Shown: positions 1 to 64,000 of the stretch, piece by piece
Numbering within the stretch: position 1 is the first letter of the stretch
How the letters are laid out: every line of letters starts with the position of its first letter
NCBI GenBank assembly: GCA_013389115.1
Contig: JACADY010000026.1
Location: 1 to 64,000, forward strand
Direction of reading: 5' to 3'
Origin: Alphaproteobacteria bacterium
Lineage (GTDB): Bacteria; Pseudomonadota; Alphaproteobacteria; Micropepsales; Micropepsaceae
Length of the DNA stretch: 64,000 bases
Made by a program: the position numbers and the translations under genes
Notes under the pieces: generated by a model
Seen by the model: only the letters and a program-made list of their open reading frames with translations
The model's database searches: none
What the model was told of the DNA's origin: nothing

Positions 1-114
1 CCGCGCTGGCTCCATCGCTACAACTGGCACCGCCCACATGGTAGCTTGAAGGCAACTACACCCATCAGCCGACTCGGCCTCACCGAGAACAACCTATTGA
101 GGCTCCACAGCTAG
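1..114 (+). mobile_element. 3' end of an IS481-like transposase (partial)
   Basis: Reading frame 1 is open from the window edge to a TAG at 112-114 and encodes 37 residues containing YNWHRPHGSL and, further on, ISRLGLTENNLLRLHS. This is the characteristic C-terminal end of IS481-family DDE transposases (integrase core, last helix region). Only the tail lies in the window, so whether the element is complete upstream cannot be told. No recognisable inverted terminal repeat follows before motA; instead a palindrome begins at the base after the stop codon. Confidence 0.8.
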
Positions 115-149
115 AGCAAGATGCCGATTCAATTTGAACGCATCTTGCT
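115..149. repeat. Palindromic repeat after the transposase stop
   Basis: Arms AGCAAGATGC (115-124) and GCATCTTGCT (140-149) are perfect inverted repeats, and an inner TTCAA/TTGAA pair extends the stem with an asymmetric internal loop. It could be a terminator for the transposase or a dispersed intergenic repeat. No second copy is visible in this window. Confidence 0.6.
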
Positions 150-288
150 ATGGGCCCTGCCGTCGCATCCGGCGGTAACGCCGCATAAACCCTGAGTTTT
201 GAGTTATCCTTAAATATCCTCAATCACAATCATGGACATCCGTTTGGCGGCCGGAAGAACGCACGGCCGCGCGGGGGAGCGCGCGTCT

Positions 289-1161
289 ATGGTTCAGCTT
301 GGCGGAATCGCCGTCGTCTTCATTATGGTGTTCGGCGGTTTCATCCTCGCCGGCGGCAAACTGGACGTCATCATCAAGTCGGCGCCTCATGAGATGATCA
401 TGATCGGCGGCGCGGCGCTTGGCGCGTTTCTGATCGGCAATTCGCTGGGCACGCTCATTCAGACAGGCGGAGAGTTTGTAAAGCTCGTCACTGGGCCCAA
501 ATGGAAGGCAAAGGACTATAACGACCTCTTGGCCTTGCTCTTCCTGCTCTGCAAGACGATGAAGTCGAAGGGCCTGATCGCGCTCGAGCAGCATATCGAG
601 AAGCCGGAAGAATCCTCGATCTTCAAACGCTATCCCCGCATCACGCACGACCACTTCGCCATCGACTTCATCTGCGACACCCTGCGCATGATGACGATGA
701 GCCTGGAGGACCCCCACCAGGTCGAGACCGCGATGGAAAAGCAGCTTGAGAAGCACCACCACGAGGCCTCCGGCCCCTCTCACGCGCTTCAAGGCATGGC
801 CGACGCCCTCCCCGCGCTCGGCATCGTCGCCGCCGTGCTTGGCATCGTCAAAACCATGGGCGCCATCAGTGAGCCGCCTGAAGTGCTGGGCAAGATGATC
901 GGCTCGGCTCTTGTCGGTACATTTCTTGGCGTATTCCTCGCCTATGGCCTCGTTGGCCCCATTTCGACGCGGCTGAAGCAGATCTGCGATGAGGAAGCGC
1001 TGTTCTATCACGTCATCCGCGACGTGCTGGTCGCGCACCTGCATGGCAACTCGCCGCAAGTTTCCGTTGAGATCGGCCGCGGCTCGGTGCCATCGAGCGC
1101 GCAGCCCAGTTTCGCCGAACTGGAAAAGGCGCTGCAGACGATCCCGCCCGAGACGGGCTAA
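289..1161 (+). CDS. motA: Flagellar motor stator protein MotA
   Basis: MotA is the proton-channel stator subunit that, with MotB, couples ion flow to torque on FliG in the inner membrane. The protein has the family layout: two N-terminal membrane helices (about residues 2-20 and 33-50), a large charged cytoplasmic loop, and two C-terminal helices, the third carrying the conserved segment LPALGIVAAVLGI. It ends at a usual length of 290 residues. I start it at ATG 289, preceded by GGGGGAG at 273-279; an upstream in-frame ATG at 232 would add a hydrophilic 19-residue tail not expected in MotA. No motB follows, although the two usually form an operon. The gene is bounded by repeats on both sides. 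Confidence 0.93.
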   Translation: MVQLGGIAVVFIMVFGGFILAGGKLDVIIKSAPHEMIMIGGAALGAFLIGNSLGTLIQTGGEFVKLVTGPKWKAKDYNDLLALLFLLCKTMKSKGLIALEQHIEKPEESSIFKRYPRITHDHFAIDFICDTLRMMTMSLEDPHQVETAMEKQLEKHHHEASGPSHALQGMADALPALGIVAAVLGIVKTMGAISEPPEVLGKMIGSALVGTFLGVFLAYGLVGPISTRLKQICDEEALFYHVIRDVLVAHLHGNSPQVSVEIGRGSVPSSAQPSFAELEKALQTIPPETG

Positions 1162-1162
1162 A

Positions 1163-1229
1163 GCAACGTGCGGAAAAGCATGTCCCCGCAAAGGCGGGGA
1201 TGGGTACCGGTTTTCCGCGAAGACGTTGC
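1163..1229. repeat. Long imperfect hairpin repeat
   Basis: Nested inverted repeats: GCAACGT/ACGTTGC (1163-1169 with 1223-1229), GCGGAAAA/TTTTCCGC (1170-1177 with 1211-1218) and CCCCGC/GCGGGG (1184-1189 with 1194-1199). It begins two bases after the motA stop and has the look of a dispersed REP-like element that may also terminate motA transcription. Confidence 0.65.
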
Positions 1230-1245
1230 GACAATCAAAGGAGAC

Positions 1246-1284
1246 AGAGCGGCATGCCTTCAATCCGAATGGTCACGCCGCTCT
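1246..1284. repeat. Second hairpin repeat downstream of motA
   Basis: AGAGCGGC (1246-1253) pairs with GCCGCTCT (1277-1284), with further imperfect pairing inside. It overlaps the stop codon of the small gene on the opposite strand, so it sits between convergent genes and could act as a bidirectional terminator. Confidence 0.55.
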
Positions 1285-1483
1285 AAAGCGGTTTGCTGCG
1301 CAAGAGTGCGGTGACGGCAAAGACGACCACGCCGCCAAGGAAGATACCGGCGCTGATCGCCGCATCGATCGGCCAATCGCTCAAGAGCACGAAGCTGCCC
1401 GCGGTCACCATGCCCGCCAGCTGCGCCGCAATCCGCTCCAGCCCCTTCCCACGCATGGAGAAAAGTCTATCGCGGTTCGCCAA
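1283..1483 (-). CDS. Small hypothetical membrane protein
   Basis: A 66-codon frame (57 codons if the ATG at 1456 is used instead of the TTG at 1483) encodes two hydrophobic segments, around LAGMVTAGSFVLLSDW and ISAGIFLGGVVVFAVTALL, ending in RSKPL. The composition is typical of a real two-helix membrane protein and no better gene occupies the strand. I do not recognise a family. Neither start has a clear ribosome binding site, which lowers confidence. Its stop lies inside the hairpin at 1246-1284. Confidence 0.4.
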   Translation of the reverse strand: MANRDRLFSMRGKGLERIAAQLAGMVTAGSFVLLSDWPIDAAISAGIFLGGVVVFAVTALLRSKPL

Positions 1484-1543
1484 ACGAAAAAGCGCCGGAT
1501 TAAGTCTTCGTTAACGCTATGAAGCGATGCGGCGAGACGGCGC

Positions 1544-3037
1544 TCACACGGCGTCGAACACGATCCCTTGCGCGAGCGGCAAGGCATTCGAGTAATTGAG
1601 TGTCGCTGTCTGCCGGCGCATATAGGCGCGCCAGGAATCAGAGCCCGACTCCCGCCCACCGCCCGTTTCCTTCTCGCCCCCGAACGCGCCGCCGATTTCC
1701 GCCCCCGAAGGCCCGATATTGACGTTGGCGATCCCGCAATCGGATCCCGACACCGATAAGAAGCGTTCCGCCTCCTGCATGTCGCGCGTGAAGATGCAGC
1801 TCGACAGTCCCTGCGGCACGTCGTTTTGCAGCGCGATCGCGTCGTCGAGCGCCTCGTAGGTCATGACATAGAGAATGGGCGCAAAGGTCTCGGTTTTGAC
1901 GATGGCCGTCTGCTGCGTCATCTCTGCGATTGCCGGCCGCACATAGGCCGCGTTGGGGTAGAGATTGGCGAGCACCCGCCCGCCCCCCGACACCGCGCCG
2001 CCATCTGCGCGCACCTGTTGCAGCGCCTGCTCCATCCGGGAAAAACTTGCCATGTCGATGAGCGGTCCGACCAGCACACCATCTTCCTGCGGGTTGCCGA
2101 TGCGGATGCGCGCATAGGCGCCCTGCAGCGCCGGGATCAGTCGGTCGCGCACGCTCTCATGCACAAAGAGCCGGCGCAGCGACGTACAGCGCTGGCCCGC
2201 CGTGCCGACAGCGGAAAAGACGATCGCCCGGACGGCGAGCGCAAGATCGGCGCTCGGCGCAACGATCATCGCGTTGTTGCCGCCAAGCTCGAGCAGCGAG
2301 CGGCCAAAGCGCTGCGCGACGAGCGGCGCGACGGCCCGGCCCATCGCCGTTGAGCCCGTCGCGCTGATGAGCGGCAGCCGGGGATCGCGCGCGATCTGCT
2401 CGCCCGCCTCGCGCCCCCCGATGACGATTTGCGAAAGCCCCTCGGGTACGCCGCCGAACTTCGCCGCCGCGCGCGCGAACAGCGCCTGCACGGCAAGGGC
2501 CGTCAGCGGCGTCTTCTCCGACGGCTTCCACACGACGGAATTGCCGCACACAAAGGCAAGCGCGGCATTCCACGCCCATACCGCGACGGGAAAGTTGAAG
2601 GCCGTGATGCAGCCGATCGCGCCCAGGGGATGCCATGTCTCCATCATGCGATGGCCCGGCCGCTCCGACGCGATGGTGAGGCCATAGAGCTGGCGCGAAA
2701 GCCCGACCGCGAAATCGCAGATGTCGATCATCTCTTGCACTTCGCCAAGACCCTCTTGCAGGATCTTGCCCGCTTCGAGCGTCACGAGCTGGCCAAGCTC
2801 CGCCTTGCTGGCACGCAGTTCCTCGCCGAACAGCCGCACAAGTTCGCCGCGCCGTGGCGCCGGCACCTCGCGCCATTGCAGGAACGCCTGATGCGCCCTG
2901 GCGATCTTCGCCTCGATGCCAGGCGCATCATCGCTGACGACACGGCCGATCTGCGATCCGTCGATGGGCGTGCGCACGCTCATGGAACCCTGCGTCGGAT
3001 TGAGCCCGAAATGGCGGAAAAGCGCGGTATGGGTCAT
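1544..3037 (-). CDS. amaB: ALDH7-type aldehyde dehydrogenase (L-aminoadipate-semialdehyde dehydrogenase)
   Basis: Predicted to oxidise 2-aminoadipate 6-semialdehyde to 2-aminoadipate with NAD+ in lysine catabolism. The 497-residue protein matches antiquitin/ALDH7: ERPGHRMMETWHPLG (about 125-139), FNFPVAVWAWN (147-157), catalytic Glu250 in LELGGNN, catalytic Cys284 in GQRCTSLRR, and the C-terminal GPSGAEIGGAFGGEKETGGGR segment that is typical of this subfamily. It is the last gene of a three-gene operon (6 bp after the thiamine-diphosphate enzyme) with a saccharopine dehydrogenase-like gene, which supports the lysine assignment. Substrate is inferred from subfamily and context; the symbol follows the bacterial lysine-pathway name. 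Confidence 0.9.
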   Translation of the reverse strand: MTHTALFRHFGLNPTQGSMSVRTPIDGSQIGRVVSDDAPGIEAKIARAHQAFLQWREVPAPRRGELVRLFGEELRASKAELGQLVTLEAGKILQEGLGEVQEMIDICDFAVGLSRQLYGLTIASERPGHRMMETWHPLGAIGCITAFNFPVAVWAWNAALAFVCGNSVVWKPSEKTPLTALAVQALFARAAAKFGGVPEGLSQIVIGGREAGEQIARDPRLPLISATGSTAMGRAVAPLVAQRFGRSLLELGGNNAMIVAPSADLALAVRAIVFSAVGTAGQRCTSLRRLFVHESVRDRLIPALQGAYARIRIGNPQEDGVLVGPLIDMASFSRMEQALQQVRADGGAVSGGGRVLANLYPNAAYVRPAIAEMTQQTAIVKTETFAPILYVMTYEALDDAIALQNDVPQGLSSCIFTRDMQEAERFLSVSGSDCGIANVNIGPSGAEIGGAFGGEKETGGGRESGSDSWRAYMRRQTATLNYSNALPLAQGIVFDAV

Positions 3038-3043
3038 GGGAGT

Positions 3044-4708
3044 TCAGCCTTTCGCCTGCGCCGCCGCGCGGATGGCGCTCAGCGTCGTGGTGGAAGTAAT
3101 GGCTTCAGGATCGATGGTGATCTCGATGAGCGCGGGCCCCTTGCAGGCAAGCGCCGCCTCGAACGCCGCCTCGAAATCCGCCGTTGCATCGACGCGCGCG
3201 CCGAATGCGCCATAGGACTTGGCAAGCGCGGCGAAATTGGGATTGTGCAATTGGGTCGCGATCACCCGGCCCGGGAAATGCCGTTCCTGATGCATGCGGA
3301 TGGTGCCGTACATGCCGTTGTTGAAAACGAGAACGATGATGGGCACTTGGTATTGAACCGCGGTTGCCAGTTCCTGCCCTGTCATGAGGAAACAGCCATC
3401 CCCCGCAAGCGCAACGACGATGCGCTCGGGAAAGACGAGCTTCGCCGCGATCGCCGCCGGCACGCCATAACCCATCGCCCCCGAGGTGGGCGCAAGCTGG
3501 CTCGGGTAGGACCGGTGCAGATAAAAGCGATGCGCCCAGCCCGCATAGTTGCCGGCGCCGTTGGTCAAGATGGCATCATCCGGAAGCCGCAGGTTGAGAT
3601 AGGCAAAGAGGTCGGAAGGATTGACGGCGCCCGGCGCCGTTACGGGACGGATGAACGCCTCATAATCCGCCCGTGCCTCGCGCCGCCATGCGCTCCAGCG
3701 CGGCGCCTCCGCCGGATGCAGGGCCGCGATCGCGCGGGCAAAGGCAGGGATCCCCGCATTGATGGCAAGGTCGGCCTGATAGACGCGGTTCAGTTCCTCC
3801 GCACCCGGATGAACATGGATGAGCGTTTGCGATGGCCTTGGCACGGACAGCCGCGTATAGCCGCCCGTCGTCATTTCGCCAAGCCGTGGCCCGACCGCAA
3901 GAAGCAGATCGCAGTGATCGAGCCTGCGCGCGAGCTTGGGATCGATACCGATGCCGAAATCGCCCACATAGTTGGGATGGCGGTTGTCGAGGCGATCCTT
4001 CGCGCGGAACGATGTGCCGGTGGGAAGGTCGAAGGCTTCGATGAAGCGGCGCATGTCGCGCACGGCTTCGCCCGTCCACCCGCCCCCGCCCAGCATGAGG
4101 AGCGGCCGCTCCGCCCTGGCCAAAAGGGCCGCAAGTTGTTCGATATCGGCCATGCCAGGCGCGCCGGCACTGGGCCGCGCCTGCTTGAGCGGAACATCGG
4201 GACAGGCCTCGCCCAGCATGTCTTCGGGAAGCGCGAGCACGACCGGCCCCGGTCGACCGCTCATCGCCGTTGCAAAGGCCCGCGCGATGAACTCGGGAAC
4301 CCGCTCGGCGACATCGATCTGCGCCACCCATTTCGCCATCGGCGCGAACATGTGCCGATAGTCGATTTCCTGGAAGGCTTCGCGCTCCATGTCCGTGCGC
4401 GCGACCTGACCGATGAAGAGGATCATCGGCGTTGAATCCTGGAACGCCGTATGGACGCCGCAGGCCGCATGCGTTGCCCCCGGCCCCCGCGTCACAAAGC
4501 AGATTCCCGGCCGCCCGGTCAGCTTGCCATAGGCCTCCGCCATGTTGGCGGCGCCACCTTCATGCCGGCAGGTGATGAGCTGGAAACGCTCGGCCGCGCC
4601 GTGCAAGGCATCGAGCACTGGGAGATAGCTCTCCCCCGGCACGCAGAACCCCATCTGCGCGCCGTGAACGAGAAGCGCCTCGACAAGGGCGGTGGCGGCG
4701 CTGCGCAT
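3044..4708 (-). CDS. Thiamine-diphosphate-dependent enzyme, acetolactate synthase-like
   Basis: A 554-residue member of the ALS/benzoylformate decarboxylase superfamily. The N-terminal Pyr domain carries the activating glutamate in RHEGGAANMAEAYG (Glu50), the middle domain follows at about 190-320, and the C-terminal PP domain has the ThDP/Mg signature GDGCF followed by NNGMYG. It lies between a saccharopine dehydrogenase-like gene (3 bp away) and ALDH7, so it probably works in the same lysine pathway rather than in valine synthesis; there is no ilvH-type small subunit nearby. The actual substrate cannot be read from the sequence. Confidence 0.82.
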   Translation of the reverse strand: MRSAATALVEALLVHGAQMGFCVPGESYLPVLDALHGAAERFQLITCRHEGGAANMAEAYGKLTGRPGICFVTRGPGATHAACGVHTAFQDSTPMILFIGQVARTDMEREAFQEIDYRHMFAPMAKWVAQIDVAERVPEFIARAFATAMSGRPGPVVLALPEDMLGEACPDVPLKQARPSAGAPGMADIEQLAALLARAERPLLMLGGGGWTGEAVRDMRRFIEAFDLPTGTSFRAKDRLDNRHPNYVGDFGIGIDPKLARRLDHCDLLLAVGPRLGEMTTGGYTRLSVPRPSQTLIHVHPGAEELNRVYQADLAINAGIPAFARAIAALHPAEAPRWSAWRREARADYEAFIRPVTAPGAVNPSDLFAYLNLRLPDDAILTNGAGNYAGWAHRFYLHRSYPSQLAPTSGAMGYGVPAAIAAKLVFPERIVVALAGDGCFLMTGQELATAVQYQVPIIVLVFNNGMYGTIRMHQERHFPGRVIATQLHNPNFAALAKSYGAFGARVDATADFEAAFEAALACKGPALIEITIDPEAITSTTTLSAIRAAAQAKG

Positions 4709-4711
4709 CGC

Positions 4712-5791
4712 TCAGAGCCCCCGCGCGTAATAGCGCCCGAAGCGGTTGTTGAGGAAGTCCGAAAGCCTGGCCTGTTCCTGCCGGACAAAGCCGCGAGACG
4801 GCAGCCGCCCGTCGAAGAGCATGTCCGTCATCGCGCAGATGCCCGCAGCCGTCGTAATCTGTATCGCGCTCATCAATTTGCCATCGACCGTTTGCGCATA
4901 GACTTTCTTGGCATAGCTCTCTTGGGTCAATCGCCCCTCGCGCCAGCCCGAAACGGTGACGAAGATCAGCACCACATCCTGATAGGTGATGGGGATTGCC
5001 GTTTCGAGCACGTCTTTCAGCACATCGCGCCGCTGCGACAGGCGTAAATCGCGCACCAGCATCTTGATGATGTCGCGGTGCCCGGGATAGCGCACGGTTT
5101 TATAGTCGAGATTCTCGACCCGTCCCATCAGCGTTTCGCAAAGCGTGCCAAGCCCGCCCGAGGTATTGAACGCTTCATAGGTGATGCCATCGAGCGAGAA
5201 CGCCTCGATCTCCTCGAGCGCGGGCACTTCGCTGAGGACGCCATCGCGAATGGCCTCGCACGGATTGCAATATTCGTTGATGAGCCCGTCCGTCGACCAG
5301 GTGAGATTGTATTTGAGCGCATTCGTCGGATAGACGGGAAGCGCGCCTACACGCATATGCACATCGCGCAGGCGATCGAACTTTTGCGCAAGGTCATGCG
5401 CCACGATGGAAATATAGCCGGGCGCGAGGCCGCATTGCGGAATGAAGGCGCTGTCCGCGCCCTCGGCGAGCGCCTTCACCGCGCGCGTGCTCTCCACGTC
5501 CTCGGTCAGGTCGAGATAATGCGCCTTGGCCCGGCGTGCCGCGCGCGCGATGGCGGGCGTATAGTTGAAGGGCATGGCCGAGAGCACCGCGCTGTGTCCA
5601 TCGATCGCGTCATGCAGCACCGCTTCTTCCGCCGCATCAATGAGCGCAAGCGTGCAATTGCGCCGCGGCATCCGCTCCAAGCTCTCTGCATCGCGGTCTG
5701 CGATCGTGATCTGGTACTCGCCTGTCTCGCTGAGCAGCGAGGCGATGGCGCCCCCAATCTTTCCGGCCCCGAAAAGGATGATGCGGCGCAT
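4712..5791 (-). CDS. Saccharopine dehydrogenase family protein
   Basis: About 359 residues, starting with a Rossmann fold (GAGKIGGAIASLL, residues 8-20) and continuing with the saccharopine dehydrogenase catalytic and C-terminal domains (CGLAPGYISIVAHDLA; NTSGGLGTLCETL; KTVRYPGHRDII). The expected reaction is cleavage of saccharopine to glutamate and aminoadipate semialdehyde, the substrate of the ALDH7 enzyme three genes on. I start at ATG 5791, which has GGGAGAG upstream; the frame stays open a further 41 codons to 5914, but that would run into the divergent regulator's promoter. No lysine-ketoglutarate reductase is visible here, so the first pathway step would have to be encoded elsewhere. 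Confidence 0.88.
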   Translation of the reverse strand: MRRIILFGAGKIGGAIASLLSETGEYQITIADRDAESLERMPRRNCTLALIDAAEEAVLHDAIDGHSAVLSAMPFNYTPAIARAARRAKAHYLDLTEDVESTRAVKALAEGADSAFIPQCGLAPGYISIVAHDLAQKFDRLRDVHMRVGALPVYPTNALKYNLTWSTDGLINEYCNPCEAIRDGVLSEVPALEEIEAFSLDGITYEAFNTSGGLGTLCETLMGRVENLDYKTVRYPGHRDIIKMLVRDLRLSQRRDVLKDVLETAIPITYQDVVLIFVTVSGWREGRLTQESYAKKVYAQTVDGKLMSAIQITTAAGICAMTDMLFDGRLPSRGFVRQEQARLSDFLNNRFGRYYARGL

Positions 5792-5901
5792 GAACTCTCT
5801 CCCACTCCCCGTGTCGATAGGCCGCAATGCTGTCAGGCAGCCCAGCCGGAAAGAAGGGTGCGAAGCGCCGAAAGCGCGGGTATAGTCAGACAGAAAGACG
5901 G

Positions 5902-5915
5902 AATGATCAATCATT
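5902..5915. promoter_or_regulatory. Palindrome abutting the lrp start codon
   Basis: AATGAT-CA-ATCATT is a perfect 14-bp inverted repeat ending on the base before the ATG of the Lrp-type regulator and 110 bp upstream of the divergent lysine operon. Its position suits an autoregulatory operator. It occupies the place where a Shine-Dalgarno would be, so translation may be leaderless or weakly initiated. Confidence 0.5.
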
Positions 5916-6350
5916 ATGACTGAATTATCGACAACCGATCAGCGCCTGATCGCCGCCTTGCGCGCGAATGCGAGGGCCCCGGTCGCCGCGCTGGCCCGTC
6001 AGCTTGGCCTTGCCCGCTCGACCGTGCAGGAGCGGATCGCGCGGCTGGAGCGGGACGGCGTCATTGCCGGCTACACCGTGAGGCTCGGCGCCGAAACGCT
6101 GGGCCGGCAGATCGGCGCCCATGTGATGATCAGCGTTGATCCCAAGCAAAACGAACGCGTCGTTGCCAGCCTGAAGCGGATCCCGGCCATCCGCTCGCTC
6201 AGCGCCGTTTCGGGCACCTATGATCTCATCGCGGTGCTGGGCGCCGAGACGACGGCCGAAATCGACGCCGTGCTGGACCAGATTGGCCACATGCAAGGCA
6301 TTGATCGCACGATGAGCTCGATCATCCTGTCGGTGAAATTCGAGAGGTAG
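5916..6350 (+). CDS. Lrp/AsnC family transcriptional regulator
   Basis: A 144-residue protein with an N-terminal AsnC-type winged helix (TDQRLIAALRANARAPVAALARQLGLARSTVQERIARLERDGVI, residues 7-50) and a RAM effector-binding domain. It is transcribed away from the saccharopine dehydrogenase/ThDP/ALDH7 operon across 124 bp, the usual arrangement for a local regulator of amino-acid catabolism; lysine or a related compound is the likely effector. The start is fixed by homology, although no ribosome binding site is seen because a palindrome fills the preceding 14 bases. Confidence 0.92.
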   Translation: MTELSTTDQRLIAALRANARAPVAALARQLGLARSTVQERIARLERDGVIAGYTVRLGAETLGRQIGAHVMISVDPKQNERVVASLKRIPAIRSLSAVSGTYDLIAVLGAETTAEIDAVLDQIGHMQGIDRTMSSIILSVKFER

Positions 6351-6356
6351 GGCGTC

Positions 6357-7568
6357 TCACCCCGTCGGCAGCTCGCGCACCTTATAGCCGGCCGCGCGGA
6401 TCCTCGCCGTAACGTCCCGCGCATGGGCAAGGTCGCGCGCTTCGATCGAGAGCCGCAATTCGGCGAGCTTTGCCGGCACATGCGTCAGCATGCGGTTATG
6501 CGACACCTCGATGATATTGGCGCCTGCATCGCCCACCATGGTGGCGATCTTGGCAAGAATGCCGGGCCTGTCCTCGATCTCGACCGAGAGCGTCAGGATG
6601 CGCCCCTCGCGTGAGAGTTCCCGTAGGATCACGGTTGAAAGCAGGCGCGGATCGATGTTGCCGCCGCACAGAATGAGGCCCACATTGCGGCCCCGAAACA
6701 GATCCTGCCGCTCGAGCAGCGCGGCAAAGCCCGCCGCGCCCGCACCTTCAACGACCGTTTTCTCAATCGACAAGAGGAGCGCGATCGCCCGCTCGATCTT
6801 CTCCTCATGCACAAGGATGATGTCCGAAACGAGCTCCTTGACGATGGGAATGCATCGCTCGCCCACCTGCCGCACGGCGATGCCCTCGGCAATGGTTTGC
6901 CCGCCAATGGCGTGTTCCTCGCCCGTCACCGCATCGCGCATGGCGGCATAGAACTGCGTCTCGACGCCATAGATTTCGATTGAGGGCTTGATCCCCTTGG
7001 CCGCGATCGCGCAGCCCGAAATGAGCCCGCCCCCGCCCACCGGCACGATCAGACAATCGATTTCGGGGAACTGCCGCAGCATCTCAAGCGCGATCGTCCC
7101 CTGACCCGCGATCACGAGGTCATCATCGTATGGATGCACGAAGACGAATTTGTTTTCCTGCGCCAGTTGTTGCGCGCGCGCATAGGCGTCTGTGAGCGTG
7201 GCGCCCTCCACGAGCACCCGCGCGCCGAAATCCATCGTGTGCTTGACCTTCACGAAGGGCGTCCCCTCCGGCATCACGATCGTGGCGGGAATGCCAAGCC
7301 GCTGGGCGTGATAGGCAACGCCCTGCGCGTGATTGCCGGCCGACATTGCGATCACGCCGCGCGAGCGCTCCTCCGGCGTCAGCGACAAAAGCTTGTTGAG
7401 CGCGCCGCGTTCCTTGAACGATGCCGTGAACTGCAAGTTCTCGAATTTGAGATAGACATTCGCCCCCGTCATTTTCGAGAGCGTTTGCGAGCGGTGGCAG
7501 GGCGTGTTGAGGACCGCGCCTTCGATGCGGGCGGCGGCCGCCTCGATATCCGAAAGAGTGACGCTCAA
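6357..7568 (-). CDS. ilvA: Threonine ammonia-lyase with C-terminal ACT domain
   Basis: PLP-dependent conversion of threonine to 2-oxobutanoate and ammonia. The fold-type II lyase domain has the PLP lysine in FTASFKERGALNKL, the asparagine/serine motif SAGNHAQGVAYHA and the glycine-rich phosphate loop VPVGGGGLISG. An ACT-like domain follows (VEIEDRPGILAKIATMVGDAGANIIEVSHNR). About 403 residues matches the short, ACT-bearing TdcB/IlvA class. I start at TTG 7568, which has AGGGAGG five to six bases upstream; the next in-frame ATG at 7610 lies inside the tRNA gene and is not credible. Biosynthetic versus catabolic role cannot be decided. Confidence 0.88.
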   Translation of the reverse strand: MSVTLSDIEAAAARIEGAVLNTPCHRSQTLSKMTGANVYLKFENLQFTASFKERGALNKLLSLTPEERSRGVIAMSAGNHAQGVAYHAQRLGIPATIVMPEGTPFVKVKHTMDFGARVLVEGATLTDAYARAQQLAQENKFVFVHPYDDDLVIAGQGTIALEMLRQFPEIDCLIVPVGGGGLISGCAIAAKGIKPSIEIYGVETQFYAAMRDAVTGEEHAIGGQTIAEGIAVRQVGERCIPIVKELVSDIILVHEEKIERAIALLLSIEKTVVEGAGAAGFAALLERQDLFRGRNVGLILCGGNIDPRLLSTVILRELSREGRILTLSVEIEDRPGILAKIATMVGDAGANIIEVSHNRMLTHVPAKLAELRLSIEARDLAHARDVTARIRAAGYKVRELPTG

Positions 7569-7601
7569 GAACCCCTCCCTGCCGGATACGAAGTAAGGAA
7601 A

Positions 7602-7676
7602 TGGTAGCACCGGCCGGATTTGAACCAGCGACCAAGGGATTATGATTCCCCTGCTCTACCACTGAGCTACGGTGCC
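7602..7676 (-). tRNA. tRNA with CAU anticodon (Ile2 or elongator Met)
   Basis: A 75-nt cloverleaf with encoded CCA: acceptor GGCACCG/CGGTGCT (including a G1-U72 wobble), D-arm GCTC...GAGC, anticodon stem GGGGA/TCCCT with loop ATCATAA (anticodon CAU), and T-arm GCTGG-TTCAAAT-CCGGC. The variable and T-arm run TTGGTCGCTGGTTCAA closely resembles the minor isoleucine tRNA (lysidine-modified CAU) of enteric bacteria, and there is no initiator-type three G-C anticodon stem. I favour tRNA-Ile2 but cannot exclude elongator Met. Confidence 0.93.
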
Positions 7677-7741
7677 ACAAGCCGCTGAAGCGGCTGGGCC
7701 GCTTCGGAAGCTGCGGATGTAAGGCGGCAGGGCTCAAAGTG

Positions 7742-8869
7742 TCAAGGCGATCGCGTGATCCACCCGCCGCCAAGGACCCGGCTCCCGCCTTCGGGGGAAT
7801 AGAAGACACAGGCCTGGCCCGGCGCCACGGCCTCTTCAGGCGCGGCAAGCCTGACCGATGCCCCGCCATCCCCTGTGGCTGATACTTCCGCCATCACCGG
7901 CGCCCGTGTCGAGCGCACCCGCGCAAGGACGGGCCGCGGCATTGCCCCCAAAGGCTCATCCCCCAGCCAATTGACTGCGCGCAGCCTGATCTCGCTCGCG
8001 CGCAGAGCCTCGCGCGGCCCCACAACGACCTCTGCCCTGGCAGGATCGAGCCGGACCACGAACAGCGGCTCTCCTGTCGCAAGTCCAAGACCCTTTCGCT
8101 GCCCGATGGTGAAATGGATGATCCCCTCATGCTGGCCGAGCACCCGCCCCTCAAGGTCGACGATCGCTCCCGGCCGCACCTGCCCCGCCCGCATCTTTGC
8201 GACGATATCCCCATACCGGCCCTGCGGCACGAAGCAGATGTCCTGGCTGTCGGGCTTCGATGCGACCGGCAGCCCAAGCCGCCCCGCGATCGCGCGGGTC
8301 TCCGCCTTGGGCAGATCGCCAAGCGGAAAGCGCACGAATTCGAGCTGCTCGCGCGTCATGGTAAAAAGGAAATAGCTTTGATCGCGCGCCGCCTCCGCCG
8401 CCCGATGCAGTTCAAGGCCCCCCGCGCCAGCGACGCGCCGCACATAGTGCCCGGTCGCCAGCGCCTCGGCACCGAGTTCGCGCGCCGCCTGCATGAGGTC
8501 GGAGAATTTCACGCCCGCATTGCAAAGCACACAAGGCACCGGCGTTTCGCCGCTGAGGTAGGAATCGGCGAAGCTGTCGATGACCGACCGCCGGAACCGC
8601 TCTTCATAGTCGAGGACGAAATGGGGAATGCCGATAGCGTCCGCGACCCGGCGCGCATCGATGATATCACGGCCCGCGCAGCACGCCCCTGGCTTCGCCG
8701 TCGCCTTGCCGAGGTCATAGAGCTGCAGTGTGACGCCGATGACCTCATGCCCCGCTTCGGCGAGCAGCGCGGCCACGACCGCGCTGTCGACGCCGCCCGA
8801 CATGGCAGCGACGATCCGCATCCGGCGGCCGGCGGCAGAAAACTGAGCGCTGTTTAGGGGCATGGTCAT
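7742..8869 (-). CDS. mnmA: tRNA-specific 2-thiouridylase MnmA
   Basis: Catalyses sulfur insertion at U34 of tRNA-Lys, -Glu and -Gln. The ATP-PPi loop [11 protein letters not shown] is at residues 24-34, the first catalytic cysteine lies in VPCVLCN (Cys116), and the second in [11 protein letters not shown]. The family signature GQRKGLGL and the C-terminal beta-barrel follow. 375 residues is normal. It lies upstream of the CAU tRNA and downstream of flgL on the same strand, but with a 70-bp gap and no functional link to the flagellar genes. Confidence 0.96.
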
Positions 8870-8939
8870 GAGGCGGACTTAAAGACCAAGCCTGCGCCCG
8901 ACGCAAGCGCTGAGACGGCGGTCCCCTTAAAACCAAGCC

Positions 8940-9866
8940 TTACTCGAGGAAATTGAGCAGTGAGAGCTGGTTGACGTCCGAGAGAACCTGGGCCGAGGCT
9001 TGGGATGCGACCTCAAGGCTGTTCAGCTGCGTTACCGCCTCGGCGAGATCCACATCCTCGATGTTCGAGATGAATTCGGCCAGCACGGACTTCGCCGTCT
9101 CATGCCGCTCGAGCGCCGCATCGACCGAATTTTGCTTCAGGCCGTTTTGCGCCACCTGGAGATTGATACCCTCATAGGCATTGATCACATCGCCGATCTC
9201 GCTTTCAAGGAACTGCCGCTGCACATCCGTCAGAGGCGTCGAGAAGGGGCCGTTGGGGCCGTCATTATAGTCCGCGATATCCTTGATCGATTGGAAAAGG
9301 TCGGTGGCGATGTCGCTGGCGAGGAATCCGTATTCGATCGTCTCCCCCGCATCGATTTTAACGCTCGCCTTGGTGCTGTTGTTCTCAAAGACGCTGGCGA
9401 TGCTGGCCGCCGCCTGCAGATCATCGATGGTTGAAACATTGACGGGCGCCGTATCCGTCCGCGTGCCGCCATAGATGTACCGCCCATCGACCTTGCTGTT
9501 GAGCATCGCCACGGCCTGCGTGAACACACCTTCAAGCTGCTCCATCACGGTGATGCCGGCATCGTTCGCGACCGCTTCCGTCAGCGTCTGACGCAGTTGC
9601 TTCGTTGAATCGGCAATCGCGTTGAGGTGCAGATCCTGAAGCGATAGCTGCTGCGAGAGGCTCTTGGCGGTATCCTCATAGGCGATCGTTTGCGCCTGCG
9701 TGCGCTTTGCCGACATGAGCACGCCTGTATCCGGCGCCATGTCCTTGAACTGGTCGCCGACCTTTCCGGTCGAGATTTGCTCCTCGGTCTTTGCGTATTT
9801 GCTTTGCGTATCGAGGAACGCGTTCAGCAGCACCTGCTGATGCATCAGATTGGTGACCCGCGTCAT
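8940..9866 (-). CDS. flgL: Flagellar hook-associated protein FlgL (HAP3)
   Basis: Junction protein joining the hook to the filament. It has the flagellin-like N-terminal helix (MTRVTNLMHQQVLLNAFLDTQSKYAKTEEQISTGK) and C-terminal helix (VTQLNSLEVASQASAQVLSDVNQLSLLNFLE) that pack together in all axial proteins, separated by a variable middle domain. The length of 308 residues is usual. It starts 10 bp after flgK on the same strand, so the two are co-transcribed, most likely from the sigma-54 promoter upstream of flgK. Confidence 0.95.
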   Translation of the reverse strand: MTRVTNLMHQQVLLNAFLDTQSKYAKTEEQISTGKVGDQFKDMAPDTGVLMSAKRTQAQTIAYEDTAKSLSQQLSLQDLHLNAIADSTKQLRQTLTEAVANDAGITVMEQLEGVFTQAVAMLNSKVDGRYIYGGTRTDTAPVNVSTIDDLQAAASIASVFENNSTKASVKIDAGETIEYGFLASDIATDLFQSIKDIADYNDGPNGPFSTPLTDVQRQFLESEIGDVINAYEGINLQVAQNGLKQNSVDAALERHETAKSVLAEFISNIEDVDLAEAVTQLNSLEVASQASAQVLSDVNQLSLLNFLE

Positions 9867-9876
9867 GCTTGGCTCC

Positions 9877-12033
9877 TTAGTTCACCAGCGAGAGGAGAGC
9901 GTCATAGAGATCCTGCGCCGTTGTCATGATCCGCGCCGCGGCGTTATAGCTTTGCTGATAGACGATCATGGCTGCGAGCTCTTCATCGAGATTGACGCCC
10001 TCGATCGCGCTGCGCCGTTCCATGACCTCATCCTTGAGGGCGGTGAGATCTTCCGCCGTCGCTTCGGCCAATTCGGCCCGCTGCCCCAGATCGGACAGGA
10101 AAGTTGCCGCATATTCGCCGATGGATGCCGTCATCGCGGCAAGATTGCCAGCGTCGGAAAAATCGAACTCGGTGTTTTCCGCCTCCTGAAGTGCGAGTGC
10201 GCCGCGATTGTCGGACTCGGCGACGACAGTGTCGCCCACGGCCGTCGTCGCGCTGATGTCCAGCTTGGCAAGACTCAAGTGCGAGGGATCATCGCTGATA
10301 TCCGATCGGATCGACCAGTTCTCCGACTGGCCGCAAATCTGCTGAGAGCCAAGGCCGAAAAAGCTCGACATCGAAACGCCGGTGCTCGCCCGGTTCGTGG
10401 TGTCGCTCACCACTTCGAGGTCATAGCCCGCATACCCAGAGCTCGGCGAAATGGAAAGCTGGCCATCGCCATCGACGCCGAACGTGCCATAACCTGAAAA
10501 GGCGGTGTTGAGTGAGGTGAGGAGATCATTGACGCTCGTGCCGCCAACGGTCACGGTCGCATTGAGCGCGACATCGCCGTCTGGCCCGCGGAGCATGAAT
10601 TCGATCTGCCCGCCCGCTGCGAAGCCGTGATCGTCAGTGCCCGAAAGCCCCGTCTCGGGTACCATCGTGCCACCGGTGGTGATGAGGTCGTTGAGGCCGA
10701 AGAAATGGGCAAAGCCGCGCCCGCCGCGATCGCTGGGATCGCTCGCGCTTTGCAGGAACGCCACGCCGTTGGTGCTGCTCGTGGCCGAGACCTCCATCAC
10801 GCCGCCGGAGAAATCGACCGTCGCGACGCCTGAAAGCGCGGTGTTGAGCGCCGTCTCCAGATCCCCGATTGTCGTGCCGCCGATCGGCGTTGCCGCGCCG
10901 CCATCGACCGAAAGCGTACCGGCGTCGAAGTCGATATCGACCCGCCGCACGAGGGCGCCGTCCTCATCCACGATGGCAAGCGTCGTCTCGCCCGAGAAGT
11001 TGAGCGCATCGGTATCGGCAAGGCCCGTGTTCCGGCCGGTCAGGGTCTGCACGGGCGGATAAGCTGTGGAATCGGCATGCGCGGCGTTGAGCGCGTCCGC
11101 ATAGGCGCCCGCAAGCGCCCCCAGCTCTTCGGCAGCCGCTTTCAGATCGTTGTTGCGCATATCAAGGAGGCCCTTGAGTTCCCCCCCCGACAAATGCGGC
11201 TCAAGGGTCGTGGGGATTCCGATCGCATCGCCCGTCGCCGAATTGATCCGTTGCACGGCGATTTCAGGGAAGATTGTCGATGAGGCCGCGGTCGAGACGG
11301 GCGTGTACTCAAGTTGGGCGTAGGATGCATCGGACACGAGCGCGAGGCCGGAGGGCGTGCTGACATGCACGCCGCCATAGGCCTGCTCGGAAACCGAGAT
11401 GTCCATGTACTGGGAAAGTTCGGTGATCGCCATCTCGCGCTGATCAAGGAGCCCCGTTGCCTCGTTCCCCGAAATGACCTGTTGCTTGATGAGCGGGTTG
11501 AGGTCGTTGATCTGCTTGATGAGGCGGTTGATCTCCTCGATATCGCCGGAAATTTGCGTATCGGTATCGGCGCGCAATTGCTGCAGGCTGTCGGAAAGGG
11601 TTTCGAACTGATGCGCCGTTTCCTCAAGCTCGGCCAGCGCCGTGCTGCGCGAGACGGACGAGGACGGGTCGAGGGCAAGGCTCGCGAAGGCCGAGCTCGT
11701 CGATGTGATCTGCGAGGCGATCGACGTATTGTCGGTGGGATTGCCAAGCAACATCTGCACCCGGTCATGCATGTCTGCTTGCGCCTGAGCCTGCGCCGCG
11801 AGGGCTGATGCGCCGCGCGTCTGCTGGGCGAAATAGGTGTCCGATATGCGCTTGATCTCCGCCACCTCGACGCCTGCGAGCTGGCCGCCAGCCACCGCCG
11901 GCGAAAGGATGGTCGTGCGGCGCTGATACCCGGCCGTATTGACGTTGGAGATGTTGCCCGACGTCGTCCCCAGCGCCGACTGGCTCGTCTGCAGCGCTGA
12001 AAGCCCAGTGAGCAGGATCGCGTTGATCGACAT
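9877..12033 (-). CDS. flgK: Flagellar hook-associated protein FlgK (HAP1)
   Basis: First hook-filament junction protein. The rod-type N-terminus MSINAILLTGLSALQTSQSALGTTSGNISNVNTAGYQRR and the C-terminus DEELAAMIVYQQSYNAAARIMTTAQDLYDALLSLVN are diagnostic. At 718 residues it is rather long, the extra length lying in the variable domains (about 280-620), where FlgK of other species also differs. I start at ATG 12033 by homology, with GGGAG upstream; the open frame continues to 12297 but that part holds the promoter and palindromes. It heads flgK-flgL and is divergent from fliK. Confidence 0.94.
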   Translation of the reverse strand: MSINAILLTGLSALQTSQSALGTTSGNISNVNTAGYQRRTTILSPAVAGGQLAGVEVAEIKRISDTYFAQQTRGASALAAQAQAQADMHDRVQMLLGNPTDNTSIASQITSTSSAFASLALDPSSSVSRSTALAELEETAHQFETLSDSLQQLRADTDTQISGDIEEINRLIKQINDLNPLIKQQVISGNEATGLLDQREMAITELSQYMDISVSEQAYGGVHVSTPSGLALVSDASYAQLEYTPVSTAASSTIFPEIAVQRINSATGDAIGIPTTLEPHLSGGELKGLLDMRNNDLKAAAEELGALAGAYADALNAAHADSTAYPPVQTLTGRNTGLADTDALNFSGETTLAIVDEDGALVRRVDIDFDAGTLSVDGGAATPIGGTTIGDLETALNTALSGVATVDFSGGVMEVSATSSTNGVAFLQSASDPSDRGGRGFAHFFGLNDLITTGGTMVPETGLSGTDDHGFAAGGQIEFMLRGPDGDVALNATVTVGGTSVNDLLTSLNTAFSGYGTFGVDGDGQLSISPSSGYAGYDLEVVSDTTNRASTGVSMSSFFGLGSQQICGQSENWSIRSDISDDPSHLSLAKLDISATTAVGDTVVAESDNRGALALQEAENTEFDFSDAGNLAAMTASIGEYAATFLSDLGQRAELAEATAEDLTALKDEVMERRSAIEGVNLDEELAAMIVYQQSYNAAARIMTTAQDLYDALLSLVN

Positions 12034-12058
12034 GTTCCACATCACTCCCGTGCTCGAT

Positions 12059-12075
12059 GCGGCAACTCTTGCCGC
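12059..12075. promoter_or_regulatory. Candidate FlbD (ftr-like) site, flgK side
   Basis: GCGGCAA-CTC-TTGCCGC is a perfect inverted repeat. It lies about 80-95 bp downstream of the expected flgK transcription start. In Caulobacter, FlbD enhancers act from roughly 100 bp upstream or downstream of sigma-54 promoters; assignment to FlbD here is inferred from position and repetition. Confidence 0.5.
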
Positions 12076-12165
12076 TTTGCCGGCTGCGCCCGGCAGACCC
12101 TGCCATGATGACCGCACGCTTCCCTGAAGAATGGGGGGACCAGACGGCAAGACACAAAAAGCTTC

Positions 12166-12181
12166 TGCAATCGAAGTGCCA
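12166..12181 (-). promoter_or_regulatory. Sigma-54 promoter of flgK-flgL
   Basis: On the minus strand TGGCAC-TTCGA-TTGCA matches the sigma-54 consensus with the GG and GC elements exactly 10 bases apart. The start would be near 12155, giving a leader of about 120 bases to the flgK ATG. Confidence 0.75.
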
Positions 12182-12203
12182 GCCGCATTTGACGCCGCCG
12201 GCC

Positions 12204-12230
12204 CGGCAAACTCTGCCGAAGCTCGGCAAG
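12204..12230. promoter_or_regulatory. Candidate FlbD (ftr-like) sites, fliK side
   Basis: CGGCA-AACTC-TGCCG (12204-12218) is an inverted repeat, followed by a further CGGCAAG half-site (12224-12230). The group is centred about 115 bp upstream of the expected fliK start, the usual enhancer distance, and shares the CGGCAA/TGCCG arms of the palindrome at 12059-12075. Confidence 0.45.
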
Positions 12231-12304
12231 TTTGATGGGGAGGAGGTCTCGCCCGATGGCAATGCAAACCAAGGAAAACCGGCCATTTTCTCCTCAATCA
12301 AGGA

Positions 12305-12320
12305 TGGCCTGACGCTTGCT
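12305..12320 (+). promoter_or_regulatory. Sigma-54 promoter of fliK-flgD-flgE
   Basis: TGGC-CTGACGC-TTGCT keeps the invariant GG and GC 10 bases apart, with the usual ACG replaced by CTG. The start would fall near 12331, about 19 bases before the fliK ATG. Confidence 0.7.
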
Positions 12321-12349
12321 TTGATGCGGGGGAGATTTTGGAGAGTCTG

Positions 12350-13855
12350 ATGCCGCAGGCATTGACACAACTAGGCAGCGCCCTCTTTGCAGGGCTCGTG
12401 CAGGTCACAGGCGAAGCGAAGGCGGCCCTGTCCGGCATGAATAATCTGTCCGGCATGAAGGATGCGGCAACGCAGATGGGCTCCTTTGCGCAGGCGCTCG
12501 CCGCGATGGAAGGTGCCATCAATCCTCAGCAGACGGATCTTTCGGGGGCGCCGAGCCTCCTTGAAAGCGGCAAGATGAAAAAGGCGGCGGGAACATCTTC
12601 GCCGGTCGCGGCCGACGCTGAATTGACGGAAGGCGCAAAGCTAAGGGAAGAAGACGCAGCCATTGCCTCGCTCTTGCCCGCAGGGATTCAAGTCGCCCCC
12701 GCGCCGAAACAATCAACCGGAACGGATACGCAGTCTATCCTTGCCGCTAAGGGCGCAGCGAACGCGGGCGCTGAGCCCGAGCACGCTGCCGATACCCCGA
12801 CATCGCAAAACAGCGAAACCGCCCCTGCCATTGTTCCATGCGGTACTGTCACGCCCTCGCAATCGGCGCAGATGCCTGCCGCGGCGTCGAGCGAAGATGT
12901 CGCGCCGCAAAGCACGCAACCCATCGCAGCGAGCCCAACGCTGGCATCGCCAGCACCAGTGCCGGCAACGGCGCCGGTGGCCCTCGCACCCGAGGCGGCA
13001 ATGCCGGGCCGTCAGGATGATACCAACCAGACGGCTGAGAAGACAGGCACCCCCGCCACGGCCATGAGCGCCACCGAGTCTGCCGTCGATGCCGCCAAAG
13101 TCACGCGTGAAACCGCCGGCATCGCAACGCTTGCCGCTCCCACAGTGTCCGAAGCCAAGGCGACGCTTGCGATGGGCGAAAGGGGCAAGGCGCGCGCGAA
13201 TGGCAGGGTCAGCGATGACAAACGCACGCAGGGCGCATCGCCCGTCATTCAGGCCAGCCATGAAGCGCAGGCGGCAAAAGGTACTGCCTCCCTGTCGGTG
13301 CAGCCGGCATCGCAGCAATCCGCAGCGCAGCCCTCATCGCCCGAAGCGCCACAGCAGGCGGTCTTCCAGGTCGAGACGCGCGCGAACACCGCAACCAGCC
13401 TTGCCTCGCAGGATCCGCAAGTCCTCGATCGGCGTGTCGAGGCGAACGCGCCGCAGCAGATCGCACACATTGCCGTCCACATCGCGAAGAACGCGAAGGC
13501 GGGAAACGCCGAATTCAAGATCAGGCTCTCGCCCGAGGAATTAGGCAGCATCGATGTGAAGCTTGAAATGTCGCAGGACGGCAGACTGCGCGCAAGCTTG
13601 ATGGTGGAGCGGCCCGAAACATTGGACCTGCTCACCCGCGATGCAAAATCCCTTGAGCAATCGCTTCGCCAATCAGGTCTCGACCTTTCGGGCAGCGACC
13701 TCAATTTCTCGCTGAAGGAAGAACGCTCAGAAGGCCAGGAACGCCAATCACCCTTCGCGCGTGCCATGGCCATGAAGGAAGAGGTGGCCGAAGCCGCCAT
13801 TGAATCGACGCCCCAGTACCAGCCCTCGCGCAGCTTGCTCGACATCCGGGTTTAG
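12350..13855 (+). CDS. fliK: Flagellar hook-length control protein FliK
   Basis: FliK is the secreted ruler that measures hook length and switches export specificity. The first 360 or so residues are low-complexity, rich in Ala, Pro, Gln, Ser and Thr, as in most FliK N-terminal regions. The conserved Flg_hook domain follows (IRLSPEELGSIDVKLEM, then LRASLMVERPETLDLL, SLEQSLRQSGLDLS). I start at ATG 12350, with GGAGAG at 12340-12345; an in-frame TTG lies four codons earlier. It is followed 11 bp later by flgD, the usual partner, and preceded by a sigma-54 promoter. Confidence 0.88.
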   Translation: MPQALTQLGSALFAGLVQVTGEAKAALSGMNNLSGMKDAATQMGSFAQALAAMEGAINPQQTDLSGAPSLLESGKMKKAAGTSSPVAADAELTEGAKLREEDAAIASLLPAGIQVAPAPKQSTGTDTQSILAAKGAANAGAEPEHAADTPTSQNSETAPAIVPCGTVTPSQSAQMPAAASSEDVAPQSTQPIAASPTLASPAPVPATAPVALAPEAAMPGRQDDTNQTAEKTGTPATAMSATESAVDAAKVTRETAGIATLAAPTVSEAKATLAMGERGKARANGRVSDDKRTQGASPVIQASHEAQAAKGTASLSVQPASQQSAAQPSSPEAPQQAVFQVETRANTATSLASQDPQVLDRRVEANAPQQIAHIAVHIAKNAKAGNAEFKIRLSPEELGSIDVKLEMSQDGRLRASLMVERPETLDLLTRDAKSLEQSLRQSGLDLSGSDLNFSLKEERSEGQERQSPFARAMAMKEEVAEAAIESTPQYQPSRSLLDIRV

Positions 13856-13866
13856 GAACGAACGCC

Positions 13867-14544
13867 ATGACCACTGTCTCCCCCACCACCTCTGGCAGCT
13901 CAACAACGGCCTCGCAGACGGCGTCGGACGCCTACACCGATAACTATCAGATGTTCCTGACGCTGCTGACGACACAGCTCCAGAACCAGGATCCGCTGGA
14001 ACCGATGGATTCCTCCGAATTCACGCAGCAGCTGGCGGACTTCACGGCCGTCGAACAGGCAATCGCGACCAACTCGAATCTGGAAACGCTCATCGCGCTC
14101 AGTCAGGGCACGATGGCCGCGGACTCGATCTCCTATGTCGGAAAGGACGTGACCGCCGACACCGACGAAGCCGCGCTCAAGGATGGCGAGGCGACGTGGA
14201 ATTATGCTCTCGACGCCGATGCGACCGAAGTGAAGTTCACGGTTGCAGATGAGAACGGCAAGGTCGTCTATGAGGAAACGATCGGGGCGACCGAAGAAGG
14301 CAGTCACACCTTCAGTTGGGACGGTGAGACGACGAGCGGAACGACACTCACCGAGGGCGCCTACACGCTCACCGTGGCCGCCACCGACTCAAGCGGGAAT
14401 GCCGTTGATGCCGATCTCACCGTTACCGGCACCGTTACAGCCGTCGACCTAACCGGTTCTATTCCGATCTTCATCGTCGACGGGCTCGAAATCCCGATGA
14501 CGAGCATCGTGACGGTTTCAGAACCTGAAGCTCAGTCAGTCTAG
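13867..14544 (+). CDS. flgD: Flagellar hook-capping protein FlgD
   Basis: Scaffold that caps the growing hook. The N-terminal FlgD signature NYQMFLTLLTTQLQNQDPLEPMDSSEFTQQLADFTAVEQ spans about residues 24-62, followed by the Tudor-like/FnIII-like C-terminal part (FSWDGETTSGTTLTEGAYTLTVAATDSSGN). 225 residues is typical. It lies between fliK and flgE in one transcription unit. Confidence 0.95.
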   Translation: MTTVSPTTSGSSTTASQTASDAYTDNYQMFLTLLTTQLQNQDPLEPMDSSEFTQQLADFTAVEQAIATNSNLETLIALSQGTMAADSISYVGKDVTADTDEAALKDGEATWNYALDADATEVKFTVADENGKVVYEETIGATEEGSHTFSWDGETTSGTTLTEGAYTLTVAATDSSGNAVDADLTVTGTVTAVDLTGSIPIFIVDGLEIPMTSIVTVSEPEAQSV

Positions 14545-14634
14545 CACCGGCGGGCGCAAAGCCCCGCCACCATAGGATCAATGTGAGAGTGCAGTGCAAG
14601 GCCAGAAGCTGCGCAAGGCCGTTAGGAGAAAGCC

Positions 14635-15939
14635 ATGAGTCTGTATGGAGCCCTGTTCACCGGTGTATCGAGCCTGTCGGCGAATAGCCGCGCCTTGGGC
14701 ATCACCTCGAACAACATCGCGAACGTCAACACCGTGGGCTATAAGTCGAGCCAGGCACAGTTCTCAACCATTCTTGCCTCGACAACGGCCGCGGGAACCT
14801 TTTCCAGCGGCGGCGTGCGCGCCGGAACGCAACAGCTGATCGACCGTCAGGGTCTCTTGCAGATCTCAGAATCGGCAACTGACCTTGCGGTGAACGGCAA
14901 TGGCTTCTTCGTCGTCGCCGAGACGCCGAGCGGCGCTTCAGCATCGACGGATCTGCTGTTCACCCGCTCCGGGTCCTTTACGCAGGATTCGGAAGGCTAT
15001 CTGCGCAATTCGGCCGGTTACTATCTGATGGGCTGGCCGGTCGATGACCAGGGCGAAATTCCATCCAACCGCAATGACCTGACCGCGATCAATTTGAACC
15101 AGTTGACCGGCACGGCCGAAGCGACGACGGAAGTCAGCCTGCGCGCCAATCTGCAATCGAGCGAAACGGCCGAAACCACTTATGTCGCGGGCGACATGAA
15201 CGCGGGCACGATCGATCCCCAGTTCGAGCGCACGCTTGAAGTCTATGACAGCCAGGGCGGCGCGCAAGAAGTCCGCCTATCCTTCGTGAAGACGGCGGCG
15301 AACACCTGGGCCTATGAAGTGATCTATGATGGCGACCCGGCCAATATTGGCGGCGCAGGCAGTAACCCGATCGCGACGGGCACCTTGACCTTCAACAGCG
15401 ACGGCACATTGGCAACGCCTGCCGGCGGTACGGCATCCGTCACCATTCCATGGGCAGCAGCTTCTGGCCTTGCCGCGCAATCGATCACTGTGGATTTTGG
15501 CGAGCCGGGCGAAGCGGTGGGCGTGACGCAGTATGACTCGACCTCGACACTCATTTCCTCGACCGTGAATGGCGCTCTGTTCGGCGGCCTGTCGGGTGTA
15601 AGCATCGATGAGGAAGGCTATCTGACAGCGCTCTTCGACAACGGCGTGCAGCGCCAGGTATTCAAATTGCCTCTGGCGACGTTCCAGAATGCGAACGGCC
15701 TTTCGGCGGCAACCGGCAACGCATATGTGCGCACGGATGAATCGGGCAACTACTCGCTTCTCGAAGCAAAGACGGGTGGTGCGGGTTCGATGGCGTCACA
15801 GGCGCTTGAATCCTCGACCGTCGACCTCGCAAAGGAGTTCACTGACCTCATCACGACGCAGCGCGCCTACTCTGCCGCTACGCGCATCGTCACCACATCA
15901 GATCAGATGCTCGAAGAGCTGATCCGGATCAAGAACTGA
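14635..15939 (+). CDS. flgE: Flagellar hook protein FlgE
   Basis: Structural subunit of the hook. It opens with MSLYGALFTGVSSLSANSRALGITSNNIANVNTVGYK, the rod/hook N-terminal signature, has the FlgE middle domains, and ends with the helix VDLAKEFTDLITTQRAYSAATRIVTTSDQMLEELIRIKN. Length (434) is in the normal range. The 90-bp gap from flgD contains a GC hairpin (stem 14549-14554 with 14563-14568) that might tune read-through, since hook protein is needed in much larger amounts than FlgD. A ribosome binding site (AGGAGA) precedes the ATG, and a strong terminator follows. Confidence 0.96.
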   Translation: MSLYGALFTGVSSLSANSRALGITSNNIANVNTVGYKSSQAQFSTILASTTAAGTFSSGGVRAGTQQLIDRQGLLQISESATDLAVNGNGFFVVAETPSGASASTDLLFTRSGSFTQDSEGYLRNSAGYYLMGWPVDDQGEIPSNRNDLTAINLNQLTGTAEATTEVSLRANLQSSETAETTYVAGDMNAGTIDPQFERTLEVYDSQGGAQEVRLSFVKTAANTWAYEVIYDGDPANIGGAGSNPIATGTLTFNSDGTLATPAGGTASVTIPWAAASGLAAQSITVDFGEPGEAVGVTQYDSTSTLISSTVNGALFGGLSGVSIDEEGYLTALFDNGVQRQVFKLPLATFQNANGLSAATGNAYVRTDESGNYSLLEAKTGGAGSMASQALESSTVDLAKEFTDLITTQRAYSAATRIVTTSDQMLEELIRIKN

Positions 15940-15959
15940 TGTGCTTGGCTTTTGAAATC

Positions 15960-15996
15960 CTGGAGCCGCGCATGTGCCTAGCGGCTCCAGTTTGTT
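15960..15996 (+). terminator. Terminator after flgE
   Basis: CTGGAGCCGC (15960-15969) and GCGGCTCCAG (15981-15990) form a perfect 10-bp stem with an 11-base loop, followed by TTTGTT. It ends the fliK-flgD-flgE unit. Confidence 0.8.
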
Positions 15997-16014
15997 CAAG
16001 TTTGAGCGGAAACA

Positions 16015-16030
16015 TTAGCCCGAAACTAAC
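16015..16030 (+). promoter_or_regulatory. Possible CtrA box upstream of sciP
   Basis: TTAG-CCCGAAA-CTAAC resembles the CtrA consensus TTAA-N7-TTAAC with two mismatches and lies about 90 bp upstream of sciP, which is CtrA-activated in Caulobacter. Weak match; inference. Confidence 0.35.
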
Positions 16031-16116
16031 CATTCGTGTTTCCGCGTCCTTAAGGCGCGTCAAGCACAATCCACTCAGAAGCGTGGAAGTAATGCGTTGA
16101 TGGGAGTGGTTGGGCA

Positions 16117-16392
16117 ATGAGCGCCGAAGCAAAAGGGCGGGTCAACTACGTGATCGGACCGGATGGAAGTCCGCTCACGATCGCTGACTTGCCGCCGCCG
16201 GATACGAAACGCTGGGTGATCCGCCGTAAAGCGGAAGTGGTCGCGGCCGTGCGTGGCGGTCTGCTCTCGCTCGAAGAGGCATGCAACCGCTACACCCTGA
16301 CCGTGGAAGAATTTCTCGCTTGGCAGCGCGCAATCGACAAGCACGGCCTGCCGGGCTTGCGGGCGACGCGCGTTCAGCAATACCGGGGCTGA
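16117..16392 (+). CDS. sciP: CtrA inhibitor SciP (DUF1153)
   Basis: The 91-residue protein matches the DUF1153 family throughout: YVIGPDGSPLTIADLPPPDTKRWVIRRKAEVVAAVRGGLLSLEEACNRYTLTVEEFLAWQ, a helix-turn-helix of the SciP type. In Caulobacter SciP binds CtrA and blocks transcription of its targets in swarmer cells. Here it sits between flgE and fliF, directly among presumed CtrA targets, and ctrA itself lies 13 kb downstream. Confidence 0.93.
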   Translation: MSAEAKGRVNYVIGPDGSPLTIADLPPPDTKRWVIRRKAEVVAAVRGGLLSLEEACNRYTLTVEEFLAWQRAIDKHGLPGLRATRVQQYRG

Positions 16393-16475
16393 TCCGCCAA
16401 CGCTTAATCAGTAAACGGATGATTAAGGCGGCCATCCTCGCGCGTCGTGAGGAAGGTCGCCTTTTCGCATTCCTG

Positions 16476-16491
16476 TTAAACCCGCATTTAC
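16476..16491 (+). promoter_or_regulatory. CtrA box upstream of fliF
   Basis: TTAA-ACCCGCA-TTTAC matches TTAA-N7-TTAAC with one mismatch. A half-site TTGCCGG at 16509-16515, like the arms of the FlbD palindromes, follows. In Caulobacter the fliF promoter is CtrA-activated and FlbD-repressed, so the pair is suggestive. Assignment is by pattern only. Confidence 0.5.
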
Positions 16492-16591
16492 ACGCGACTG
16501 GGTAATTCTTGCCGGGTAGCGGACGTCCTTGAACGCAAGGACTAAGGAATGGGGCGGCTGCGTCATCGTTGCGTCCTGCGGGGAGAAGAGC

Positions 16592-18262
16592 GTGCCGGAT
16601 TTTCTGAAGGCATTTGGCCTTGCAAGGCTTGGGGCGCTCGCCGGCGTCACCGCCGCGCTGATCGGCTTTTTCTTTTATCTGACGACCGAGATCCTGCGCC
16701 CGCCAATGGCCCTCCTCTATTCGGGTCTTGATCCACGCGACTCCGCCGAGATTGCGGCGAGCCTCGACGCGCTGAAGGTTGAGTACGAATTGAAGGGCGA
16801 CGGCTCGACCATCCTCGTGCCACAGGATCGCGCGCTTCGCCTGCGCATGGATCTGGCAAGTGAAAGCCTGCCTTCGGGCGGCACTGTCGGTTATGAGATT
16901 TTCGATAGCCAGGATGCCCTGGGCGCGACCAACTTCCTTCAGAACCTCAACCAGCTCCGCGCGCTCGAGGGCGAATTGTCGCGCACGATCAGGGCGCTCG
17001 ATGCGGTCGATCAGGCCCGCGTGCATCTCGTCATTCCCAAGCGTGAGCTGTTTGCGCGCGACAAGGCCGAGCCGAGCGCCTCCATTGTCATCCGGCCCCG
17101 CGGCTCGCTCGCCCGAGCCCAGGTTCAGGCGATCCAGAACCTCGTTGCTGCCGCGGTCGAGGGCCTTTCACCCTCGCGCGTTTCGGTCATCGACGACAAG
17201 GGTCAGCTTTTGGGGGGCAGCATGGCCTCTGATGAAGCAGGCTCCATGGCCTCGGTCGAAGACCGCACGACGAGTCTTGAAACGCGCCTGCGCGCCGAGA
17301 TCGAACAGATCGTCTCCAGCATCGTCGGCCCGGGCAAGGCGCGCGTGCAGGTCGCCGCCGAGCTCGATCTCAACCGCATGACGCGCGAATCCGTCACCTA
17401 TGACCCGGACGGCCAGGTGGCACGCTCGACCTCGACCTCCCAGACGACCTCGCAGAGTCAGGATCGCGTTTCGGATGGCACGGTAACCGCGACCAACAGC
17501 CTGCCCGCGGACCAGGCCGCAGCGGGCGGCCAGAACGGCCAGGTCGTCGATACGAAGAACCAGTCGACGGAGACCGTCAATTATGAGGTCTCGACCGAAA
17601 AGCTGACCGAGATCATCGAAGGCGGCGGCGTGAAGCGCCTTTCGGTCGCCGTTGTCGTTGATGGCGCCTATGTCACGGCGGCGGACGGAACTCGAACCTA
17701 TCAGCCCCGCACGAACGAGGAGATCGATCAGATCACGCGCCTCGTTCGCTCCGGTATCGGATTTGACGAAAAGCGCGGCGACCGCATCGAGGTCGTGAAC
17801 ATGCGCTTTGCCGAGATGGAAGCCGAGGTCCTTCCCGAAGTGGAAGAGCCCTTCTTCGGCCTCACCAAGGACGACATCATTCGCATCGCCGAGATGCTCA
17901 TTCTCGCCATCATTTCCATTCTGCTCATTTTCCTGATTTTCCGCCCCATGATGCTGCGTCTCCTTGCGCCGCCAACGCCGGGATTGCCGGCCCTTCCAGG
18001 CGCGTCTGGAAGCACGGCGATGGTTCAAGCAGGCGCAGCCGGAACGCCTGGCGTACTAGCCATGCAGCAGATGGCAGGCCAGCCCGGCATGCAACAGGCG
18101 CTTCCCTCGCCCGGGATCAGCGATACCTCGGCGATGATCGATATCGCCCGCGTCGAGGGTCAGGTGAAGGAATCCTCCATCAAGAAGGTGGGAGAGATCG
18201 TCTCCAACCACCCCGATGAAGCGATGGCGATCATGCGCTCCTGGCTGCACGAAGCGACCTAG
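16592..18262 (+). CDS. fliF: Flagellar MS-ring protein FliF
   Basis: Forms the MS ring in the inner membrane, base of the flagellum and seat of the export gate. It has an N-terminal membrane helix (LGALAGVTAALIGFFFYL), the YscJ-like ring domain (PPMALLYSGLDPRDSAEIAASLDA, then EGELSRTIRALDAVDQARVHLVIPKRELF), and a C-terminal helix (IAEMLILAIISILLIFLIF) with a FliG-binding tail. I favour GTG 16592, behind GGGGAGAAG; the frame is open from 16529. It is the first gene of fliF-fliG-fliH-fliN-flbD. Confidence 0.95.
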   Translation: MPDFLKAFGLARLGALAGVTAALIGFFFYLTTEILRPPMALLYSGLDPRDSAEIAASLDALKVEYELKGDGSTILVPQDRALRLRMDLASESLPSGGTVGYEIFDSQDALGATNFLQNLNQLRALEGELSRTIRALDAVDQARVHLVIPKRELFARDKAEPSASIVIRPRGSLARAQVQAIQNLVAAAVEGLSPSRVSVIDDKGQLLGGSMASDEAGSMASVEDRTTSLETRLRAEIEQIVSSIVGPGKARVQVAAELDLNRMTRESVTYDPDGQVARSTSTSQTTSQSQDRVSDGTVTATNSLPADQAAAGGQNGQVVDTKNQSTETVNYEVSTEKLTEIIEGGGVKRLSVAVVVDGAYVTAADGTRTYQPRTNEEIDQITRLVRSGIGFDEKRGDRIEVVNMRFAEMEAEVLPEVEEPFFGLTKDDIIRIAEMLILAIISILLIFLIFRPMMLRLLAPPTPGLPALPGASGSTAMVQAGAAGTPGVLAMQQMAGQPGMQQALPSPGISDTSAMIDIARVEGQVKESSIKKVGEIVSNHPDEAMAIMRSWLHEAT

Positions 18263-18274
18263 AGGCAAAAAGAA

Positions 18275-19309
18275 ATGGCCCGCCCCATCAAAGCGCAAAC
18301 AAAGGATGATTTCAGAGCGCTCACCGGCCCGGAAAAGGCTGCCGTGCTGATGCTCGCGCTCGGCGAGGAGCATGGCGCCCCGATCTGGAAGCTCCTCGAT
18401 GATGACGAGATCAAGGAAATCTCTCAGATCATGTCCAACATGGGCATGGTGACCTCCTCGCTCATCGAAAAGCTCCTCATCGATTTCGTCTCTCAGTTGT
18501 CGAGCACGGGCTCGCTCCTCGGCTCGTTCGATTCGACAGAGCGCCTCCTCCAGCGCTTCTTGCCTAAGGACAAGGTAAGCGCCGTCATGGAGGAGATTCG
18601 CGGCCCCGCCGGCCGCACCATGTGGGACAAGCTTGGCAATGTGAACGAATCCGTTCTCGCCAACTACTTGAAGAACGAATACCCGCAAACCGTCGCGGTC
18701 GTGCTCTCCAAGATCAAGCCGGAGCATGCCGCGCGTGTGCTTGGCGCCCTGCCGGAGGACTTCGCGCTCGAAGTCGTCAACCGCATGTTGCGCATGGAGA
18801 GCGTCCAGAAGGACATTCTCGACAAGGTCGAACAGACCCTGCGCGCCGAATTCATGGCGAACCTTGCGCGCACCGCCAAGCGCGACGCGCACGAGATGAT
18901 GGCCGAGATCTTCAACAACTTCGACCGTCAGACGGAGGGCCGATTCCTCACCGCCCTTGAGGAGCGCAATCGCGAGGCGGCCGAGCGCATCAAGGCGCTC
19001 ATGTTCACATTCGAGGATCTCGGCAAGCTCGATCCGGCCTCAATCCAGACCCTGCTGCGCTCGGTCGACAAGGACAAGCTCGGCATCGCACTGAAGGGAG
19101 CCTCCGACACGCTGCGCGACATGTTCTTTTCCAACATGTCCGAGCGCGCCGGCAAGATCCTGCGCGAGGACATGGAATCGATGGGTCCCGTCCGTCTCAA
19201 GGCGGTCGATGAGGCTCAAATGGCGATTGTCAACATCGCCAAGGACCTCGCCGCCAAGGGTGAATTGATGCTCGCCACGAGTAAGGGCGAAGACGAACTC
19301 GTCTATTGA
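18275..19309 (+). CDS. fliG: Flagellar motor switch protein FliG
   Basis: Rotor protein that contacts MotA and transmits torque. The N, M and C domains are all present: [26 protein letters not shown] (FliF binding), the EHPQ-like motif as [23 protein letters not shown], and a C-terminal domain with the charged helix ([34 protein letters not shown]). 344 residues is standard. It starts 12 bp after fliF. Confidence 0.97.
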
Positions 19310-19319
19310 GGATTGGGAC

Positions 19320-19988
19320 ATGACGGCCAAGCCGTTCGGATTCGACAACAATTTCGAAGGCAACGCGCAAGGGCGCGCAGGCACCCGTTCGGGTGCGAAG
19401 CCCCAGGTAACGCCCGAAGAACTGGCGAAGATCAAGGAGCAGGCCTTCAGCGAAGGCCGCGCCAGCATCGAAGCGAAGGCGGCCCAGGCAATGGCGCTTT
19501 CCGTTGGCGAAATCGCAAAGGCGATGATGGCGACACTGAATGCCCTCGATCGGGAGATCATCGAGCTTCGCAAGCATGCCGCCGCGATCGCCTTGTCAGC
19601 GGCGAGGAAAATCGCTGGCGCAGCCCTGGACGCCCACCCTTCCGCAGAGGTCGAGCGCCTGATCGGTGAGTGCCTGAACAATCTGCCGCGAGAGCCCCGC
19701 ATCGTCGTGCGCATCGCACCTGCCCTCATGGAGCCGCTGAAGGACCGCATCGACGCCATCGCGCATGAGCATGGTTTCGGCGGCCGCATCATGCTCGTCG
19801 CAGAGACGGGGCTGAAAGGTGCCGACGCCCGCATCGAATGGGCGGACGGTGGGATTGAGACGAATGCAACGAACACCGCCGCGGGCGTCGCCCGGCGCAC
19901 GGATGAGTTCTTCTCGGCCGTTCATGCCGAGCTGGACGCCTCCCCCGATGCCGGACTGAAGAGGAGCACCGAGCATGGCCGCATCTGA
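19320..19988 (+). CDS. fliH: Flagellar assembly protein FliH (FlbE-like)
   Basis: A 222-residue protein with a hydrophilic N-terminus, a long alanine-rich helical segment (about 35-115: KIKEQAFSEGRASIEAKAAQAMAL...AAAIALSAARKIAG) and a C-terminal domain resembling FliH, the FliI-binding stator of the export ATPase. Sequence similarity is low, as usual for this family; the assignment rests on position between fliG and fliN, where Caulobacter has flbE. It overlaps fliN by 14 bp. Confidence 0.8.
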   Translation: MTAKPFGFDNNFEGNAQGRAGTRSGAKPQVTPEELAKIKEQAFSEGRASIEAKAAQAMALSVGEIAKAMMATLNALDREIIELRKHAAAIALSAARKIAGAALDAHPSAEVERLIGECLNNLPREPRIVVRIAPALMEPLKDRIDAIAHEHGFGGRIMLVAETGLKGADARIEWADGGIETNATNTAAGVARRTDEFFSAVHAELDASPDAGLKRSTEHGRI

Positions 19989-20328
19989 TGACGTGACCCT
20001 GCCCGAATTGTCGCGCAACGGCGCGGGCGCTTCTGATGGTCCGGCTGAGGAAATCATCAAGGAGCAGGAGGTCAAGCGCACGGCCGCCGACCTTGAGGCC
20101 GTTTTCGACGTGCCCGTCCAGGTTTCAGCGGTGCTCGGCAAGACATCGATGGAAGTCAGTCATCTTCTCAAGATGGGGCGCGGTGCCGTCATCGAGCTCG
20201 ACCGCAAGGTTGGCGAGGCCATCGACATCTACGTGAACGATCGCCTGGTCGCGCGCGGAGAAGTCGTGCTGGTCGAAGACCGCCTTGGCATCACCATGAC
20301 TGAAATCATCAAGGGAGGACAGCAATGA
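19975..20328 (+). CDS. fliN: Flagellar motor switch protein FliN
   Basis: C-ring subunit. The SpoA/FliN domain is clear: DVPVQVSAVLGKTSMEVSHLLKMGRGAVIELDRKVGEAIDIYVNDRLVARGEVVLVEDRLGITMTEII. A short N-terminal extension precedes it; the total of 117 residues is usual. It overlaps the end of fliH by 14 bp and its stop codon overlaps the start of a 15-codon leader before flbD. Confidence 0.96.
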   Translation: MAASDDVTLPELSRNGAGASDGPAEEIIKEQEVKRTAADLEAVFDVPVQVSAVLGKTSMEVSHLLKMGRGAVIELDRKVGEAIDIYVNDRLVARGEVVLVEDRLGITMTEIIKGGQQ

Positions 20329-20362
20329 CCGCGCCTCTCATCGTCGGTAAGGAGCCGCACCC

Positions 20363-20372
<10 letters not shown>
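20325..20372 (+). other. Fifteen-codon mini-ORF between fliN and flbD
   Basis: ATG 20325 overlaps the fliN stop as ATGA. The frame (MTAPLIVGKEPHPCA) ends at TGA 20370-20372, just past the flbD ATG at 20363, and carries the AAGGAG ribosome binding site of flbD inside it. It could couple flbD translation to fliN, or be a chance by-product of closely packed genes. Confidence 0.3.
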
Positions 20373-21742
<1,370 letters not shown>

Positions 21743-21748
21743 TCCGCC

Positions 21749-23854
21749 GTGAGCGATACCGGCCAGCAGGGCGCGGGCGCGCAGCCATTCACCATGCAGA
21801 CGGCGTTAGGGCCGCTGCTGCGTGGCGAGCTGTGGCTGGCGATCGGCATTGTGGGCATCCTTGTGGTGCTCCTGATGCCGATGCCGACCTGGCTGCTCGA
21901 CATCCTGCTCGCCACCTCTTTCACGGTCTCGATCATCATCTTGATGACCTCGCTGTTCATCCAGAGGCCGCTCGAGCTTTCGACATTCCCGACCATCCTG
22001 CTGATCTCCACGATGATGAGGCTTGCCCTCAACCTCGCCTCGACCCGGCTGATCCTGAGCCGGGGCCATGAGGGGCCGGACGCCGCGGGCGAAGTGATCG
22101 AAGCCTTCGGCAACTTCATCATGGAGGGCAATTTCGTCATCGGCATCATCGTGTTCACGATCCTCGTCGTCGTGAACTTCGTGGTGATCACCAAGGGTTC
22201 GGGCCGTATCGCGGAAGTCTCGGCCCGCTTCACCCTCGATTCGATGCCCGGCAAGCAGATGGCGATCGACGCCGACCTTTCCTCCGGCCTCATCGATGAG
22301 GCCGAGGCGCGCAAGCGCCGCAAGCGCCTGGAAGAGGAATCCAATTTCTACGGCGCCATGGACGGCGCCTCCAAATTCGTGCGCGGCGATGCCATCGCCG
22401 GTATCATCATCACGTTCATCAACGTCATCGCCGGCATGATCATCGGCTTGGCCCAGCACGACCTGACCCTGCTGGAGGCCGCATCGAGCTACACCGTGCT
22501 TACCGTCGGCGACGGTCTTGTGAGCCAGATCCCCGCTCTCATCGTGTCGACCGCGGCGGGCCTCATGGTATCGAAGGCGGGCGTCGAAGGCGCTGCCGAC
22601 AAGGCCTTGTTCGCCCAGCTCTCGGGCTATCCTCAGGCGCTGGGCATGGCGTCGGCCGTGATGGGCGTGATGTCGCTTCTGCCTGGCATTCCAACGCTCG
22701 TCTTCATGGGGCTCTCGGGCGCCATCGGCTATCTTGCCTTCCTCGCCGCGCAGGAAAAGGCGGCCGTGCAGGCCGAGGCCGAGAAGCGCCAGGTTGCTCA
22801 GACCGTAAAGCCGCCTCAGGAAGAGCCCATATCGACCGCCCTCGCGATGGACAATCTGCGCGTTGAGTTGGGCTATGGCCTCCTGCCGCTCATCAACGAC
22901 ACCAAGGGCTATCGCCTCACCGACCAGATCAAGGCGCTGCGCCGTCAATTGGCAAGCGAAATGGGCTTTGTCATGCCCGCCGTGCGCATCCTCGACAACA
23001 TGCAATTGGGCGCGAACGAATACGTCGTACGCATCAAGGAACAGGATGCCGGGCGCGGCGAGCTCCATGTGGGCCAGTTGATGGTGATGGATCCCAAGGG
23101 CGCCGCCGTTCAGCTTCCCGGCACCCACACGCGTGAGCCCGCCTTCGGCCTGCCCGCGACCTGGGTAGACGACAGTCTGCGCGAGGAGGCCTCGTTCCGC
23201 GGCTATACGGTTGTTGACTGCGCAACCGTGCTCACGACGCACCTGACCGAACTCATCAAGGAGCACATGGCCGAGCTTCTCTCCTACGCCGAGACGAAGA
23301 AGCTGCTCGATGACCTGCCCCAGGAGCACAAGAAGCTCGTCGACGATGTCATCCCCAGCCAGATCTCGATCACGACCGTCCAGCGTGTGCTGCAATCCCT
23401 GCTGGCCGAGCGCGTCTCCATTCGCGACCTGCCCACGATCATCGAAGGCATCGCGGAAGCCGCCGCGCAGTCGCACAACATCGTCGCGATCCGCGAGCAG
23501 GTGCGCACCCGCCTTGCCCGCCAGCTGTGCAACGCGAACGCGGCCGGCCGCGGCTACCTGCCGCTGATATCGCTCTCCCCGGCCTGGGAGCAGACCTTCG
23601 TTGAATCCCTCATCGGCCAGGGCGAGGACCGCCAACTCGCCATACCCCCGACCAAACTGCAGGAATTCATCGGCAGCGTGCGCCAGCGCTTCGATGCCGC
23701 CGCCGTCGATGGCGAAGCGCCGGTGCTTTTGACCTCGCCGATCGTGAGGCCCTATGTGCGCTCGCTTATCGAGCGCTTCCGGCCGCAGACGATCGTCATG
23801 TCCCAGAACGAAGTGCACCCCTCCGCCAAGTTGCGGACCATGGGTCAGATTTGA
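21749..23854 (+). CDS. flhA: Flagellar export gate protein FlhA
   Basis: Major component of the type III export gate. The N-terminal half carries about eight membrane helices and the conserved FHIPEP-type region (LSTFPTILLISTMMRLALNLASTRLIL; FVVITKGSGRIAEVSARFTLDSMPGKQMAIDADL). The cytoplasmic C-terminal half (about 350-701) binds chaperone-substrate complexes. 701 residues is normal. Translation starts at GTG, 6 bp after flbD. Confidence 0.97.
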   Translation: MSDTGQQGAGAQPFTMQTALGPLLRGELWLAIGIVGILVVLLMPMPTWLLDILLATSFTVSIIILMTSLFIQRPLELSTFPTILLISTMMRLALNLASTRLILSRGHEGPDAAGEVIEAFGNFIMEGNFVIGIIVFTILVVVNFVVITKGSGRIAEVSARFTLDSMPGKQMAIDADLSSGLIDEAEARKRRKRLEEESNFYGAMDGASKFVRGDAIAGIIITFINVIAGMIIGLAQHDLTLLEAASSYTVLTVGDGLVSQIPALIVSTAAGLMVSKAGVEGAADKALFAQLSGYPQALGMASAVMGVMSLLPGIPTLVFMGLSGAIGYLAFLAAQEKAAVQAEAEKRQVAQTVKPPQEEPISTALAMDNLRVELGYGLLPLINDTKGYRLTDQIKALRRQLASEMGFVMPAVRILDNMQLGANEYVVRIKEQDAGRGELHVGQLMVMDPKGAAVQLPGTHTREPAFGLPATWVDDSLREEASFRGYTVVDCATVLTTHLTELIKEHMAELLSYAETKKLLDDLPQEHKKLVDDVIPSQISITTVQRVLQSLLAERVSIRDLPTIIEGIAEAAAQSHNIVAIREQVRTRLARQLCNANAAGRGYLPLISLSPAWEQTFVESLIGQGEDRQLAIPPTKLQEFIGSVRQRFDAAAVDGEAPVLLTSPIVRPYVRSLIERFRPQTIVMSQNEVHPSAKLRTMGQI

Positions 23855-23868
23855 GGGGCTGAGAGACG

Positions 23869-24885
23869 ATGCGCGTCCGCACGATCAATGCCCGCACGAT
23901 GCCCGAGGCGATGGCAAGGCTGCGCGAAGAGCTGGGGGATGATGCGATCATCATCTCATCGGAATCCTCGCGTCGCGGCATCATCCTGCGGGCCGCGATC
24001 GACGACAGCGCCGCACCCGCAAAGCCCGGTGCCGCGCCAGCGCTCGAAGATGAGCTGGCACTGCGCCTCCTGCGACGCCTGCGCGAGGACGCGGGCAAAT
24101 CGACGCTCGATGGAAGGGAGATCGAAGCGCGGCTCAGCTTTCATGGGCTTGCTGAGCCGCTGCGCACCGCAGTGATGACCGCCGCCCTTGGTTCCGGCGC
24201 GGAGACCCCGCTCGAAGCCCTCGGCCGCGCCCTCGACCAGCACTTCAGTTTCAAGCCCCTGCCGATCGTGCCGCGCCGCCCCTTGATGCTGGTCGGCCTG
24301 CCCGGCTCGGGCAAAACCGTGACCGCCGCCAAGCTGGCCGCCCGCGCAAGGCTTGCAGGAGAAGCGGCCCGGCTCATCACCTGTGACACCGAACGCACCG
24401 GCGGCATCGGCCAGCTTGAAGCCTTCTCCCGCATCCTCGAGGCACCGCTGAGCATCGCCGCCAAGCCCGAGATGCTCAAGAAGGCAGCTTATCCCACCGA
24501 CGCCGGCAAGCCCGCGCTCACCATCATCGACACGCCCGGCACCAATCCCTTCGACATCGGTGAAATGCGCACGCTGGGCGGCTTTGTGAAGGCGGCGGGC
24601 GCCGAGATCGCTCTCGTCCTTCCAGCGGGTCTTGGCAGCGAGGATGCGATCGACATCACGCGGGCCTTTGCCGCGTTAGGGGCCGGCAAGATCATCGTGA
24701 CCAAGGTCGATGCCGCGCGCCGGCTCGGCTCACTCCTGGCCGCTGCCGATGCGGCCAAGCTCGGCTTCGCGCAAGTGTCGGCAACCCCCTACATCGCCAA
24801 CGGACTTGAACCCTTGAACGGCCTTCGCCTCGCTCGCGACCTCTTCGGCGTGGGACCGGCGGCGGTCCAGGAGCAGACGCCATGA
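23869..24885 (+). CDS. flhF: Flagellar biosynthesis GTPase FlhF
   Basis: SRP-type GTPase that places the flagellum at the cell pole. The N-terminal basic region (MRVRTINARTMPEAMARLREELGDDAIIISSESSRRG) is FlhF-typical, followed by the NG domain: G1 loop GLPGSGKTVTAAKLA, TCDTERTGGIGQLEAF, and IIDTPGTNPF (G3). 338 residues is short for FlhF, mainly in the middle domain. It overlaps flhG by 4 bp. Together they point to a polar, numerically limited flagellum. Confidence 0.9.
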   Translation: MRVRTINARTMPEAMARLREELGDDAIIISSESSRRGIILRAAIDDSAAPAKPGAAPALEDELALRLLRRLREDAGKSTLDGREIEARLSFHGLAEPLRTAVMTAALGSGAETPLEALGRALDQHFSFKPLPIVPRRPLMLVGLPGSGKTVTAAKLAARARLAGEAARLITCDTERTGGIGQLEAFSRILEAPLSIAAKPEMLKKAAYPTDAGKPALTIIDTPGTNPFDIGEMRTLGGFVKAAGAEIALVLPAGLGSEDAIDITRAFAALGAGKIIVTKVDAARRLGSLLAAADAAKLGFAQVSATPYIANGLEPLNGLRLARDLFGVGPAAVQEQTP

Positions 24886-25709
24886 TCACGCAGCTTCCGA
24901 TCGCCCGACCGCCGCGCCTGATCGCCATCGCCTCCGGCAAGGGAGGCGTGGGCAAGACCTGGCTCTCCGCGACCCTGGCGCATGCCCTGGCGCAGGAAAA
25001 TGAACGGGTGCTGCTGTTTGATGGCGACCTCGGTCTTGCCAATATCGATGTGCAATTGGGTCTGACGCCGACCAACGACCTCGGCGCCGTGATTTCCGGC
25101 CGCATGACATTGGCGGAGGCTGTGACGCCCTTTGCCGGCGGCGCGTCCGAAGGCGGCTTCGATGTGCTCGCCGGTCGCTCAGGGTCGGGCGCCCTTGCCC
25201 ATCTCAACCGCGCGGAAATCGGCGCCATGGCGCAGAGCCTGAAGCTCTTGGCGACACACTACGACCGCACGATCGTCGACCTGGGCGCGGGACTTGACCT
25301 TGCCGTGCTCGGTCTCACCGCGGCCTGCGATACGACGCTCGTCGTCCTCACCGAGGAGCCGACCTCGCTGACCGACGCCTACGCCCTCATCAAGATCATG
25401 AACCGCGCGGGCGACATGCGGGACACCCGCGTCGTCGTCAACATGGCGCAAAGCGAAGAGGCGGGCCGCAAGACCTGGGGCGCGCTTGCCAATGCCTGCC
25501 GCAATTTCCTGGGGCTGGAGCCGCCGCTGGCGGGCGTCATCCGCCGCGATGAAAAGATCAAGGAAGCGATTCGCCGTCAGACCGCCTTCCTGACGCGGCA
25601 CCCGGCCGCACCCGCCGCCGCCGATGTGACAGCCCTCGCCCGATCGCTCGGCAAGCCCCAGGCGCTCGCCCCCGATTCGCGCGCAAAGGCGCTCGGCGGT
25701 CTCAAATAG
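24882..25709 (+). CDS. flhG: MinD-like ATPase FlhG (FleN/YlxH)
   Basis: ParA/MinD-family ATPase that restricts flagellar number, usually by acting on FlhF. The deviant Walker A ASGKGGVGKTWLSATLAHALA lies at about 17-37, DGDLGLANIDVQLGL follows at about 47-61, and TIVDLGAGLD gives the switch II region. 275 residues matches the family. It overlaps flhF (ATGA) and ends the long fliF-flhG series. Confidence 0.93.
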   Translation: MITQLPIARPPRLIAIASGKGGVGKTWLSATLAHALAQENERVLLFDGDLGLANIDVQLGLTPTNDLGAVISGRMTLAEAVTPFAGGASEGGFDVLAGRSGSGALAHLNRAEIGAMAQSLKLLATHYDRTIVDLGAGLDLAVLGLTAACDTTLVVLTEEPTSLTDAYALIKIMNRAGDMRDTRVVVNMAQSEEAGRKTWGALANACRNFLGLEPPLAGVIRRDEKIKEAIRRQTAFLTRHPAAPAAADVTALARSLGKPQALAPDSRAKALGGLK

Positions 25710-25871
25710 GCTTAATTCTCCGCTTCTTTCCCCGACTGTGACCTCATCAACACAATCTTCGCCTTTGGCGAGGGGTTACCTTGCATTAGCCTTTCACAAA
25801 AGCGACGAGCCGACATGAGAAGTTCGCGCGATCACAGGCCATCCGGCCTTTGACTAGCTTTGGGGGAAGAC

Positions 25872-26207
25872 ATGCTGGACCAACTGACTAACCTGGTAAC
25901 GGGCGTTTTCAGCACGACCGATGAGATCACGCTCGGCATCATGGTGGTGATCGTGATCCTGACGGGCCTGCTGATGGGCTCGATCGCGCAGATCATCAAC
26001 TTCACGCTGGGTGCGCTCGTCCTGTTCGCGGCCGCGATGGTGGCCCGTGCGATCGTCATGGACAAGGCCGAGCCGATGGCGCTGGCCGAACAGCGCTGGA
26101 ATGCGTTCCTCGGTCTCTCGATGGGCGAGTTCCTCGTCTACTTCGTCGCCTTCGCGATCGTCATTCTCGGCGTCTTCCTGGTGAAATCGCTGTTCCGTCG
26201 CGCCTGA
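25872..26207 (+). CDS. Hypothetical membrane protein downstream of flhG
   Basis: 111 residues with three hydrophobic stretches (LGIMVVIVILTGLLMGSIAQIINF; LGALVLFAAAMVARAIVM; FLVYFVAFAIVILGVFLV) and a basic tail FRRA. ATG 25872 has GGGGGAA just upstream. I recognise no family. The position just after flhG and before another small membrane gene makes a role in flagellar function or polarity possible, but nothing in the sequence proves it. Confidence 0.75.
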   Translation: MLDQLTNLVTGVFSTTDEITLGIMVVIVILTGLLMGSIAQIINFTLGALVLFAAAMVARAIVMDKAEPMALAEQRWNAFLGLSMGEFLVYFVAFAIVILGVFLVKSLFRRA

Positions 26208-26265
26208 TCGCGCAAAGCCTGATTGGTCGAAGGGCGGGCTTGGATCTGAGTTTGGAGTGTTGCGT

Positions 26266-26622
26266 ATGGAGTTCCTGACAGATCTGTGGGCCCGCCTATT
26301 CACCTGGGAATGGGCAGGCACTGCCGCATTGCTTGCCTTTCTGCTGTCCTTGCCGGCGCGCGGCCTTCTCAGCGCGGCGTTCTTTGCCGTCTCAGGCGTG
26401 ATCGCCGACATCGCGGTGCCGCTCGTTCGCCCGCTCGTGCTCACAAAAAACCTGCCCCCTGACCTGCCCGCAAAGCTGGAGGCCGCGCTTTTCGCAACGC
26501 CGCCCGACCTTCTGCTGGCCAAGTTCGTCGTCTATCTCGCGGCGATCTACGTGTTCTCGCTGGCAAGGCGCGACATGCTGCGCCCCTATGAGGCCGGCCC
26601 GCGCCATCACGAAGCGTCCTGA
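26266..26622 (+). CDS. Hypothetical membrane protein
   Basis: 118 residues with an N-terminal hydrophobic region (WAGTAALLAFLLSLPARGLLSAAFFAVSGVIADIAVPLV) and a C-terminal helix (KFVVYLAAIYVFSLARR). ATG 26266 follows TTTGGAGTG. No family recognised. It lies 58 bp after the preceding small membrane gene on the same strand and is convergent with a DoxX gene, so it likely forms a two-gene unit with its neighbour. Confidence 0.7.
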   Translation: MEFLTDLWARLFTWEWAGTAALLAFLLSLPARGLLSAAFFAVSGVIADIAVPLVRPLVLTKNLPPDLPAKLEAALFATPPDLLLAKFVVYLAAIYVFSLARRDMLRPYEAGPRHHEAS

Positions 26623-26636
26623 TCACTGCCCGCGCG

Positions 26637-27044
26637 TCAGTCCCCGTCCGCGTCGAGGGCAAAGCCGCCGGGGCCTGATCCAACGAGCACCAGCAGCCCG
26701 CCGCCAATCGCCATGTTCTTGAAAAAGAGCTGGGCCTGAAGCACGCGCTCCGCGCCATGCGGCAGCGTCCAGAAATCGTGCAGCAGCAAGGTGAGGAACG
26801 CTGTCACCGCGAAAAGCACCAGCGCGGCGACCTTGGTGCGGAACCCCGTGATGAGGCCAAGCCCGCCCAGCCCCATCAGCACCATGATGAGCGAGAGCAC
26901 GACCGGCCCGCGCTCGATCTCCTTTTGCAGCAGGATGGAGCTCCAGTACTCGAAATCCTGAGATTGCGACCAAGCCCAGGAAAGGAAATATCCCCCGATC
27001 AAAAGCCGACCCAAGAAGGGCGCCAATTGCTCGCCGACTGACAT
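26637..27044 (-). CDS. DoxX family membrane protein
   Basis: 135 residues with four membrane helices in the DoxX/YphA pattern: LAPFLGRLLIGGYFLSWAW, VVLSLIMVLMGLGGLGLITGFRTKVAALVLFAVTAFLTLLLHDFW, and AQLFFKNMAIGGGLLVLVGSG, the last being the family's typical KN-AIxGGLL motif. I start at ATG 27044 behind GGGGGATGAG. Function in this family is poorly defined; it is not obviously flagellar although it sits among flagellar genes. Confidence 0.85.
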   Translation of the reverse strand: MSVGEQLAPFLGRLLIGGYFLSWAWSQSQDFEYWSSILLQKEIERGPVVLSLIMVLMGLGGLGLITGFRTKVAALVLFAVTAFLTLLLHDFWTLPHGAERVLQAQLFFKNMAIGGGLLVLVGSGPGGFALDADGD

Positions 27045-27109
27045 GCGCTCATCCCCCGCGATCATAGAGGGTTAAAGCGCTATCACATCCCTGAGGGCAC
27101 GGCGATGTT

Positions 27110-27541
27110 TCAGCCGCGCTCGGCGATCTGGCGCCCGGCAAAGCGGGTCAGCGTGATATCATCGCTCTCCGCCTGTTCGCGCAGTTTGCGCTCTTGCGCC
27201 TGGTTGCGCTTGATCGTCTCGTCCGCAACTTCGTATTTCTTGAGTTCGCGGAACGCCTCGTTGAGATCCTCATGCGCCGCCTCGATCTGGCGCGCGATTT
27301 CCTCGATCGTCTTGGACAAATTGTCGCGACGCTGCAGTACGGACCGTGCAAAGCCCGGATAGGCAAAGCGGCCGATCTCATCCTCGATCGCGCGGCGCTG
27401 TTCGCTCGCGACGGTCGTCTCGAGATCGCGCGCCTTGCGCTCGAGGTCTGCCTTCATCGCCTCAAGGCCAGCGAGCTTGCGCCGCGCCTCATCGACTCGG
27501 AATTGGTGCAGGCGGATCAAAGTTTCGCGCGTTTTCATCAA
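27110..27541 (-). CDS. fliJ: Flagellar export protein FliJ
   Basis: 143 residues, almost entirely heptad-like charged helix (two antiparallel coiled-coil arms), as in FliJ, the central stalk of the FliHIJ export ATPase. Conserved early residues [14 protein letters not shown] match the family. Its start overlaps the fliI stop (ATGATGA), the normal gene order fliI-fliJ. Confidence 0.85.
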
Positions 27542-28872
27542 CGGCCGCCTTTCGCTGTGCCAGCAGAGAGAATGTCGCCAAGCGCCGCATATCCGGCCTT
27601 GAGCGTCCCGCGATCGTTTTTGCCCTGACTCATGAACGCCTCCAGCTGCGGATAGAGACGGATTGCCTCATCAACAGCAGGATCCGTGCCAGCCTTGTAC
27701 GCCCCAAGCCGGATCAATTCGGCCATATTGTCATAGACGGCGAGGTGCCGGCGCGCGCTCGAGACCAGCGCCTGCTCTTCGGGCGCATTGCACGAAGGCA
27801 TTGTACGCGAAACCGATTTAAGGACGTTAACGGCCGGATACCGGCCCCGCTCGGCGATCCCACGCTCGAGCACGATGTGACCATCGAGAATGCCGCGCAC
27901 GGCATCCGCGATCGGCTCATTATGGTCATCGCCCTCGACGAGCACGGTGAAAAGGCCGGTAATGTCCCCCTGCTGTGCCTGTCCTGGCCCCGCGCGCTCG
28001 AGCAGACGTGGCAGTTCGGAAAAGACGGTCGGCGTATACCCCTTGGAGGCCGGCGGCTCGCCGCAGGAGAGGCCGATCTCGCGCTGCGCCATCGCAAAGC
28101 GCGTGACACTGTCCATGAGGCAGAGCACTTCAGCGCCGCTGTCACGAAAATACTCGGACACCGTAAGGGCGAGATAGGCCGCCTGCCGGCGCATCAGCGC
28201 GGCCTCATCCGAGGTCGCCACGATCACGACCGAGCGTGCAAGGCCCTCTTCGCCGAGATCCGTCGTGAGAAACTCTTGCACCTCGCGCCCGCGCTCGCCG
28301 ATCAGGCCGATGACAGCGACATCGCTCGCCGTATAGCGGGCGAGCATGGAAAGAAGCACCGACTTGCCAACCCCCGAGCCGGCGAAGATGCCCATGCGCT
28401 GCCCCTTGCAGCAGGTGGTGAAGGTGTTGAGCACCTTGACCCCGAGATCAAGCTTGCCCTCGACACGCCGGCGTCCATGGGCAGGGGGCGGCGCGGCCCG
28501 CAGCGCGTAAGGAAGCCGCCCCGCCGTGATCGGCCCCTTGCCGTCGATGGGTTCGCCAAAAGCGTTGATGACGCGCCCGAGCCAGGCATGAGAGGGATAG
28601 ACCTGCGCCGGCATCGGATCGATATAGGCTTTGCAGCCCATGCGAATGCCGTCGAGCGATCCGAAGGGCAGCGACAGCGCGCGCCCGTGACGAAAGCCGA
28701 CGACTTCACAAAGCACTTCACGCCCCGGCCCGGTTTGTATCGAGACCCTGGCGCCGATCGAGAGCGCATCGGGCGGACCGGAGATTTCCACCAGCAATCC
28801 CTGGACGCTGGCGACGCGGCCGAACACGCGCGCGGCGGGGACATCGGCGATGAGGCTGGCGAGCTCTTGCAC
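27538..28872 (-). CDS. fliI: Flagellum-specific ATP synthase FliI
   Basis: Export ATPase of the flagellar type III system. Walker [20 protein letters not shown], the following [14 protein letters not shown], and Walker [21 protein letters not shown] are all present, with the N-terminal beta domain starting [20 protein letters not shown] prefer GTG 28872, which gives the usual FliI N-terminus; a TTG at 28896 is the only start further out and has no ribosome binding site. Upstream lies a CtrA-box-like sequence on the same strand. Confidence 0.95.
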
Positions 28873-28950
28873 TTTTCCACACCCTGTTGCGGGCAAACCA
28901 CACGGGTCACGTCTGCAGAAACCCGTATCGGGAAAGATGCGCTTAACCGC

Positions 28951-28965
28951 TTAAATCCACGTAAA
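28951..28965 (-). promoter_or_regulatory. CtrA-box-like site upstream of fliI
   Basis: On the minus strand TTTA-CGTGGAT-TTAA keeps the 7-base spacing of TTAA-N7-TTAA with one mismatch. It is about 80 bp upstream of fliI. Overlapping TTAAs in the same stretch suggest a compound site. Confidence 0.4.
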
Positions 28966-29069
28966 TTCAACCCAAACAAGGAGTTAAAGGATTTTCCGAA
29001 CGTTGTTCACGAGCCATCCCCCTGATCATCTTCATGCCTCGATAAACTTTTGTTTGGAGCTTGGCAGGG

Positions 29070-29104
29070 ATTCGCAGTCCGTTAAGCATTAACACCTAGA
29101 TTCG
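29070..29104. promoter_or_regulatory. Two GANTC sites in the ctrA promoter region
   Basis: GATTC occurs at 29070-29074 and 29100-29104, 55-90 bp before the ctrA ATG, with TTAAGCATTAAC between them. GANTC is the CcrM methylation target; in Caulobacter a GANTC in the ctrA P1 promoter ties transcription to replication, and TTAA motifs give CtrA autoregulation. Function here is inferred. Confidence 0.45.
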
Positions 29105-29158
29105 TTACCGGGATTAACAACGGCAAGCGGGACGTCAACCCCGGGGCAGAGGCGAGAG

Positions 29159-29854
29159 ATGCGGGTACTCCTAATCGAAGATGACAAGGCAATGGCGCAG
29201 AGCATCGAGCTGATGCTGCGCTCCGAAGGGTTCAACGTCTACACCACCGACCTGGGTGAAGAGGGCGTCGATCTCGGTAAGATTTATGACTACGACATCA
29301 TCGTCCTCGACCTCAATCTGCCCGACATGAGCGGCTTTGAGGTGCTGAAGGCGCTGCGGGTCGCCAAGATCGGGACGCCGATCCTGATTCTCTATGGCAC
29401 ACAGACGATCGATTCGAAGGTGCGTGGCCTTGGCTATGGCGCCGACGACTATATGACGAAGCCCTTCCACAAGGATGAGTTGATCGCGCGCATCCACGCC
29501 ATCGTGCGCCGCTCGAAGGGCCATTCGCAATCCGTCATCCAGACGGGCAAGCTGACCGTCAATCTCGACACCAAAACGGTCGAGGTCGCCGGCCAGCGCG
29601 TGCACCTGACGGGCAAGGAGTACCAGATGCTGGAGCTGCTTTCGCTCCGCAAGGGCACGACGCTGACGAAGGAGATGTTCCTGAACCATCTCTATGGCGG
29701 CATGGATGAGCCCGAGTTGAAGATCATCGACGTGTTCATCTGCAAGCTGCGCAAGAAGCTCGCGGCGGCGACGAGCGGCGAACACTACATCGAAACCGTT
29801 TGGGGCCGCGGCTACGTGCTGCGCGATCCGATCGCCGAGAAGGCGGCGTCCTGA
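29159..29854 (+). CDS. ctrA: Cell-cycle response regulator CtrA
   Basis: OmpR-type master regulator of the alphaproteobacterial cell cycle, motility and division. The receiver domain has the acidic pair Asp8-Asp9, phospho-acceptor Asp51 ([11 protein letters not shown]) and Lys101 ([13 protein letters not shown]). The DNA-binding domain (from about 125) is the highly conserved CtrA block [54 protein letters not shown]. Two oddities: position 79, normally Ser or Thr (ILILSG), is Tyr (ILILYG), and the C-terminus ends AAS rather than the AlaAla used for ClpXP turnover in Caulobacter. 231 residues is standard. Confidence 0.97.
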
Positions 29855-29887
29855 CGCGCAAGCTCGCCCGACCCGAAATCGATCTTT

Positions 29888-29918
29888 GGGCGCTCCTGAA
29901 ATCAGGAGCGCCCTTTTT
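29888..29918 (+). terminator. Rho-independent terminator after ctrA
   Basis: GGGCGCTCCTGA and TCAGGAGCGCCC form a perfect 12-bp stem around AA, followed by TTTTT (29914-29918). It lies 34 bp after the ctrA stop. The remaining bases of the gap, 29919-30158 up to the cheR stop, show no gene or clear signal. Confidence 0.93.
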
Positions 29919-30158
29919 CATGGGCGCAAGCGACAGGCGGGTTGTGAGGGGGGATTGAAGTGAGGCCGGGGCAGCCAGAACATTTCCAGGAAGAGTGAGC
30001 AGCGCCTGGCCGCTGGAGATGCAACCGGTCTCCCCCATACACGTCACCACCCGCGCATGCCGGTGGTCGATGGCCTCAAGTCAGTCCTGAAGCCTTGGGA
30101 ATCGCCGTATCAAGAAATGAGATCCAGTTTCCAATTTTCAAGGAACAGAAAGGCAGCG

Positions 30159-31016
30159 CTATCCGGCCGCCACCTTAGCCGGCGGGGTCAATGCCGCGGC
30201 GGCGGCCTTCACATAGAGCCCCTTGGCGGTGGGATGCGGCTGGAAGGGCACTGTAAGACCGACAACCGTCTCCGCCGCGCCAAGGATGAGATATCCGTCC
30301 TCGGGCAGGATCTTCGCGATGCGCGTAATGATGTCCGCCTTCGTGTCGCGATCGAAATAGATGAGCACGTTGCGGCAGAAGACGACATCGAACTGCCCGA
30401 GCGCGCTTAAGCTCTCGAGCAGATTGAAAAGCTTGTACTTGACCTGCTGCCGGATATTTTCCTTCAGCCGCCAGTTGTCGCCTTCCTTGGTGAAGTACTT
30501 GACGAGCATCTGGATGGGCAACCCGCGTTGCACCTCGAACTGCGAATAGATCCCCGCCTGCGCGCGCGCGATCACCTCAGCGCAAATATCCGTGCCCAGA
30601 ATATCGAGCGAAAGACCCGGGAACTGCGCCGCCTTCTCGGCCATTGTGAGGACGAGCGAATAAGGCTCCTGCCCGGTCGAGGCGGCCGCGCACCACACCC
30701 GCAGGCGTTTCTGCGGGCGTGAAGGAAGGAGCGAAGGTACGATGACCTTTTCGAAATGCTCGAAAGGCGTCTTGTCGCGGAAAAACAGCGACTCATTCGT
30801 CGTCATCGCATCCGTCACGGCACGCTGCAGCGTTTCCGAGCCGGGCTGACGTAATTTGCTGATAAGAGCCGCAATATCGGCAAGCCCTTCCTTGCGCGCG
30901 ATCGGCATCAGGCGGCTTTCGACGAGATACAGTTTGTCGGGCGTGAGGACGAGGCCCGAACGGCGCTTCAAGAGATTGCTGAGAAAGGCAAAATCATCAG
31001 ACGGGATCGCACTCAT
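30159..31016 (-). CDS. cheR: Chemotaxis protein methyltransferase CheR
   Basis: SAM-dependent methylation of chemoreceptor glutamates. The N-terminal helical domain (about 5-75) is followed by TTNESLFFRDKTPFEHFE, the SAM-binding region VWCAAASTGQEPYSLVL and FDVVFCRNVLIYFD. I start at ATG 31016, which has GGGAAGG upstream and overlaps the cheB stop (ATGA); the open frame extends to 31082 without a better start. Last gene of the che operon. Confidence 0.96.
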   Translation of the reverse strand: MSAIPSDDFAFLSNLLKRRSGLVLTPDKLYLVESRLMPIARKEGLADIAALISKLRQPGSETLQRAVTDAMTTNESLFFRDKTPFEHFEKVIVPSLLPSRPQKRLRVWCAAASTGQEPYSLVLTMAEKAAQFPGLSLDILGTDICAEVIARAQAGIYSQFEVQRGLPIQMLVKYFTKEGDNWRLKENIRQQVKYKLFNLLESLSALGQFDVVFCRNVLIYFDRDTKADIITRIAKILPEDGYLILGAAETVVGLTVPFQPHPTAKGLYVKAAAAALTPPAKVAAG

Positions 31017-32155
31017 TGGGCCTTCCCCATTAGTTTGAGGATCTCGGACGCAAGGCGCGAGATCGGATAGACGCCCGCGCACAGGCCGGCGAGCGCGACA
31101 GCCCCCGGCATGCCCCGAACGACACTCGTAGCTTCATCCTGCGCGATCACGGTGCCACCGGCCCCAACGATCTTGCGCGCCCCTTCCCGGCCGTCGCTGC
31201 CCATGCCCGTGAGCACGGTACAAAGCGCCGCTGGTCCATAGATCGCGGCAATGCTGCGGAACATCGGATCAACGGCGGGACGGCAGAAATTCTCTTGCGG
31301 CGCATCGGAGAGCACGATGCGCGTTTGAGTCCCTTGCTTTTCCAGCAGCATGTGCCGGTCGCCAGGCGCAACATAGACCTGGCAAGGGCTCAAGACCTCT
31401 CCGCTTCGCCCCTCACCGCAAACGAGCCCGGAGACCTTGGCAAGGTGCTCGGCAAGGATGCTCGTGAAGGTCGGGGGCATGTGTTGCGTGATGACGATGG
31501 GGACATCAATCTGCGGGGCAATCCCCTTGATGAGTTCGAAGAGCGCCTGCGGACCGCCGGTCGATGATCCGATCGCCAGGATCTGCGGCTTCACGCGCGA
31601 AGCCTCCCGCAAGGAAATCTGTGCCGGCGCCGGCGCTGCCGGCCGGGTCTCGCGCCGCGCCATGCCGGCTTCCGCGCGCGCATCGAGCTTGGGTGCGTTC
31701 CGTCGCGCAGCCTTGCCAAGCGCCTTGACCTTCGCGCAGATTTCCGTGCGGAAATCGGCCGAGGCCGTCATCGTTCGCGTCGCCTCGGGTTTGGGGACAT
31801 AGTCGGCCGCGCCCAGCGACAGGGCTCGCAGCGAAATTTCCGCATTGCGGCGCGTCAGCGTCGAGGCCATGACGACCTTGGCATGCGGCACCGCCTTGAT
31901 GATCTCTGGAAGCGCCGTCAAGCCGTCCATCTCTGGCATCTCGATATCGAGGATGACGACATCGGGCTTGTATTGGGCGGCCATCTGGAGGCCCTGTCGG
32001 CCATTGCTCGCGCTTCCCACGACCGTGATTTCACTGTCCTCGTCGAGCCAGCGCGTGATGAGGCCACGGATCACCGCTGAATCATCAACGACGATCACGC
32101 GGACAGCCGAGGGACCTTTGGACGCCGAGGGAACTGACGGAGATGCCGCTGCCAT
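31013..32155 (-). CDS. cheB: Protein-glutamate methylesterase CheB
   Basis: Receiver domain (VRVIVVDDSAVIRGLITRWL...VVILDIEMPEMDGL, about 20-140) joined by a basic linker to the methylesterase domain (IGSSTGGPQALFELIKGI; ITQHMPPTFTSILAEHL; GMGSDGREGARKIVGAGG), which carries the catalytic Ser-His-Asp set. Opposes CheR in sensory adaptation when phosphorylated by CheA. 380 residues, start 8 bp downstream of the cheY stop. Confidence 0.97.
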   Translation of the reverse strand: MAAASPSVPSASKGPSAVRVIVVDDSAVIRGLITRWLDEDSEITVVGSASNGRQGLQMAAQYKPDVVILDIEMPEMDGLTALPEIIKAVPHAKVVMASTLTRRNAEISLRALSLGAADYVPKPEATRTMTASADFRTEICAKVKALGKAARRNAPKLDARAEAGMARRETRPAAPAPAQISLREASRVKPQILAIGSSTGGPQALFELIKGIAPQIDVPIVITQHMPPTFTSILAEHLAKVSGLVCGEGRSGEVLSPCQVYVAPGDRHMLLEKQGTQTRIVLSDAPQENFCRPAVDPMFRSIAAIYGPAALCTVLTGMGSDGREGARKIVGAGGTVIAQDEATSVVRGMPGAVALAGLCAGVYPISRLASEILKLMGKAQ

Positions 32156-32163
32156 TTGCTGCC

Positions 32164-32529
32164 TTAAACGAGCCCGGCTTCAGTGAACTTCGCCTCGATG
32201 ATGTCGCGGTCGAAAGGCTTCATAATGTACTCGTTGGCCCCCGCCGAGAGCGCCTCGGAGATCCGGTCCATATCATTCTCCGTCGTGCAGAAGACGACGA
32301 TGGGGTGCTCCCCACCAGCCTCTTTGCGCAAGGCCCGCAGGAATTCGATGCCCGACATGTTGGGCATGTTCCAGTCAAGCAGGATCGCGTCCGGCATCTT
32401 CTGGCGGCAGGCATCGAGCGCAATCCGCCCGTCCTCCGCCTCGGAAATGTCGAAGCTCAACTCCTCGAGGATCTTGCGCGCGACCTTTCTGATCACGCGG
32501 CTATCATCGACTACGAGACAGTGCTTCAT
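32164..32529 (-). CDS. cheY: Chemotaxis response regulator CheY
   Basis: A single receiver domain of 121 residues: Asp8-Asp9 (LVVDDSRVIRKVARKIL), phospho-acceptor Asp52 (LLDWNMPNMSG), Thr in VVFCTTEND and the lysine in IMKPFDRDI. Presumably the motor-binding output of CheA. Start ATG 32529 follows GGGAGTGGG; the frame is open nine codons further to 32556. Confidence 0.94.
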   Translation of the reverse strand: MKHCLVVDDSRVIRKVARKILEELSFDISEAEDGRIALDACRQKMPDAILLDWNMPNMSGIEFLRALRKEAGGEHPIVVFCTTENDMDRISEALSAGANEYIMKPFDRDIIEAKFTEAGLV

Positions 32530-32552
32530 GACAGCCCACTCCCTAGCGAGTC

Positions 32553-33023
32553 TCAAGCGGCAAGGCGCCCGAACTCGAGCAGATGTTCAACGTTGAGTAC
32601 CACGAGCAGATTTCCATCGAGCCGGTAGACACCGCTCGATGCCTGACGCCAACGCTCATCGAGATTGGCAGGGTTGTCCTCGAAATCAGCCACGGGCACG
32701 CTGAGGACCTCGCCGACATTGTCGATGATGAGACCATAGCTCTCGCCCTTGTGCTCGATTCCAACCGCCATGCACGGCTCGCCCTTGGCGCGCGGCGGCA
32801 GTCCCAGACGGACACGCACGTCGATGGCGGTCACGATGCGGTCGCGCAGATTGAGTACGCCCGCGATTTCAGGATGTGCGAGCGGCACCCGCGTGATCGC
32901 CTGTGGCGAGAACACGTCCTGAACTTGCGAAATCGCGATTCCGAACAATTGTCCGCCGATCATAACCGTCACGAAATCGGTGGTCGCTGCTGAGTTCTTG
33001 CTATGCGCGCGCTTCGTGTTCAT
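32553..33023 (-). CDS. cheW: Chemotaxis coupling protein CheW
   Basis: 156 residues forming one CheW/SH3-like domain: FVTVMIGGQLFGIAISQVQDVFSPQAITRVPLAHPEIAGVLNLRDRIVTAIDVRVRLGLP. It bridges chemoreceptors and CheA. Its ATG overlaps the cheA stop by 4 bp, and cheY follows 23 bp after its stop. Confidence 0.96.
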   Translation of the reverse strand: MNTKRAHSKNSAATTDFVTVMIGGQLFGIAISQVQDVFSPQAITRVPLAHPEIAGVLNLRDRIVTAIDVRVRLGLPPRAKGEPCMAVGIEHKGESYGLIIDNVGEVLSVPVADFEDNPANLDERWRQASSGVYRLDGNLLVVLNVEHLLEFGRLAA

Positions 33024-35719
33024 GCCGCTGCCGCTCCCCGGTTGAGCGCATCGGAGATCACCGAAACGAGGCGGTGGCGCTCTGTCTTGTTGACGAAAGT
33101 ATCGAAGCCCGCATCGCGCGTCCGCTCCACATCCTGCGCCGATTGCAGCGAAGAGAGGGCGACAAGCGGCAATTCGCGCCAGTTCTCATCGCTCTTGACC
33201 GCCATGGCGAAGGCAAAACCGTCCGTACCCGGCATTTCAAGGTCGCTGACGATGCAATCGATGGGCACGCCCTCGTCGCGCAGCTTGAAGGCGTTCTCCG
33301 CGCCGTCCGTCGCGACCACCTCATAGCCAGCCGACTCGAGTAGCGGCGTGATCATGTTGCGGAAGAATGCGCTGTCATCGACGAGCAGGATCCGCTTGGG
33401 CGCGTTCCGCGTCTGATGGTCGGAATGCCGAACGAACCAATCGTCATAGGCAAGCGTCAGATAGTGAGCGGCATCGATAATCTCGGTCGCCTTGCCCTTG
33501 ATGATAGCCGAGCCGAGCAGGCTTGGATTTTCACCCGAGAGTTCGATCTTGAGCCGGTCATCGACGATATCGACGATTTCATCGACAACAAGACCCATCG
33601 CGCGATCCTCGTCCGTGAAGACAAGGATCGGCTGGCGCCCTTCACTCTTGAGGTTCTGCGAGGGTGAGACGAAGACGAGCGGCATCAAGCGTCCGCGATA
33701 CTGCACAAGGATGCGCCCGTTCGAGGTCTCGATGCGGTTGACCTCGATGTCTTCAAGCCGCGTGACCAGCGAAAGTGGAACGGCCTTGGGCTCCTGGGAG
33801 CCAGCCCGGAAAATGAGCATCGCGGTTGTCTCATCACGCCGCAGCGCCGAAGCATGGCCCTGAACCTCTTCTCCCTTCTGATCGCCCGCAGCATCGTGCG
33901 CGACCGCGCGCGCGATACCGTTGGGATCGATGATCATGATGACGGAGCCATCGCCGAGGATCGTATTGCCCGAGAACATCTCGATGTCGCGCAGCAGTGA
34001 AGCGCTGGGCTTCACGACGATTTCCTGTGTATCGTAAACGGTGTCGACGATGATGCCGAAGGTCTGGCCAGCGACCCGGCTGACGATGACATAGGCCTCG
34101 TCGGTCTTGGCCTTCTCGCTTTCAAGACCGAGCACATCCGAGAGATAGACAAGCGGCAACAGGCGGTTGCGCAGACGAAGGACGGGCGTCGCGTTGATGG
34201 ATTCGATGCGCTGCTCCGATCCCGGCCTTGCCCGCACGAGCTCAAGCACGGCGGATTGAGGTATGGCAAAGCGCTGACCCGCGGTTTCAACGATCAGCGC
34301 CGACACGATGGCGAGCGTCAACGGGATCTTGATGATGAAGGTCGAGCCCTGGCCTTGCTTCGAGACAAGATCGATCGTTCCGCCGATGAGCTCGATGTTG
34401 GTGCGCACGACGTCCATGCCGACGCCACGCCCTGACACATTTGTCACTTTCGCTGCGGTCGAAAAGCCCGCGGCAAAGATGAACTTCGCGATCTGTGCAT
34501 CGCTCATGCGCTGCAGTTCGGCTTCGCTCACGATGCCGCGCTCAAGCGCCTTCGTCTTGATCCGGGCGATATCAAGCCCACGCCCGTCATCACCAACCTC
34601 GACGATGATGTGGCCGCCTTCATGATAGGCCTTGAGCGTGATCGTACCTGTTTCGGACTTTCCAGAAGCGCGCCGCACCGCCGGCAATTCGAGCCCGTGA
34701 TCGGCTGAATTGCGCACCATATGCGTGAGCGGATCCTTGATCAGCTCGAGCACCTGGCGGTCAAGTTCGGTCTCCGAGCCGATCATTTCAAGATTGATCT
34801 TCTTGGAGAGTTCATGCGCGAGGTCGCGCACGATGCGCGGCAGCTTCTGCCAGGCATTGCCGATCGGCTGCATGCGCGTCTTCATGACGCCTTCCTGCAG
34901 TTCGGCCGTGACATTGGAGAGGCGTTGCAGCGGCACCTTGAATTCGCTGTTGTCGAGCCGGCGCACCATTTCAAGGAGCTGGTTGCGCGTCAGCACAAGC
35001 TCGCTGACCATCGTCATGAGGTCTTCGAGCACATCGACATTCACGCGGATCGATTGCTGCGCGACGCTGCCCTCGCCTTTCGCCGCATCGCCCCGGGGCT
35101 GAGCTGACGCGGTGTCCGGCGTCGCGGCATGGGCCGCTGCATCATTCATCGGCTGCGCGCCTGCCGATCGGAAAGCCTGCTCAAGTTCATCGAGACTGAC
35201 CTCGCCCGGCTTCAGCGGCCGCCCCAGATCTTGCGGCGGCAGATCAACGTCCTGTGAGGCTTCTTGCGATTCTTCGGCCTTCTGCGCGGCGGGCTCGGCC
35301 ACCTTTCCCGGCATGGCGGATGCGCGGGCAACGGCGACCTCCGCCCCCGTTGCGGCTGCCTCGAGTTGGCTGATGAGTTCGCCGTCATCGCCCGCAGGTT
35401 CGGATTCGTTGGCTTCAAGGTCCTTGAGAATGGCCTTGATGCGATCGAGCGATGAAAGGACGAGTGTGATGCCCGAAGGCGTGACCGTCAGTTGGCCGTC
35501 GCGATACTTGCCAAGCAGGGTTTCAGAGACATGCGCAACCCGCTCCAGGCGCGGCAGCCCCAGAAAGCCGCATGTGCCTTTGACCGTGTGGACGAGACGA
35601 AAGATCTTGTCGAGCACGTCTTTGTTGTTCGGGTCGCGCTCGAGCTTGACAAGCTCAAGGTCCACGACGTCGAGATTTTCCGACGTTTCGGTCAGAAACT
35701 CGCGCAGTAAATCATCCAT
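33020..35719 (-). CDS. cheA: Hybrid chemotaxis kinase CheA with two CheW-like domains and a receiver
   Basis: 899 residues. Domains in order: Hpt with phospho-His44 (RLVHTVKGTCGF); acidic linker; dimerisation helices (VNVDVLEDLMTMVSELVLTRNQLLEM); ATPase with N, G1 and G2 boxes (MVRNSADHGLE, VGDDGRGLD, VSGRGVGMDVV); a CheW domain (about 490-620); a second CheW-like domain (about 640-765); and a C-terminal receiver (ILLVDDSAFFRN, IVSDLEMPG). This hybrid form is known in several alphaproteobacteria and the receiver probably serves as a phosphate sink or extra output. It heads cheA-cheW-cheY-cheB-cheR. Confidence 0.95.
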   Translation of the reverse strand: MDDLLREFLTETSENLDVVDLELVKLERDPNNKDVLDKIFRLVHTVKGTCGFLGLPRLERVAHVSETLLGKYRDGQLTVTPSGITLVLSSLDRIKAILKDLEANESEPAGDDGELISQLEAAATGAEVAVARASAMPGKVAEPAAQKAEESQEASQDVDLPPQDLGRPLKPGEVSLDELEQAFRSAGAQPMNDAAAHAATPDTASAQPRGDAAKGEGSVAQQSIRVNVDVLEDLMTMVSELVLTRNQLLEMVRRLDNSEFKVPLQRLSNVTAELQEGVMKTRMQPIGNAWQKLPRIVRDLAHELSKKINLEMIGSETELDRQVLELIKDPLTHMVRNSADHGLELPAVRRASGKSETGTITLKAYHEGGHIIVEVGDDGRGLDIARIKTKALERGIVSEAELQRMSDAQIAKFIFAAGFSTAAKVTNVSGRGVGMDVVRTNIELIGGTIDLVSKQGQGSTFIIKIPLTLAIVSALIVETAGQRFAIPQSAVLELVRARPGSEQRIESINATPVLRLRNRLLPLVYLSDVLGLESEKAKTDEAYVIVSRVAGQTFGIIVDTVYDTQEIVVKPSASLLRDIEMFSGNTILGDGSVIMIIDPNGIARAVAHDAAGDQKGEEVQGHASALRRDETTAMLIFRAGSQEPKAVPLSLVTRLEDIEVNRIETSNGRILVQYRGRLMPLVFVSPSQNLKSEGRQPILVFTDEDRAMGLVVDEIVDIVDDRLKIELSGENPSLLGSAIIKGKATEIIDAAHYLTLAYDDWFVRHSDHQTRNAPKRILLVDDSAFFRNMITPLLESAGYEVVATDGAENAFKLRDEGVPIDCIVSDLEMPGTDGFAFAMAVKSDENWRELPLVALSSLQSAQDVERTRDAGFDTFVNKTERHRLVSVISDALNRGAAAA

Positions 35720-35794
35720 GTCCGATCGGCTCCGCCCTGGGCAAGAACAGGCTCAGACGAGCCTGAAACAGGCGCTGAGGTTGAGCGAAACCTA

Positions 35795-35810
35795 GTTAAA
35801 GTCGCGTAAA
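35795..35810 (-). promoter_or_regulatory. CtrA-box-like site upstream of cheA
   Basis: On the minus strand TTTA-CGCGACT-TTAAC fits TTAA-N7-TTAAC with one mismatch and sits about 80 bp before the cheA ATG, in the gap between chpT and cheA. Confidence 0.45.
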
Positions 35811-35839
35811 GTGCGCACAAGCGCCAAACGAACGCCCGC

Positions 35840-36469
35840 CTAGCGGATATGGCTAATTCGGAAAGTGACGAGATCGGGATTGGATTCGACCTTGGCGGTC
35901 TCGCCAAAACCGCGCAGGAGCAGCCCGAGCACGAACCCGCACATGGCCCGGCTCTCCACCGTTTCAAGCGTGGTCTCACCCATCAGTGCGGCACGCTGGT
36001 CTTCTGCAAGGCGCGCGCCCTGTCCTTGCGCCTTGACGACGAGCTGGACGCCATTGGGCGAATTCTCCGCCAAAACGGTAACGACGCCGCCCCGCGGCAG
36101 GCATTCCTGGCCCAGCATGACGAGATTGGCGAGGGCCCGAACGAAGGCCTTGGGGAGTTCGATTTCCTCCGCCTTCCAGTCGAGCGAAACCTTGCTGTCC
36201 GCGAACAGCAGCCTTGCAACCTCACGCACATCGCCAATGGGAAGGATGTCCCCGCGCGAGCCCGACGCGCCATAGGCAAGCCGCGCGAATTGCAGCTTTG
36301 CGGAGGCTTGCGCGGCGCTGCGGGCAATGAGCGCGAGCGCCTGTGTCCGCAACTCCGGATCATCGTCGTCCGCAATGACTTCCAGCCCGTTGACGATGGC
36401 CCCGACAGGACTGATGAGGTCGTGGCAGACGCGCGAGACGACGAGGGACGCAAGATCAAGATCATTCAT
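35840..36469 (-). CDS. chpT: Histidine phosphotransferase ChpT
   Basis: About 209 residues. The N-terminal DHp-like helices carry the phospho-acceptor in SRVCHDLISPVGAIVNGLEVI, the ChpT signature, followed by a degenerate ATPase-like domain without nucleotide-binding boxes. ChpT passes phosphate from CckA to CtrA and CpdR. I start at ATG 36469; there is no strong ribosome binding site, and the open frame runs to 36715 through unlikely sequence. It lies upstream of the che operon on the same strand, 6 kb from ctrA; cckA is not in the window. Confidence 0.9.
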   Translation of the reverse strand: MNDLDLASLVVSRVCHDLISPVGAIVNGLEVIADDDDPELRTQALALIARSAAQASAKLQFARLAYGASGSRGDILPIGDVREVARLLFADSKVSLDWKAEEIELPKAFVRALANLVMLGQECLPRGGVVTVLAENSPNGVQLVVKAQGQGARLAEDQRAALMGETTLETVESRAMCGFVLGLLLRGFGETAKVESNPDLVTFRISHIR

Positions 36470-36586
36470 GTGCGGGAGCAAGGCCACTGAATAAGGAGAT
36501 ACCGAATCAGGATTTGAGACTACACGACTGATGGCGCAAAACCGATTAAACTTGAGCTGTGCCGCGTTCCGGAAATAGCAAGAACC

Positions 36587-36778
36587 ATGAGTGACACTCG
36601 CCTCGAACCAGGAATGTGGGTGCACCTGCCCGCCATGGCGGATTGGGGATTGGGTCAGGTGCAATCCGTTGTAGGTTCGCGTGTCACCGTGAATTTCGAG
36701 AATGCTGGTAAACAATTGATCAACATCAGCGTCGCGGAACTGGTTCTGGCGGCCATGAAGGAAGAAAAAGACCGATGA
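36587..36778 (+). CDS. DUF3553 domain protein
   Basis: 63 residues matching DUF3553: PGMWVHLPAMADWGLGQVQSVVGSRVTVNFENAGKQLINISVAELVLA, a small beta-barrel resembling the RNA-polymerase-interacting domain of CarD/Mfd-type proteins. Genes of this family commonly sit next to chpT in alphaproteobacteria. It is divergent from chpT across about 117 bp and overlaps cysQ by 4 bp. Function unknown. Confidence 0.85.
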   Translation: MSDTRLEPGMWVHLPAMADWGLGQVQSVVGSRVTVNFENAGKQLINISVAELVLAAMKEEKDR

Positions 36779-37590
36779 CTGCGACAGATGGCGAGACCCT
36801 TTTGAAGGCCCTCATCGCGACCGCCGCGCGCGCGGGCGCGCTCATCATGCGCCACTATGAGGAGCCGGCCGGCATCCGCCACAAGGAAGATGAAAGTCCC
36901 GTGACGCTTGACGATGAAGAGGCCGAAGCGCTGATACTCGCCGATTTGGCAAGGCTGGCGCCCGCCATCCCTGTCGTTTCGGAAGAAGCCGCCGCGGCGG
37001 GACATTTCCCATCGATCGGCCAGCGCTTCTTTCTCGTTGACCCGCTCGATGGCACCAAGGAGTTCATCAACAAGAATGGCGAGTTCACGGTGAACATCGC
37101 GCTCATCGACAGGGCTGTTCCGGTCATGGGCGTCGTCTACGCGCCGGCTTTGTCGCGCATGTTTTTCGGCGCAGGGGGAGGCACCGCCCGGGAGGCTTCG
37201 TGCGACCCGCATGCGAAGGACGCGGCCGGGACGCCCCCCTGCACTGGGCAAAAGCCGATCGCGGCGCGCCTGCCGGACGCTGAGGGGCTCGTCGCGGTCG
37301 CGAGCCGCTCGCATCGTGACGCGAAGACGGACGAGTATCTCGCCAAATACAAGATCAAGGATTTCAGGAGCGCGGGCTCATCGCTGAAATTCTGCATCGT
37401 GGCGGCCGGAGAAGCCGACCTCTATCCCCGCCTTGGCACGACCATGGAGTGGGATACCGCCGCCGGGCACGCGGTGCTGAACGCGGCGGGAGGATCAGTG
37501 ACCAAACTCGATGGCTCGCCTTTCCTTTACGGGAAGGTGGCTGACCGTTTCAAGAACGACCATTTCGTCGCGCGCGGCCGCAAGGCTTGA
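36775..37590 (+). CDS. cysQ: 3'(2'),5'-bisphosphate nucleotidase CysQ
   Basis: Inositol-monophosphatase-fold enzyme that hydrolyses PAP from sulfate assimilation. The metal-binding motif DPLDGTKEFI and the C-terminal WDTAAGHAVL are both present, along with an upstream acidic SEEAA. 271 residues; about 15 extra residues (HAKDAAGTPPCTGQK region) form an insertion after the central strand. ATGA overlap with the DUF3553 gene indicates co-translation. Confidence 0.92.
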   Translation: MTATDGETLLKALIATAARAGALIMRHYEEPAGIRHKEDESPVTLDDEEAEALILADLARLAPAIPVVSEEAAAAGHFPSIGQRFFLVDPLDGTKEFINKNGEFTVNIALIDRAVPVMGVVYAPALSRMFFGAGGGTAREASCDPHAKDAAGTPPCTGQKPIAARLPDAEGLVAVASRSHRDAKTDEYLAKYKIKDFRSAGSSLKFCIVAAGEADLYPRLGTTMEWDTAAGHAVLNAAGGSVTKLDGSPFLYGKVADRFKNDHFVARGRKA

Positions 37591-37604
37591 GGGGGCGGAC
37601 GGGC

Positions 37605-38069
37605 TCAGACGGCTTTGACCGAAAGCACCGGCCCGTCGGTACCGATGATTTCTACCCGCGTTCCCGGCTTGAGATCCTGTCCGCCCGCATCCTTCGCGGG
37701 CCATCGCGTATCATCGAGAATAATGGGTCCGCGCCCACCGGCGAAGGCTTCCGCGACGACGGCAACGCGCCCCACATACTGGGAGGCACGCCGGTTGAGG
37801 AGCGGCTGATCGGTGGCCTCGCCGCCAGAAACCGCATAGCGCCGGCCAAGGATCGTTGCGGCGACAGAGAGCACCGCAAAGAGGACAAGATGATACTGCC
37901 AGCCAAGCTCGGGCATGAGCGCCACAATCCCTCCCGTCGCCAGCGCGGCAAGACCCGGCCATAGCAGGTAGGTTGAAGGGGCAATCACCTCAAGACCGAT
38001 CAGCACCGCACCCAGCACGAGCCAGTGCCAAAGTGTGATCGTGTTGAAGATCGCTGCAAACGGCTCCAT
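37605..38069 (-). CDS. NfeD family membrane protein (short form)
   Basis: 154 residues: three membrane helices (LWHWLVLGAVLIGLEVI; LWPGLAALATGGIVALM; YHLVLFAVLSVAATILG) followed by an OB-fold domain (VGRVAVVAEAFAGGRGPIILDDTRWPAKD...PGTRVEIIGTDGPVLSVKAV). It lacks the serine protease domain of long NfeD. ATG 38069 has AGAGGGG upstream. It follows the stomatin-like gene on the same strand; the pair normally acts together in membrane microdomains. Confidence 0.93.
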   Translation of the reverse strand: MEPFAAIFNTITLWHWLVLGAVLIGLEVIAPSTYLLWPGLAALATGGIVALMPELGWQYHLVLFAVLSVAATILGRRYAVSGGEATDQPLLNRRASQYVGRVAVVAEAFAGGRGPIILDDTRWPAKDAGGQDLKPGTRVEIIGTDGPVLSVKAV

Positions 38070-38082
38070 GACCCCTCTTTGC

Positions 38083-39066
38083 TTAGCTGTTTGGCACGCT
38101 TCCGGGCCCTCGCGACGGCGCGGACTTGACCGCATTGGCATTGAGCATCGCTGCATCTTGCGCCAGATGCGCGATCCCCGCCAGTGACCCAAGCATGCCG
38201 CTCGTCTCTGCTGGAAGCACGACAAACTTCTGATTGGGCGCGGTTGCGAACTGACGGAAGGCCTCGACATATTTGAGGCCGATGAAATAGTTGAGGGCAT
38301 GGACATTGCCATCCGCGATGGCGGTGGAGACCATGGCGGTTGCCTTCGCTTCGGCTTCGGCCGAACGCTCGCGCGCCTCGGCGTCGCGGAACGCGGCTTC
38401 CTTGCGCCCCTCGGCCTCAAGAATCGTCGCCTGCTTCTGCCCCTCCGCGCGCAGGATCGCCGCTTGCTTCTCGCCGTCCGCCGCCAGCACTTCGGCGCGC
38501 CGTTCGCGCTCGGCCTTCATCTGCCGGGCCATCGCCTCGTTGATGTCGGAGGGCGGCGCAAGGTCCTTGATTTCCACGCGCGTGACCTTGACGCCCCAGG
38601 GGCTCGTCGCCGAGTCGACGACGCGCAGAAGCCGCTCATTGATCTCATCGCGCTTGGAGAGGACCTCATCGAGATCCATCGAGCCGATCACGGTGCGCAC
38701 ATTGGTCAATGCAAGCGCGGTGATCGCAAGGTGCAGATTCTGCACCTCATAGGCGGCGCGTGGCGCATCGACGACCTGGTAGAAGGCGATGGCGTCGGCC
38801 GTGACCATCGCATTGTCCTTGGTGATCACTTCTTGGCTGGGTATGTCCAGCACCGTCTCCATCATGGAGATGCGCCGCCCGACCCGGTCGACGAACGGCA
38901 CGATGAGATTGAGGCCGGGTCGCAGCGTATGCGTGTAGCGCCCGAAACGCTCCACCGTCCACTCATAGCCCTGAGGCACGGACATCACGCCAGAAAAGAC
39001 GAGAAAAACCGCGACGACTGCGAGCACAATCACAAAAACGTCAAAGCCGCCCAACTCAGAGAACAT
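38083..39066 (-). CDS. SPFH/band-7 stomatin-like protein
   Basis: An N-terminal membrane helix (FDVFVIVLAVVAVFLVFSGV), the band-7 domain (VPQGYEWTVERFGRYTHTLRPGLNLIVPFVDRV...DIPSQEVITKDNAMVTADAIAFYQV) and an Ala/Glu-rich coiled coil (about 190-250) mark a QmcA/stomatin homologue. Oligomeric scaffold at the inner membrane, often with FtsH or NfeD. 327 residues, 13 bp upstream of the nfeD-like gene. Confidence 0.95.
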   Translation of the reverse strand: MFSELGGFDVFVIVLAVVAVFLVFSGVMSVPQGYEWTVERFGRYTHTLRPGLNLIVPFVDRVGRRISMMETVLDIPSQEVITKDNAMVTADAIAFYQVVDAPRAAYEVQNLHLAITALALTNVRTVIGSMDLDEVLSKRDEINERLLRVVDSATSPWGVKVTRVEIKDLAPPSDINEAMARQMKAERERRAEVLAADGEKQAAILRAEGQKQATILEAEGRKEAAFRDAEARERSAEAEAKATAMVSTAIADGNVHALNYFIGLKYVEAFRQFATAPNQKFVVLPAETSGMLGSLAGIAHLAQDAAMLNANAVKSAPSRGPGSVPNS

Positions 39067-39221
39067 ACCCGTCTCCCATGTATGGTCAATCGGTCGGGAT
39101 AGCCTAAGTGATTCTCATCCCTCCATTGACGTGTTGCTGTGACGAATACCCACTCACCTCCCGTTCATTTTTTATGGCATCATTTACAAAAGGGCTGGAC
39201 TGGCTCGAAAGGAGATCAGCG

Positions 39222-39827
39222 ATGGAAGACAAGACCATGAACGGGACCTCGCGCCGCGACGCATTGATGCTTGCGGCAAAGGCGGCTCTTGGCGCTACGG
39301 CGGTGACCTTTTCGGGACCGCTCCCGGCTTTCGCAGGCGAGGATGACACCTTCTCGGAAAACGAGGTGGTGAAGGCGGTTGCCGACTTCTTCGGCGTGAC
39401 GACCGAAGCCGCGGCCAAGGTGGTCGAGAAAATTTTCGCCGATCTCGGCCGCCCGAACGCCTACATCAAGGGCGAGGAAGCCTCAGGCGCGATCGGCGTC
39501 GGCCTGCGCTATGGCGAAGGCACGATGGTCCGCAAGGGCTATCGCAACATGAAGGTCCATTGGCAGGGCCCCTCGATCGGCTTTGATATCGGCGCCAATG
39601 CCTCCAAGTGCTTCACGCTCGTTTACGGCATCAGGCGCCAGGAAGAGATCTTCCAGCGCTTCCCGGGCGTTGAGGGCAGCTACTATTTCATCGCCGGCAT
39701 CGGCGTGAATTATCAACGTACTGGGCGCATCAGCCTTGCGCCGATGCGCACCGGCGTTGGCCTGCGCGCGGGCGTCAATGCGGGCTATCTGCACTACACG
39801 CGCGAGCAGGAATGGTTCCCACTCTGA
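39222..39827 (+). CDS. eipA: EipA family envelope protein (DUF1134)
   Basis: 201 residues with an N-terminal twin-arginine-like export signal (TSRRDALMLAAKAALGATAVTFSGPLPAFAGE) and a DUF1134 domain: GEEASGAIGVGLRYGEGTMVRKG, HWQGPSIGFDIGANASKCFTLVYGI, and a C-terminal GINYQR-type segment. EipA of Brucella and Caulobacter is a periplasmic protein needed for envelope integrity. I start at ATG 39222 after AAAGGAG. It is convergent with secF, with two hairpins between. Confidence 0.9.
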   Translation: MEDKTMNGTSRRDALMLAAKAALGATAVTFSGPLPAFAGEDDTFSENEVVKAVADFFGVTTEAAAKVVEKIFADLGRPNAYIKGEEASGAIGVGLRYGEGTMVRKGYRNMKVHWQGPSIGFDIGANASKCFTLVYGIRRQEEIFQRFPGVEGSYYFIAGIGVNYQRTGRISLAPMRTGVGLRAGVNAGYLHYTREQEWFPL

Positions 39828-39838
39828 ACGACTGACAT

Positions 39839-39908
39839 GTGCATCCGGAGATGCACGGACCGGAAGTGTCCACAAGAACCTCACCCTTCGCAGACCGCGA
39901 AGGGTGAG
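39839..39908. terminator. Paired hairpins between eipA and secF
   Basis: A small stem GTGCATC/GATGCAC (39839-39856) is followed by a perfect 12-bp stem CTCACCCTTCGC/GCGAAGGGTGAG (39880-39908). Located between convergent genes, it likely terminates both, although neither side has a long T tract. Confidence 0.6.
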
Positions 39909-39957
39909 AGGAACGCTCATTTCTCTCCCCCAGATAGAGGAAAGCGCAAAGTGGGGT

Positions 39958-41157
39958 CTACGCCCTCGCGCCCGCCTTCTGCCCGCCAGTGTCGGCACCG
40001 CCAAGGGCCGGGAGATAGAGCAGCAGCGCGCCGGCGACATAGATCGAGGAATAGGTCCCGATCACGATGCCGAACAGCATCGCGGCGCTGAAATTGAACA
40101 GTGTCGCCCCGCCGAACAGGAACAGCGGCAGAATGGCGATCGCCGTCGTTGCGCTCGTGAGGATGGTGCGCGAGAGCGTCTGATTGACGCTGAGATTGAT
40201 GAGTTCGCCAAGCGGCTTTGATTTGTACTTGCGCCGCATCTCGCGGATCCGGTCGAACACCACCACCGTGTCGTTGATGGAATAGCCCGCAAGCGCAAGC
40301 AGCGCCGCGACCGCCGTCAGATTGAAGTCGAGCTGGAACAGCGAAAACATGCCAACCGTCACAAACACGTCGTGACCGGTGGCGACGATGGCGCTGACGC
40401 CGAACTGCCACTCAAAGCGGAACGCCACGTAAAGCGCGATGATGAGCACCGCGAGCACGGAGGCGATGACACCGCTGAAATAGAGCTCACCCGACACCTT
40501 GGGGCCGACCGCCTCCACCCGCGTGAAGCGATAGCTGCACCCCAGCGCCGCACTGACCTTTTCGGAAACTGCCTCGGCCGTCGGCGCCTCACCCGTAGGC
40601 GTGAAGCCGGCATAGGCTTCGTTGGCATTGTCAGGATTCTGAACGACGATCACGCCGCCATATCCAGCGCTTTCGAAGGCCGCGCTCAAGCGGTCGATTG
40701 AGACACTTTCTGGCGCCACGATGCTGAACCGCATCGTTGTGGCCCGAAGGTCGCCGGACGCGTTGTCAGGCAGGCTCGACAAGGGTCGGATCTGATTGGA
40801 ACAGCCAAGCGCGCCCCGCACCTGGACGACAGCGCGCTGCGCCGCCCGCTCATCCGCTTCGCCGCCCCGGGGCTGAACCCGGATCAGCGCGTCCTTGTTG
40901 TCGCCGCTTCCCTGGATGGCAACCTCGCCGAAATCGAGCCGTTCCAAGCTCGCGCGCAGGCTCGCCACATCGATCGCCTCCTGCTTCCTGATTTCGATGA
41001 GCGTGCCCCCGGTAAAATCGATACCGAGGTTAAGCCCTTGAACGAAAAGAGAAACGATAGAGGCCAGCACCGTCACGATGGTGAACGCGAAGCCCACCCA
41101 GCGAGCGCCCACAAAGTCGATCGACGTGTTTCGGGGGAGATAGCGTAAGAGCCGCAT
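39958..41157 (-). CDS. secF: Protein translocase subunit SecF with enlarged periplasmic domain
   Basis: Sec accessory subunit that uses the proton gradient to aid secretion. TM1 (about 20-40), the FTGGTLIEIR motif (48-57), and the five-helix C-terminal bundle with GHDVFVTVG and GYSINDTVVVFDRIREMRR are all typical. At 399 residues it is about 80 longer than usual. The extra length is in the first periplasmic domain, where residues 60-122 and 148-212 look like tandem copies, each ending in ALGCS. I start at ATG 41157 by homology. secD, normally adjacent, is absent: hrpB lies upstream in the opposite direction. Confidence 0.93.
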   Translation of the reverse strand: MRLLRYLPRNTSIDFVGARWVGFAFTIVTVLASIVSLFVQGLNLGIDFTGGTLIEIRKQEAIDVASLRASLERLDFGEVAIQGSGDNKDALIRVQPRGGEADERAAQRAVVQVRGALGCSNQIRPLSSLPDNASGDLRATTMRFSIVAPESVSIDRLSAAFESAGYGGVIVVQNPDNANEAYAGFTPTGEAPTAEAVSEKVSAALGCSYRFTRVEAVGPKVSGELYFSGVIASVLAVLIIALYVAFRFEWQFGVSAIVATGHDVFVTVGMFSLFQLDFNLTAVAALLALAGYSINDTVVVFDRIREMRRKYKSKPLGELINLSVNQTLSRTILTSATTAIAILPLFLFGGATLFNFSAAMLFGIVIGTYSSIYVAGALLLYLPALGGADTGGQKAGARA

Positions 41158-41298
41158 GGGGATTGAGCCGGAAGTAGGGGCTAGGAAGCGAGGGGCATAG
41201 CCGAGGACGCCCTGCCCTGGCAAGCAGGCCCTTGCCCGGCGGCGGAACCTTTGGCCATGGTGCGACTTTCAATGCGCGCGCAGAGGAAGGAGCGGGCT

Positions 41299-43806
41299 TT
41301 GCCCATCGAGAAGACCGGCCTGCCCATCGATGCGGCGCTGTCCCCGCTCAAGGCGGCGTTGGGCGCCGGCGGCGCTGCGGTACTCGAGGCGCCACCGGGG
41401 GCCGGCAAGACAACCATCGTTCCCCTGGCGCTCATGGATGAGCCCTGGCTCAAGGGGCAGAAGATCCTGATGCTGGAGCCGCGCCGTCTCGCCGCCCGCG
41501 CCGCCGCTGCGCGCATGGCCGCGCTCTTGGGCGAAGCGGTGGGGGAGCGCGTTGGCTATCGCATCCGCCTGGACGCCAAGGTCGGCCCCAGGACAAGGAT
41601 CGAGGTCTTGACCGAGGGTCTGCTCACCCGCCGCCTGCAATCGGATCCCGCGCTCGAGGGCGTCGGCCTTGTCATTTTCGATGAGTTTCATGAGCGCGGC
41701 CTCAACGCCGATCTGGGCCTCGCCCTCGCCATCGAATGCCAGCAAGCGCTGAACGAGAACATGCGCCTGCTTGTCATGTCGGCGACCCTCGACGGCGCCG
41801 CCATCGCGCGCCTTTTGGGTGGAGCACCCATTATCCGAAGCGAAGGCCGCGCCTATCCCGTGGAGACGCGCTACCGTCCCCTATCCCCGAACACCCGTCT
41901 CGAGCAGAACGTTGCCGCCACGATCCGCGCAGCCTTGCGCGAAACGCAAGGCGGCATCTTAGTCTTCCTGCCCGGCGAAGGCGAAATCCGGAACACCGGG
42001 CGCCTGCTCGAGGCCGAAGGCCTCCCCGAGGGGACAAGGCTTTGGCCGCTCTATGGTGCGCTGACACAGGAAGCCCAGGACGGCGCCATCCGCCCCGCCC
42101 CAAGGGGCGAGCGCAAGATCGTGCTCAGCACGGCCATTGCCGAAACGAGCCTCACCATCGAGGACATCCGCGTCGTCATCGACAGCGGCCAGCAGCGCCT
42201 TCCGCGCTTTGACCCGTCAACCGGCATGACGCATCTGTTCACACAGCGCCTCTCCGCCGCCTCCGCGGAGCAGCGTCGCGGTCGCGCCGGCCGTGTCGCG
42301 CCGGGCGTCTGCTATCGCCTGTGGAGCGAGCCTGAGACCCGTGCGCTGCTGCCCTTCACCCCGCCAGAGATCCTTGCCGCCGACCTGGCGCCGCTTGCCC
42401 TCGACCTTGCGCTTTGGGGCGTAAGCGATCCATCGCGTTTGGCCTTTCTTAACCAGCCGCCCGCCCCGCCTTTTGCCGAGGCCAAGGCGCTTCTGCGCCG
42501 GCTCGAAGCGCTGGATGAGGAAGGCCGGATCACGGGCCATGGACGCGCGATGGCCGGCTTTGGCGCCCATCCCCGCCTCGCCCATATGATGCTGAAGGGC
42601 AAGGCGCTGGACGAGGGCGCGACCGCCTGTGCCCTCGCCGCGATATTGCAGGAGCGTGACGTGGTGAAGGCAGCCCGTGGCGCGCGCGACGCCGACTTGC
42701 GCCTGCGCCTTGAGGTGATGGCGAACGAGGCGAGCCTGATGCCGGGTGTCACCGCCGATCGCGGGGCCCTTGCCCGCGCGCGTGAGCAGGCCCGCGCCTG
42801 GCGCCGGACCTTGAGGATCGCTGATGTCGCCATCGACATCACAGCCGCCGGTCGCCTCGCCGCGCTCGCCTTCCCTGATCGCGTGGCCCAAAGGCGCGGT
42901 CAGGGAAGCTTCCGCCTCGCCAACGGGCGCGGCGCGACGATCGCCGAAGCCGACCCCTTGGCGGGCGAGCCCTATTTGGCCATCGCCGCAATCGAAGGGG
43001 GCGAGGCCAATGCGCGCATTCATCTGGCCGCCCCGCTTCTTGAAGCCGAGATCGATGAACGATTTGCCACTGCCATCAGAACGGAAACCGAAATTGCCTG
43101 GGATGAGCGCCAAGGCGCCGTCCTGGCACGCGAACGCGACCGTCTGGGCGCGCTCACGCTGCGCGAGCGGCCGATCCAGAAACCCCCGCGCGAGGCCGTC
43201 GCCTCAGCGCTGCTTCAGGGTCTGCGCCGCGCTGGCATCAAGGCCCTTCCCTGGACGCAGGAGCTGGAAAATTTCCGCGCCCGCATCGCCTTTGCCCGCA
43301 GGATCGCGGGGGAGGATACGCTGCCTGATTTCAGCGATGCGGCGCTTCTTGGCTCCCTCGAGGACTGGCTCGCGCCCTTTCTTGGAGCAGCCACGCGCCT
43401 TTCGGACTTGCAGAGGCTGGACTTGAGCGGCGCCCTCCATGCGCGTCTCGACTACGGCGCAAACCAGCTTTTGAGCCGCCTCGCGCCAACCCATGTCCGC
43501 GTGCCCTCCGGCTCGAACATCCCCATCGACTATGCCCATGAGACGCCCGTGCTGGCCGTGCGCCTGCAGGAGATGTTCGGCCTGAAGGAAACGCCGCGCA
43601 TCGGCAATGGCAAGGTGCCGTTGTTGCTGCATCTGCTCTCGCCCGCGCACCGCCCGGTGCAGACGACGCGCGACATCGCGGGTTTCTGGGCGAGTTCCTA
43701 CCAGGACGTGAAAAAGGATCTGAAGGGCCGCTACCCCAAGCATTATTGGCCCGACAACCCGCTCGAGGCAGCACCCACCGCCCGCGCCAAGCCGCGCGGC
43801 ACCTGA
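41299..43806 (+). CDS. hrpB: ATP-dependent helicase HrpB
   Basis: DEAH-box RNA helicase. Motif I APPGAGKTT, motif II DEFHERG, motif III SATLD and motif VI QRRGRAGR are present, followed by HA2 and the HrpB-specific C-terminal domain (VPSGSNIPIDY...RPVQTTRDIAGFWASSYQDVKKDLKGRYPKHYWPDNP). I favour TTG 41299, with AAGGAG six bases upstream; ATGs at 41257 and 41272 are alternatives without good sites. About 835 residues is normal. Function in bacteria is unclear. Confidence 0.93.
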   Translation: MPIEKTGLPIDAALSPLKAALGAGGAAVLEAPPGAGKTTIVPLALMDEPWLKGQKILMLEPRRLAARAAAARMAALLGEAVGERVGYRIRLDAKVGPRTRIEVLTEGLLTRRLQSDPALEGVGLVIFDEFHERGLNADLGLALAIECQQALNENMRLLVMSATLDGAAIARLLGGAPIIRSEGRAYPVETRYRPLSPNTRLEQNVAATIRAALRETQGGILVFLPGEGEIRNTGRLLEAEGLPEGTRLWPLYGALTQEAQDGAIRPAPRGERKIVLSTAIAETSLTIEDIRVVIDSGQQRLPRFDPSTGMTHLFTQRLSAASAEQRRGRAGRVAPGVCYRLWSEPETRALLPFTPPEILAADLAPLALDLALWGVSDPSRLAFLNQPPAPPFAEAKALLRRLEALDEEGRITGHGRAMAGFGAHPRLAHMMLKGKALDEGATACALAAILQERDVVKAARGARDADLRLRLEVMANEASLMPGVTADRGALARAREQARAWRRTLRIADVAIDITAAGRLAALAFPDRVAQRRGQGSFRLANGRGATIAEADPLAGEPYLAIAAIEGGEANARIHLAAPLLEAEIDERFATAIRTETEIAWDERQGAVLARERDRLGALTLRERPIQKPPREAVASALLQGLRRAGIKALPWTQELENFRARIAFARRIAGEDTLPDFSDAALLGSLEDWLAPFLGAATRLSDLQRLDLSGALHARLDYGANQLLSRLAPTHVRVPSGSNIPIDYAHETPVLAVRLQEMFGLKETPRIGNGKVPLLLHLLSPAHRPVQTTRDIAGFWASSYQDVKKDLKGRYPKHYWPDNPLEAAPTARAKPRGT

Positions 43807-43812
43807 CCCGCG

Positions 43813-44961
43813 TCAATCGATCGAGCGGCGCAAGGCAAGGAACGGCCCATCTGAATCCCATCCGGGATTATGCGCGACGATCCCGCCCCCGTTCGAGACG
43901 TGATCGATCCGCCACCCGGCCTCGACCGCCCAGTCCTCCGAAACCGGAACCTGAATGCCAGCGCCCGCCCGCGCCAATCCGTCGACCCGCGCGCCCCCAG
44001 CCGGGAAGGGATCGCTCGCCCAGAGCATCTGCACCGATCCCTCGAGGAAGAGCGAAAAATTGTCAAGTGCGAGGGGATAGAAGCGAAGCCCCGCCCCGGT
44101 GACGAGGGCCGTCGCATCGCTGTTGCGCGGCGGCTCGAAGGATAGCGGCTCGGATGTTTCGCCTTGCGCGAACATCACGCCCGCCTTGAGCTGGGCTTCG
44201 AAGCCGGACGAGAACCGCCAGGAGCGCACGGCATCCACCACGATCGCGTCGATCTGTCGGAAATCGTCGTCGAAATCGTCGGCGGGCATGAGATATTGTG
44301 TATCGAGCGTCCAGGCCTCTTCATCGATTGTGCCCAAGAGCCAGACCCGGTCGCCGCTCTCGCCCGAACTGTGCTCCTCGCCAACCGACAGGTCGCGGCG
44401 CAGAGCCAGAAACGCGCCCGATCCGTCATAGTCGGGATCATGCGCGGAATCCTCTGCACCATTGGTCACCACGCCCCAGCGCCAGCCCGTTTCGACCGCC
44501 CAATCCTCCGAGAGCCGGTATTGGAGCCCAAGCCCGGCGCGCCCATAGAAATTGGCCTTCGATCCGCCTTCTGGAAATTGCGTGACGACCGGATAGGTCG
44601 TGTGCGCCGACGCATCGAGAAAAAACTCGGCCCCACCCAGCTCGAACGCGTAATAGCGCAAGCCAAACCCCGCGCTGAAGCCATAGCTGTCGGCATCCCG
44701 CTCAGGACCGACGTACGATCCCTGCGATCCGAAAAGCCCGATACCCAGCGACGGTTCGAGGCCGCTCGAAAACCGCCATGAGCGGTTGGCATCGAGGCTG
44801 AACACGCGCACGTCGTTTTCATCGCCGCCGCTTGCGCTCAGCTCCTGCAGATCAAACGTCCAGGCTTCTCGCTCGACATCGCCCAGAAGCGGAACGCTGT
44901 CGGCGAGCGCGCAAGGCGAAAGAGCGGCCGCGAAGGCCGCAGTGAAAAACACAAGACGCAT
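43813..44961 (-). CDS. Tandem PagL-like (lipid A deacylase family) outer-membrane protein
   Basis: 382 residues with a signal peptide (MRLVFFTAAFAAALSPCALA). The mature part is two homologous beta-barrel domains: 24-189 and 207-380. Both have LLG-(x)-EAWT, SWRFSSG, GLRxYxxxL, FPxGG and SEDWAVExGWR. The second ends in DHVSNGG...NPG, matching the His-x-Ser-Asn active site of PagL-type lipid A 3-O-deacylases (His354, Ser356). In the first copy these are Val164 and Thr166, so it is probably inactive. I see no obvious catalytic Glu in either. ATG 44961 follows GGGGGG. Enzyme activity is inferred. Confidence 0.72.
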   Translation of the reverse strand: MRLVFFTAAFAAALSPCALADSVPLLGDVEREAWTFDLQELSASGGDENDVRVFSLDANRSWRFSSGLEPSLGIGLFGSQGSYVGPERDADSYGFSAGFGLRYYAFELGGAEFFLDASAHTTYPVVTQFPEGGSKANFYGRAGLGLQYRLSEDWAVETGWRWGVVTNGAEDSAHDPDYDGSGAFLALRRDLSVGEEHSSGESGDRVWLLGTIDEEAWTLDTQYLMPADDFDDDFRQIDAIVVDAVRSWRFSSGFEAQLKAGVMFAQGETSEPLSFEPPRNSDATALVTGAGLRFYPLALDNFSLFLEGSVQMLWASDPFPAGGARVDGLARAGAGIQVPVSEDWAVEAGWRIDHVSNGGGIVAHNPGWDSDGPFLALRRSID

Positions 44962-45006
44962 GGATACGCCCCCCAGATGCAATGGCGATGGGATGAATGA
45001 CTTGTC

Positions 45007-45309
45007 TCAGCGAGAACCGTTCGCCGCGGGCGTCGGCGGCGCCGTCGCGTCGGCCGGAACCTTGTCCAGCGCCTCGCGGCACGCGGGCGTGACATCGGCG
45101 CGATGGTCCCTGAGGCATTGCAGGATCCGCCCGCCGCCGCGCTGAACCAGCGCGCAAAGCCGCATGGCGTCAGAGCGGCAGGCCTGGCGGACGGCGGATT
45201 TGGTGGCCTCATCGACCGCGAAGGAAGTGCCGGAGGCGGCCGTCATAGCCAGGGCAATACCCAGAGCCAGCCCCGGAAGGGTCAGTGCTGCGGAACGGGC
45301 GACGGACAT
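45007..45309 (-). CDS. Secreted cysteine-rich repeat protein
   Basis: 100 residues: a signal peptide (about 1-31, ending SGTSFA) and one cysteine-rich repeat of the GLG1-like type, CRSDAMRLCALVQRGGGRILQCLRDHRADVTPACREAL, with four cysteines in the family spacing, then a Pro/Ala tail. Periplasmic by prediction; function unknown. It lies 46 bp upstream of the PagL-like gene on the same strand, so the two may be co-expressed. Confidence 0.8.
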   Translation of the reverse strand: MSVARSAALTLPGLALGIALAMTAASGTSFAVDEATKSAVRQACRSDAMRLCALVQRGGGRILQCLRDHRADVTPACREALDKVPADATAPPTPAANGSR

Positions 45310-45421
45310 CTGAAATCACCTCAAGCTTGGTTGAAACGGCACAAAAAAGCTTGCGCTTCCCCCCGACGCGAATAACCTACAGGATAATAGTTTTAATGCA
45401 AGACATAAAAGAATTAATCCT

Positions 45422-45943
45422 ATGCAAGAAAAAGCTGCCCGATCACGCCTGCTCGGCTGGATCCGTCTCCTGCGCCTCCTGGTCTGGATCGGCATCGCCC
45501 TCCTGCTGCTCACGCCCGCCGCGACCTGGCTGGGCGGCTTTTCCTATGCGGGAGAAGTCGCCAAGGGTCTCAGCCTGGGCGGACGCTTCCTCGCCTACGC
45601 CTATGCGGCGCCGCCCTTCCTGTTCGTGGCCGCAGGTCTGGCTCAGCTCCTGGTGTTCTGCCGCGAGGCCAAGGACGCGCGCGTCTTTGCCGAGCCCGCC
45701 ACCCGGGCGATCCGGCGCCTGGGCTATGCGCTGCTCGCCGCCAGCGCCGCGATGCCACTTGCGCGCCTGCTGCTTTGGACGCTGATCGTTCAGCCCCCAG
45801 AGGCGCCGCAATTCAAGGTGATCACCTTCTCGATCGTCCTTGCGATTGCGGTCAGTGCCACGTTCGGCCTCGTCTGCATCGTTTTCGCGGCGATCCTGAA
45901 AGAGGCCTCGGCCTTGGCTGAGGAAAACGCGAGCTTCCTCTAG
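45422..45943 (+). CDS. DUF2975 family membrane protein
   Basis: 173 residues with four membrane helices (LLVWIGIALLLLTPAATWL; LFVAAGLAQLLVF; LGYALLAASAAMPLARLLLW; VITFSIVLAIAVSATFGLVCIVFAAIL), ending in EASALAEENASFL, the helix that precedes the stop in DUF2975 proteins. The gene is followed after 42 bp by a small HTH regulator, the usual DUF2975 partner. The upstream 110 bp is distinctly AT-rich and ends ATTAATCCT before the ATG. Function unknown. Confidence 0.85.
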   Translation: MQEKAARSRLLGWIRLLRLLVWIGIALLLLTPAATWLGGFSYAGEVAKGLSLGGRFLAYAYAAPPFLFVAAGLAQLLVFCREAKDARVFAEPATRAIRRLGYALLAASAAMPLARLLLWTLIVQPPEAPQFKVITFSIVLAIAVSATFGLVCIVFAAILKEASALAEENASFL

Positions 45944-45985
45944 CGCAAGTCTAGGAAGCTCAGGGACGCCCGAAGGATTAGAGCG

Positions 45986-46207
45986 ATGGCGATTGTCGTG
46001 CGATTGGACGTGATGTTGGCGGAACGCAAGATGCGCTCGCGCGAGCTTGCGGCGAAAATCGGGATATCCGAGGTCAACCTCTCGCTCCTGAAGACGGGAC
46101 GCGTGCGCGGCTTCCGCTTTGAAACGCTGGAGAAAATCTGCGAGGTGCTGGATTGCCAGCCCGGAGACCTGCTCGTTTATGTGAAGGATGAGCCCAGCCA
46201 GCAATAG
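45986..46207 (+). CDS. Small XRE-type helix-turn-helix regulator
   Basis: 73 residues comprising only a Cro/CI-type HTH: VVRLDVMLAERKMRSRELAAKIGISEVNLSLLKTGRVRGFRFETLEKICEVLDCQPGDLLVY, close to the YozG group that pairs with DUF2975 membrane proteins. Probably controls its own two-gene operon. Ends one base from the convergent LytTR gene. Confidence 0.9.
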   Translation: MAIVVRLDVMLAERKMRSRELAAKIGISEVNLSLLKTGRVRGFRFETLEKICEVLDCQPGDLLVYVKDEPSQQ

Positions 46208-46208
46208 G

Positions 46209-47099
46209 CTAGCTCGCTTCGCCCCGCTCCTTGCGCAATCCGGGTACTTCGGAGCGCCAGCGCCGGCTGCCGGCGATGACCGCGCCATTGTCGAGTGTCA
46301 CTTCGAAGTCGCCCGTCTCCTTGCTTGCGACGCTGCGGATCCGCTCCGCGTTGACGATCCGCGAGCGATGGATGCGGATGAAGCCCGGTAGCTCCTCCGC
46401 CGTCGCCGCAAGCGTGCCTCGTCGCAAATGGCTCTGGGTGCTTGTGTGAATTTCGACATAGTTCCCCGCCGCCTCGGCAAAGAGGATGTCCTTGACCTCG
46501 ACCCAAACGGTTCGCGCACCGTCGCGTATTTCAAGCCGCGTGGGCAGGGGATCGGCGGATGCCAACCGGCTCCTCGGCGCGGACGGCTCACCTGAGAATG
46601 CATCGAGCGCACGCGCGATGACGATGATCGCCGCCACGATCAGCGCATAGGAAAAGACGTCCTTCCGGAACTCATAGACGAGCCCGAAAAACAGCGGACC
46701 GAATTCGTAAACATAGCCGAACAAGGGATAGACGAGATAGCGAAGCCCGCTCATCCCGCCCACATGTGCGGCGAAATAGCAAAGCGCGCCGGCCACGTGA
46801 CCCGCGATCGTCAAGGGCCAGCCGATGCGCGACGGCCACACAAACGCCGTCCAGCGCACGATGAGGTAAATGAGTGGCAGGTTGAGGGCAAGGCTCGTCG
46901 CCTCATCGATAGCCGCCGGCAGGAGAACTGAGTCGCCCTCGCGCCCCTCATCCATCCAGCGTGTCGTTGCAAGGATGACCGCATTGACCCCGAGCGCCGC
47001 CGCGATGCTGAGCCAGACCCAGCGCGGAAACTGGAGTGAAGGCGCAACGCTGGCGCCTCCCTTCGTCCCGTTCGCCCCGCCTTCCGTCACTGTCCCCAT
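46209..47099 (-). CDS. LytTR transcriptional regulator with membrane-anchored N-terminus
   Basis: 296 residues. Four hydrophobic helices fill about 26-165 (WVWLSIAAALGVNAVIL; LALNLPLIYLIVRWTAFVW; IAGHVAGALCYFAAHVGG; DVFSYALIVAAIIVIARAL). A LytTR DNA-binding domain follows (about 185-290: VEVKDILFAEAAGNYVEIHT, LPGFIRIHRSRIVNAERI). There is no receiver domain, so the membrane part is the likely sensor. It is divergent from an acyltransferase gene across about 100 bp, which is probably its target. Confidence 0.9.
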   Translation of the reverse strand: MGTVTEGGANGTKGGASVAPSLQFPRWVWLSIAAALGVNAVILATTRWMDEGREGDSVLLPAAIDEATSLALNLPLIYLIVRWTAFVWPSRIGWPLTIAGHVAGALCYFAAHVGGMSGLRYLVYPLFGYVYEFGPLFFGLVYEFRKDVFSYALIVAAIIVIARALDAFSGEPSAPRSRLASADPLPTRLEIRDGARTVWVEVKDILFAEAAGNYVEIHTSTQSHLRRGTLAATAEELPGFIRIHRSRIVNAERIRSVASKETGDFEVTLDNGAVIAGSRRWRSEVPGLRKERGEAS

Positions 47100-47201
47100 C
47101 CTTTGGCGTCAGAACCGCAGCAAAACATTCCCGAAATCTGGCGACTGCCGCAAGTCCGGGGCAGGTTTGCGCATCGCAGAACGAGGAGCCTGAGACGAGC
47201 C

Positions 47202-48380
47202 ATGCAAACGAATGAGCGCATTTACGGTCTGGACTGGCTGAGGATCGTGGTCTTCGGACTGTTGATCTTTTACCACACAGGCATGTTCTACGTCTCATGG
47301 GACTGGCACGCAAAGAGCGTCCATGCCGGTCCTGCGATAGAGCCGCTGATGATGCTGACAAGCCCTTGGCGCCTCGGCTTGCTCTTCCTCATTTCAGGTG
47401 TCGCAACGCGCTTCATGCGCGACAAGATGAGCGAGCGGCGCTTTTTCGCGGAGCGCTCGAGCCGGCTGCTGATCCCTCTCCTCTTCTGTGTGTTCGTGAT
47501 CGTACCGCCGCAGTCCTATATCGAGATCGTGGAAAAGCTCGGCTACTCGGGCAGCTATTGGGACTTCTATCAAAACTATGTGACCGGCTATGGCGGCTGG
47601 TGCCAGGATGGCGACTGCCTCATCGTGCCGACCTGGAATCATCTCTGGTTCGTCGCGTACCTCTGGGCCTATAGCATCATCATCGCGGCCTTGAGCCCCC
47701 TGTTGTCGATGGGATGGGTGCATGCGCTGGGGTACGGGATCGCAAGTCGTCTCAAGGGGGCCTGGCTGATCCTCGTCCCCGCCGCCTTCCTTGCGGTGCT
47801 GCGCCTGACACTCTTCCCCCTGTTCGGTCAGACGCACGCCTTCATCGACGATTTCTATCTGCACGCGCTCTATTTCAGCCTGTTCCTCTTCGGCTACGGT
47901 CTTGCCAAGTCGCAAACGCTCTGGAGCGCCATCATTCCCCTTCGCTATGTGGCACTTGTCATTGGTCTTGCCTGCTACGCAGCGATCGCCTCTTACGCCA
48001 GCACCTATGCCGACAGCACACCGCCCGAGGCCTTGCGCCTCGCCATGCGTGTCGTCTGGGCTCTGGATAGCTGGTGCTGGATGCTTTGTGCCCTGGGCTT
48101 CGCCCGCACCTTGCCGCTGCCCGACGGGAGGGCAAGGGCCTATCTGACCGATGCGGTCTTTCCCTATTACATCATGCACCAAACGGTCATCGTGGTTTTC
48201 GGCCACACGCTGACGAAGTGGGGATTGCCCGTGTCGCTTGAAGCGCCGCTTCTGCTCGGCGTGACGATCGGTGCTTGCCTCATCACCTATGAGATCGTGC
48301 GCCGCGTTGCCATCCTGCGTCCGCTCTTTGGCTTGAGGAGGATGGCACGCGCCCGCGCGCCTGCCCTTCAGGCATCATGA
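47202..48380 (+). CDS. Membrane acyltransferase family 3 protein
   Basis: 392 residues with about ten membrane helices. The opening RIYGLDWLRIVVFGLLIFYHTGMFY contains the conserved Arg and catalytic-type His of the acyltransferase-3/OpgC family, and FPYYIMHQTVIVV is the usual C-terminal signature. Such enzymes acylate glucans, polysaccharides or peptidoglycan at the inner membrane. ATG 47202 is preceded by a GAGGAG stretch. Divergent from a LytTR regulator, a common pairing for this family. Confidence 0.88.
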   Translation: MQTNERIYGLDWLRIVVFGLLIFYHTGMFYVSWDWHAKSVHAGPAIEPLMMLTSPWRLGLLFLISGVATRFMRDKMSERRFFAERSSRLLIPLLFCVFVIVPPQSYIEIVEKLGYSGSYWDFYQNYVTGYGGWCQDGDCLIVPTWNHLWFVAYLWAYSIIIAALSPLLSMGWVHALGYGIASRLKGAWLILVPAAFLAVLRLTLFPLFGQTHAFIDDFYLHALYFSLFLFGYGLAKSQTLWSAIIPLRYVALVIGLACYAAIASYASTYADSTPPEALRLAMRVVWALDSWCWMLCALGFARTLPLPDGRARAYLTDAVFPYYIMHQTVIVVFGHTLTKWGLPVSLEAPLLLGVTIGACLITYEIVRRVAILRPLFGLRRMARARAPALQAS

Positions 48381-48514
48381 GCCGCCTCATGCAGAACCCG
48401 ACGCAATGGAGTTGCAAGGCCGCGCCGATGACCGCGCCATTGCGGCTGATCCCTCAACACCGGCCGGACCGGAAGCGCCCTGTCAAGGGCACTCCCGGCA
48501 CCGGGCCGGGCGAC

Positions 48515-49126
48515 TTACTTCATGAGACCTTCGGCCTTGAGCGCGGCCTGCACGGCCGGGCGCGCCGCGACCCGGCTCGCATAGGCGCTGAGCTTCGGCC
48601 ATTTCGCCAGGTCGATGCCAACGAACGTCGTCCAGTTCGTCAGCGTATAGAGATAGGCATCGGCAATCGTGAATTGGTTGCCGGTGGCATAGTTGCGCCC
48701 ATCGGCGAAGTTCTTCTCGATGAGGTCGAGACGCTGGGTTACCCGCTCGCGGAACGCAGCCTTCACGTCGTCCTTGAAGACCGGGGAGAAGAGCGGCGAA
48801 AAGGCCTTGTGCACCTCGGTTGAGAGGAACACGAGCATTTCCTCCAGCCGCCTGCGCTCCGTGGTGCCCCGCTCGGGCGCGAGCTTCGAGGCGGGCGCCT
48901 TGTCGGCCAGATATTGCTGCATCACAATGCCTTCGGTGAGGATTTCGCCATCATCGAGTTGCAATACAGGCACATAGCCTTTGGGATTGATCTGGCTGAA
49001 ATCGGCACCCGTTTCGGTCTTCTTCGCGGCGAGATCGACTTTCTCAAGCGTGAAATTGGCACCCGTCTCGCGAAGTACGATATGCGGCGCGAGGGAACAC
49101 GCACCGGGCGCATAATAGAGTTTCAT
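48515..49126 (-). CDS. Glutathione S-transferase, beta-class-like
   Basis: 203 residues. The thioredoxin-fold N-terminal domain MKLYYAPGACSLAPHIVLRETG has the Cys10-containing ACS motif of beta-class GSTs, followed by NPKGYVPVL with the cis-proline; the helical domain contains FTIADAYLYTLTNW. ATG 49126 follows AGGAGA. It is divergent from an HxlR regulator and presumably controlled by it in response to electrophiles or redox stress. Confidence 0.93.
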   Translation of the reverse strand: MKLYYAPGACSLAPHIVLRETGANFTLEKVDLAAKKTETGADFSQINPKGYVPVLQLDDGEILTEGIVMQQYLADKAPASKLAPERGTTERRRLEEMLVFLSTEVHKAFSPLFSPVFKDDVKAAFRERVTQRLDLIEKNFADGRNYATGNQFTIADAYLYTLTNWTTFVGIDLAKWPKLSAYASRVAARPAVQAALKAEGLMK

Positions 49127-49187
49127 GGGAAGTCTCCTCTTGGGATGAATGAGGTGTTTTGCGCGCGGGGAAGACGCTAGCCTCATT

Positions 49188-49207
49188 GATTACCTTTGGA
49201 AATAATC
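49188..49207. promoter_or_regulatory. Possible operator between gst and hxlR
   Basis: GATTA and TATTA-type arms (GATTA at 49188-49192, TAATC at 49203-49207) form an inverted repeat around CCTTTGGAAA, in an AT-rich stretch in the middle of the divergent promoter region. Suits an HxlR-type dimer. Confidence 0.45.
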
Positions 49208-49266
49208 TATCCCTATGTTACTAGAATTTTGGGGTTTCCCGCCGGTAACAAGGAGAGCGGCAGGTC

Positions 49267-49617
49267 ATGGCGTTACAGGTTCGCAAGAGCAAGGTCGCGC
49301 TGGCGGATGAGCGCTGTCCCATCGGCACCTGCATGGAGCTTTTGGGCGGCGCCTGGACGCCGCAGGTCATCTGGTCCCTCGCCGCGACGCCGCGCCGCTT
49401 CAGCGAGCTTCAGATCGACATGAAACCGATTTCGGCGAAGGTTCTCTCGACCCGCCTGCGCGAGCTGGAGGCCAAAGGCGTTGTGACGCGCGCCGTCATG
49501 CCAACCTCGCCGCCCTCGGTTGAATATGCGCTGACCGAGCTCGGACGGGAACTCGTGCCTGCGATCGAGGCCATTGCGCATGTGGGCTTCAAGCTGAAGC
49601 GCCAGGCTGGACGCTGA
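49267..49617 (+). CDS. HxlR family transcriptional regulator
   Basis: 116 residues forming one winged helix: CPIGTCMELLGGAWTPQVIWSLAATPRRFSELQIDMKPISAKVLSTRLRELEAKGVVTRAVMPTSPPSVEYALTELGREL. The N-terminal Cys (residue 17, in ERCPIG) and a second Cys22 match redox- or aldehyde-sensing members. Likely regulates the divergent GST gene. Confidence 0.94.
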   Translation: MALQVRKSKVALADERCPIGTCMELLGGAWTPQVIWSLAATPRRFSELQIDMKPISAKVLSTRLRELEAKGVVTRAVMPTSPPSVEYALTELGRELVPAIEAIAHVGFKLKRQAGR

Positions 49618-49781
49618 AAGCAGGAGCCATACCAAGAACTTCGATCCTGACGTTTATCCCAGCGCAACATCTGATGTCTTGTTGTTTCAATTGAGACACA
49701 ACAAGAGACTTTGCACCAAGCGTGGTTGACATTGTTACGCATTGCAATGTTCAATATGCTTGAATAACTCGAACAATACTT

Positions 49782-52007
49782 GTGTGGGGGCGCAGGGCGG
49801 TGTTCGACTATTTCAAATTTTCCAAGCGAATGACCTCAGCGGCTCCGGAATCGAGTTCTAAGGAACGGATGTCGGGCAGCATTCGAGAATGGGGATGGCC
49901 CTATACAAGCGGTTACGAGCACTATCTGACAGAGGGTCAGCACCGGCCGCCACCGTCAATGAGTGCGCCCGCTTTGGTCTGGAATCTTGCGATTTGGCCC
50001 GCGCTGCTTTACGGCGAAATCGAAACTGATCCTCATCTATCTATCGAGCAGCGTCGGTCGCGGCAGGACGAAAAGACCGAAAAATTCTTTCAAGATATCA
50101 ATAGCTTTCTTGAAGCGCTTCAACAGCGCGGACGTGTCGCTGGAAGCGGGATCGGCAGACTGAACCTCACGCGCCCATCCCTGGCGGCTAACCAGATCCG
50201 GCACAATGGCGCGGAGCGAGATCCTCCACTTCACGCCTTCAAAATTTGCGAACCGCAATCGCTCGCGTTCACTTTGTGGTGGCAGGACAGCGCGGGCAAG
50301 ACGGTCCTTAACACCAGGCAGACAAACCCTGCACCGTCGGACTGCCGGATCAGGGTACAGGTGCAATCGCACTTGGACCACGTTTCCCTGACAATCGTGA
50401 TCGATCCTGGAAAGGCATGGAGCGCGCCGCGAGAATCCGATCTCACCCATCTTGCCGGGACGAGACGCGCGCGCATTGGCGCGCACCTGGAGGCGATCGC
50501 ACGATCGGCGGCACGCCAGATTGAGACAGGTGCCATCGAGGGCCCAAATGTCCCTGAGGCAAATGTCGGCGCTGACGAGGCACTGGCGCTTGAGACCGCC
50601 TCACGCTTTTGCTTCGACGATATTTGGCGGGAATTCGCTGCTTCATTTGGGTTTGAGGCAATCGTCGATACCCTTCGAAAAGATGAGAGCCCGATAGGTG
50701 AAGTCTTTTCCGACACGCGCAGCGTCGTCCTGGCCGACAGGACCTGGCCCGAAGCGCTGCCCGAAGCAGGAACGACGTTGCGTGACGCCATTCGCGCAAG
50801 AAAAGGCCTGCCGCCAAGAAGCGACGACGCGAACGGTGCGCCGGGCTTCGGCGTGTTCCCGCGCTTCAACGCCGAGGCTGGGGAACCGAACTCCGTCCTC
50901 AAAGCCTACATGCCGTTCGTACGACGCATGGCGCCTGGAAGCGATGATCAGGACATCATCGCCTGTGGGGTTTTTGATTGGCGCGCACTCTATGTCGGCG
51001 CCCTCGCCCTACATGATTGGCAGTTTGAGCGCGATGAGACCGACAGGATCGAAGATCTTTACCCAGCCGGTTCGATGGAGGGCCGTCCTGCGGCAACGCA
51101 ACTTAGGCAGTTGTTCTTGTCAAAAGGGCAGCCTCACGCCAAGCAGATCGGCCGCATCGTCGATCGCGTGAACGCCATCACCACGATGCGCCACTTCGCC
51201 CTGCGAAATTGGCAAACCATCAGGAATGCCAGCTACCACATCCGCATCCTGGGTGACACGTTGGATGGAACCCTCTCACGCTGGAACACTGAAAGGCTCG
51301 ATATCGAAGAGGATCTAAGGCGCGCTGGCGACAAGCAGCCTGAACAAGACAAAAAGGATATCCGCACGCATCGCCTCAGCCGGCTTAATGAGCGCATCGA
51401 ACAAACGCTCGTCAAAATCGGCGCCGAACTCGACAATATCGGTCAGGGAGGATCGGGCAGGCTTCTTTACGTCATAGGCCGAGCAACCTACTTCTCTAAG
51501 CAATTCCAGGCGCTCCTCGACCTGCTGGAAGTCGACAACATCCAGACCTGGGTCACCTATCGGCAATTTGTCGAACGAAACTTGGCTTCGACCTTCGATT
51601 CTATCGAGACGACAGGCAGCCGTCTCCTGTCCTTACGTAACCGGCTCGAATCGGTCACCAACATGGTGCAGACGAGCGCGCTCATTGTTCAGACTGCGGC
51701 AACGCAGAGCAACACCGAGACTCTGCGCCGCTTGGCATCAAGCGGACAGCAGCAGCTCCTCGCGATGCTCTCGCTGGCCTTCGCGCTATTGTTCCAGACC
51801 GAACCACTCAGCAAGGCAATTAATGAACGCTGGGGAGACAACACGGTTTTGTGTGCCGAATTTATCGCACTGTTCTTTGTGCTCTTTTTCTTGGCTTATG
51901 CCTTCTATAGTGTACTGAAGGATTGCTGTATGAATTCCCGCCGTCAAAGGGCCATAAAGAAGGCTGAAAGCGATAGCGAGCTTGACTTACGAAGCGACGA
52001 AATTTGA
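49782..52007 (+). CDS. Unknown 741-residue protein with C-terminal membrane anchor
   Basis: I recognise no family. The N-terminal half is a mixed soluble domain (WPYTSGYEHYL; FCFDDIWREFAASFGFEAIVDTL; GFGVFPRFNAEAG; CGVFDWRALYVGALALHDWQFERDETDR). From about 460 it becomes long charged helices with coiled-coil character, then two closely spaced membrane helices (about 659-672 and 689-711) and a basic, then acidic, tail. The plan recalls CorA or DUF3422 proteins, but the CorA GMN motif is absent. Start is uncertain: GTG 49782, GTG 49800, or ATG 49869, which has AAGGAA upstream. The gene is more AT-rich than its neighbours and stands alone, suggesting acquisition. Confidence 0.8.
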   Translation: MWGRRAVFDYFKFSKRMTSAAPESSSKERMSGSIREWGWPYTSGYEHYLTEGQHRPPPSMSAPALVWNLAIWPALLYGEIETDPHLSIEQRRSRQDEKTEKFFQDINSFLEALQQRGRVAGSGIGRLNLTRPSLAANQIRHNGAERDPPLHAFKICEPQSLAFTLWWQDSAGKTVLNTRQTNPAPSDCRIRVQVQSHLDHVSLTIVIDPGKAWSAPRESDLTHLAGTRRARIGAHLEAIARSAARQIETGAIEGPNVPEANVGADEALALETASRFCFDDIWREFAASFGFEAIVDTLRKDESPIGEVFSDTRSVVLADRTWPEALPEAGTTLRDAIRARKGLPPRSDDANGAPGFGVFPRFNAEAGEPNSVLKAYMPFVRRMAPGSDDQDIIACGVFDWRALYVGALALHDWQFERDETDRIEDLYPAGSMEGRPAATQLRQLFLSKGQPHAKQIGRIVDRVNAITTMRHFALRNWQTIRNASYHIRILGDTLDGTLSRWNTERLDIEEDLRRAGDKQPEQDKKDIRTHRLSRLNERIEQTLVKIGAELDNIGQGGSGRLLYVIGRATYFSKQFQALLDLLEVDNIQTWVTYRQFVERNLASTFDSIETTGSRLLSLRNRLESVTNMVQTSALIVQTAATQSNTETLRRLASSGQQQLLAMLSLAFALLFQTEPLSKAINERWGDNTVLCAEFIALFFVLFFLAYAFYSVLKDCCMNSRRQRAIKKAESDSELDLRSDEI

Positions 52008-52277
52008 CGGCCCGCTGCCGCGGCTCTTGGCGCCGGTTTGAGACCCTCGCAAGGCCGCACCTCCTGAAAATGGATGCTGGGCAACCGGCGTGCGGATCAT
52101 CAAACGCTTGAGCAGGCGCCCGATCGCGCCAAACCGCGCTCAGAGAGACGACAAGCAAAGCGACAGTGTCGTGAGCGAATGCGCGCCGACGCTGTATACT
52201 GGATGCACGCGGTCAGCGTTCACGCAAGAGATAGTGCCGCCTCGGCCTCGATGTCCTCGAGCGTAAGGCAGCTGCGC

Positions 52278-52742
52278 TTAGAGCGGCACGGTGAGGCCGA
52301 CCTTCGCCCGCGCCATCGCCACGGACGTGCGAAACCTGCGGACATTGGCATTTGACGCGAACAGGCGTTGGGCCAGCTGCTCGAACCCCGCCATGTCGGG
52401 TGCCAAGCAGATGAGCACGAAGTCGGCTTCGCCGGTGACATAATAGCATTGCTGCACATGCGGCTCCTTCAGCGCGGCTTCGCGGAAGGCCTGGAGCTGA
52501 TCAGGGCGTTCGCGCTCGAGTTCGACCATTACGATGAATGTCATCGTCTGGCCGAGCGCCGCAGGATTCAGTACCGCGACCTCGCGTTCTATGACCCGCG
52601 CCTCTCGCAGCCGCTTGAGCCGGCGTTGCACGGAGGCGACTGAAAGCCCGGTTCGATGCGCAAGCTCGGCAATGGCGATACCAAGATCACCCTGCAGGGC
52701 ACTCAGCAGCGTGCGGTCAATAGCGTCAATCTCTGTAATCAT
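52278..52742 (-). CDS. Lrp/AsnC family transcriptional regulator
   Basis: 154 residues: AsnC winged helix (IDRTLLSALQGDLGIAIAELAHRTGLSVASVQRRLKRLREARVI, about 8-51) and RAM domain (VMVELERERPDQLQAFREAALKEPHVQQCYYVTGEADFVLICLAPD). Divergent from the PLP-dependent lyase gene across 101 bp, so probably its regulator. The 270 bp downstream (52008-52277) show no gene or clear signal. Confidence 0.94.
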   Translation of the reverse strand: MITEIDAIDRTLLSALQGDLGIAIAELAHRTGLSVASVQRRLKRLREARVIEREVAVLNPAALGQTMTFIVMVELERERPDQLQAFREAALKEPHVQQCYYVTGEADFVLICLAPDMAGFEQLAQRLFASNANVRRFRTSVAMARAKVGLTVPL

Positions 52743-52843
52743 GCGCGTTATTCATCATTTTAGCACCAACATCTGGTAAAAATAGTCATAAATCAGCCAC
52801 CGCGCGAGACATATCGCGCAGACGGCACGGCTAATATCGCGTC

Positions 52844-53893
52844 ATGACCAAGCCCTTAGGCGATCTCGATTTCGTGCTGAACACGATCCGCGCGGCAGAC
52901 GCGTTTCAGCGATGCCCTGACTATCGGCCAACACCGCTGATCCAGCGCGCGGTCACGGGAGAGACGTTGTGGTTGAAGGACGAACGCAATCGCTTGGGGC
53001 TGGGGTCGTTCAAAGCGCTCGGCGGCGCCTACGCGATCGCGCGGCTGGTCGCTCACGCCGCCGGCACCACCGACAACGCCGGCCCGATGGATCCCCGCAT
53101 GCGCGAGGCGGCGAAGGCGATAACATTCGTATGCGCAAGTGCCGGCAATCACGGGCTTTCTGTCGCGGCCGGGGCAAGGCTGTTCGGCGCGCGTGCACGC
53201 GTGCACTTGCCGCTGTCGGCACCGCCTGAATTTCAGCGCCGCATTCGTGCCGAAGGCGCCGCAGTGCTGTTATCCGGAGAGACCTATGACGACGCCATGC
53301 GCGCCGCGCGCGACGACGCCGCACGGGATGGCGGCGTATGGCTCTCTGATTGCGCGTTCTCCACCTACGAAATCGGTCCCGCGCTCGTGATGGAGGGCTA
53401 TACCCTCATCGCGCGGGAGATGGCCCACCAATTCGCCGCCGCCGACTCTTGGCCGACGCATATCTTCGTGCAGGCTGGCGTTGGCGGTCTTGCCGCGGCA
53501 CTTGCCTATGAGGTGCGCACGGCGTGGACGCGGCAGCCCGAACTCGTGGTGGTTGAACCCGAAACGGCGGCGTGTGTCGCCGCCGCAGTGACAGATCCGC
53601 AAGCCGTTGAGACGGCAGGCCCGTCCTCGATCATGCATCGCCTTGACTGCAAGCGCGCCTCCTCGATGGCGGCGCGCGTGTTGAAGGCGGCGCGCGCGAG
53701 CTTTGTCAGTGTAAGCGACGATGAAGCGGAGCGCGCGGCGGCCATGCTTGCCCAAGCAGGGTTTGCCACCACGCCCTCTGGCGCCGCTGGTCTTGCCGGC
53801 CTCATCCGCCATAGTCCGGACGAGGATGCGCGCCCGGCAATCATCATCACCGAAGACAGTATGAACCCGGAGTCAGGAGACGCACATGCTTGA
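52844..53893 (+). CDS. PLP-dependent lyase, diaminopropionate ammonia-lyase-like
   Basis: 349 residues of fold-type II. The PLP lysine lies in GLGSFKALGGAYA, a motif shared with YgeX/DpaL, which converts 2,3-diaminopropionate to pyruvate and ammonia; CASAGNHGLSVAAGARLFGA and the glycine loop QAGVGGLAA follow. It is some 50 residues shorter than E. coli DpaL. Substrate is inferred from family. Overlaps the VOC gene by 8 bp; divergent from an Lrp regulator. Confidence 0.85.
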   Translation: MTKPLGDLDFVLNTIRAADAFQRCPDYRPTPLIQRAVTGETLWLKDERNRLGLGSFKALGGAYAIARLVAHAAGTTDNAGPMDPRMREAAKAITFVCASAGNHGLSVAAGARLFGARARVHLPLSAPPEFQRRIRAEGAAVLLSGETYDDAMRAARDDAARDGGVWLSDCAFSTYEIGPALVMEGYTLIAREMAHQFAAADSWPTHIFVQAGVGGLAAALAYEVRTAWTRQPELVVVEPETAACVAAAVTDPQAVETAGPSSIMHRLDCKRASSMAARVLKAARASFVSVSDDEAERAAAMLAQAGFATTPSGAAGLAGLIRHSPDEDARPAIIITEDSMNPESGDAHA

Positions 53894-54245
53894 CCATCTT
53901 GAAATTCAAACACGAGTTCTGACGCAGACTGTTGAGTTCTACCGTACAATCCTGGCGCCGCTCGGCTATCAGCAGAAGGTCGATAGGCCCGCAATCGGCT
54001 TTGGCGACGAAACCCGGCTCGACATGTTCATCCGCGAGGGAGAGCCCTCAAGCAATGTGCATTATGCGTTCGAGGCAGGAACGCGCCAGCTCGTTGATGA
54101 AGTCTACGAATGCGCGCGTGTGGCGGGGCTGACCCTTGATCGGCCGCCGGCGCTCGCGCCGCACGTTCATCCCAACTACTATGCAGGGTACATGCGCGAT
54201 CCCGATGGGCGCCTTGTGGAGATTGTCTGTCACCAAGCCGAGTGA
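53886..54245 (+). CDS. VOC family (glyoxalase/dioxygenase fold) protein
   Basis: 119 residues with the betaalphabetabetabeta module: LDHLEIQTRVLTQTVEFYRTILAPLGYQ at the start and YYAGYMRDPDGRLVEIVCH at the end, with His and Glu metal-ligand candidates. Start overlaps the lyase gene by 8 bp, so co-translated. Reaction unknown. Confidence 0.88.
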   Translation: MLDHLEIQTRVLTQTVEFYRTILAPLGYQQKVDRPAIGFGDETRLDMFIREGEPSSNVHYAFEAGTRQLVDEVYECARVAGLTLDRPPALAPHVHPNYYAGYMRDPDGRLVEIVCHQAE

Positions 54246-54343
54246 CGGCGATCGGTGCATTCACGGCCATTCGGGTGCCGGCGCCTGACTTTGGCTCTTT
54301 CCGGCCCGTAGGCTCCCTCCCGGATTTGTGCGATAAGGTCAGG

Positions 54344-54811
54344 ATGAAAGCGTCAACACCCGAGAAGCAACTCGTCGGATTCATCGACAAGTTTGCGCCC
54401 GAGATGGGGGCGCTGATTCGGGCCGCACGCACAAAGCTGCGACAGCGCATCCCTCAGGCTCTGGAGCTTGTCTACGACAACTACAATTTCTTTGTCATTG
54501 GTTATGGTCCCAACGAGAAGTCGAGGGATGCGATCCTGTCGCTTGCAGCGCAGGCCAAGGGTCTCAATCTTTGTTTCTTGCAGGGAGCCGGCCTCCCCGA
54601 TCCCAAACGTTTGCTGAAAGGATCAGGCAATGTCTCCCGATACGTTCGGGTGGAAACGGCGGAGATGCTGGATTCGCCCGACATCGACGCGTTGATATCC
54701 GCGGCCCTGGCGCGCGCCAAGACGCCACTCAGCTCGCAAGGCCGCCATCAGCTGATCATCAAGTCGATTTCCGCCAAGCAGCGCCCACGAAGGGCTGAGG
54801 TAAGCGCGTGA
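54344..54811 (+). CDS. DUF1801 family protein
   Basis: 155 residues: STPEKQLVGFIDKFAPEMGALIRAARTKLRQRIPQALELVYDNYNFFVIGYGPNEKSRDAILSLAAQAKGLNLCFLQGAGLPDPKRLLKGSGNVSRYVRVETAEMLDSPDI matches DUF1801/YdhG-type proteins. I start at ATG 54344 with AAGG upstream; a GTG at 54242 overlapping the VOC stop would add 34 residues. The next 261 bp (54812-55072) hold nothing I can identify. Confidence 0.82.
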   Translation: MKASTPEKQLVGFIDKFAPEMGALIRAARTKLRQRIPQALELVYDNYNFFVIGYGPNEKSRDAILSLAAQAKGLNLCFLQGAGLPDPKRLLKGSGNVSRYVRVETAEMLDSPDIDALISAALARAKTPLSSQGRHQLIIKSISAKQRPRRAEVSA

Positions 54812-55072
54812 ACATCCTCAATCGCTGAGGCTCGCCTTTGATGCGACCCTGTCTCCGGTGATTGTGGCCATCAGGACATCGCCGCCCGACGCGGACATTT
54901 CATTCCGACAATGATTTGGGCAAGATTGGGCAAGATCGCGCGTGCTTCGCGCCACGAATTGTCGGACGCTCATCGCCATCGCTTCCGCCCGTTCGCTTAA
55001 ACCGGGATTTGGTCGCGACCGCGGAACGTATATGCGGGCGCGGGTTTGAGGGGCTCAGGTGGGGGATGCAGG

Positions 55073-55606
55073 ATGAGGCTTGTTTGGGCCATTCTACTGG
55101 GCGGCCTCGCCGCCGGCGTGTTGGATATTCTCTATGCGTTCGCTGCGTACGGACCGCTGAGCTATGGGCTCTCGCCGCAGCAGGTGCTGCATTCGGTGGC
55201 AGCGGGCTGGATCGGGCGCGAGGCCGCGCGCGCGGGCGGCATTGACACCGCCATGCTCGGGCTCGCGACGCATTTTCTCATCGCAACAATCTTCGCGGCG
55301 ATTTACGTGCTAGCCGCCACCCGCCTACCTGCCTTGACAAGAGGCGCGCTGCTTTGGGGCTTCCTCAACGGGCTGATCCTTTATGGGGCGATGAACTATG
55401 TCGTCGTGCCACTCTCGGCCGCGGCGGCGGGGCATTTCGCGACGGGCTCGGAAATCGTCCCTCGTCTCCAAGTGTCCTTGAGCCAGGTACGCGGCGGAAG
55501 TGACGATTTTCCGTGGCTCCTATGGGGTACCATTTTCACGCACACTGTGTTCGTCGGCATGCCGATTGCGCTGATCACGAGGCGCTTCCTCGGTCGACAG
55601 TCCTGA
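55073..55606 (+). CDS. Hypothetical membrane protein
   Basis: 177 residues with about four membrane helices (LVWAILLGGLAAGVLDILYAFAAYG; MLGLATHFLIATIFAAIYVLAA; ALLWGFLNGLILYGAMNYVVVPL; WGTIFTHTVFVGMPIALITRRF). A loop after helix 1 (QQVLHSVAAGWIGREAARAGG) recurs in small uncharacterised inner-membrane proteins. ATG 55073 follows GGGGGATG. No function can be assigned. Confidence 0.75.
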   Translation: MRLVWAILLGGLAAGVLDILYAFAAYGPLSYGLSPQQVLHSVAAGWIGREAARAGGIDTAMLGLATHFLIATIFAAIYVLAATRLPALTRGALLWGFLNGLILYGAMNYVVVPLSAAAAGHFATGSEIVPRLQVSLSQVRGGSDDFPWLLWGTIFTHTVFVGMPIALITRRFLGRQS

Positions 55607-55706
55607 TCCGCGCCCAAGCTGTTCTCAGAAGAGACGAAGAGCAAAGCGAAGACGTCACGAACGAAAGAATGGCACTTGACCCCTGACTTTGGCACTTTGC
55701 ACTCAT

Positions 55707-55940
55707 TCAGAGTTTCGTGCCGCAGTGCGGGCAATATTTGATTTCGATTCCGCCGCCACCAGCCTCGGGCGCGATAATAATAAACCAACCCGACAATCCA
55801 GGCCAGTATTCGTATCTAATGTCATAGTAACACGCCAAAGTGTGCTGGCGAAATAGGTCGCAGCAAATAAGTTCCCCCTCATGAAGACACTGTGTGCCTT
55901 CGGGACACGGTGAACCATCTGAGTGGGTCGAGGTCTTCAT
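55707..55940 (-). CDS. Small protein with C-terminal zinc-ribbon half
   Basis: 77 residues, eight cysteines. An N-terminal CPEGTQCLHEGELICC part and a C-terminal IKYCPHCGTKL knuckle suggest metal binding. The aromatic middle (YYDIRYEYWPGLSGWFIII) resembles small phage or plasmid proteins of this type. No family identified. Isolated gene in a gene-poor stretch next to tRNA-Glu. Confidence 0.65.
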   Translation of the reverse strand: MKTSTHSDGSPCPEGTQCLHEGELICCDLFRQHTLACYYDIRYEYWPGLSGWFIIIAPEAGGGGIEIKYCPHCGTKL

Positions 55941-56113
55941 AAGTAGTCCTTAGTTTTGGCGCCGAATTGCCCATTCGCAGAGTCCCCCCCCGCTCGCGGA
56001 TACCCCCGCACTGTGCGCTTTCGGTCGCATCGACACCGCAGCCGGCCGATCTGCGAGAGCCGCAGATTTCAGGATGACGATGCCGGCGGGAGGCATCCCA
56101 AGCAAGCGAACGC

Positions 56114-56452
56114 TCAGTCACCGCGTCCCATCGCCAGGCGCTGAATGAGGCCGTCCCGGATAGTGTAGACGGCGATGATCTCAAATCGATCGCGCCCGGG
56201 CGCGCGTTCACCAACCTCGTGATCAACGACGACATTGCCAAGAACAATGCGACCGACGCACCAAGCCCTATTTTGCGGATGCTCTGCGAAGGTTTTGGCG
56301 AAGCGCTCCCGGAATGCCTTGCGGCCCTCTAAGGTCACGTTGCCGTTCAAGTCCGTGATCAGGCAGTCCTCAGCATAAAGGTCCGCAAGTCGATCCGCGT
56401 CGCCAGCGTTGTACGCTGCGTAGTTGGCTTCAACGACTTGAACCGGGTTCAC
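56114..56452 (-). CDS. SnoaL-like/NTF2-fold protein
   Basis: 112 residues of the cone-shaped NTF2 fold: VVEANYAAYNAGDADRLADLYAEDCLITDLNGNVTLEGRKAFRERFAKTFAEHPQ, then HEVGERAPGRDRFEIIAVYTIRDGLIQRL. Such proteins include ester cyclases, isomerases and many uncharacterised members. I start at GTG 56452, which has AGAGAGGG seven bases upstream; the open frame extends to 56521 without a better start. Confidence 0.85.
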   Translation of the reverse strand: MNPVQVVEANYAAYNAGDADRLADLYAEDCLITDLNGNVTLEGRKAFRERFAKTFAEHPQNRAWCVGRIVLGNVVVDHEVGERAPGRDRFEIIAVYTIRDGLIQRLAMGRGD

Positions 56453-56642
56453 CGTGATACCCTCTCTTGCAAGAGTCAGCCTATAGCACTCAAGGAGATG
56501 CCCCAACGCCCTTCCCGGCAAGGGCCAGCCGCTCGCCCCCCCGCTGTCCGCATCAGTCGATACGGCCGGAAGCTGCCAGCGACCATTCCAGGATCAGGAC
56601 GATTCCTGATCGACGACCCAAAGAAAATGGTCACGCGGGATA

Positions 56643-56718
56643 TGGCGCTCCCAAGGGGACTCGAACCCCTGTTTTCGCCGTGAGAGGGCGACGTCCTAGA
56701 CCGCTAGACGATGGGAGC
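56643..56718 (-). tRNA. tRNA-Glu (CUC)
   Basis: A 76-nt cloverleaf with encoded CCA: acceptor GCTCCCA/TGGGAGC, anticodon arm GCCCT-CTCAC loop region with anticodon CTC, and T-arm AGGGG-TTCGAGT-CCCCT. The anticodon and the typical Glu acceptor make the identity clear. Upstream and downstream sequence shows no direct repeat of its 3' end that would mark an integrated element. Confidence 0.96.
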
Positions 56719-56843
56719 GGCGGCAAGAGGAGCGCTTATACGGCTAAGCCCCTGTGGACTTCAAGTCACTCCTCGATGCAACACGGACATTGTGCTTGTC
56801 ACAATATTGGTCTTATCCTTTAACCTTGGATATCAGGCTTTAG

Positions 56844-57503
56844 ATGATGGCCGAGAGCGACGCACGCAACAGCCAGGGACAAACCCTCCTCTTCCACGAA
56901 TCGCGCAGTTGCGCGTCTCAGATGGCGAGGCTCGCCCTCGCGGCCGAGGGCCTTGCCGTCACCGACCATGGCGCGGGCGTCCCCCGCATGCCGGCCCCCG
57001 CCCAGCCACTCCCCGTTCTCGTGCATGAGGGCCGCATCTATGCAGGCCTTGGCCCCGTTTTGCGCCACATCGCGCACGACATTGCAAAGCCCGCCACATC
57101 CTGGTCGATGAAGCCCGCCCCCAATCGTGAGCCGCATGAAGCGCTTGCCTGGATCAGCGACGCCGTGGAGGCCGCCCCGCTCGCCGACGGTCTCACCCGG
57201 CACTCGCTGGCGGGTTCGGGCGCGCCGCTCTTGCGGCTCATCAAGGGAAGGCTCGATGAAACCTTGAGCACCAGGGCCTGGCTCTCGCCCGGCCGTCCGG
57301 GCGTTGCCGATTTTGCCTGGGCCGTGATCGTGCGTCGCGCCGAATGGGCGGGCTTTGACGTCTCCGCGCACCCCGCCTTGCGCCAATGGCTGACGCGGCT
57401 TGACCGCAAGGTAAAGCTGCACCGCTTCACCGCGCCCCCCGCGCGCCGCCTCGGCGGCAACGAGGCGGTGCCCTTAGGGCCTGCCCGCCCCGCCCTAATT
57501 TGA
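56844..57503 (+). CDS. Glutathione S-transferase-like protein
   Basis: 219 residues. A thioredoxin-like N-terminal part (TLLFHESRSCASQMARLALAAEGL, with LPVLVHEGRIYAG) is followed by a helical domain with VADFAWAVIVRRAEWAGFDVSAHPALRQWLTRL. The usual catalytic Ser/Cys would be Ser22 or Cys23 (SCAS). Divergent member; substrate unknown. The 3' end overlaps the convergent JAB peptidase gene by 9 bp. Confidence 0.75.
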   Translation: MMAESDARNSQGQTLLFHESRSCASQMARLALAAEGLAVTDHGAGVPRMPAPAQPLPVLVHEGRIYAGLGPVLRHIAHDIAKPATSWSMKPAPNREPHEALAWISDAVEAAPLADGLTRHSLAGSGAPLLRLIKGRLDETLSTRAWLSPGRPGVADFAWAVIVRRAEWAGFDVSAHPALRQWLTRLDRKVKLHRFTAPPARRLGGNEAVPLGPARPALI

Positions 57504-57935
57504 GAGCAGTTTGATCCGGCGAAAGGCCTCTCCGCCCGTATCGCCCGTCGCGACATGGGCGCTCGCAACCGTCTCTCCCGCGCCATCGACACCGACAACG
57601 ACCCAGATGAAGCCCGCCTCGAACGCCATCGCCGCGTCGCGCGGCGAGGGCTCGGCCTTGCCGTTGGGATGGGAGTGATAGACACCGATCACGCTCTCAC
57701 GTCCGCCGCGCAGGTCCCGTTGCAGGCGAAACTGGAGATCAGGATCGATGGCGAAGCTGCGCGCCCGATCACCCTCGGCGCGATTGAGGCTGGGTGCGAT
57801 CGCGCAAACAACCGCGATCGCCTCTTCAGTATGCCCCAGAATGAGGCCGCAGGCCTCTTCGGGCGCGGCCGTCTGCGCGGCGATGCGCATCAAGGTGAGG
57901 TGAAGCGGCGGTATGCGAACCGTTTCAAGCGTCAT
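57495..57935 (-). CDS. JAB/Mov34 (M67) metallopeptidase
   Basis: 146 residues with the JAMM motif: catalytic Glu in PEEACGLILG and VYHSHPNGKAEPSPRDAAMA, the His-x-His-(x)10-Asp zinc site. Bacterial members process sulfur-carrier or ubiquitin-like proteins; no such partner is adjacent. Start overlaps the DUF6476 gene's stop by 4 bp. Confidence 0.92.
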   Translation of the reverse strand: MTLETVRIPPLHLTLMRIAAQTAAPEEACGLILGHTEEAIAVVCAIAPSLNRAEGDRARSFAIDPDLQFRLQRDLRGGRESVIGVYHSHPNGKAEPSPRDAAMAFEAGFIWVVVGVDGAGETVASAHVATGDTGGEAFRRIKLLSN

Positions 57936-58276
57936 TGTGCCGTATTGACCCGAACCCGCCCGATGATGCGTCCCTCGACAATATCGACGATGATGATCTC
58001 CTCTGTCCCAGGTCCGCTGACGCGCAGCGCCACGCGGTCGCCGTCAAGGATTACGTCTTCGATTCGCGCGCCTTCGGGAAGCGCGATGGAAGAGATGACT
58101 TCGCCCGTTTCCGGCTTAGGTGCGGGCTTGTCGAACGAGCGCCAGACGATCGCGGTGAAGAGCACGCCGAGCGCCAGGATGATGAGGACGCCAAGCACGA
58201 TGACGAGCGTTTTGAGAAACTTGAGGTTTGGTGCCGCCTCAGGCGAGGATGCCGGCGTTGTGATGGAATCGGACAT
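57932..58276 (-). CDS. DUF6476 family membrane protein
   Basis: 114 residues: an N-terminal Ser/Pro-rich tail, one membrane helix (LKTLVIVLGVLIILALGVLFTAIVW) and a C-terminal beta-rich domain (LPEGARIEDVILDGDRVALRVSGPGTEEIIIVDIVEGRIIGRV) that matches DUF6476. Function unknown. Its start codon overlaps that of the divergent rluD-like gene by 14 bp. Confidence 0.85.
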   Translation of the reverse strand: MSDSITTPASSPEAAPNLKFLKTLVIVLGVLIILALGVLFTAIVWRSFDKPAPKPETGEVISSIALPEGARIEDVILDGDRVALRVSGPGTEEIIIVDIVEGRIIGRVRVNTAQ

Positions 58277-59288
58277 CGAATCACCCTTGCAAGCAACGAG
58301 GACCGTGGCCGCCGAGGCGCGCCATGCGGGGATGCGCCTCGACCGGGTAGCCGCGCAGCTTATCCCTGAGATCAGTCGTTCGCGGCTTAAGGCGCTGTTG
58401 GCGGAAGGTCAAGTCCGCGTCAACGGCCGGCCCGAGGATGACCCGAATGCACGCCTGCGCCCCGGCGACCGGATCGAGGTCACCTTGCCGGCCCCGGTGG
58501 CGGGCGATCTGCGCCCCGAGGCGATCGCGCTCGACATCCTCTATGAGGATGCATCCCTGATCGTGATCGATAAGCCGGCGGGCATGGTCGTTCATCCCGC
58601 GGCCGGGAATTGGAGCGGCACGCTTGTGAACGCGCTCCTTGCCCATTGCGGAGAGAGCCTTGCCCAGGTCGGCGGCACGGGCCGCCCCGGCATCGTGCAC
58701 CGCATCGACAAGGAGACGAGCGGCCTTCTCGTCGCGGCAAAGACGGAGCAGGCGCATCGAAGCCTGGGCCGGCAATTCGCCGCTCACGCCATCACCCGCG
58801 TCTATACCTGCATCGCCTGGGGCGCGCCAAAGGCGCAAAGCCTGACCATCACGGGCAACATCGCCCGCTCCGCCGCCGACAGAAAGCGCATGACCATCGT
58901 GCGCGAAGGCGGCAAGGAGGCAACGACCCATGTCGAGCTGCTCGAGTGCTTTGCGTTGGGCCGCTCCGCACGCGTTTCGCTGTTGGCCTGCCGGCTCGAG
59001 ACGGGGCGCACCCATCAGATTCGCGTGCATTTGAGCCATAAGGGCCTGCCCCTCGTGGGCGACCCCGTCTATGGCCATGCGCCGCGCCTTCCCCCGGCGC
59101 GCACGAAGGAGGAAGCGGCCGCGCAGGCTGCCTTGTCCGCCTTTCCCCGTCAGGCGCTGCATGCCGGCGTGCTGGGCTTCCAGCACCCCGTTTCGCACAA
59201 GCCCATGCGCTTTGAGAGTGTCCTGCCCGCCGACCTCGCGCACCTCCTCAAGCTGTTGCAAAAGCTGGATAAATCCGCAGGAATCTGA
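58263..59288 (+). CDS. rluD: RluA/RluD family 23S rRNA pseudouridine synthase
   Basis: 341 residues: S4 RNA-binding domain (MRLDRVAAQLIPEISRSRLKALLAEGQVRVNG, about 24-55) and the RluA catalytic domain with the active-site aspartate in GRPGIVHRIDKETSGLLV. GRTHQIRVHLSHKGLPLVGDPVYG is conserved RluA/D. ATG 58263 is the only plausible start; it lies within the first codons of the gene on the other strand. RluD versus RluC cannot be fully separated by sequence, but domain order favours RluD. Confidence 0.92.
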   Translation: MESDIESPLQATRTVAAEARHAGMRLDRVAAQLIPEISRSRLKALLAEGQVRVNGRPEDDPNARLRPGDRIEVTLPAPVAGDLRPEAIALDILYEDASLIVIDKPAGMVVHPAAGNWSGTLVNALLAHCGESLAQVGGTGRPGIVHRIDKETSGLLVAAKTEQAHRSLGRQFAAHAITRVYTCIAWGAPKAQSLTITGNIARSAADRKRMTIVREGGKEATTHVELLECFALGRSARVSLLACRLETGRTHQIRVHLSHKGLPLVGDPVYGHAPRLPPARTKEEAAAQAALSAFPRQALHAGVLGFQHPVSHKPMRFESVLPADLAHLLKLLQKLDKSAGI

Positions 59289-59471
59289 GATGCTGACGTT
59301 GCGGCCGTCCGAATTGTAACGCCGATCACCCTCATGTGAGCATTCAGAAACCGTTTAGAGGCCCTATATAAAGGGACCTTGTCCCACAGGGTCAGGATCA
59401 AGGCATAAGTGACGCGGCAAGTCCGGCTTCGCTTGAAGAAGCCGGTGTCTCGGCCGGGGGAGTAACGAACG

Positions 59472-60386
59472 ATGAGCGCGCGCAGTCTTGCGATCATTTC
59501 GCCCGAAGGATCGCTTCAGCGATATCTGCAGGAGATTCGGAAGTTTCCGCTTCTGGAGCCGAATGAGGAATATATGCTCGCCAAACGCTGGCGCGAGCAC
59601 ACGGACAGCGACGCCGCGCATCGTCTGGTGACCAGCCATTTGCGTCTCGTCGCCAAGATCGCGATGGGCTATCGCGGCTATGGCCTGCCCATCGCCGAGG
59701 TGATTTCTGAAGGCAATGTCGGCCTGATGCAGGCGGTCAAGCGCTTCGAGCCCGATAAGGGTTTCCGCCTGGCGACCTATGCGATGTGGTGGATCAGGGC
59801 CGCGATCCAGGAATACATCCTGCGGTCCTGGAGCCTTGTGAAAATGGGCACGACCGCGGCGCAGAAGAAGCTTTTCTTCAACCTGCGCAAGGCGAAGGGC
59901 CAGATCAGGGCGATCGAGGAAGGCGATCTGCGGCCAGAGCATGTGGCGCAGATCGCAACCAAGCTCGGCGTGACGGAAGAAGAGGTGGTCGACATGAACC
60001 GCCGCCTTTCCGGCCCCGACAGCTCGCTGAACGCACCAATCCGTTCGGATTCAGAGGCCGAGTGGCAGGACTGGCTCGTCGATGAAGGCCAGCAGGATCA
60101 GGAATCGATCCTCGCCGAACAGGAAGAGCTGGATGATCGCCGCACCCTGCTGGCGGCGGCGATGAAGGACCTGACCGATCGCGAGCGGCACATCCTGACC
60201 GAGCGGCGCCTGAAGGACGAGCCGGCGACCCTGGAGGATTTGAGCCAGGAATTCGGCGTCAGCCGCGAGCGCGTGCGCCAGATCGAGGTCCGCGCCTTCG
60301 AGAAGCTGCAAAAGGCGATGGTGACGGCGCAGAAGGCACGCACGGCAAGTCTGGGCGGTGAGAAGGACGCGCTCGAAGCCCACTAG
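59472..60386 (+). CDS. rpoH: RNA polymerase sigma-32 factor RpoH
   Basis: Heat-shock sigma factor of 304 residues. Region 1.2/2 starts LQRYLQEIRKFPLLEPNEEYMLAKRW, the RpoH box QKKLFFNLRKAK is present, and region 4 has TLEDLSQEFGVSRERVRQIEVRAFEKL. The 183 bp upstream includes TATATAA at 59365-59371, a possible -10 element, but I cannot assign a promoter class. Confidence 0.97.
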   Translation: MSARSLAIISPEGSLQRYLQEIRKFPLLEPNEEYMLAKRWREHTDSDAAHRLVTSHLRLVAKIAMGYRGYGLPIAEVISEGNVGLMQAVKRFEPDKGFRLATYAMWWIRAAIQEYILRSWSLVKMGTTAAQKKLFFNLRKAKGQIRAIEEGDLRPEHVAQIATKLGVTEEEVVDMNRRLSGPDSSLNAPIRSDSEAEWQDWLVDEGQQDQESILAEQEELDDRRTLLAAAMKDLTDRERHILTERRLKDEPATLEDLSQEFGVSRERVRQIEVRAFEKLQKAMVTAQKARTASLGGEKDALEAH

Positions 60387-60393
60387 GCGGGCT

Positions 60394-60837
60394 TCAGCCG
60401 CACCGAAGCGTCCCATAGCGCTGGACGGCACTGCCGCTTGCGACCATCGCGCAGGACAGATCGCCCTCACGCCCGTCGCAGCGGGCGACCGTGCGGCCAT
60501 AGTAATCCGTATCGAGCGCAACGCAGCGCACTTGTCCGCGGGTGAGCGCCTTCAGCCGGTCGCGCGACGCGAAAGGATAACCCGGTGTGCAGCGCCGGCC
60601 CTTCCTGCAATGACCCGGCATTTCAGGCGCATCGATCGCATCGAGACGGATCCGGTGGCCGCCGCAATCGAGCGTATCGCCATCGATGACGCGGGGATTC
60701 GCACAGGAAATGGCAAAGGAAGGGGGCGAAGACTGTGCCACCTCGCCCTGCCAAAGGGCGAGAATGGCGATTGAAAGGACCACCAGCACGCCCAAGACCT
60801 GAACGGCTGAATGGATACCCGCATTCCTCAAGACCAT
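60394..60837 (-). CDS. Thermonuclease (SNase-like) family protein
   Basis: 147 residues: an N-terminal membrane helix (VQVLGVLVVLSIAILALW) and a staphylococcal-nuclease-fold domain with VIDGDTLDCGGHRIRLDAIDAPEM, GRRCTPG, and DYYGRTVARCDGREGDLSCAMVASGSAVQRYG. The Arg and Asp residues of the nuclease site appear to be kept. I start at ATG 60837; the frame is open to 60984 (GTG) but that extension is not family-like. Convergent with rpoH, 7 bp apart. Confidence 0.82.
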   Translation of the reverse strand: MVLRNAGIHSAVQVLGVLVVLSIAILALWQGEVAQSSPPSFAISCANPRVIDGDTLDCGGHRIRLDAIDAPEMPGHCRKGRRCTPGYPFASRDRLKALTRGQVRCVALDTDYYGRTVARCDGREGDLSCAMVASGSAVQRYGTLRCG

Positions 60838-61168
60838 GCGGCAATGAAAGGCGAGTGAGCGGCGTGCCGGTAGGGATGGAACGCTCGTCGGGCGGGCTCC
60901 CTCGCGCCGCAAGAGAGCAAGGATCCCGCTCTTGAACGGGAGCCGGCGAGCCTTACGCGGTTGAAAACTCAGAACGCGACCCACAATGAACCCATTGGCG
61001 CATCGTGATCGTAAAGGAGGCGTGACGGCGCGGCGCGCCTCTCAAGAATGGGTAAGTAAACGGTAAACTCGGCTTAGGCCTCGAACCAGGGGATCGACGA
61101 AGACGTTAACCAAATAGGGACGCTCCCCAGCGTAAATTGTACCAAACATTGCCGGAGGGGATGTCCGA
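60838..61168. promoter_or_regulatory. Intergenic region before the chemoreceptor
   Basis: 331 bp without a gene. It holds a direct repeat GTAAAC-G-GTAAAC (61056-61068), a TTAACC half-site near 61104, and GGAGGGG just before the chemoreceptor start. The direct repeat might be a regulator site; nothing stronger is visible. Confidence 0.4.
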
Positions 61169-61753
61169 ATGTCGCTGTTCTTGAAGAGCATTGCCCGTGC
61201 GCTGGGTTGGTCTGCTGCCGCCTCGGTTCTTGGAATTTGCGCGCTGCTGGTTTCCGCCTACGTCGCGAGCCGGCAGGTCGATGAAGCCATCCTTGCGGTC
61301 GAGGAAGCGAAGGAGAGCGTCGCCACGCTCGAAGATTTGCGCCAAGCGACCGCGGATCTGATCCTCGCCGCGATGGACACGATCGTCGACAAGACGGACA
61401 CGAACATCCTGGAAGAGCGCGTGACGATCATGAAAGAGGCGCTCGCAAAGCTCGAGGCGGCGCGTCCCATTGTGCGGGACTTGGCCGGCAAGGCGGGTTC
61501 GCCTGAGAGCGCGGATAAATTTGAAGAGAACCTCGTCCTCCTCACCCCCAAGGCGATTACGGACCTTCCGCGGGCCGTACGCGAGGGCGCTGCCGAGCAG
61601 GTATTCGCCGCGCTCGACGATGAGATCGACGGCGGTGGAGAACAGATCGCGGTCGCATTGAACGCGTTGAAGCAAAACCGATCGGATGCGCTGGCGATCG
61701 CCGCCAAGGCTGCAAGCGCGAGTGTTTCGAGCGCGTTTGAAAATTCGATCTAG
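61169..61753 (+). CDS. Sensor half of the interrupted chemoreceptor
   Basis: As read, translation from ATG 61169 would stop at the TAG and give a 194-residue single-pass protein: a cytoplasmic N-terminus, TM1, and the helical periplasmic ligand-binding domain. Without TM2 it could not signal; it might remain as an anchored fragment. Confidence 0.5.
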   Translation: MSLFLKSIARALGWSAAASVLGICALLVSAYVASRQVDEAILAVEEAKESVATLEDLRQATADLILAAMDTIVDKTDTNILEERVTIMKEALAKLEAARPIVRDLAGKAGSPESADKFEENLVLLTPKAITDLPRAVREGAAEQVFAALDDEIDGGGEQIAVALNALKQNRSDALAIAAKAASASVSSAFENSI

Positions 61754-61765
61754 ATCTTCCTTGCC

Positions 61766-62857
61766 GTGCTTGCCGTCATTCTGCCTTATAATTTCTTCGT
61801 GGGCCGACGGATCGTCGCCGAGGCGCGCGGCCTTGGCAGCGCAACCTCCGAAATCGCGGGCGGCCGCCTGCCCGCCGACATGCCAGCCATCACCCTGGCC
61901 GAGCTGGAGCCCATCGCGAACGCGCTTGGCGTGTTCAAGAATGTCGCCGCCGAGCGCGCGCAACTCGAGGAAGCCCAGCATCAGGCTCGCAAGGACGCCG
62001 AAGAAGGCCGCAAGGCCGCCATGCACCGTGTCGCGGCCGACTTTGAACAGAGCGTCAAAGTTGTCGTCGACGCCTTGAGCGCGGCTGCCGGCGACCTCTC
62101 GCGCGCAGCGAACGATCTGACGCGTGTGTCGGAAAAGGCCGAAGAGCGCACGGGGCATGTCCGTCACGCCTCGGAGGTTCTCACCAACAATGTCGGCTCG
62201 ATGGCCGCTGCGGGCGAGGAGCTGAGCGCCTCGATCAACGAAATCTCCAGCTCGGTCGCCAAGTCGACGGAGGTGGCAGGACGAGCCGCCAGCGACACGG
62301 AAGCCGCGAACAATCAGGTTCAGGGCCTCGTCGCTTCGGCCGAGGGAATTGGCGGCGTGCTCAAACTGATCAGCGATATTGCCGCTCAGACCAATCTCCT
62401 TGCCCTCAATGCCACGATCGAGGCGGCAAGGGCCGGCGAGGCTGGGAAGGGTTTTGCGGTTGTCGCCCAGGAAGTGAAAACACTCGCCAACCAGACCGCA
62501 AAAGCGACGGAAGACATCGCGATGCGCATTGCCGAAATGCGCAAGGCGACCACCATGTCCGTTGACGCGATCGGCCAGGTCCATACCGTCATGGCCGAGA
62601 TGCAGGCAATCGCATCTGGCATTGCCACCGCGGTCGAGGAGCAAAGCGCCGCCACCCGCCAGATCGCCCAGAACGTCTCCGCCGCCTCACAAGGAACGAA
62701 CGATGTTTCCGCCAACATCGGCGAAGTCGCCGGCGCGGTTCAGGAAACGGGCAGCGCGAGCCGTTCGCTGATCGAGGTGGCGGCCCGCCTCAACAAGGAA
62801 GCCGAAACAATGCGCGTGCGCGTCCTGGCATTCCTTGATGAGTTGCGGGCGGCCTGA
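61766..62857 (+). CDS. Signalling half of the interrupted chemoreceptor
   Basis: The frame reopens directly after the TAG. The first possible start is GTG 61766, inside TM2 and without a ribosome binding site. It encodes the rest of TM2, the linker and the complete MCP signalling hairpin, ending [13 protein letters not shown] without a CheR docking pentapeptide. If expressed it would lack an input domain. Confidence 0.5.
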
Positions 62858-62865
62858 AGCAGCCC

Positions 62866-63933
<1,068 letters not shown>

Positions 63934-64000
63934 TCAGGCCATGACGTTGCGTCAGCCGTCGCGGGCAACCCTTGGCATGCATCCCTAAGGAAGGCGCCGC

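Follow-up and report, generated by a model that had tools for sequence, protein, structure and literature searches.

The window, by which we mean the whole 64,000-nucleotide stretch of DNA analyzed here, harbors on its minus strand a gene (43813..44961) encoding a tandem PagL-like protein of 382 amino acids plus stop. This open reading frame, read directly from the sequence, runs from an ATG at 44959-44961 to a stop codon at 43813-43815, and its codon composition is of the coding type (GC3 0.74 versus GC2 0.50) and resembles that of the neighboring genes. PagL is a lipopolysaccharide-trimming enzyme, a lipid A 3-O-deacylase. One predicted signal peptide, MRLVFFTAAFAAALSPCALA (residues 1-20; 44902..44961, minus strand, with a putative cleavage site placed from the sequence), serves the entire 382-residue protein. 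It is followed by an N-half (residues 22-205; 44347..44898, minus strand) that was delineated through Pfam, alignment of the halves, AlphaFold2 and structure search as a predicted eight-stranded PagL-like barrel without catalytic residues, and by a C-half (residues 207-382; 43816..44343, minus strand) identified as a PagL domain through Pfam and a masking test. Strand 8 of the N-half is connected to the first strand of the C-half by a hydrophilic linker of ~20 residues (44332..44391, minus strand), its limits obtained by mapping the strand ends of the model onto the sequence. The linker contains neither a stop codon nor a second signal peptide, and the possibility of two separate genes instead of one was rejected on these grounds. 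The C-terminal strand of the protein ends in FLALRRSID and lacks a terminal aromatic residue, a point that counts against the fused-barrel explanation preferred below.

Genomic context and distribution

Directly upstream, across a gap of 45 bp, an open reading frame with a Pfam match to PF00839 encodes a secreted cysteine-rich repeat protein of 100 amino acids (45007..45309, minus strand). The initial annotation had proposed this protein as a partner of the tandem protein, a suggestion that found no further backing since the product is an ordinary PF00839 protein and adjacency on the same strand with a 45-bp gap is all that connects the two; the PF00839 gene is a possible operon neighbor. The adjoining region (window:45422-48380) contains a gene for a DUF2975 membrane protein and then an HTH regulator gene, a convergent LytTR regulator gene with the ends 1 bp apart, and then an acyltransferase gene.

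On the other side, the gene order Band 7 - eipA - secF - hrpB (window:38083-43806) is conserved in other genomes of the family, with secF and eipA (and Band 7) adjoining hrpB in two of them (L117 and L120). The far side of hrpB, where readable (L115-L119), does not carry the pair formed by the tandem and PF00839 genes, and the tandem gene is thus a lineage-specific insertion or part of a fast-changing locus. In the lone sister genome of the genus, neither hrpB nor the tandem gene is present, but these absences say little because that genome is only 74% complete. LpxC is encoded in the genome, and a lipid A substrate is therefore to be expected.

Relatives of the whole protein proved elusive at every taxonomic depth sampled. 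None were found in the nearest 60 genomes, while the 96 family genomes returned chance-level matches only, the 385 class genomes weak matches only, and the 399 phylum genomes one weak match of 22.6 bits at a site also matched by PF09411. Close relatives were likewise absent from GTDB contigs, viral contigs, plasmids and phages; the genome searches yielded no ortholog that could show selection. PagL itself is patchy in the taxonomic family of the window, occurring in 9 of 96 genomes, and is more frequent in the class sample, where 84 of 190 genomes carry it. Among the matches listed for the family, class and phylum samples there was no other open frame with two PagL matches, within the limit that a sub-threshold second half could escape such a search, and the PagL frames with long open ends yielded no further fusions. 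The view that a duplicated enzyme with one pseudo-domain is unusual is consistent with this survey, as the fused, half-dead arrangement was absent elsewhere in the genomes searched.

Two homologous halves of an old duplication

The N- and C-halves align with 41% identity over 175 positions (E 8e-41), and the local alignment score between them is 321, compared to a highest value of 80 in 1000 shuffles. The motifs EAWT, SWRFSSG and SEDWAVE-x-GWR are each present in both halves, in full agreement with the original description of two homologous domains of ~170 residues that have these elements in common. Where the halves share a residue, however, they use the same codon in just 28 of 72 cases, and agreement at third codon positions is 38%, a divergence that marks the duplication as old and excludes an assembly artefact; misassembly as the source of the repeat was rejected for this reason.

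The identity between the halves is also unevenly placed, as it is found at 31 of 53 strand positions with lumen parity versus 18 of 55 with lipid parity (Fisher p 0.012), where parity was assigned with the strand limits of the N-half model and strands 1 and 8 are ambiguous. The lumen-side residues common to both halves indicate that each has kept a barrel core of its own, and on the modeled strands the same barrel interior tends to be preserved in both.

An intact and a degenerate active-site segment

The active site of the PagL family consists of a His-x-Ser pair followed by Asn, and then N-x-G with an acidic residue, the latter being Glu in P. aeruginosa PagL. Based on alignment with relatives and the masking test, the C-half contains an intact PagL-type segment, HVSNGGGIVAHNPGWDS (43852..43902, minus strand), comprising H354, S356, N357, N365-P366-G367 and D369, with H354 and S356 aligned to the His/Ser columns of the PagL relatives and Asp369 as the acidic third residue. 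The equivalent segment of the N-half, VVTNGAEDSAHDPDYDG (44422..44472, minus strand), is degenerate when aligned with the C-half and the relatives. DHVSNGG in the C-half occupies the same columns as GVVTNGA in the N-half, and all four key sites are altered, with His replaced by V164, Ser by T166, and the Asn and Gly of NPG by D175 and D177, respectively. The early observation of DHVSNGG in the second domain with Val and Thr at those positions in the first is accordingly accurate.

A census of 72 PagL relatives from family and class genomes, each with a readable segment and found with a pattern that demanded His and N-x-G, provides the frame for these differences. The His/Ser segment reads HxSN in 66 of the 72, HxSH in four, HxDN in one and HxTN in one, and N-x-G is present in all 72, while the third catalytic residue is more variable (E in 45, D in 11, N in 9, T in 5 and S in 2). 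The single extracted frame that failed the pattern (L048) had been read on the wrong strand. Of the relatives with variant sites, L071 bears HVDN, preceded by a long proline-rich extension at the N terminus, and L080 bears HLTN.

In Salmonella PagL, H163 and S165 are reported to be essential, and the inactive control was a variant altered at both residues (PMC4958258). The degenerate loop of the N-half retains N, G, AH, P and D and is equal in length to the intact loop of the C-half, remnants that point to decay from an active ancestor; on this sequence comparison, loss of the active site in the N-half appears likelier than its gain in the C-half. When mapped onto the strands of the N-half model, the His/Ser columns fall at the end of strand 7 with lipid-facing parity, a position in keeping with where the PagL active site lies.

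Family assignment of the halves

Against PF09411, the C-half scores 33.0 bits (E 7.8e-8), above the gathering cut-off of 23, whereas the N-half reaches 15.9 bits, under the cut-off, and matches PF13505 and PagL equally well. The PagL profile suggested for searching each half thus recovered the second and missed the first. The match of the C-half is itself strongly localized, as masking only its His and Ser reduced the PF09411 score to 16.9 bits and masking 17 active-site residues left no Pfam match whatsoever. From these masking results, the PagL assignment of the C-half can be regarded as good but motif-dependent, with nearly all of the signal contributed by the active-site segment, which aligns, at close to the spacing of the family, over ~20 residues from the end of strand 7 to the start of strand 8. 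OmpA-type proteins (L074, L075, L076 and L077) score 20-24 bits against PF09411, a cross-match near the cut-off, and weak matches to this profile consequently mean little. The family assignment of the N-half derives from its likeness to the C-half and from its modeled fold.

Predicted fold and arrangement of the barrels

AlphaFold2 predicted eight strands for the N-half (mean pLDDT 79.6, pTM 0.73) from an alignment composed of the C-half and 65 PagL-family sequences. The best TM-score of this model among the listed PDB hits was to PagL (2erv; 0.76 by target length, rmsd 3.5), a likeness that is partly circular given the PagL sequences in the alignment, and several OmpA-, OmpW- and OmpX-type barrels gave lower E-values than 2erv. 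A structure search against viral proteins returned generic barrels only. An eight-stranded PagL-like barrel with a lost active site is nonetheless a supported model for the N-half, and the C-half, at 41% identity to the modeled N-half, probably forms an eight-stranded barrel as well. The proposed tandem of PagL-like barrels with one site lost stands in different ways for its two parts, the C-half through Pfam and its His/Ser pair and the barrel of the N-half through the model.

The arrangement of the halves is unreadable from the full-length model, which AlphaFold2 built without relatives and with a pLDDT of 32.6. A full-protein alignment with PagL proteins split single-domain sequences across the halves and was left out of folding. 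However, each half is long enough for eight strands, and the ~20-residue hydrophilic linker between them far exceeds the usual length of a periplasmic turn. The linker favors an arrangement, built on the modeled strands, in which two barrels are contained in one chain.

A proposed fused barrel pair and competing explanations

Taken together, we consider it somewhat more probable than its negation that the gene encodes a fused PagL-type barrel pair in which a C-half deacylase is joined to a non-catalytic N-half partner. One signal peptide would export the fused pair of eight-stranded outer-membrane barrels, which a periplasmic linker of ~20 residues would join as what are probably two separate barrels. 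The C-terminal barrel would act as a lipid A 3-O-deacylase by the His-x-Ser mechanism of PagL, with Asp instead of the customary Glu as its acid, an activity predicted from its residues. The N-terminal barrel would be a duplicated copy that decayed at its active site and retained its barrel core, most likely now a permanently attached non-catalytic partner that may position either the enzyme or lipid A within the outer leaflet. Salmonella PagL is latent, and its extracellular loops are needed to recognize modified lipid A (PMC3486919), features that by analogy make it plausible that a companion barrel could serve to regulate or position. A bolder proposal, which we put forward only tentatively and as rather doubtful, is that the protein is a naturally occurring lipid A deacylase with two barrels, whose dead PagL copy, permanently fused, controls or enables the live one as a built-in pseudoenzyme regulator.

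The loss of the active site at several positions could also mean that the N-half is a passenger, a degenerate copy that has no role of its own and is kept only as the carrier of a signal peptide for an active C-half. Since the C-half lacks its own signal peptide, the N-half could not just be dropped, which fits this explanation; in contrast, the duplication is old (third-position identity 0.38), yet the reading frame is still open and the lumen core conserved, which suggests selection on the fold, and we judge a roleless N-half to be unlikely. The dependence of the C-half on its active-site segment, without which no Pfam match is left, raises the question of whether the protein is a generic OmpA/OmpX-like tandem with a structural or adhesive function in the outer membrane, its C-half His-x-Ser-Asn being coincidental or non-catalytic. 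The equally good fit of the N-half to PF13505 and the PF09411 scores of OmpA-type proteins are in line with such a protein. Yet the ~20-residue segment occupies the correct place with near-family spacing, the complete match is highly significant, and the best TM-score of the N-half is to PagL, all of which render a generic tandem less likely still.

Least probable of the explanations weighed here is that the halves open and join as a single 16-stranded barrel, a pore, as has been proposed for artificial OmpX duplications. According to the account given in PMC6340704, a duplicated eight-stranded OmpX gave a functional pore (Arnold et al. 2007), and the low confidence of the full-length model is compatible with either architecture. 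Three features nevertheless speak against a single large barrel, namely the hydrophilic linker, far longer than ordinary periplasmic turns, the conservation of lumen-side residues between the halves, as expected for two small closed barrels, and the closure of the N-half with eight strands in its model, although it was modeled alone.

Comparison with known systems

Current views hold that outer-membrane barrels expanded through duplication, yet to our knowledge there are few descriptions of natural proteins that join two complete small barrels and have one dead active site. If it proves real, the fused barrel pair would offer a test case for the folding of a duplicated barrel, as two barrels or as one with 16 strands, and for a pseudoenzyme barrel that regulates a lipid A-modifying enzyme. 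The resemblance to PagL (PF09411; P. aeruginosa 2erv; Salmonella PagL) lies in the His-x-Ser-Asn and N-x-G segment of the C-half, found in the same place, and in the eight-stranded fold of the N-half model. In contrast, the sampled PagL frames are single-domain and mostly ~170-220 amino acids long, whereas the window protein comprises two fused copies, one of them apparently catalytically dead, and its C-half bears Asp where the acid of PagL is Glu.

The window protein would resemble the multi-barrel outer-membrane proteins (Solan et al. 2021, PNAS, as cited in PMC8592465) in that its single chain probably comprises two barrel domains. The artificial OmpX duplication, as it is cited in PMC6340704 (Arnold et al. 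2007), likewise places copies of an eight-stranded barrel head to tail in one reading frame, but is a non-enzymatic laboratory construct, whereas the window protein is natural, diverged and has kept one active site. A natural counterpart from the same class (L131:775-1814; G235:C1) consists of two neighboring PagL copies on the same strand with 8 bp between them. These are two separate genes with both sites intact (HISNA, NPG), unlike the fused window protein, and such a pair is a plausible precursor of the fusion.
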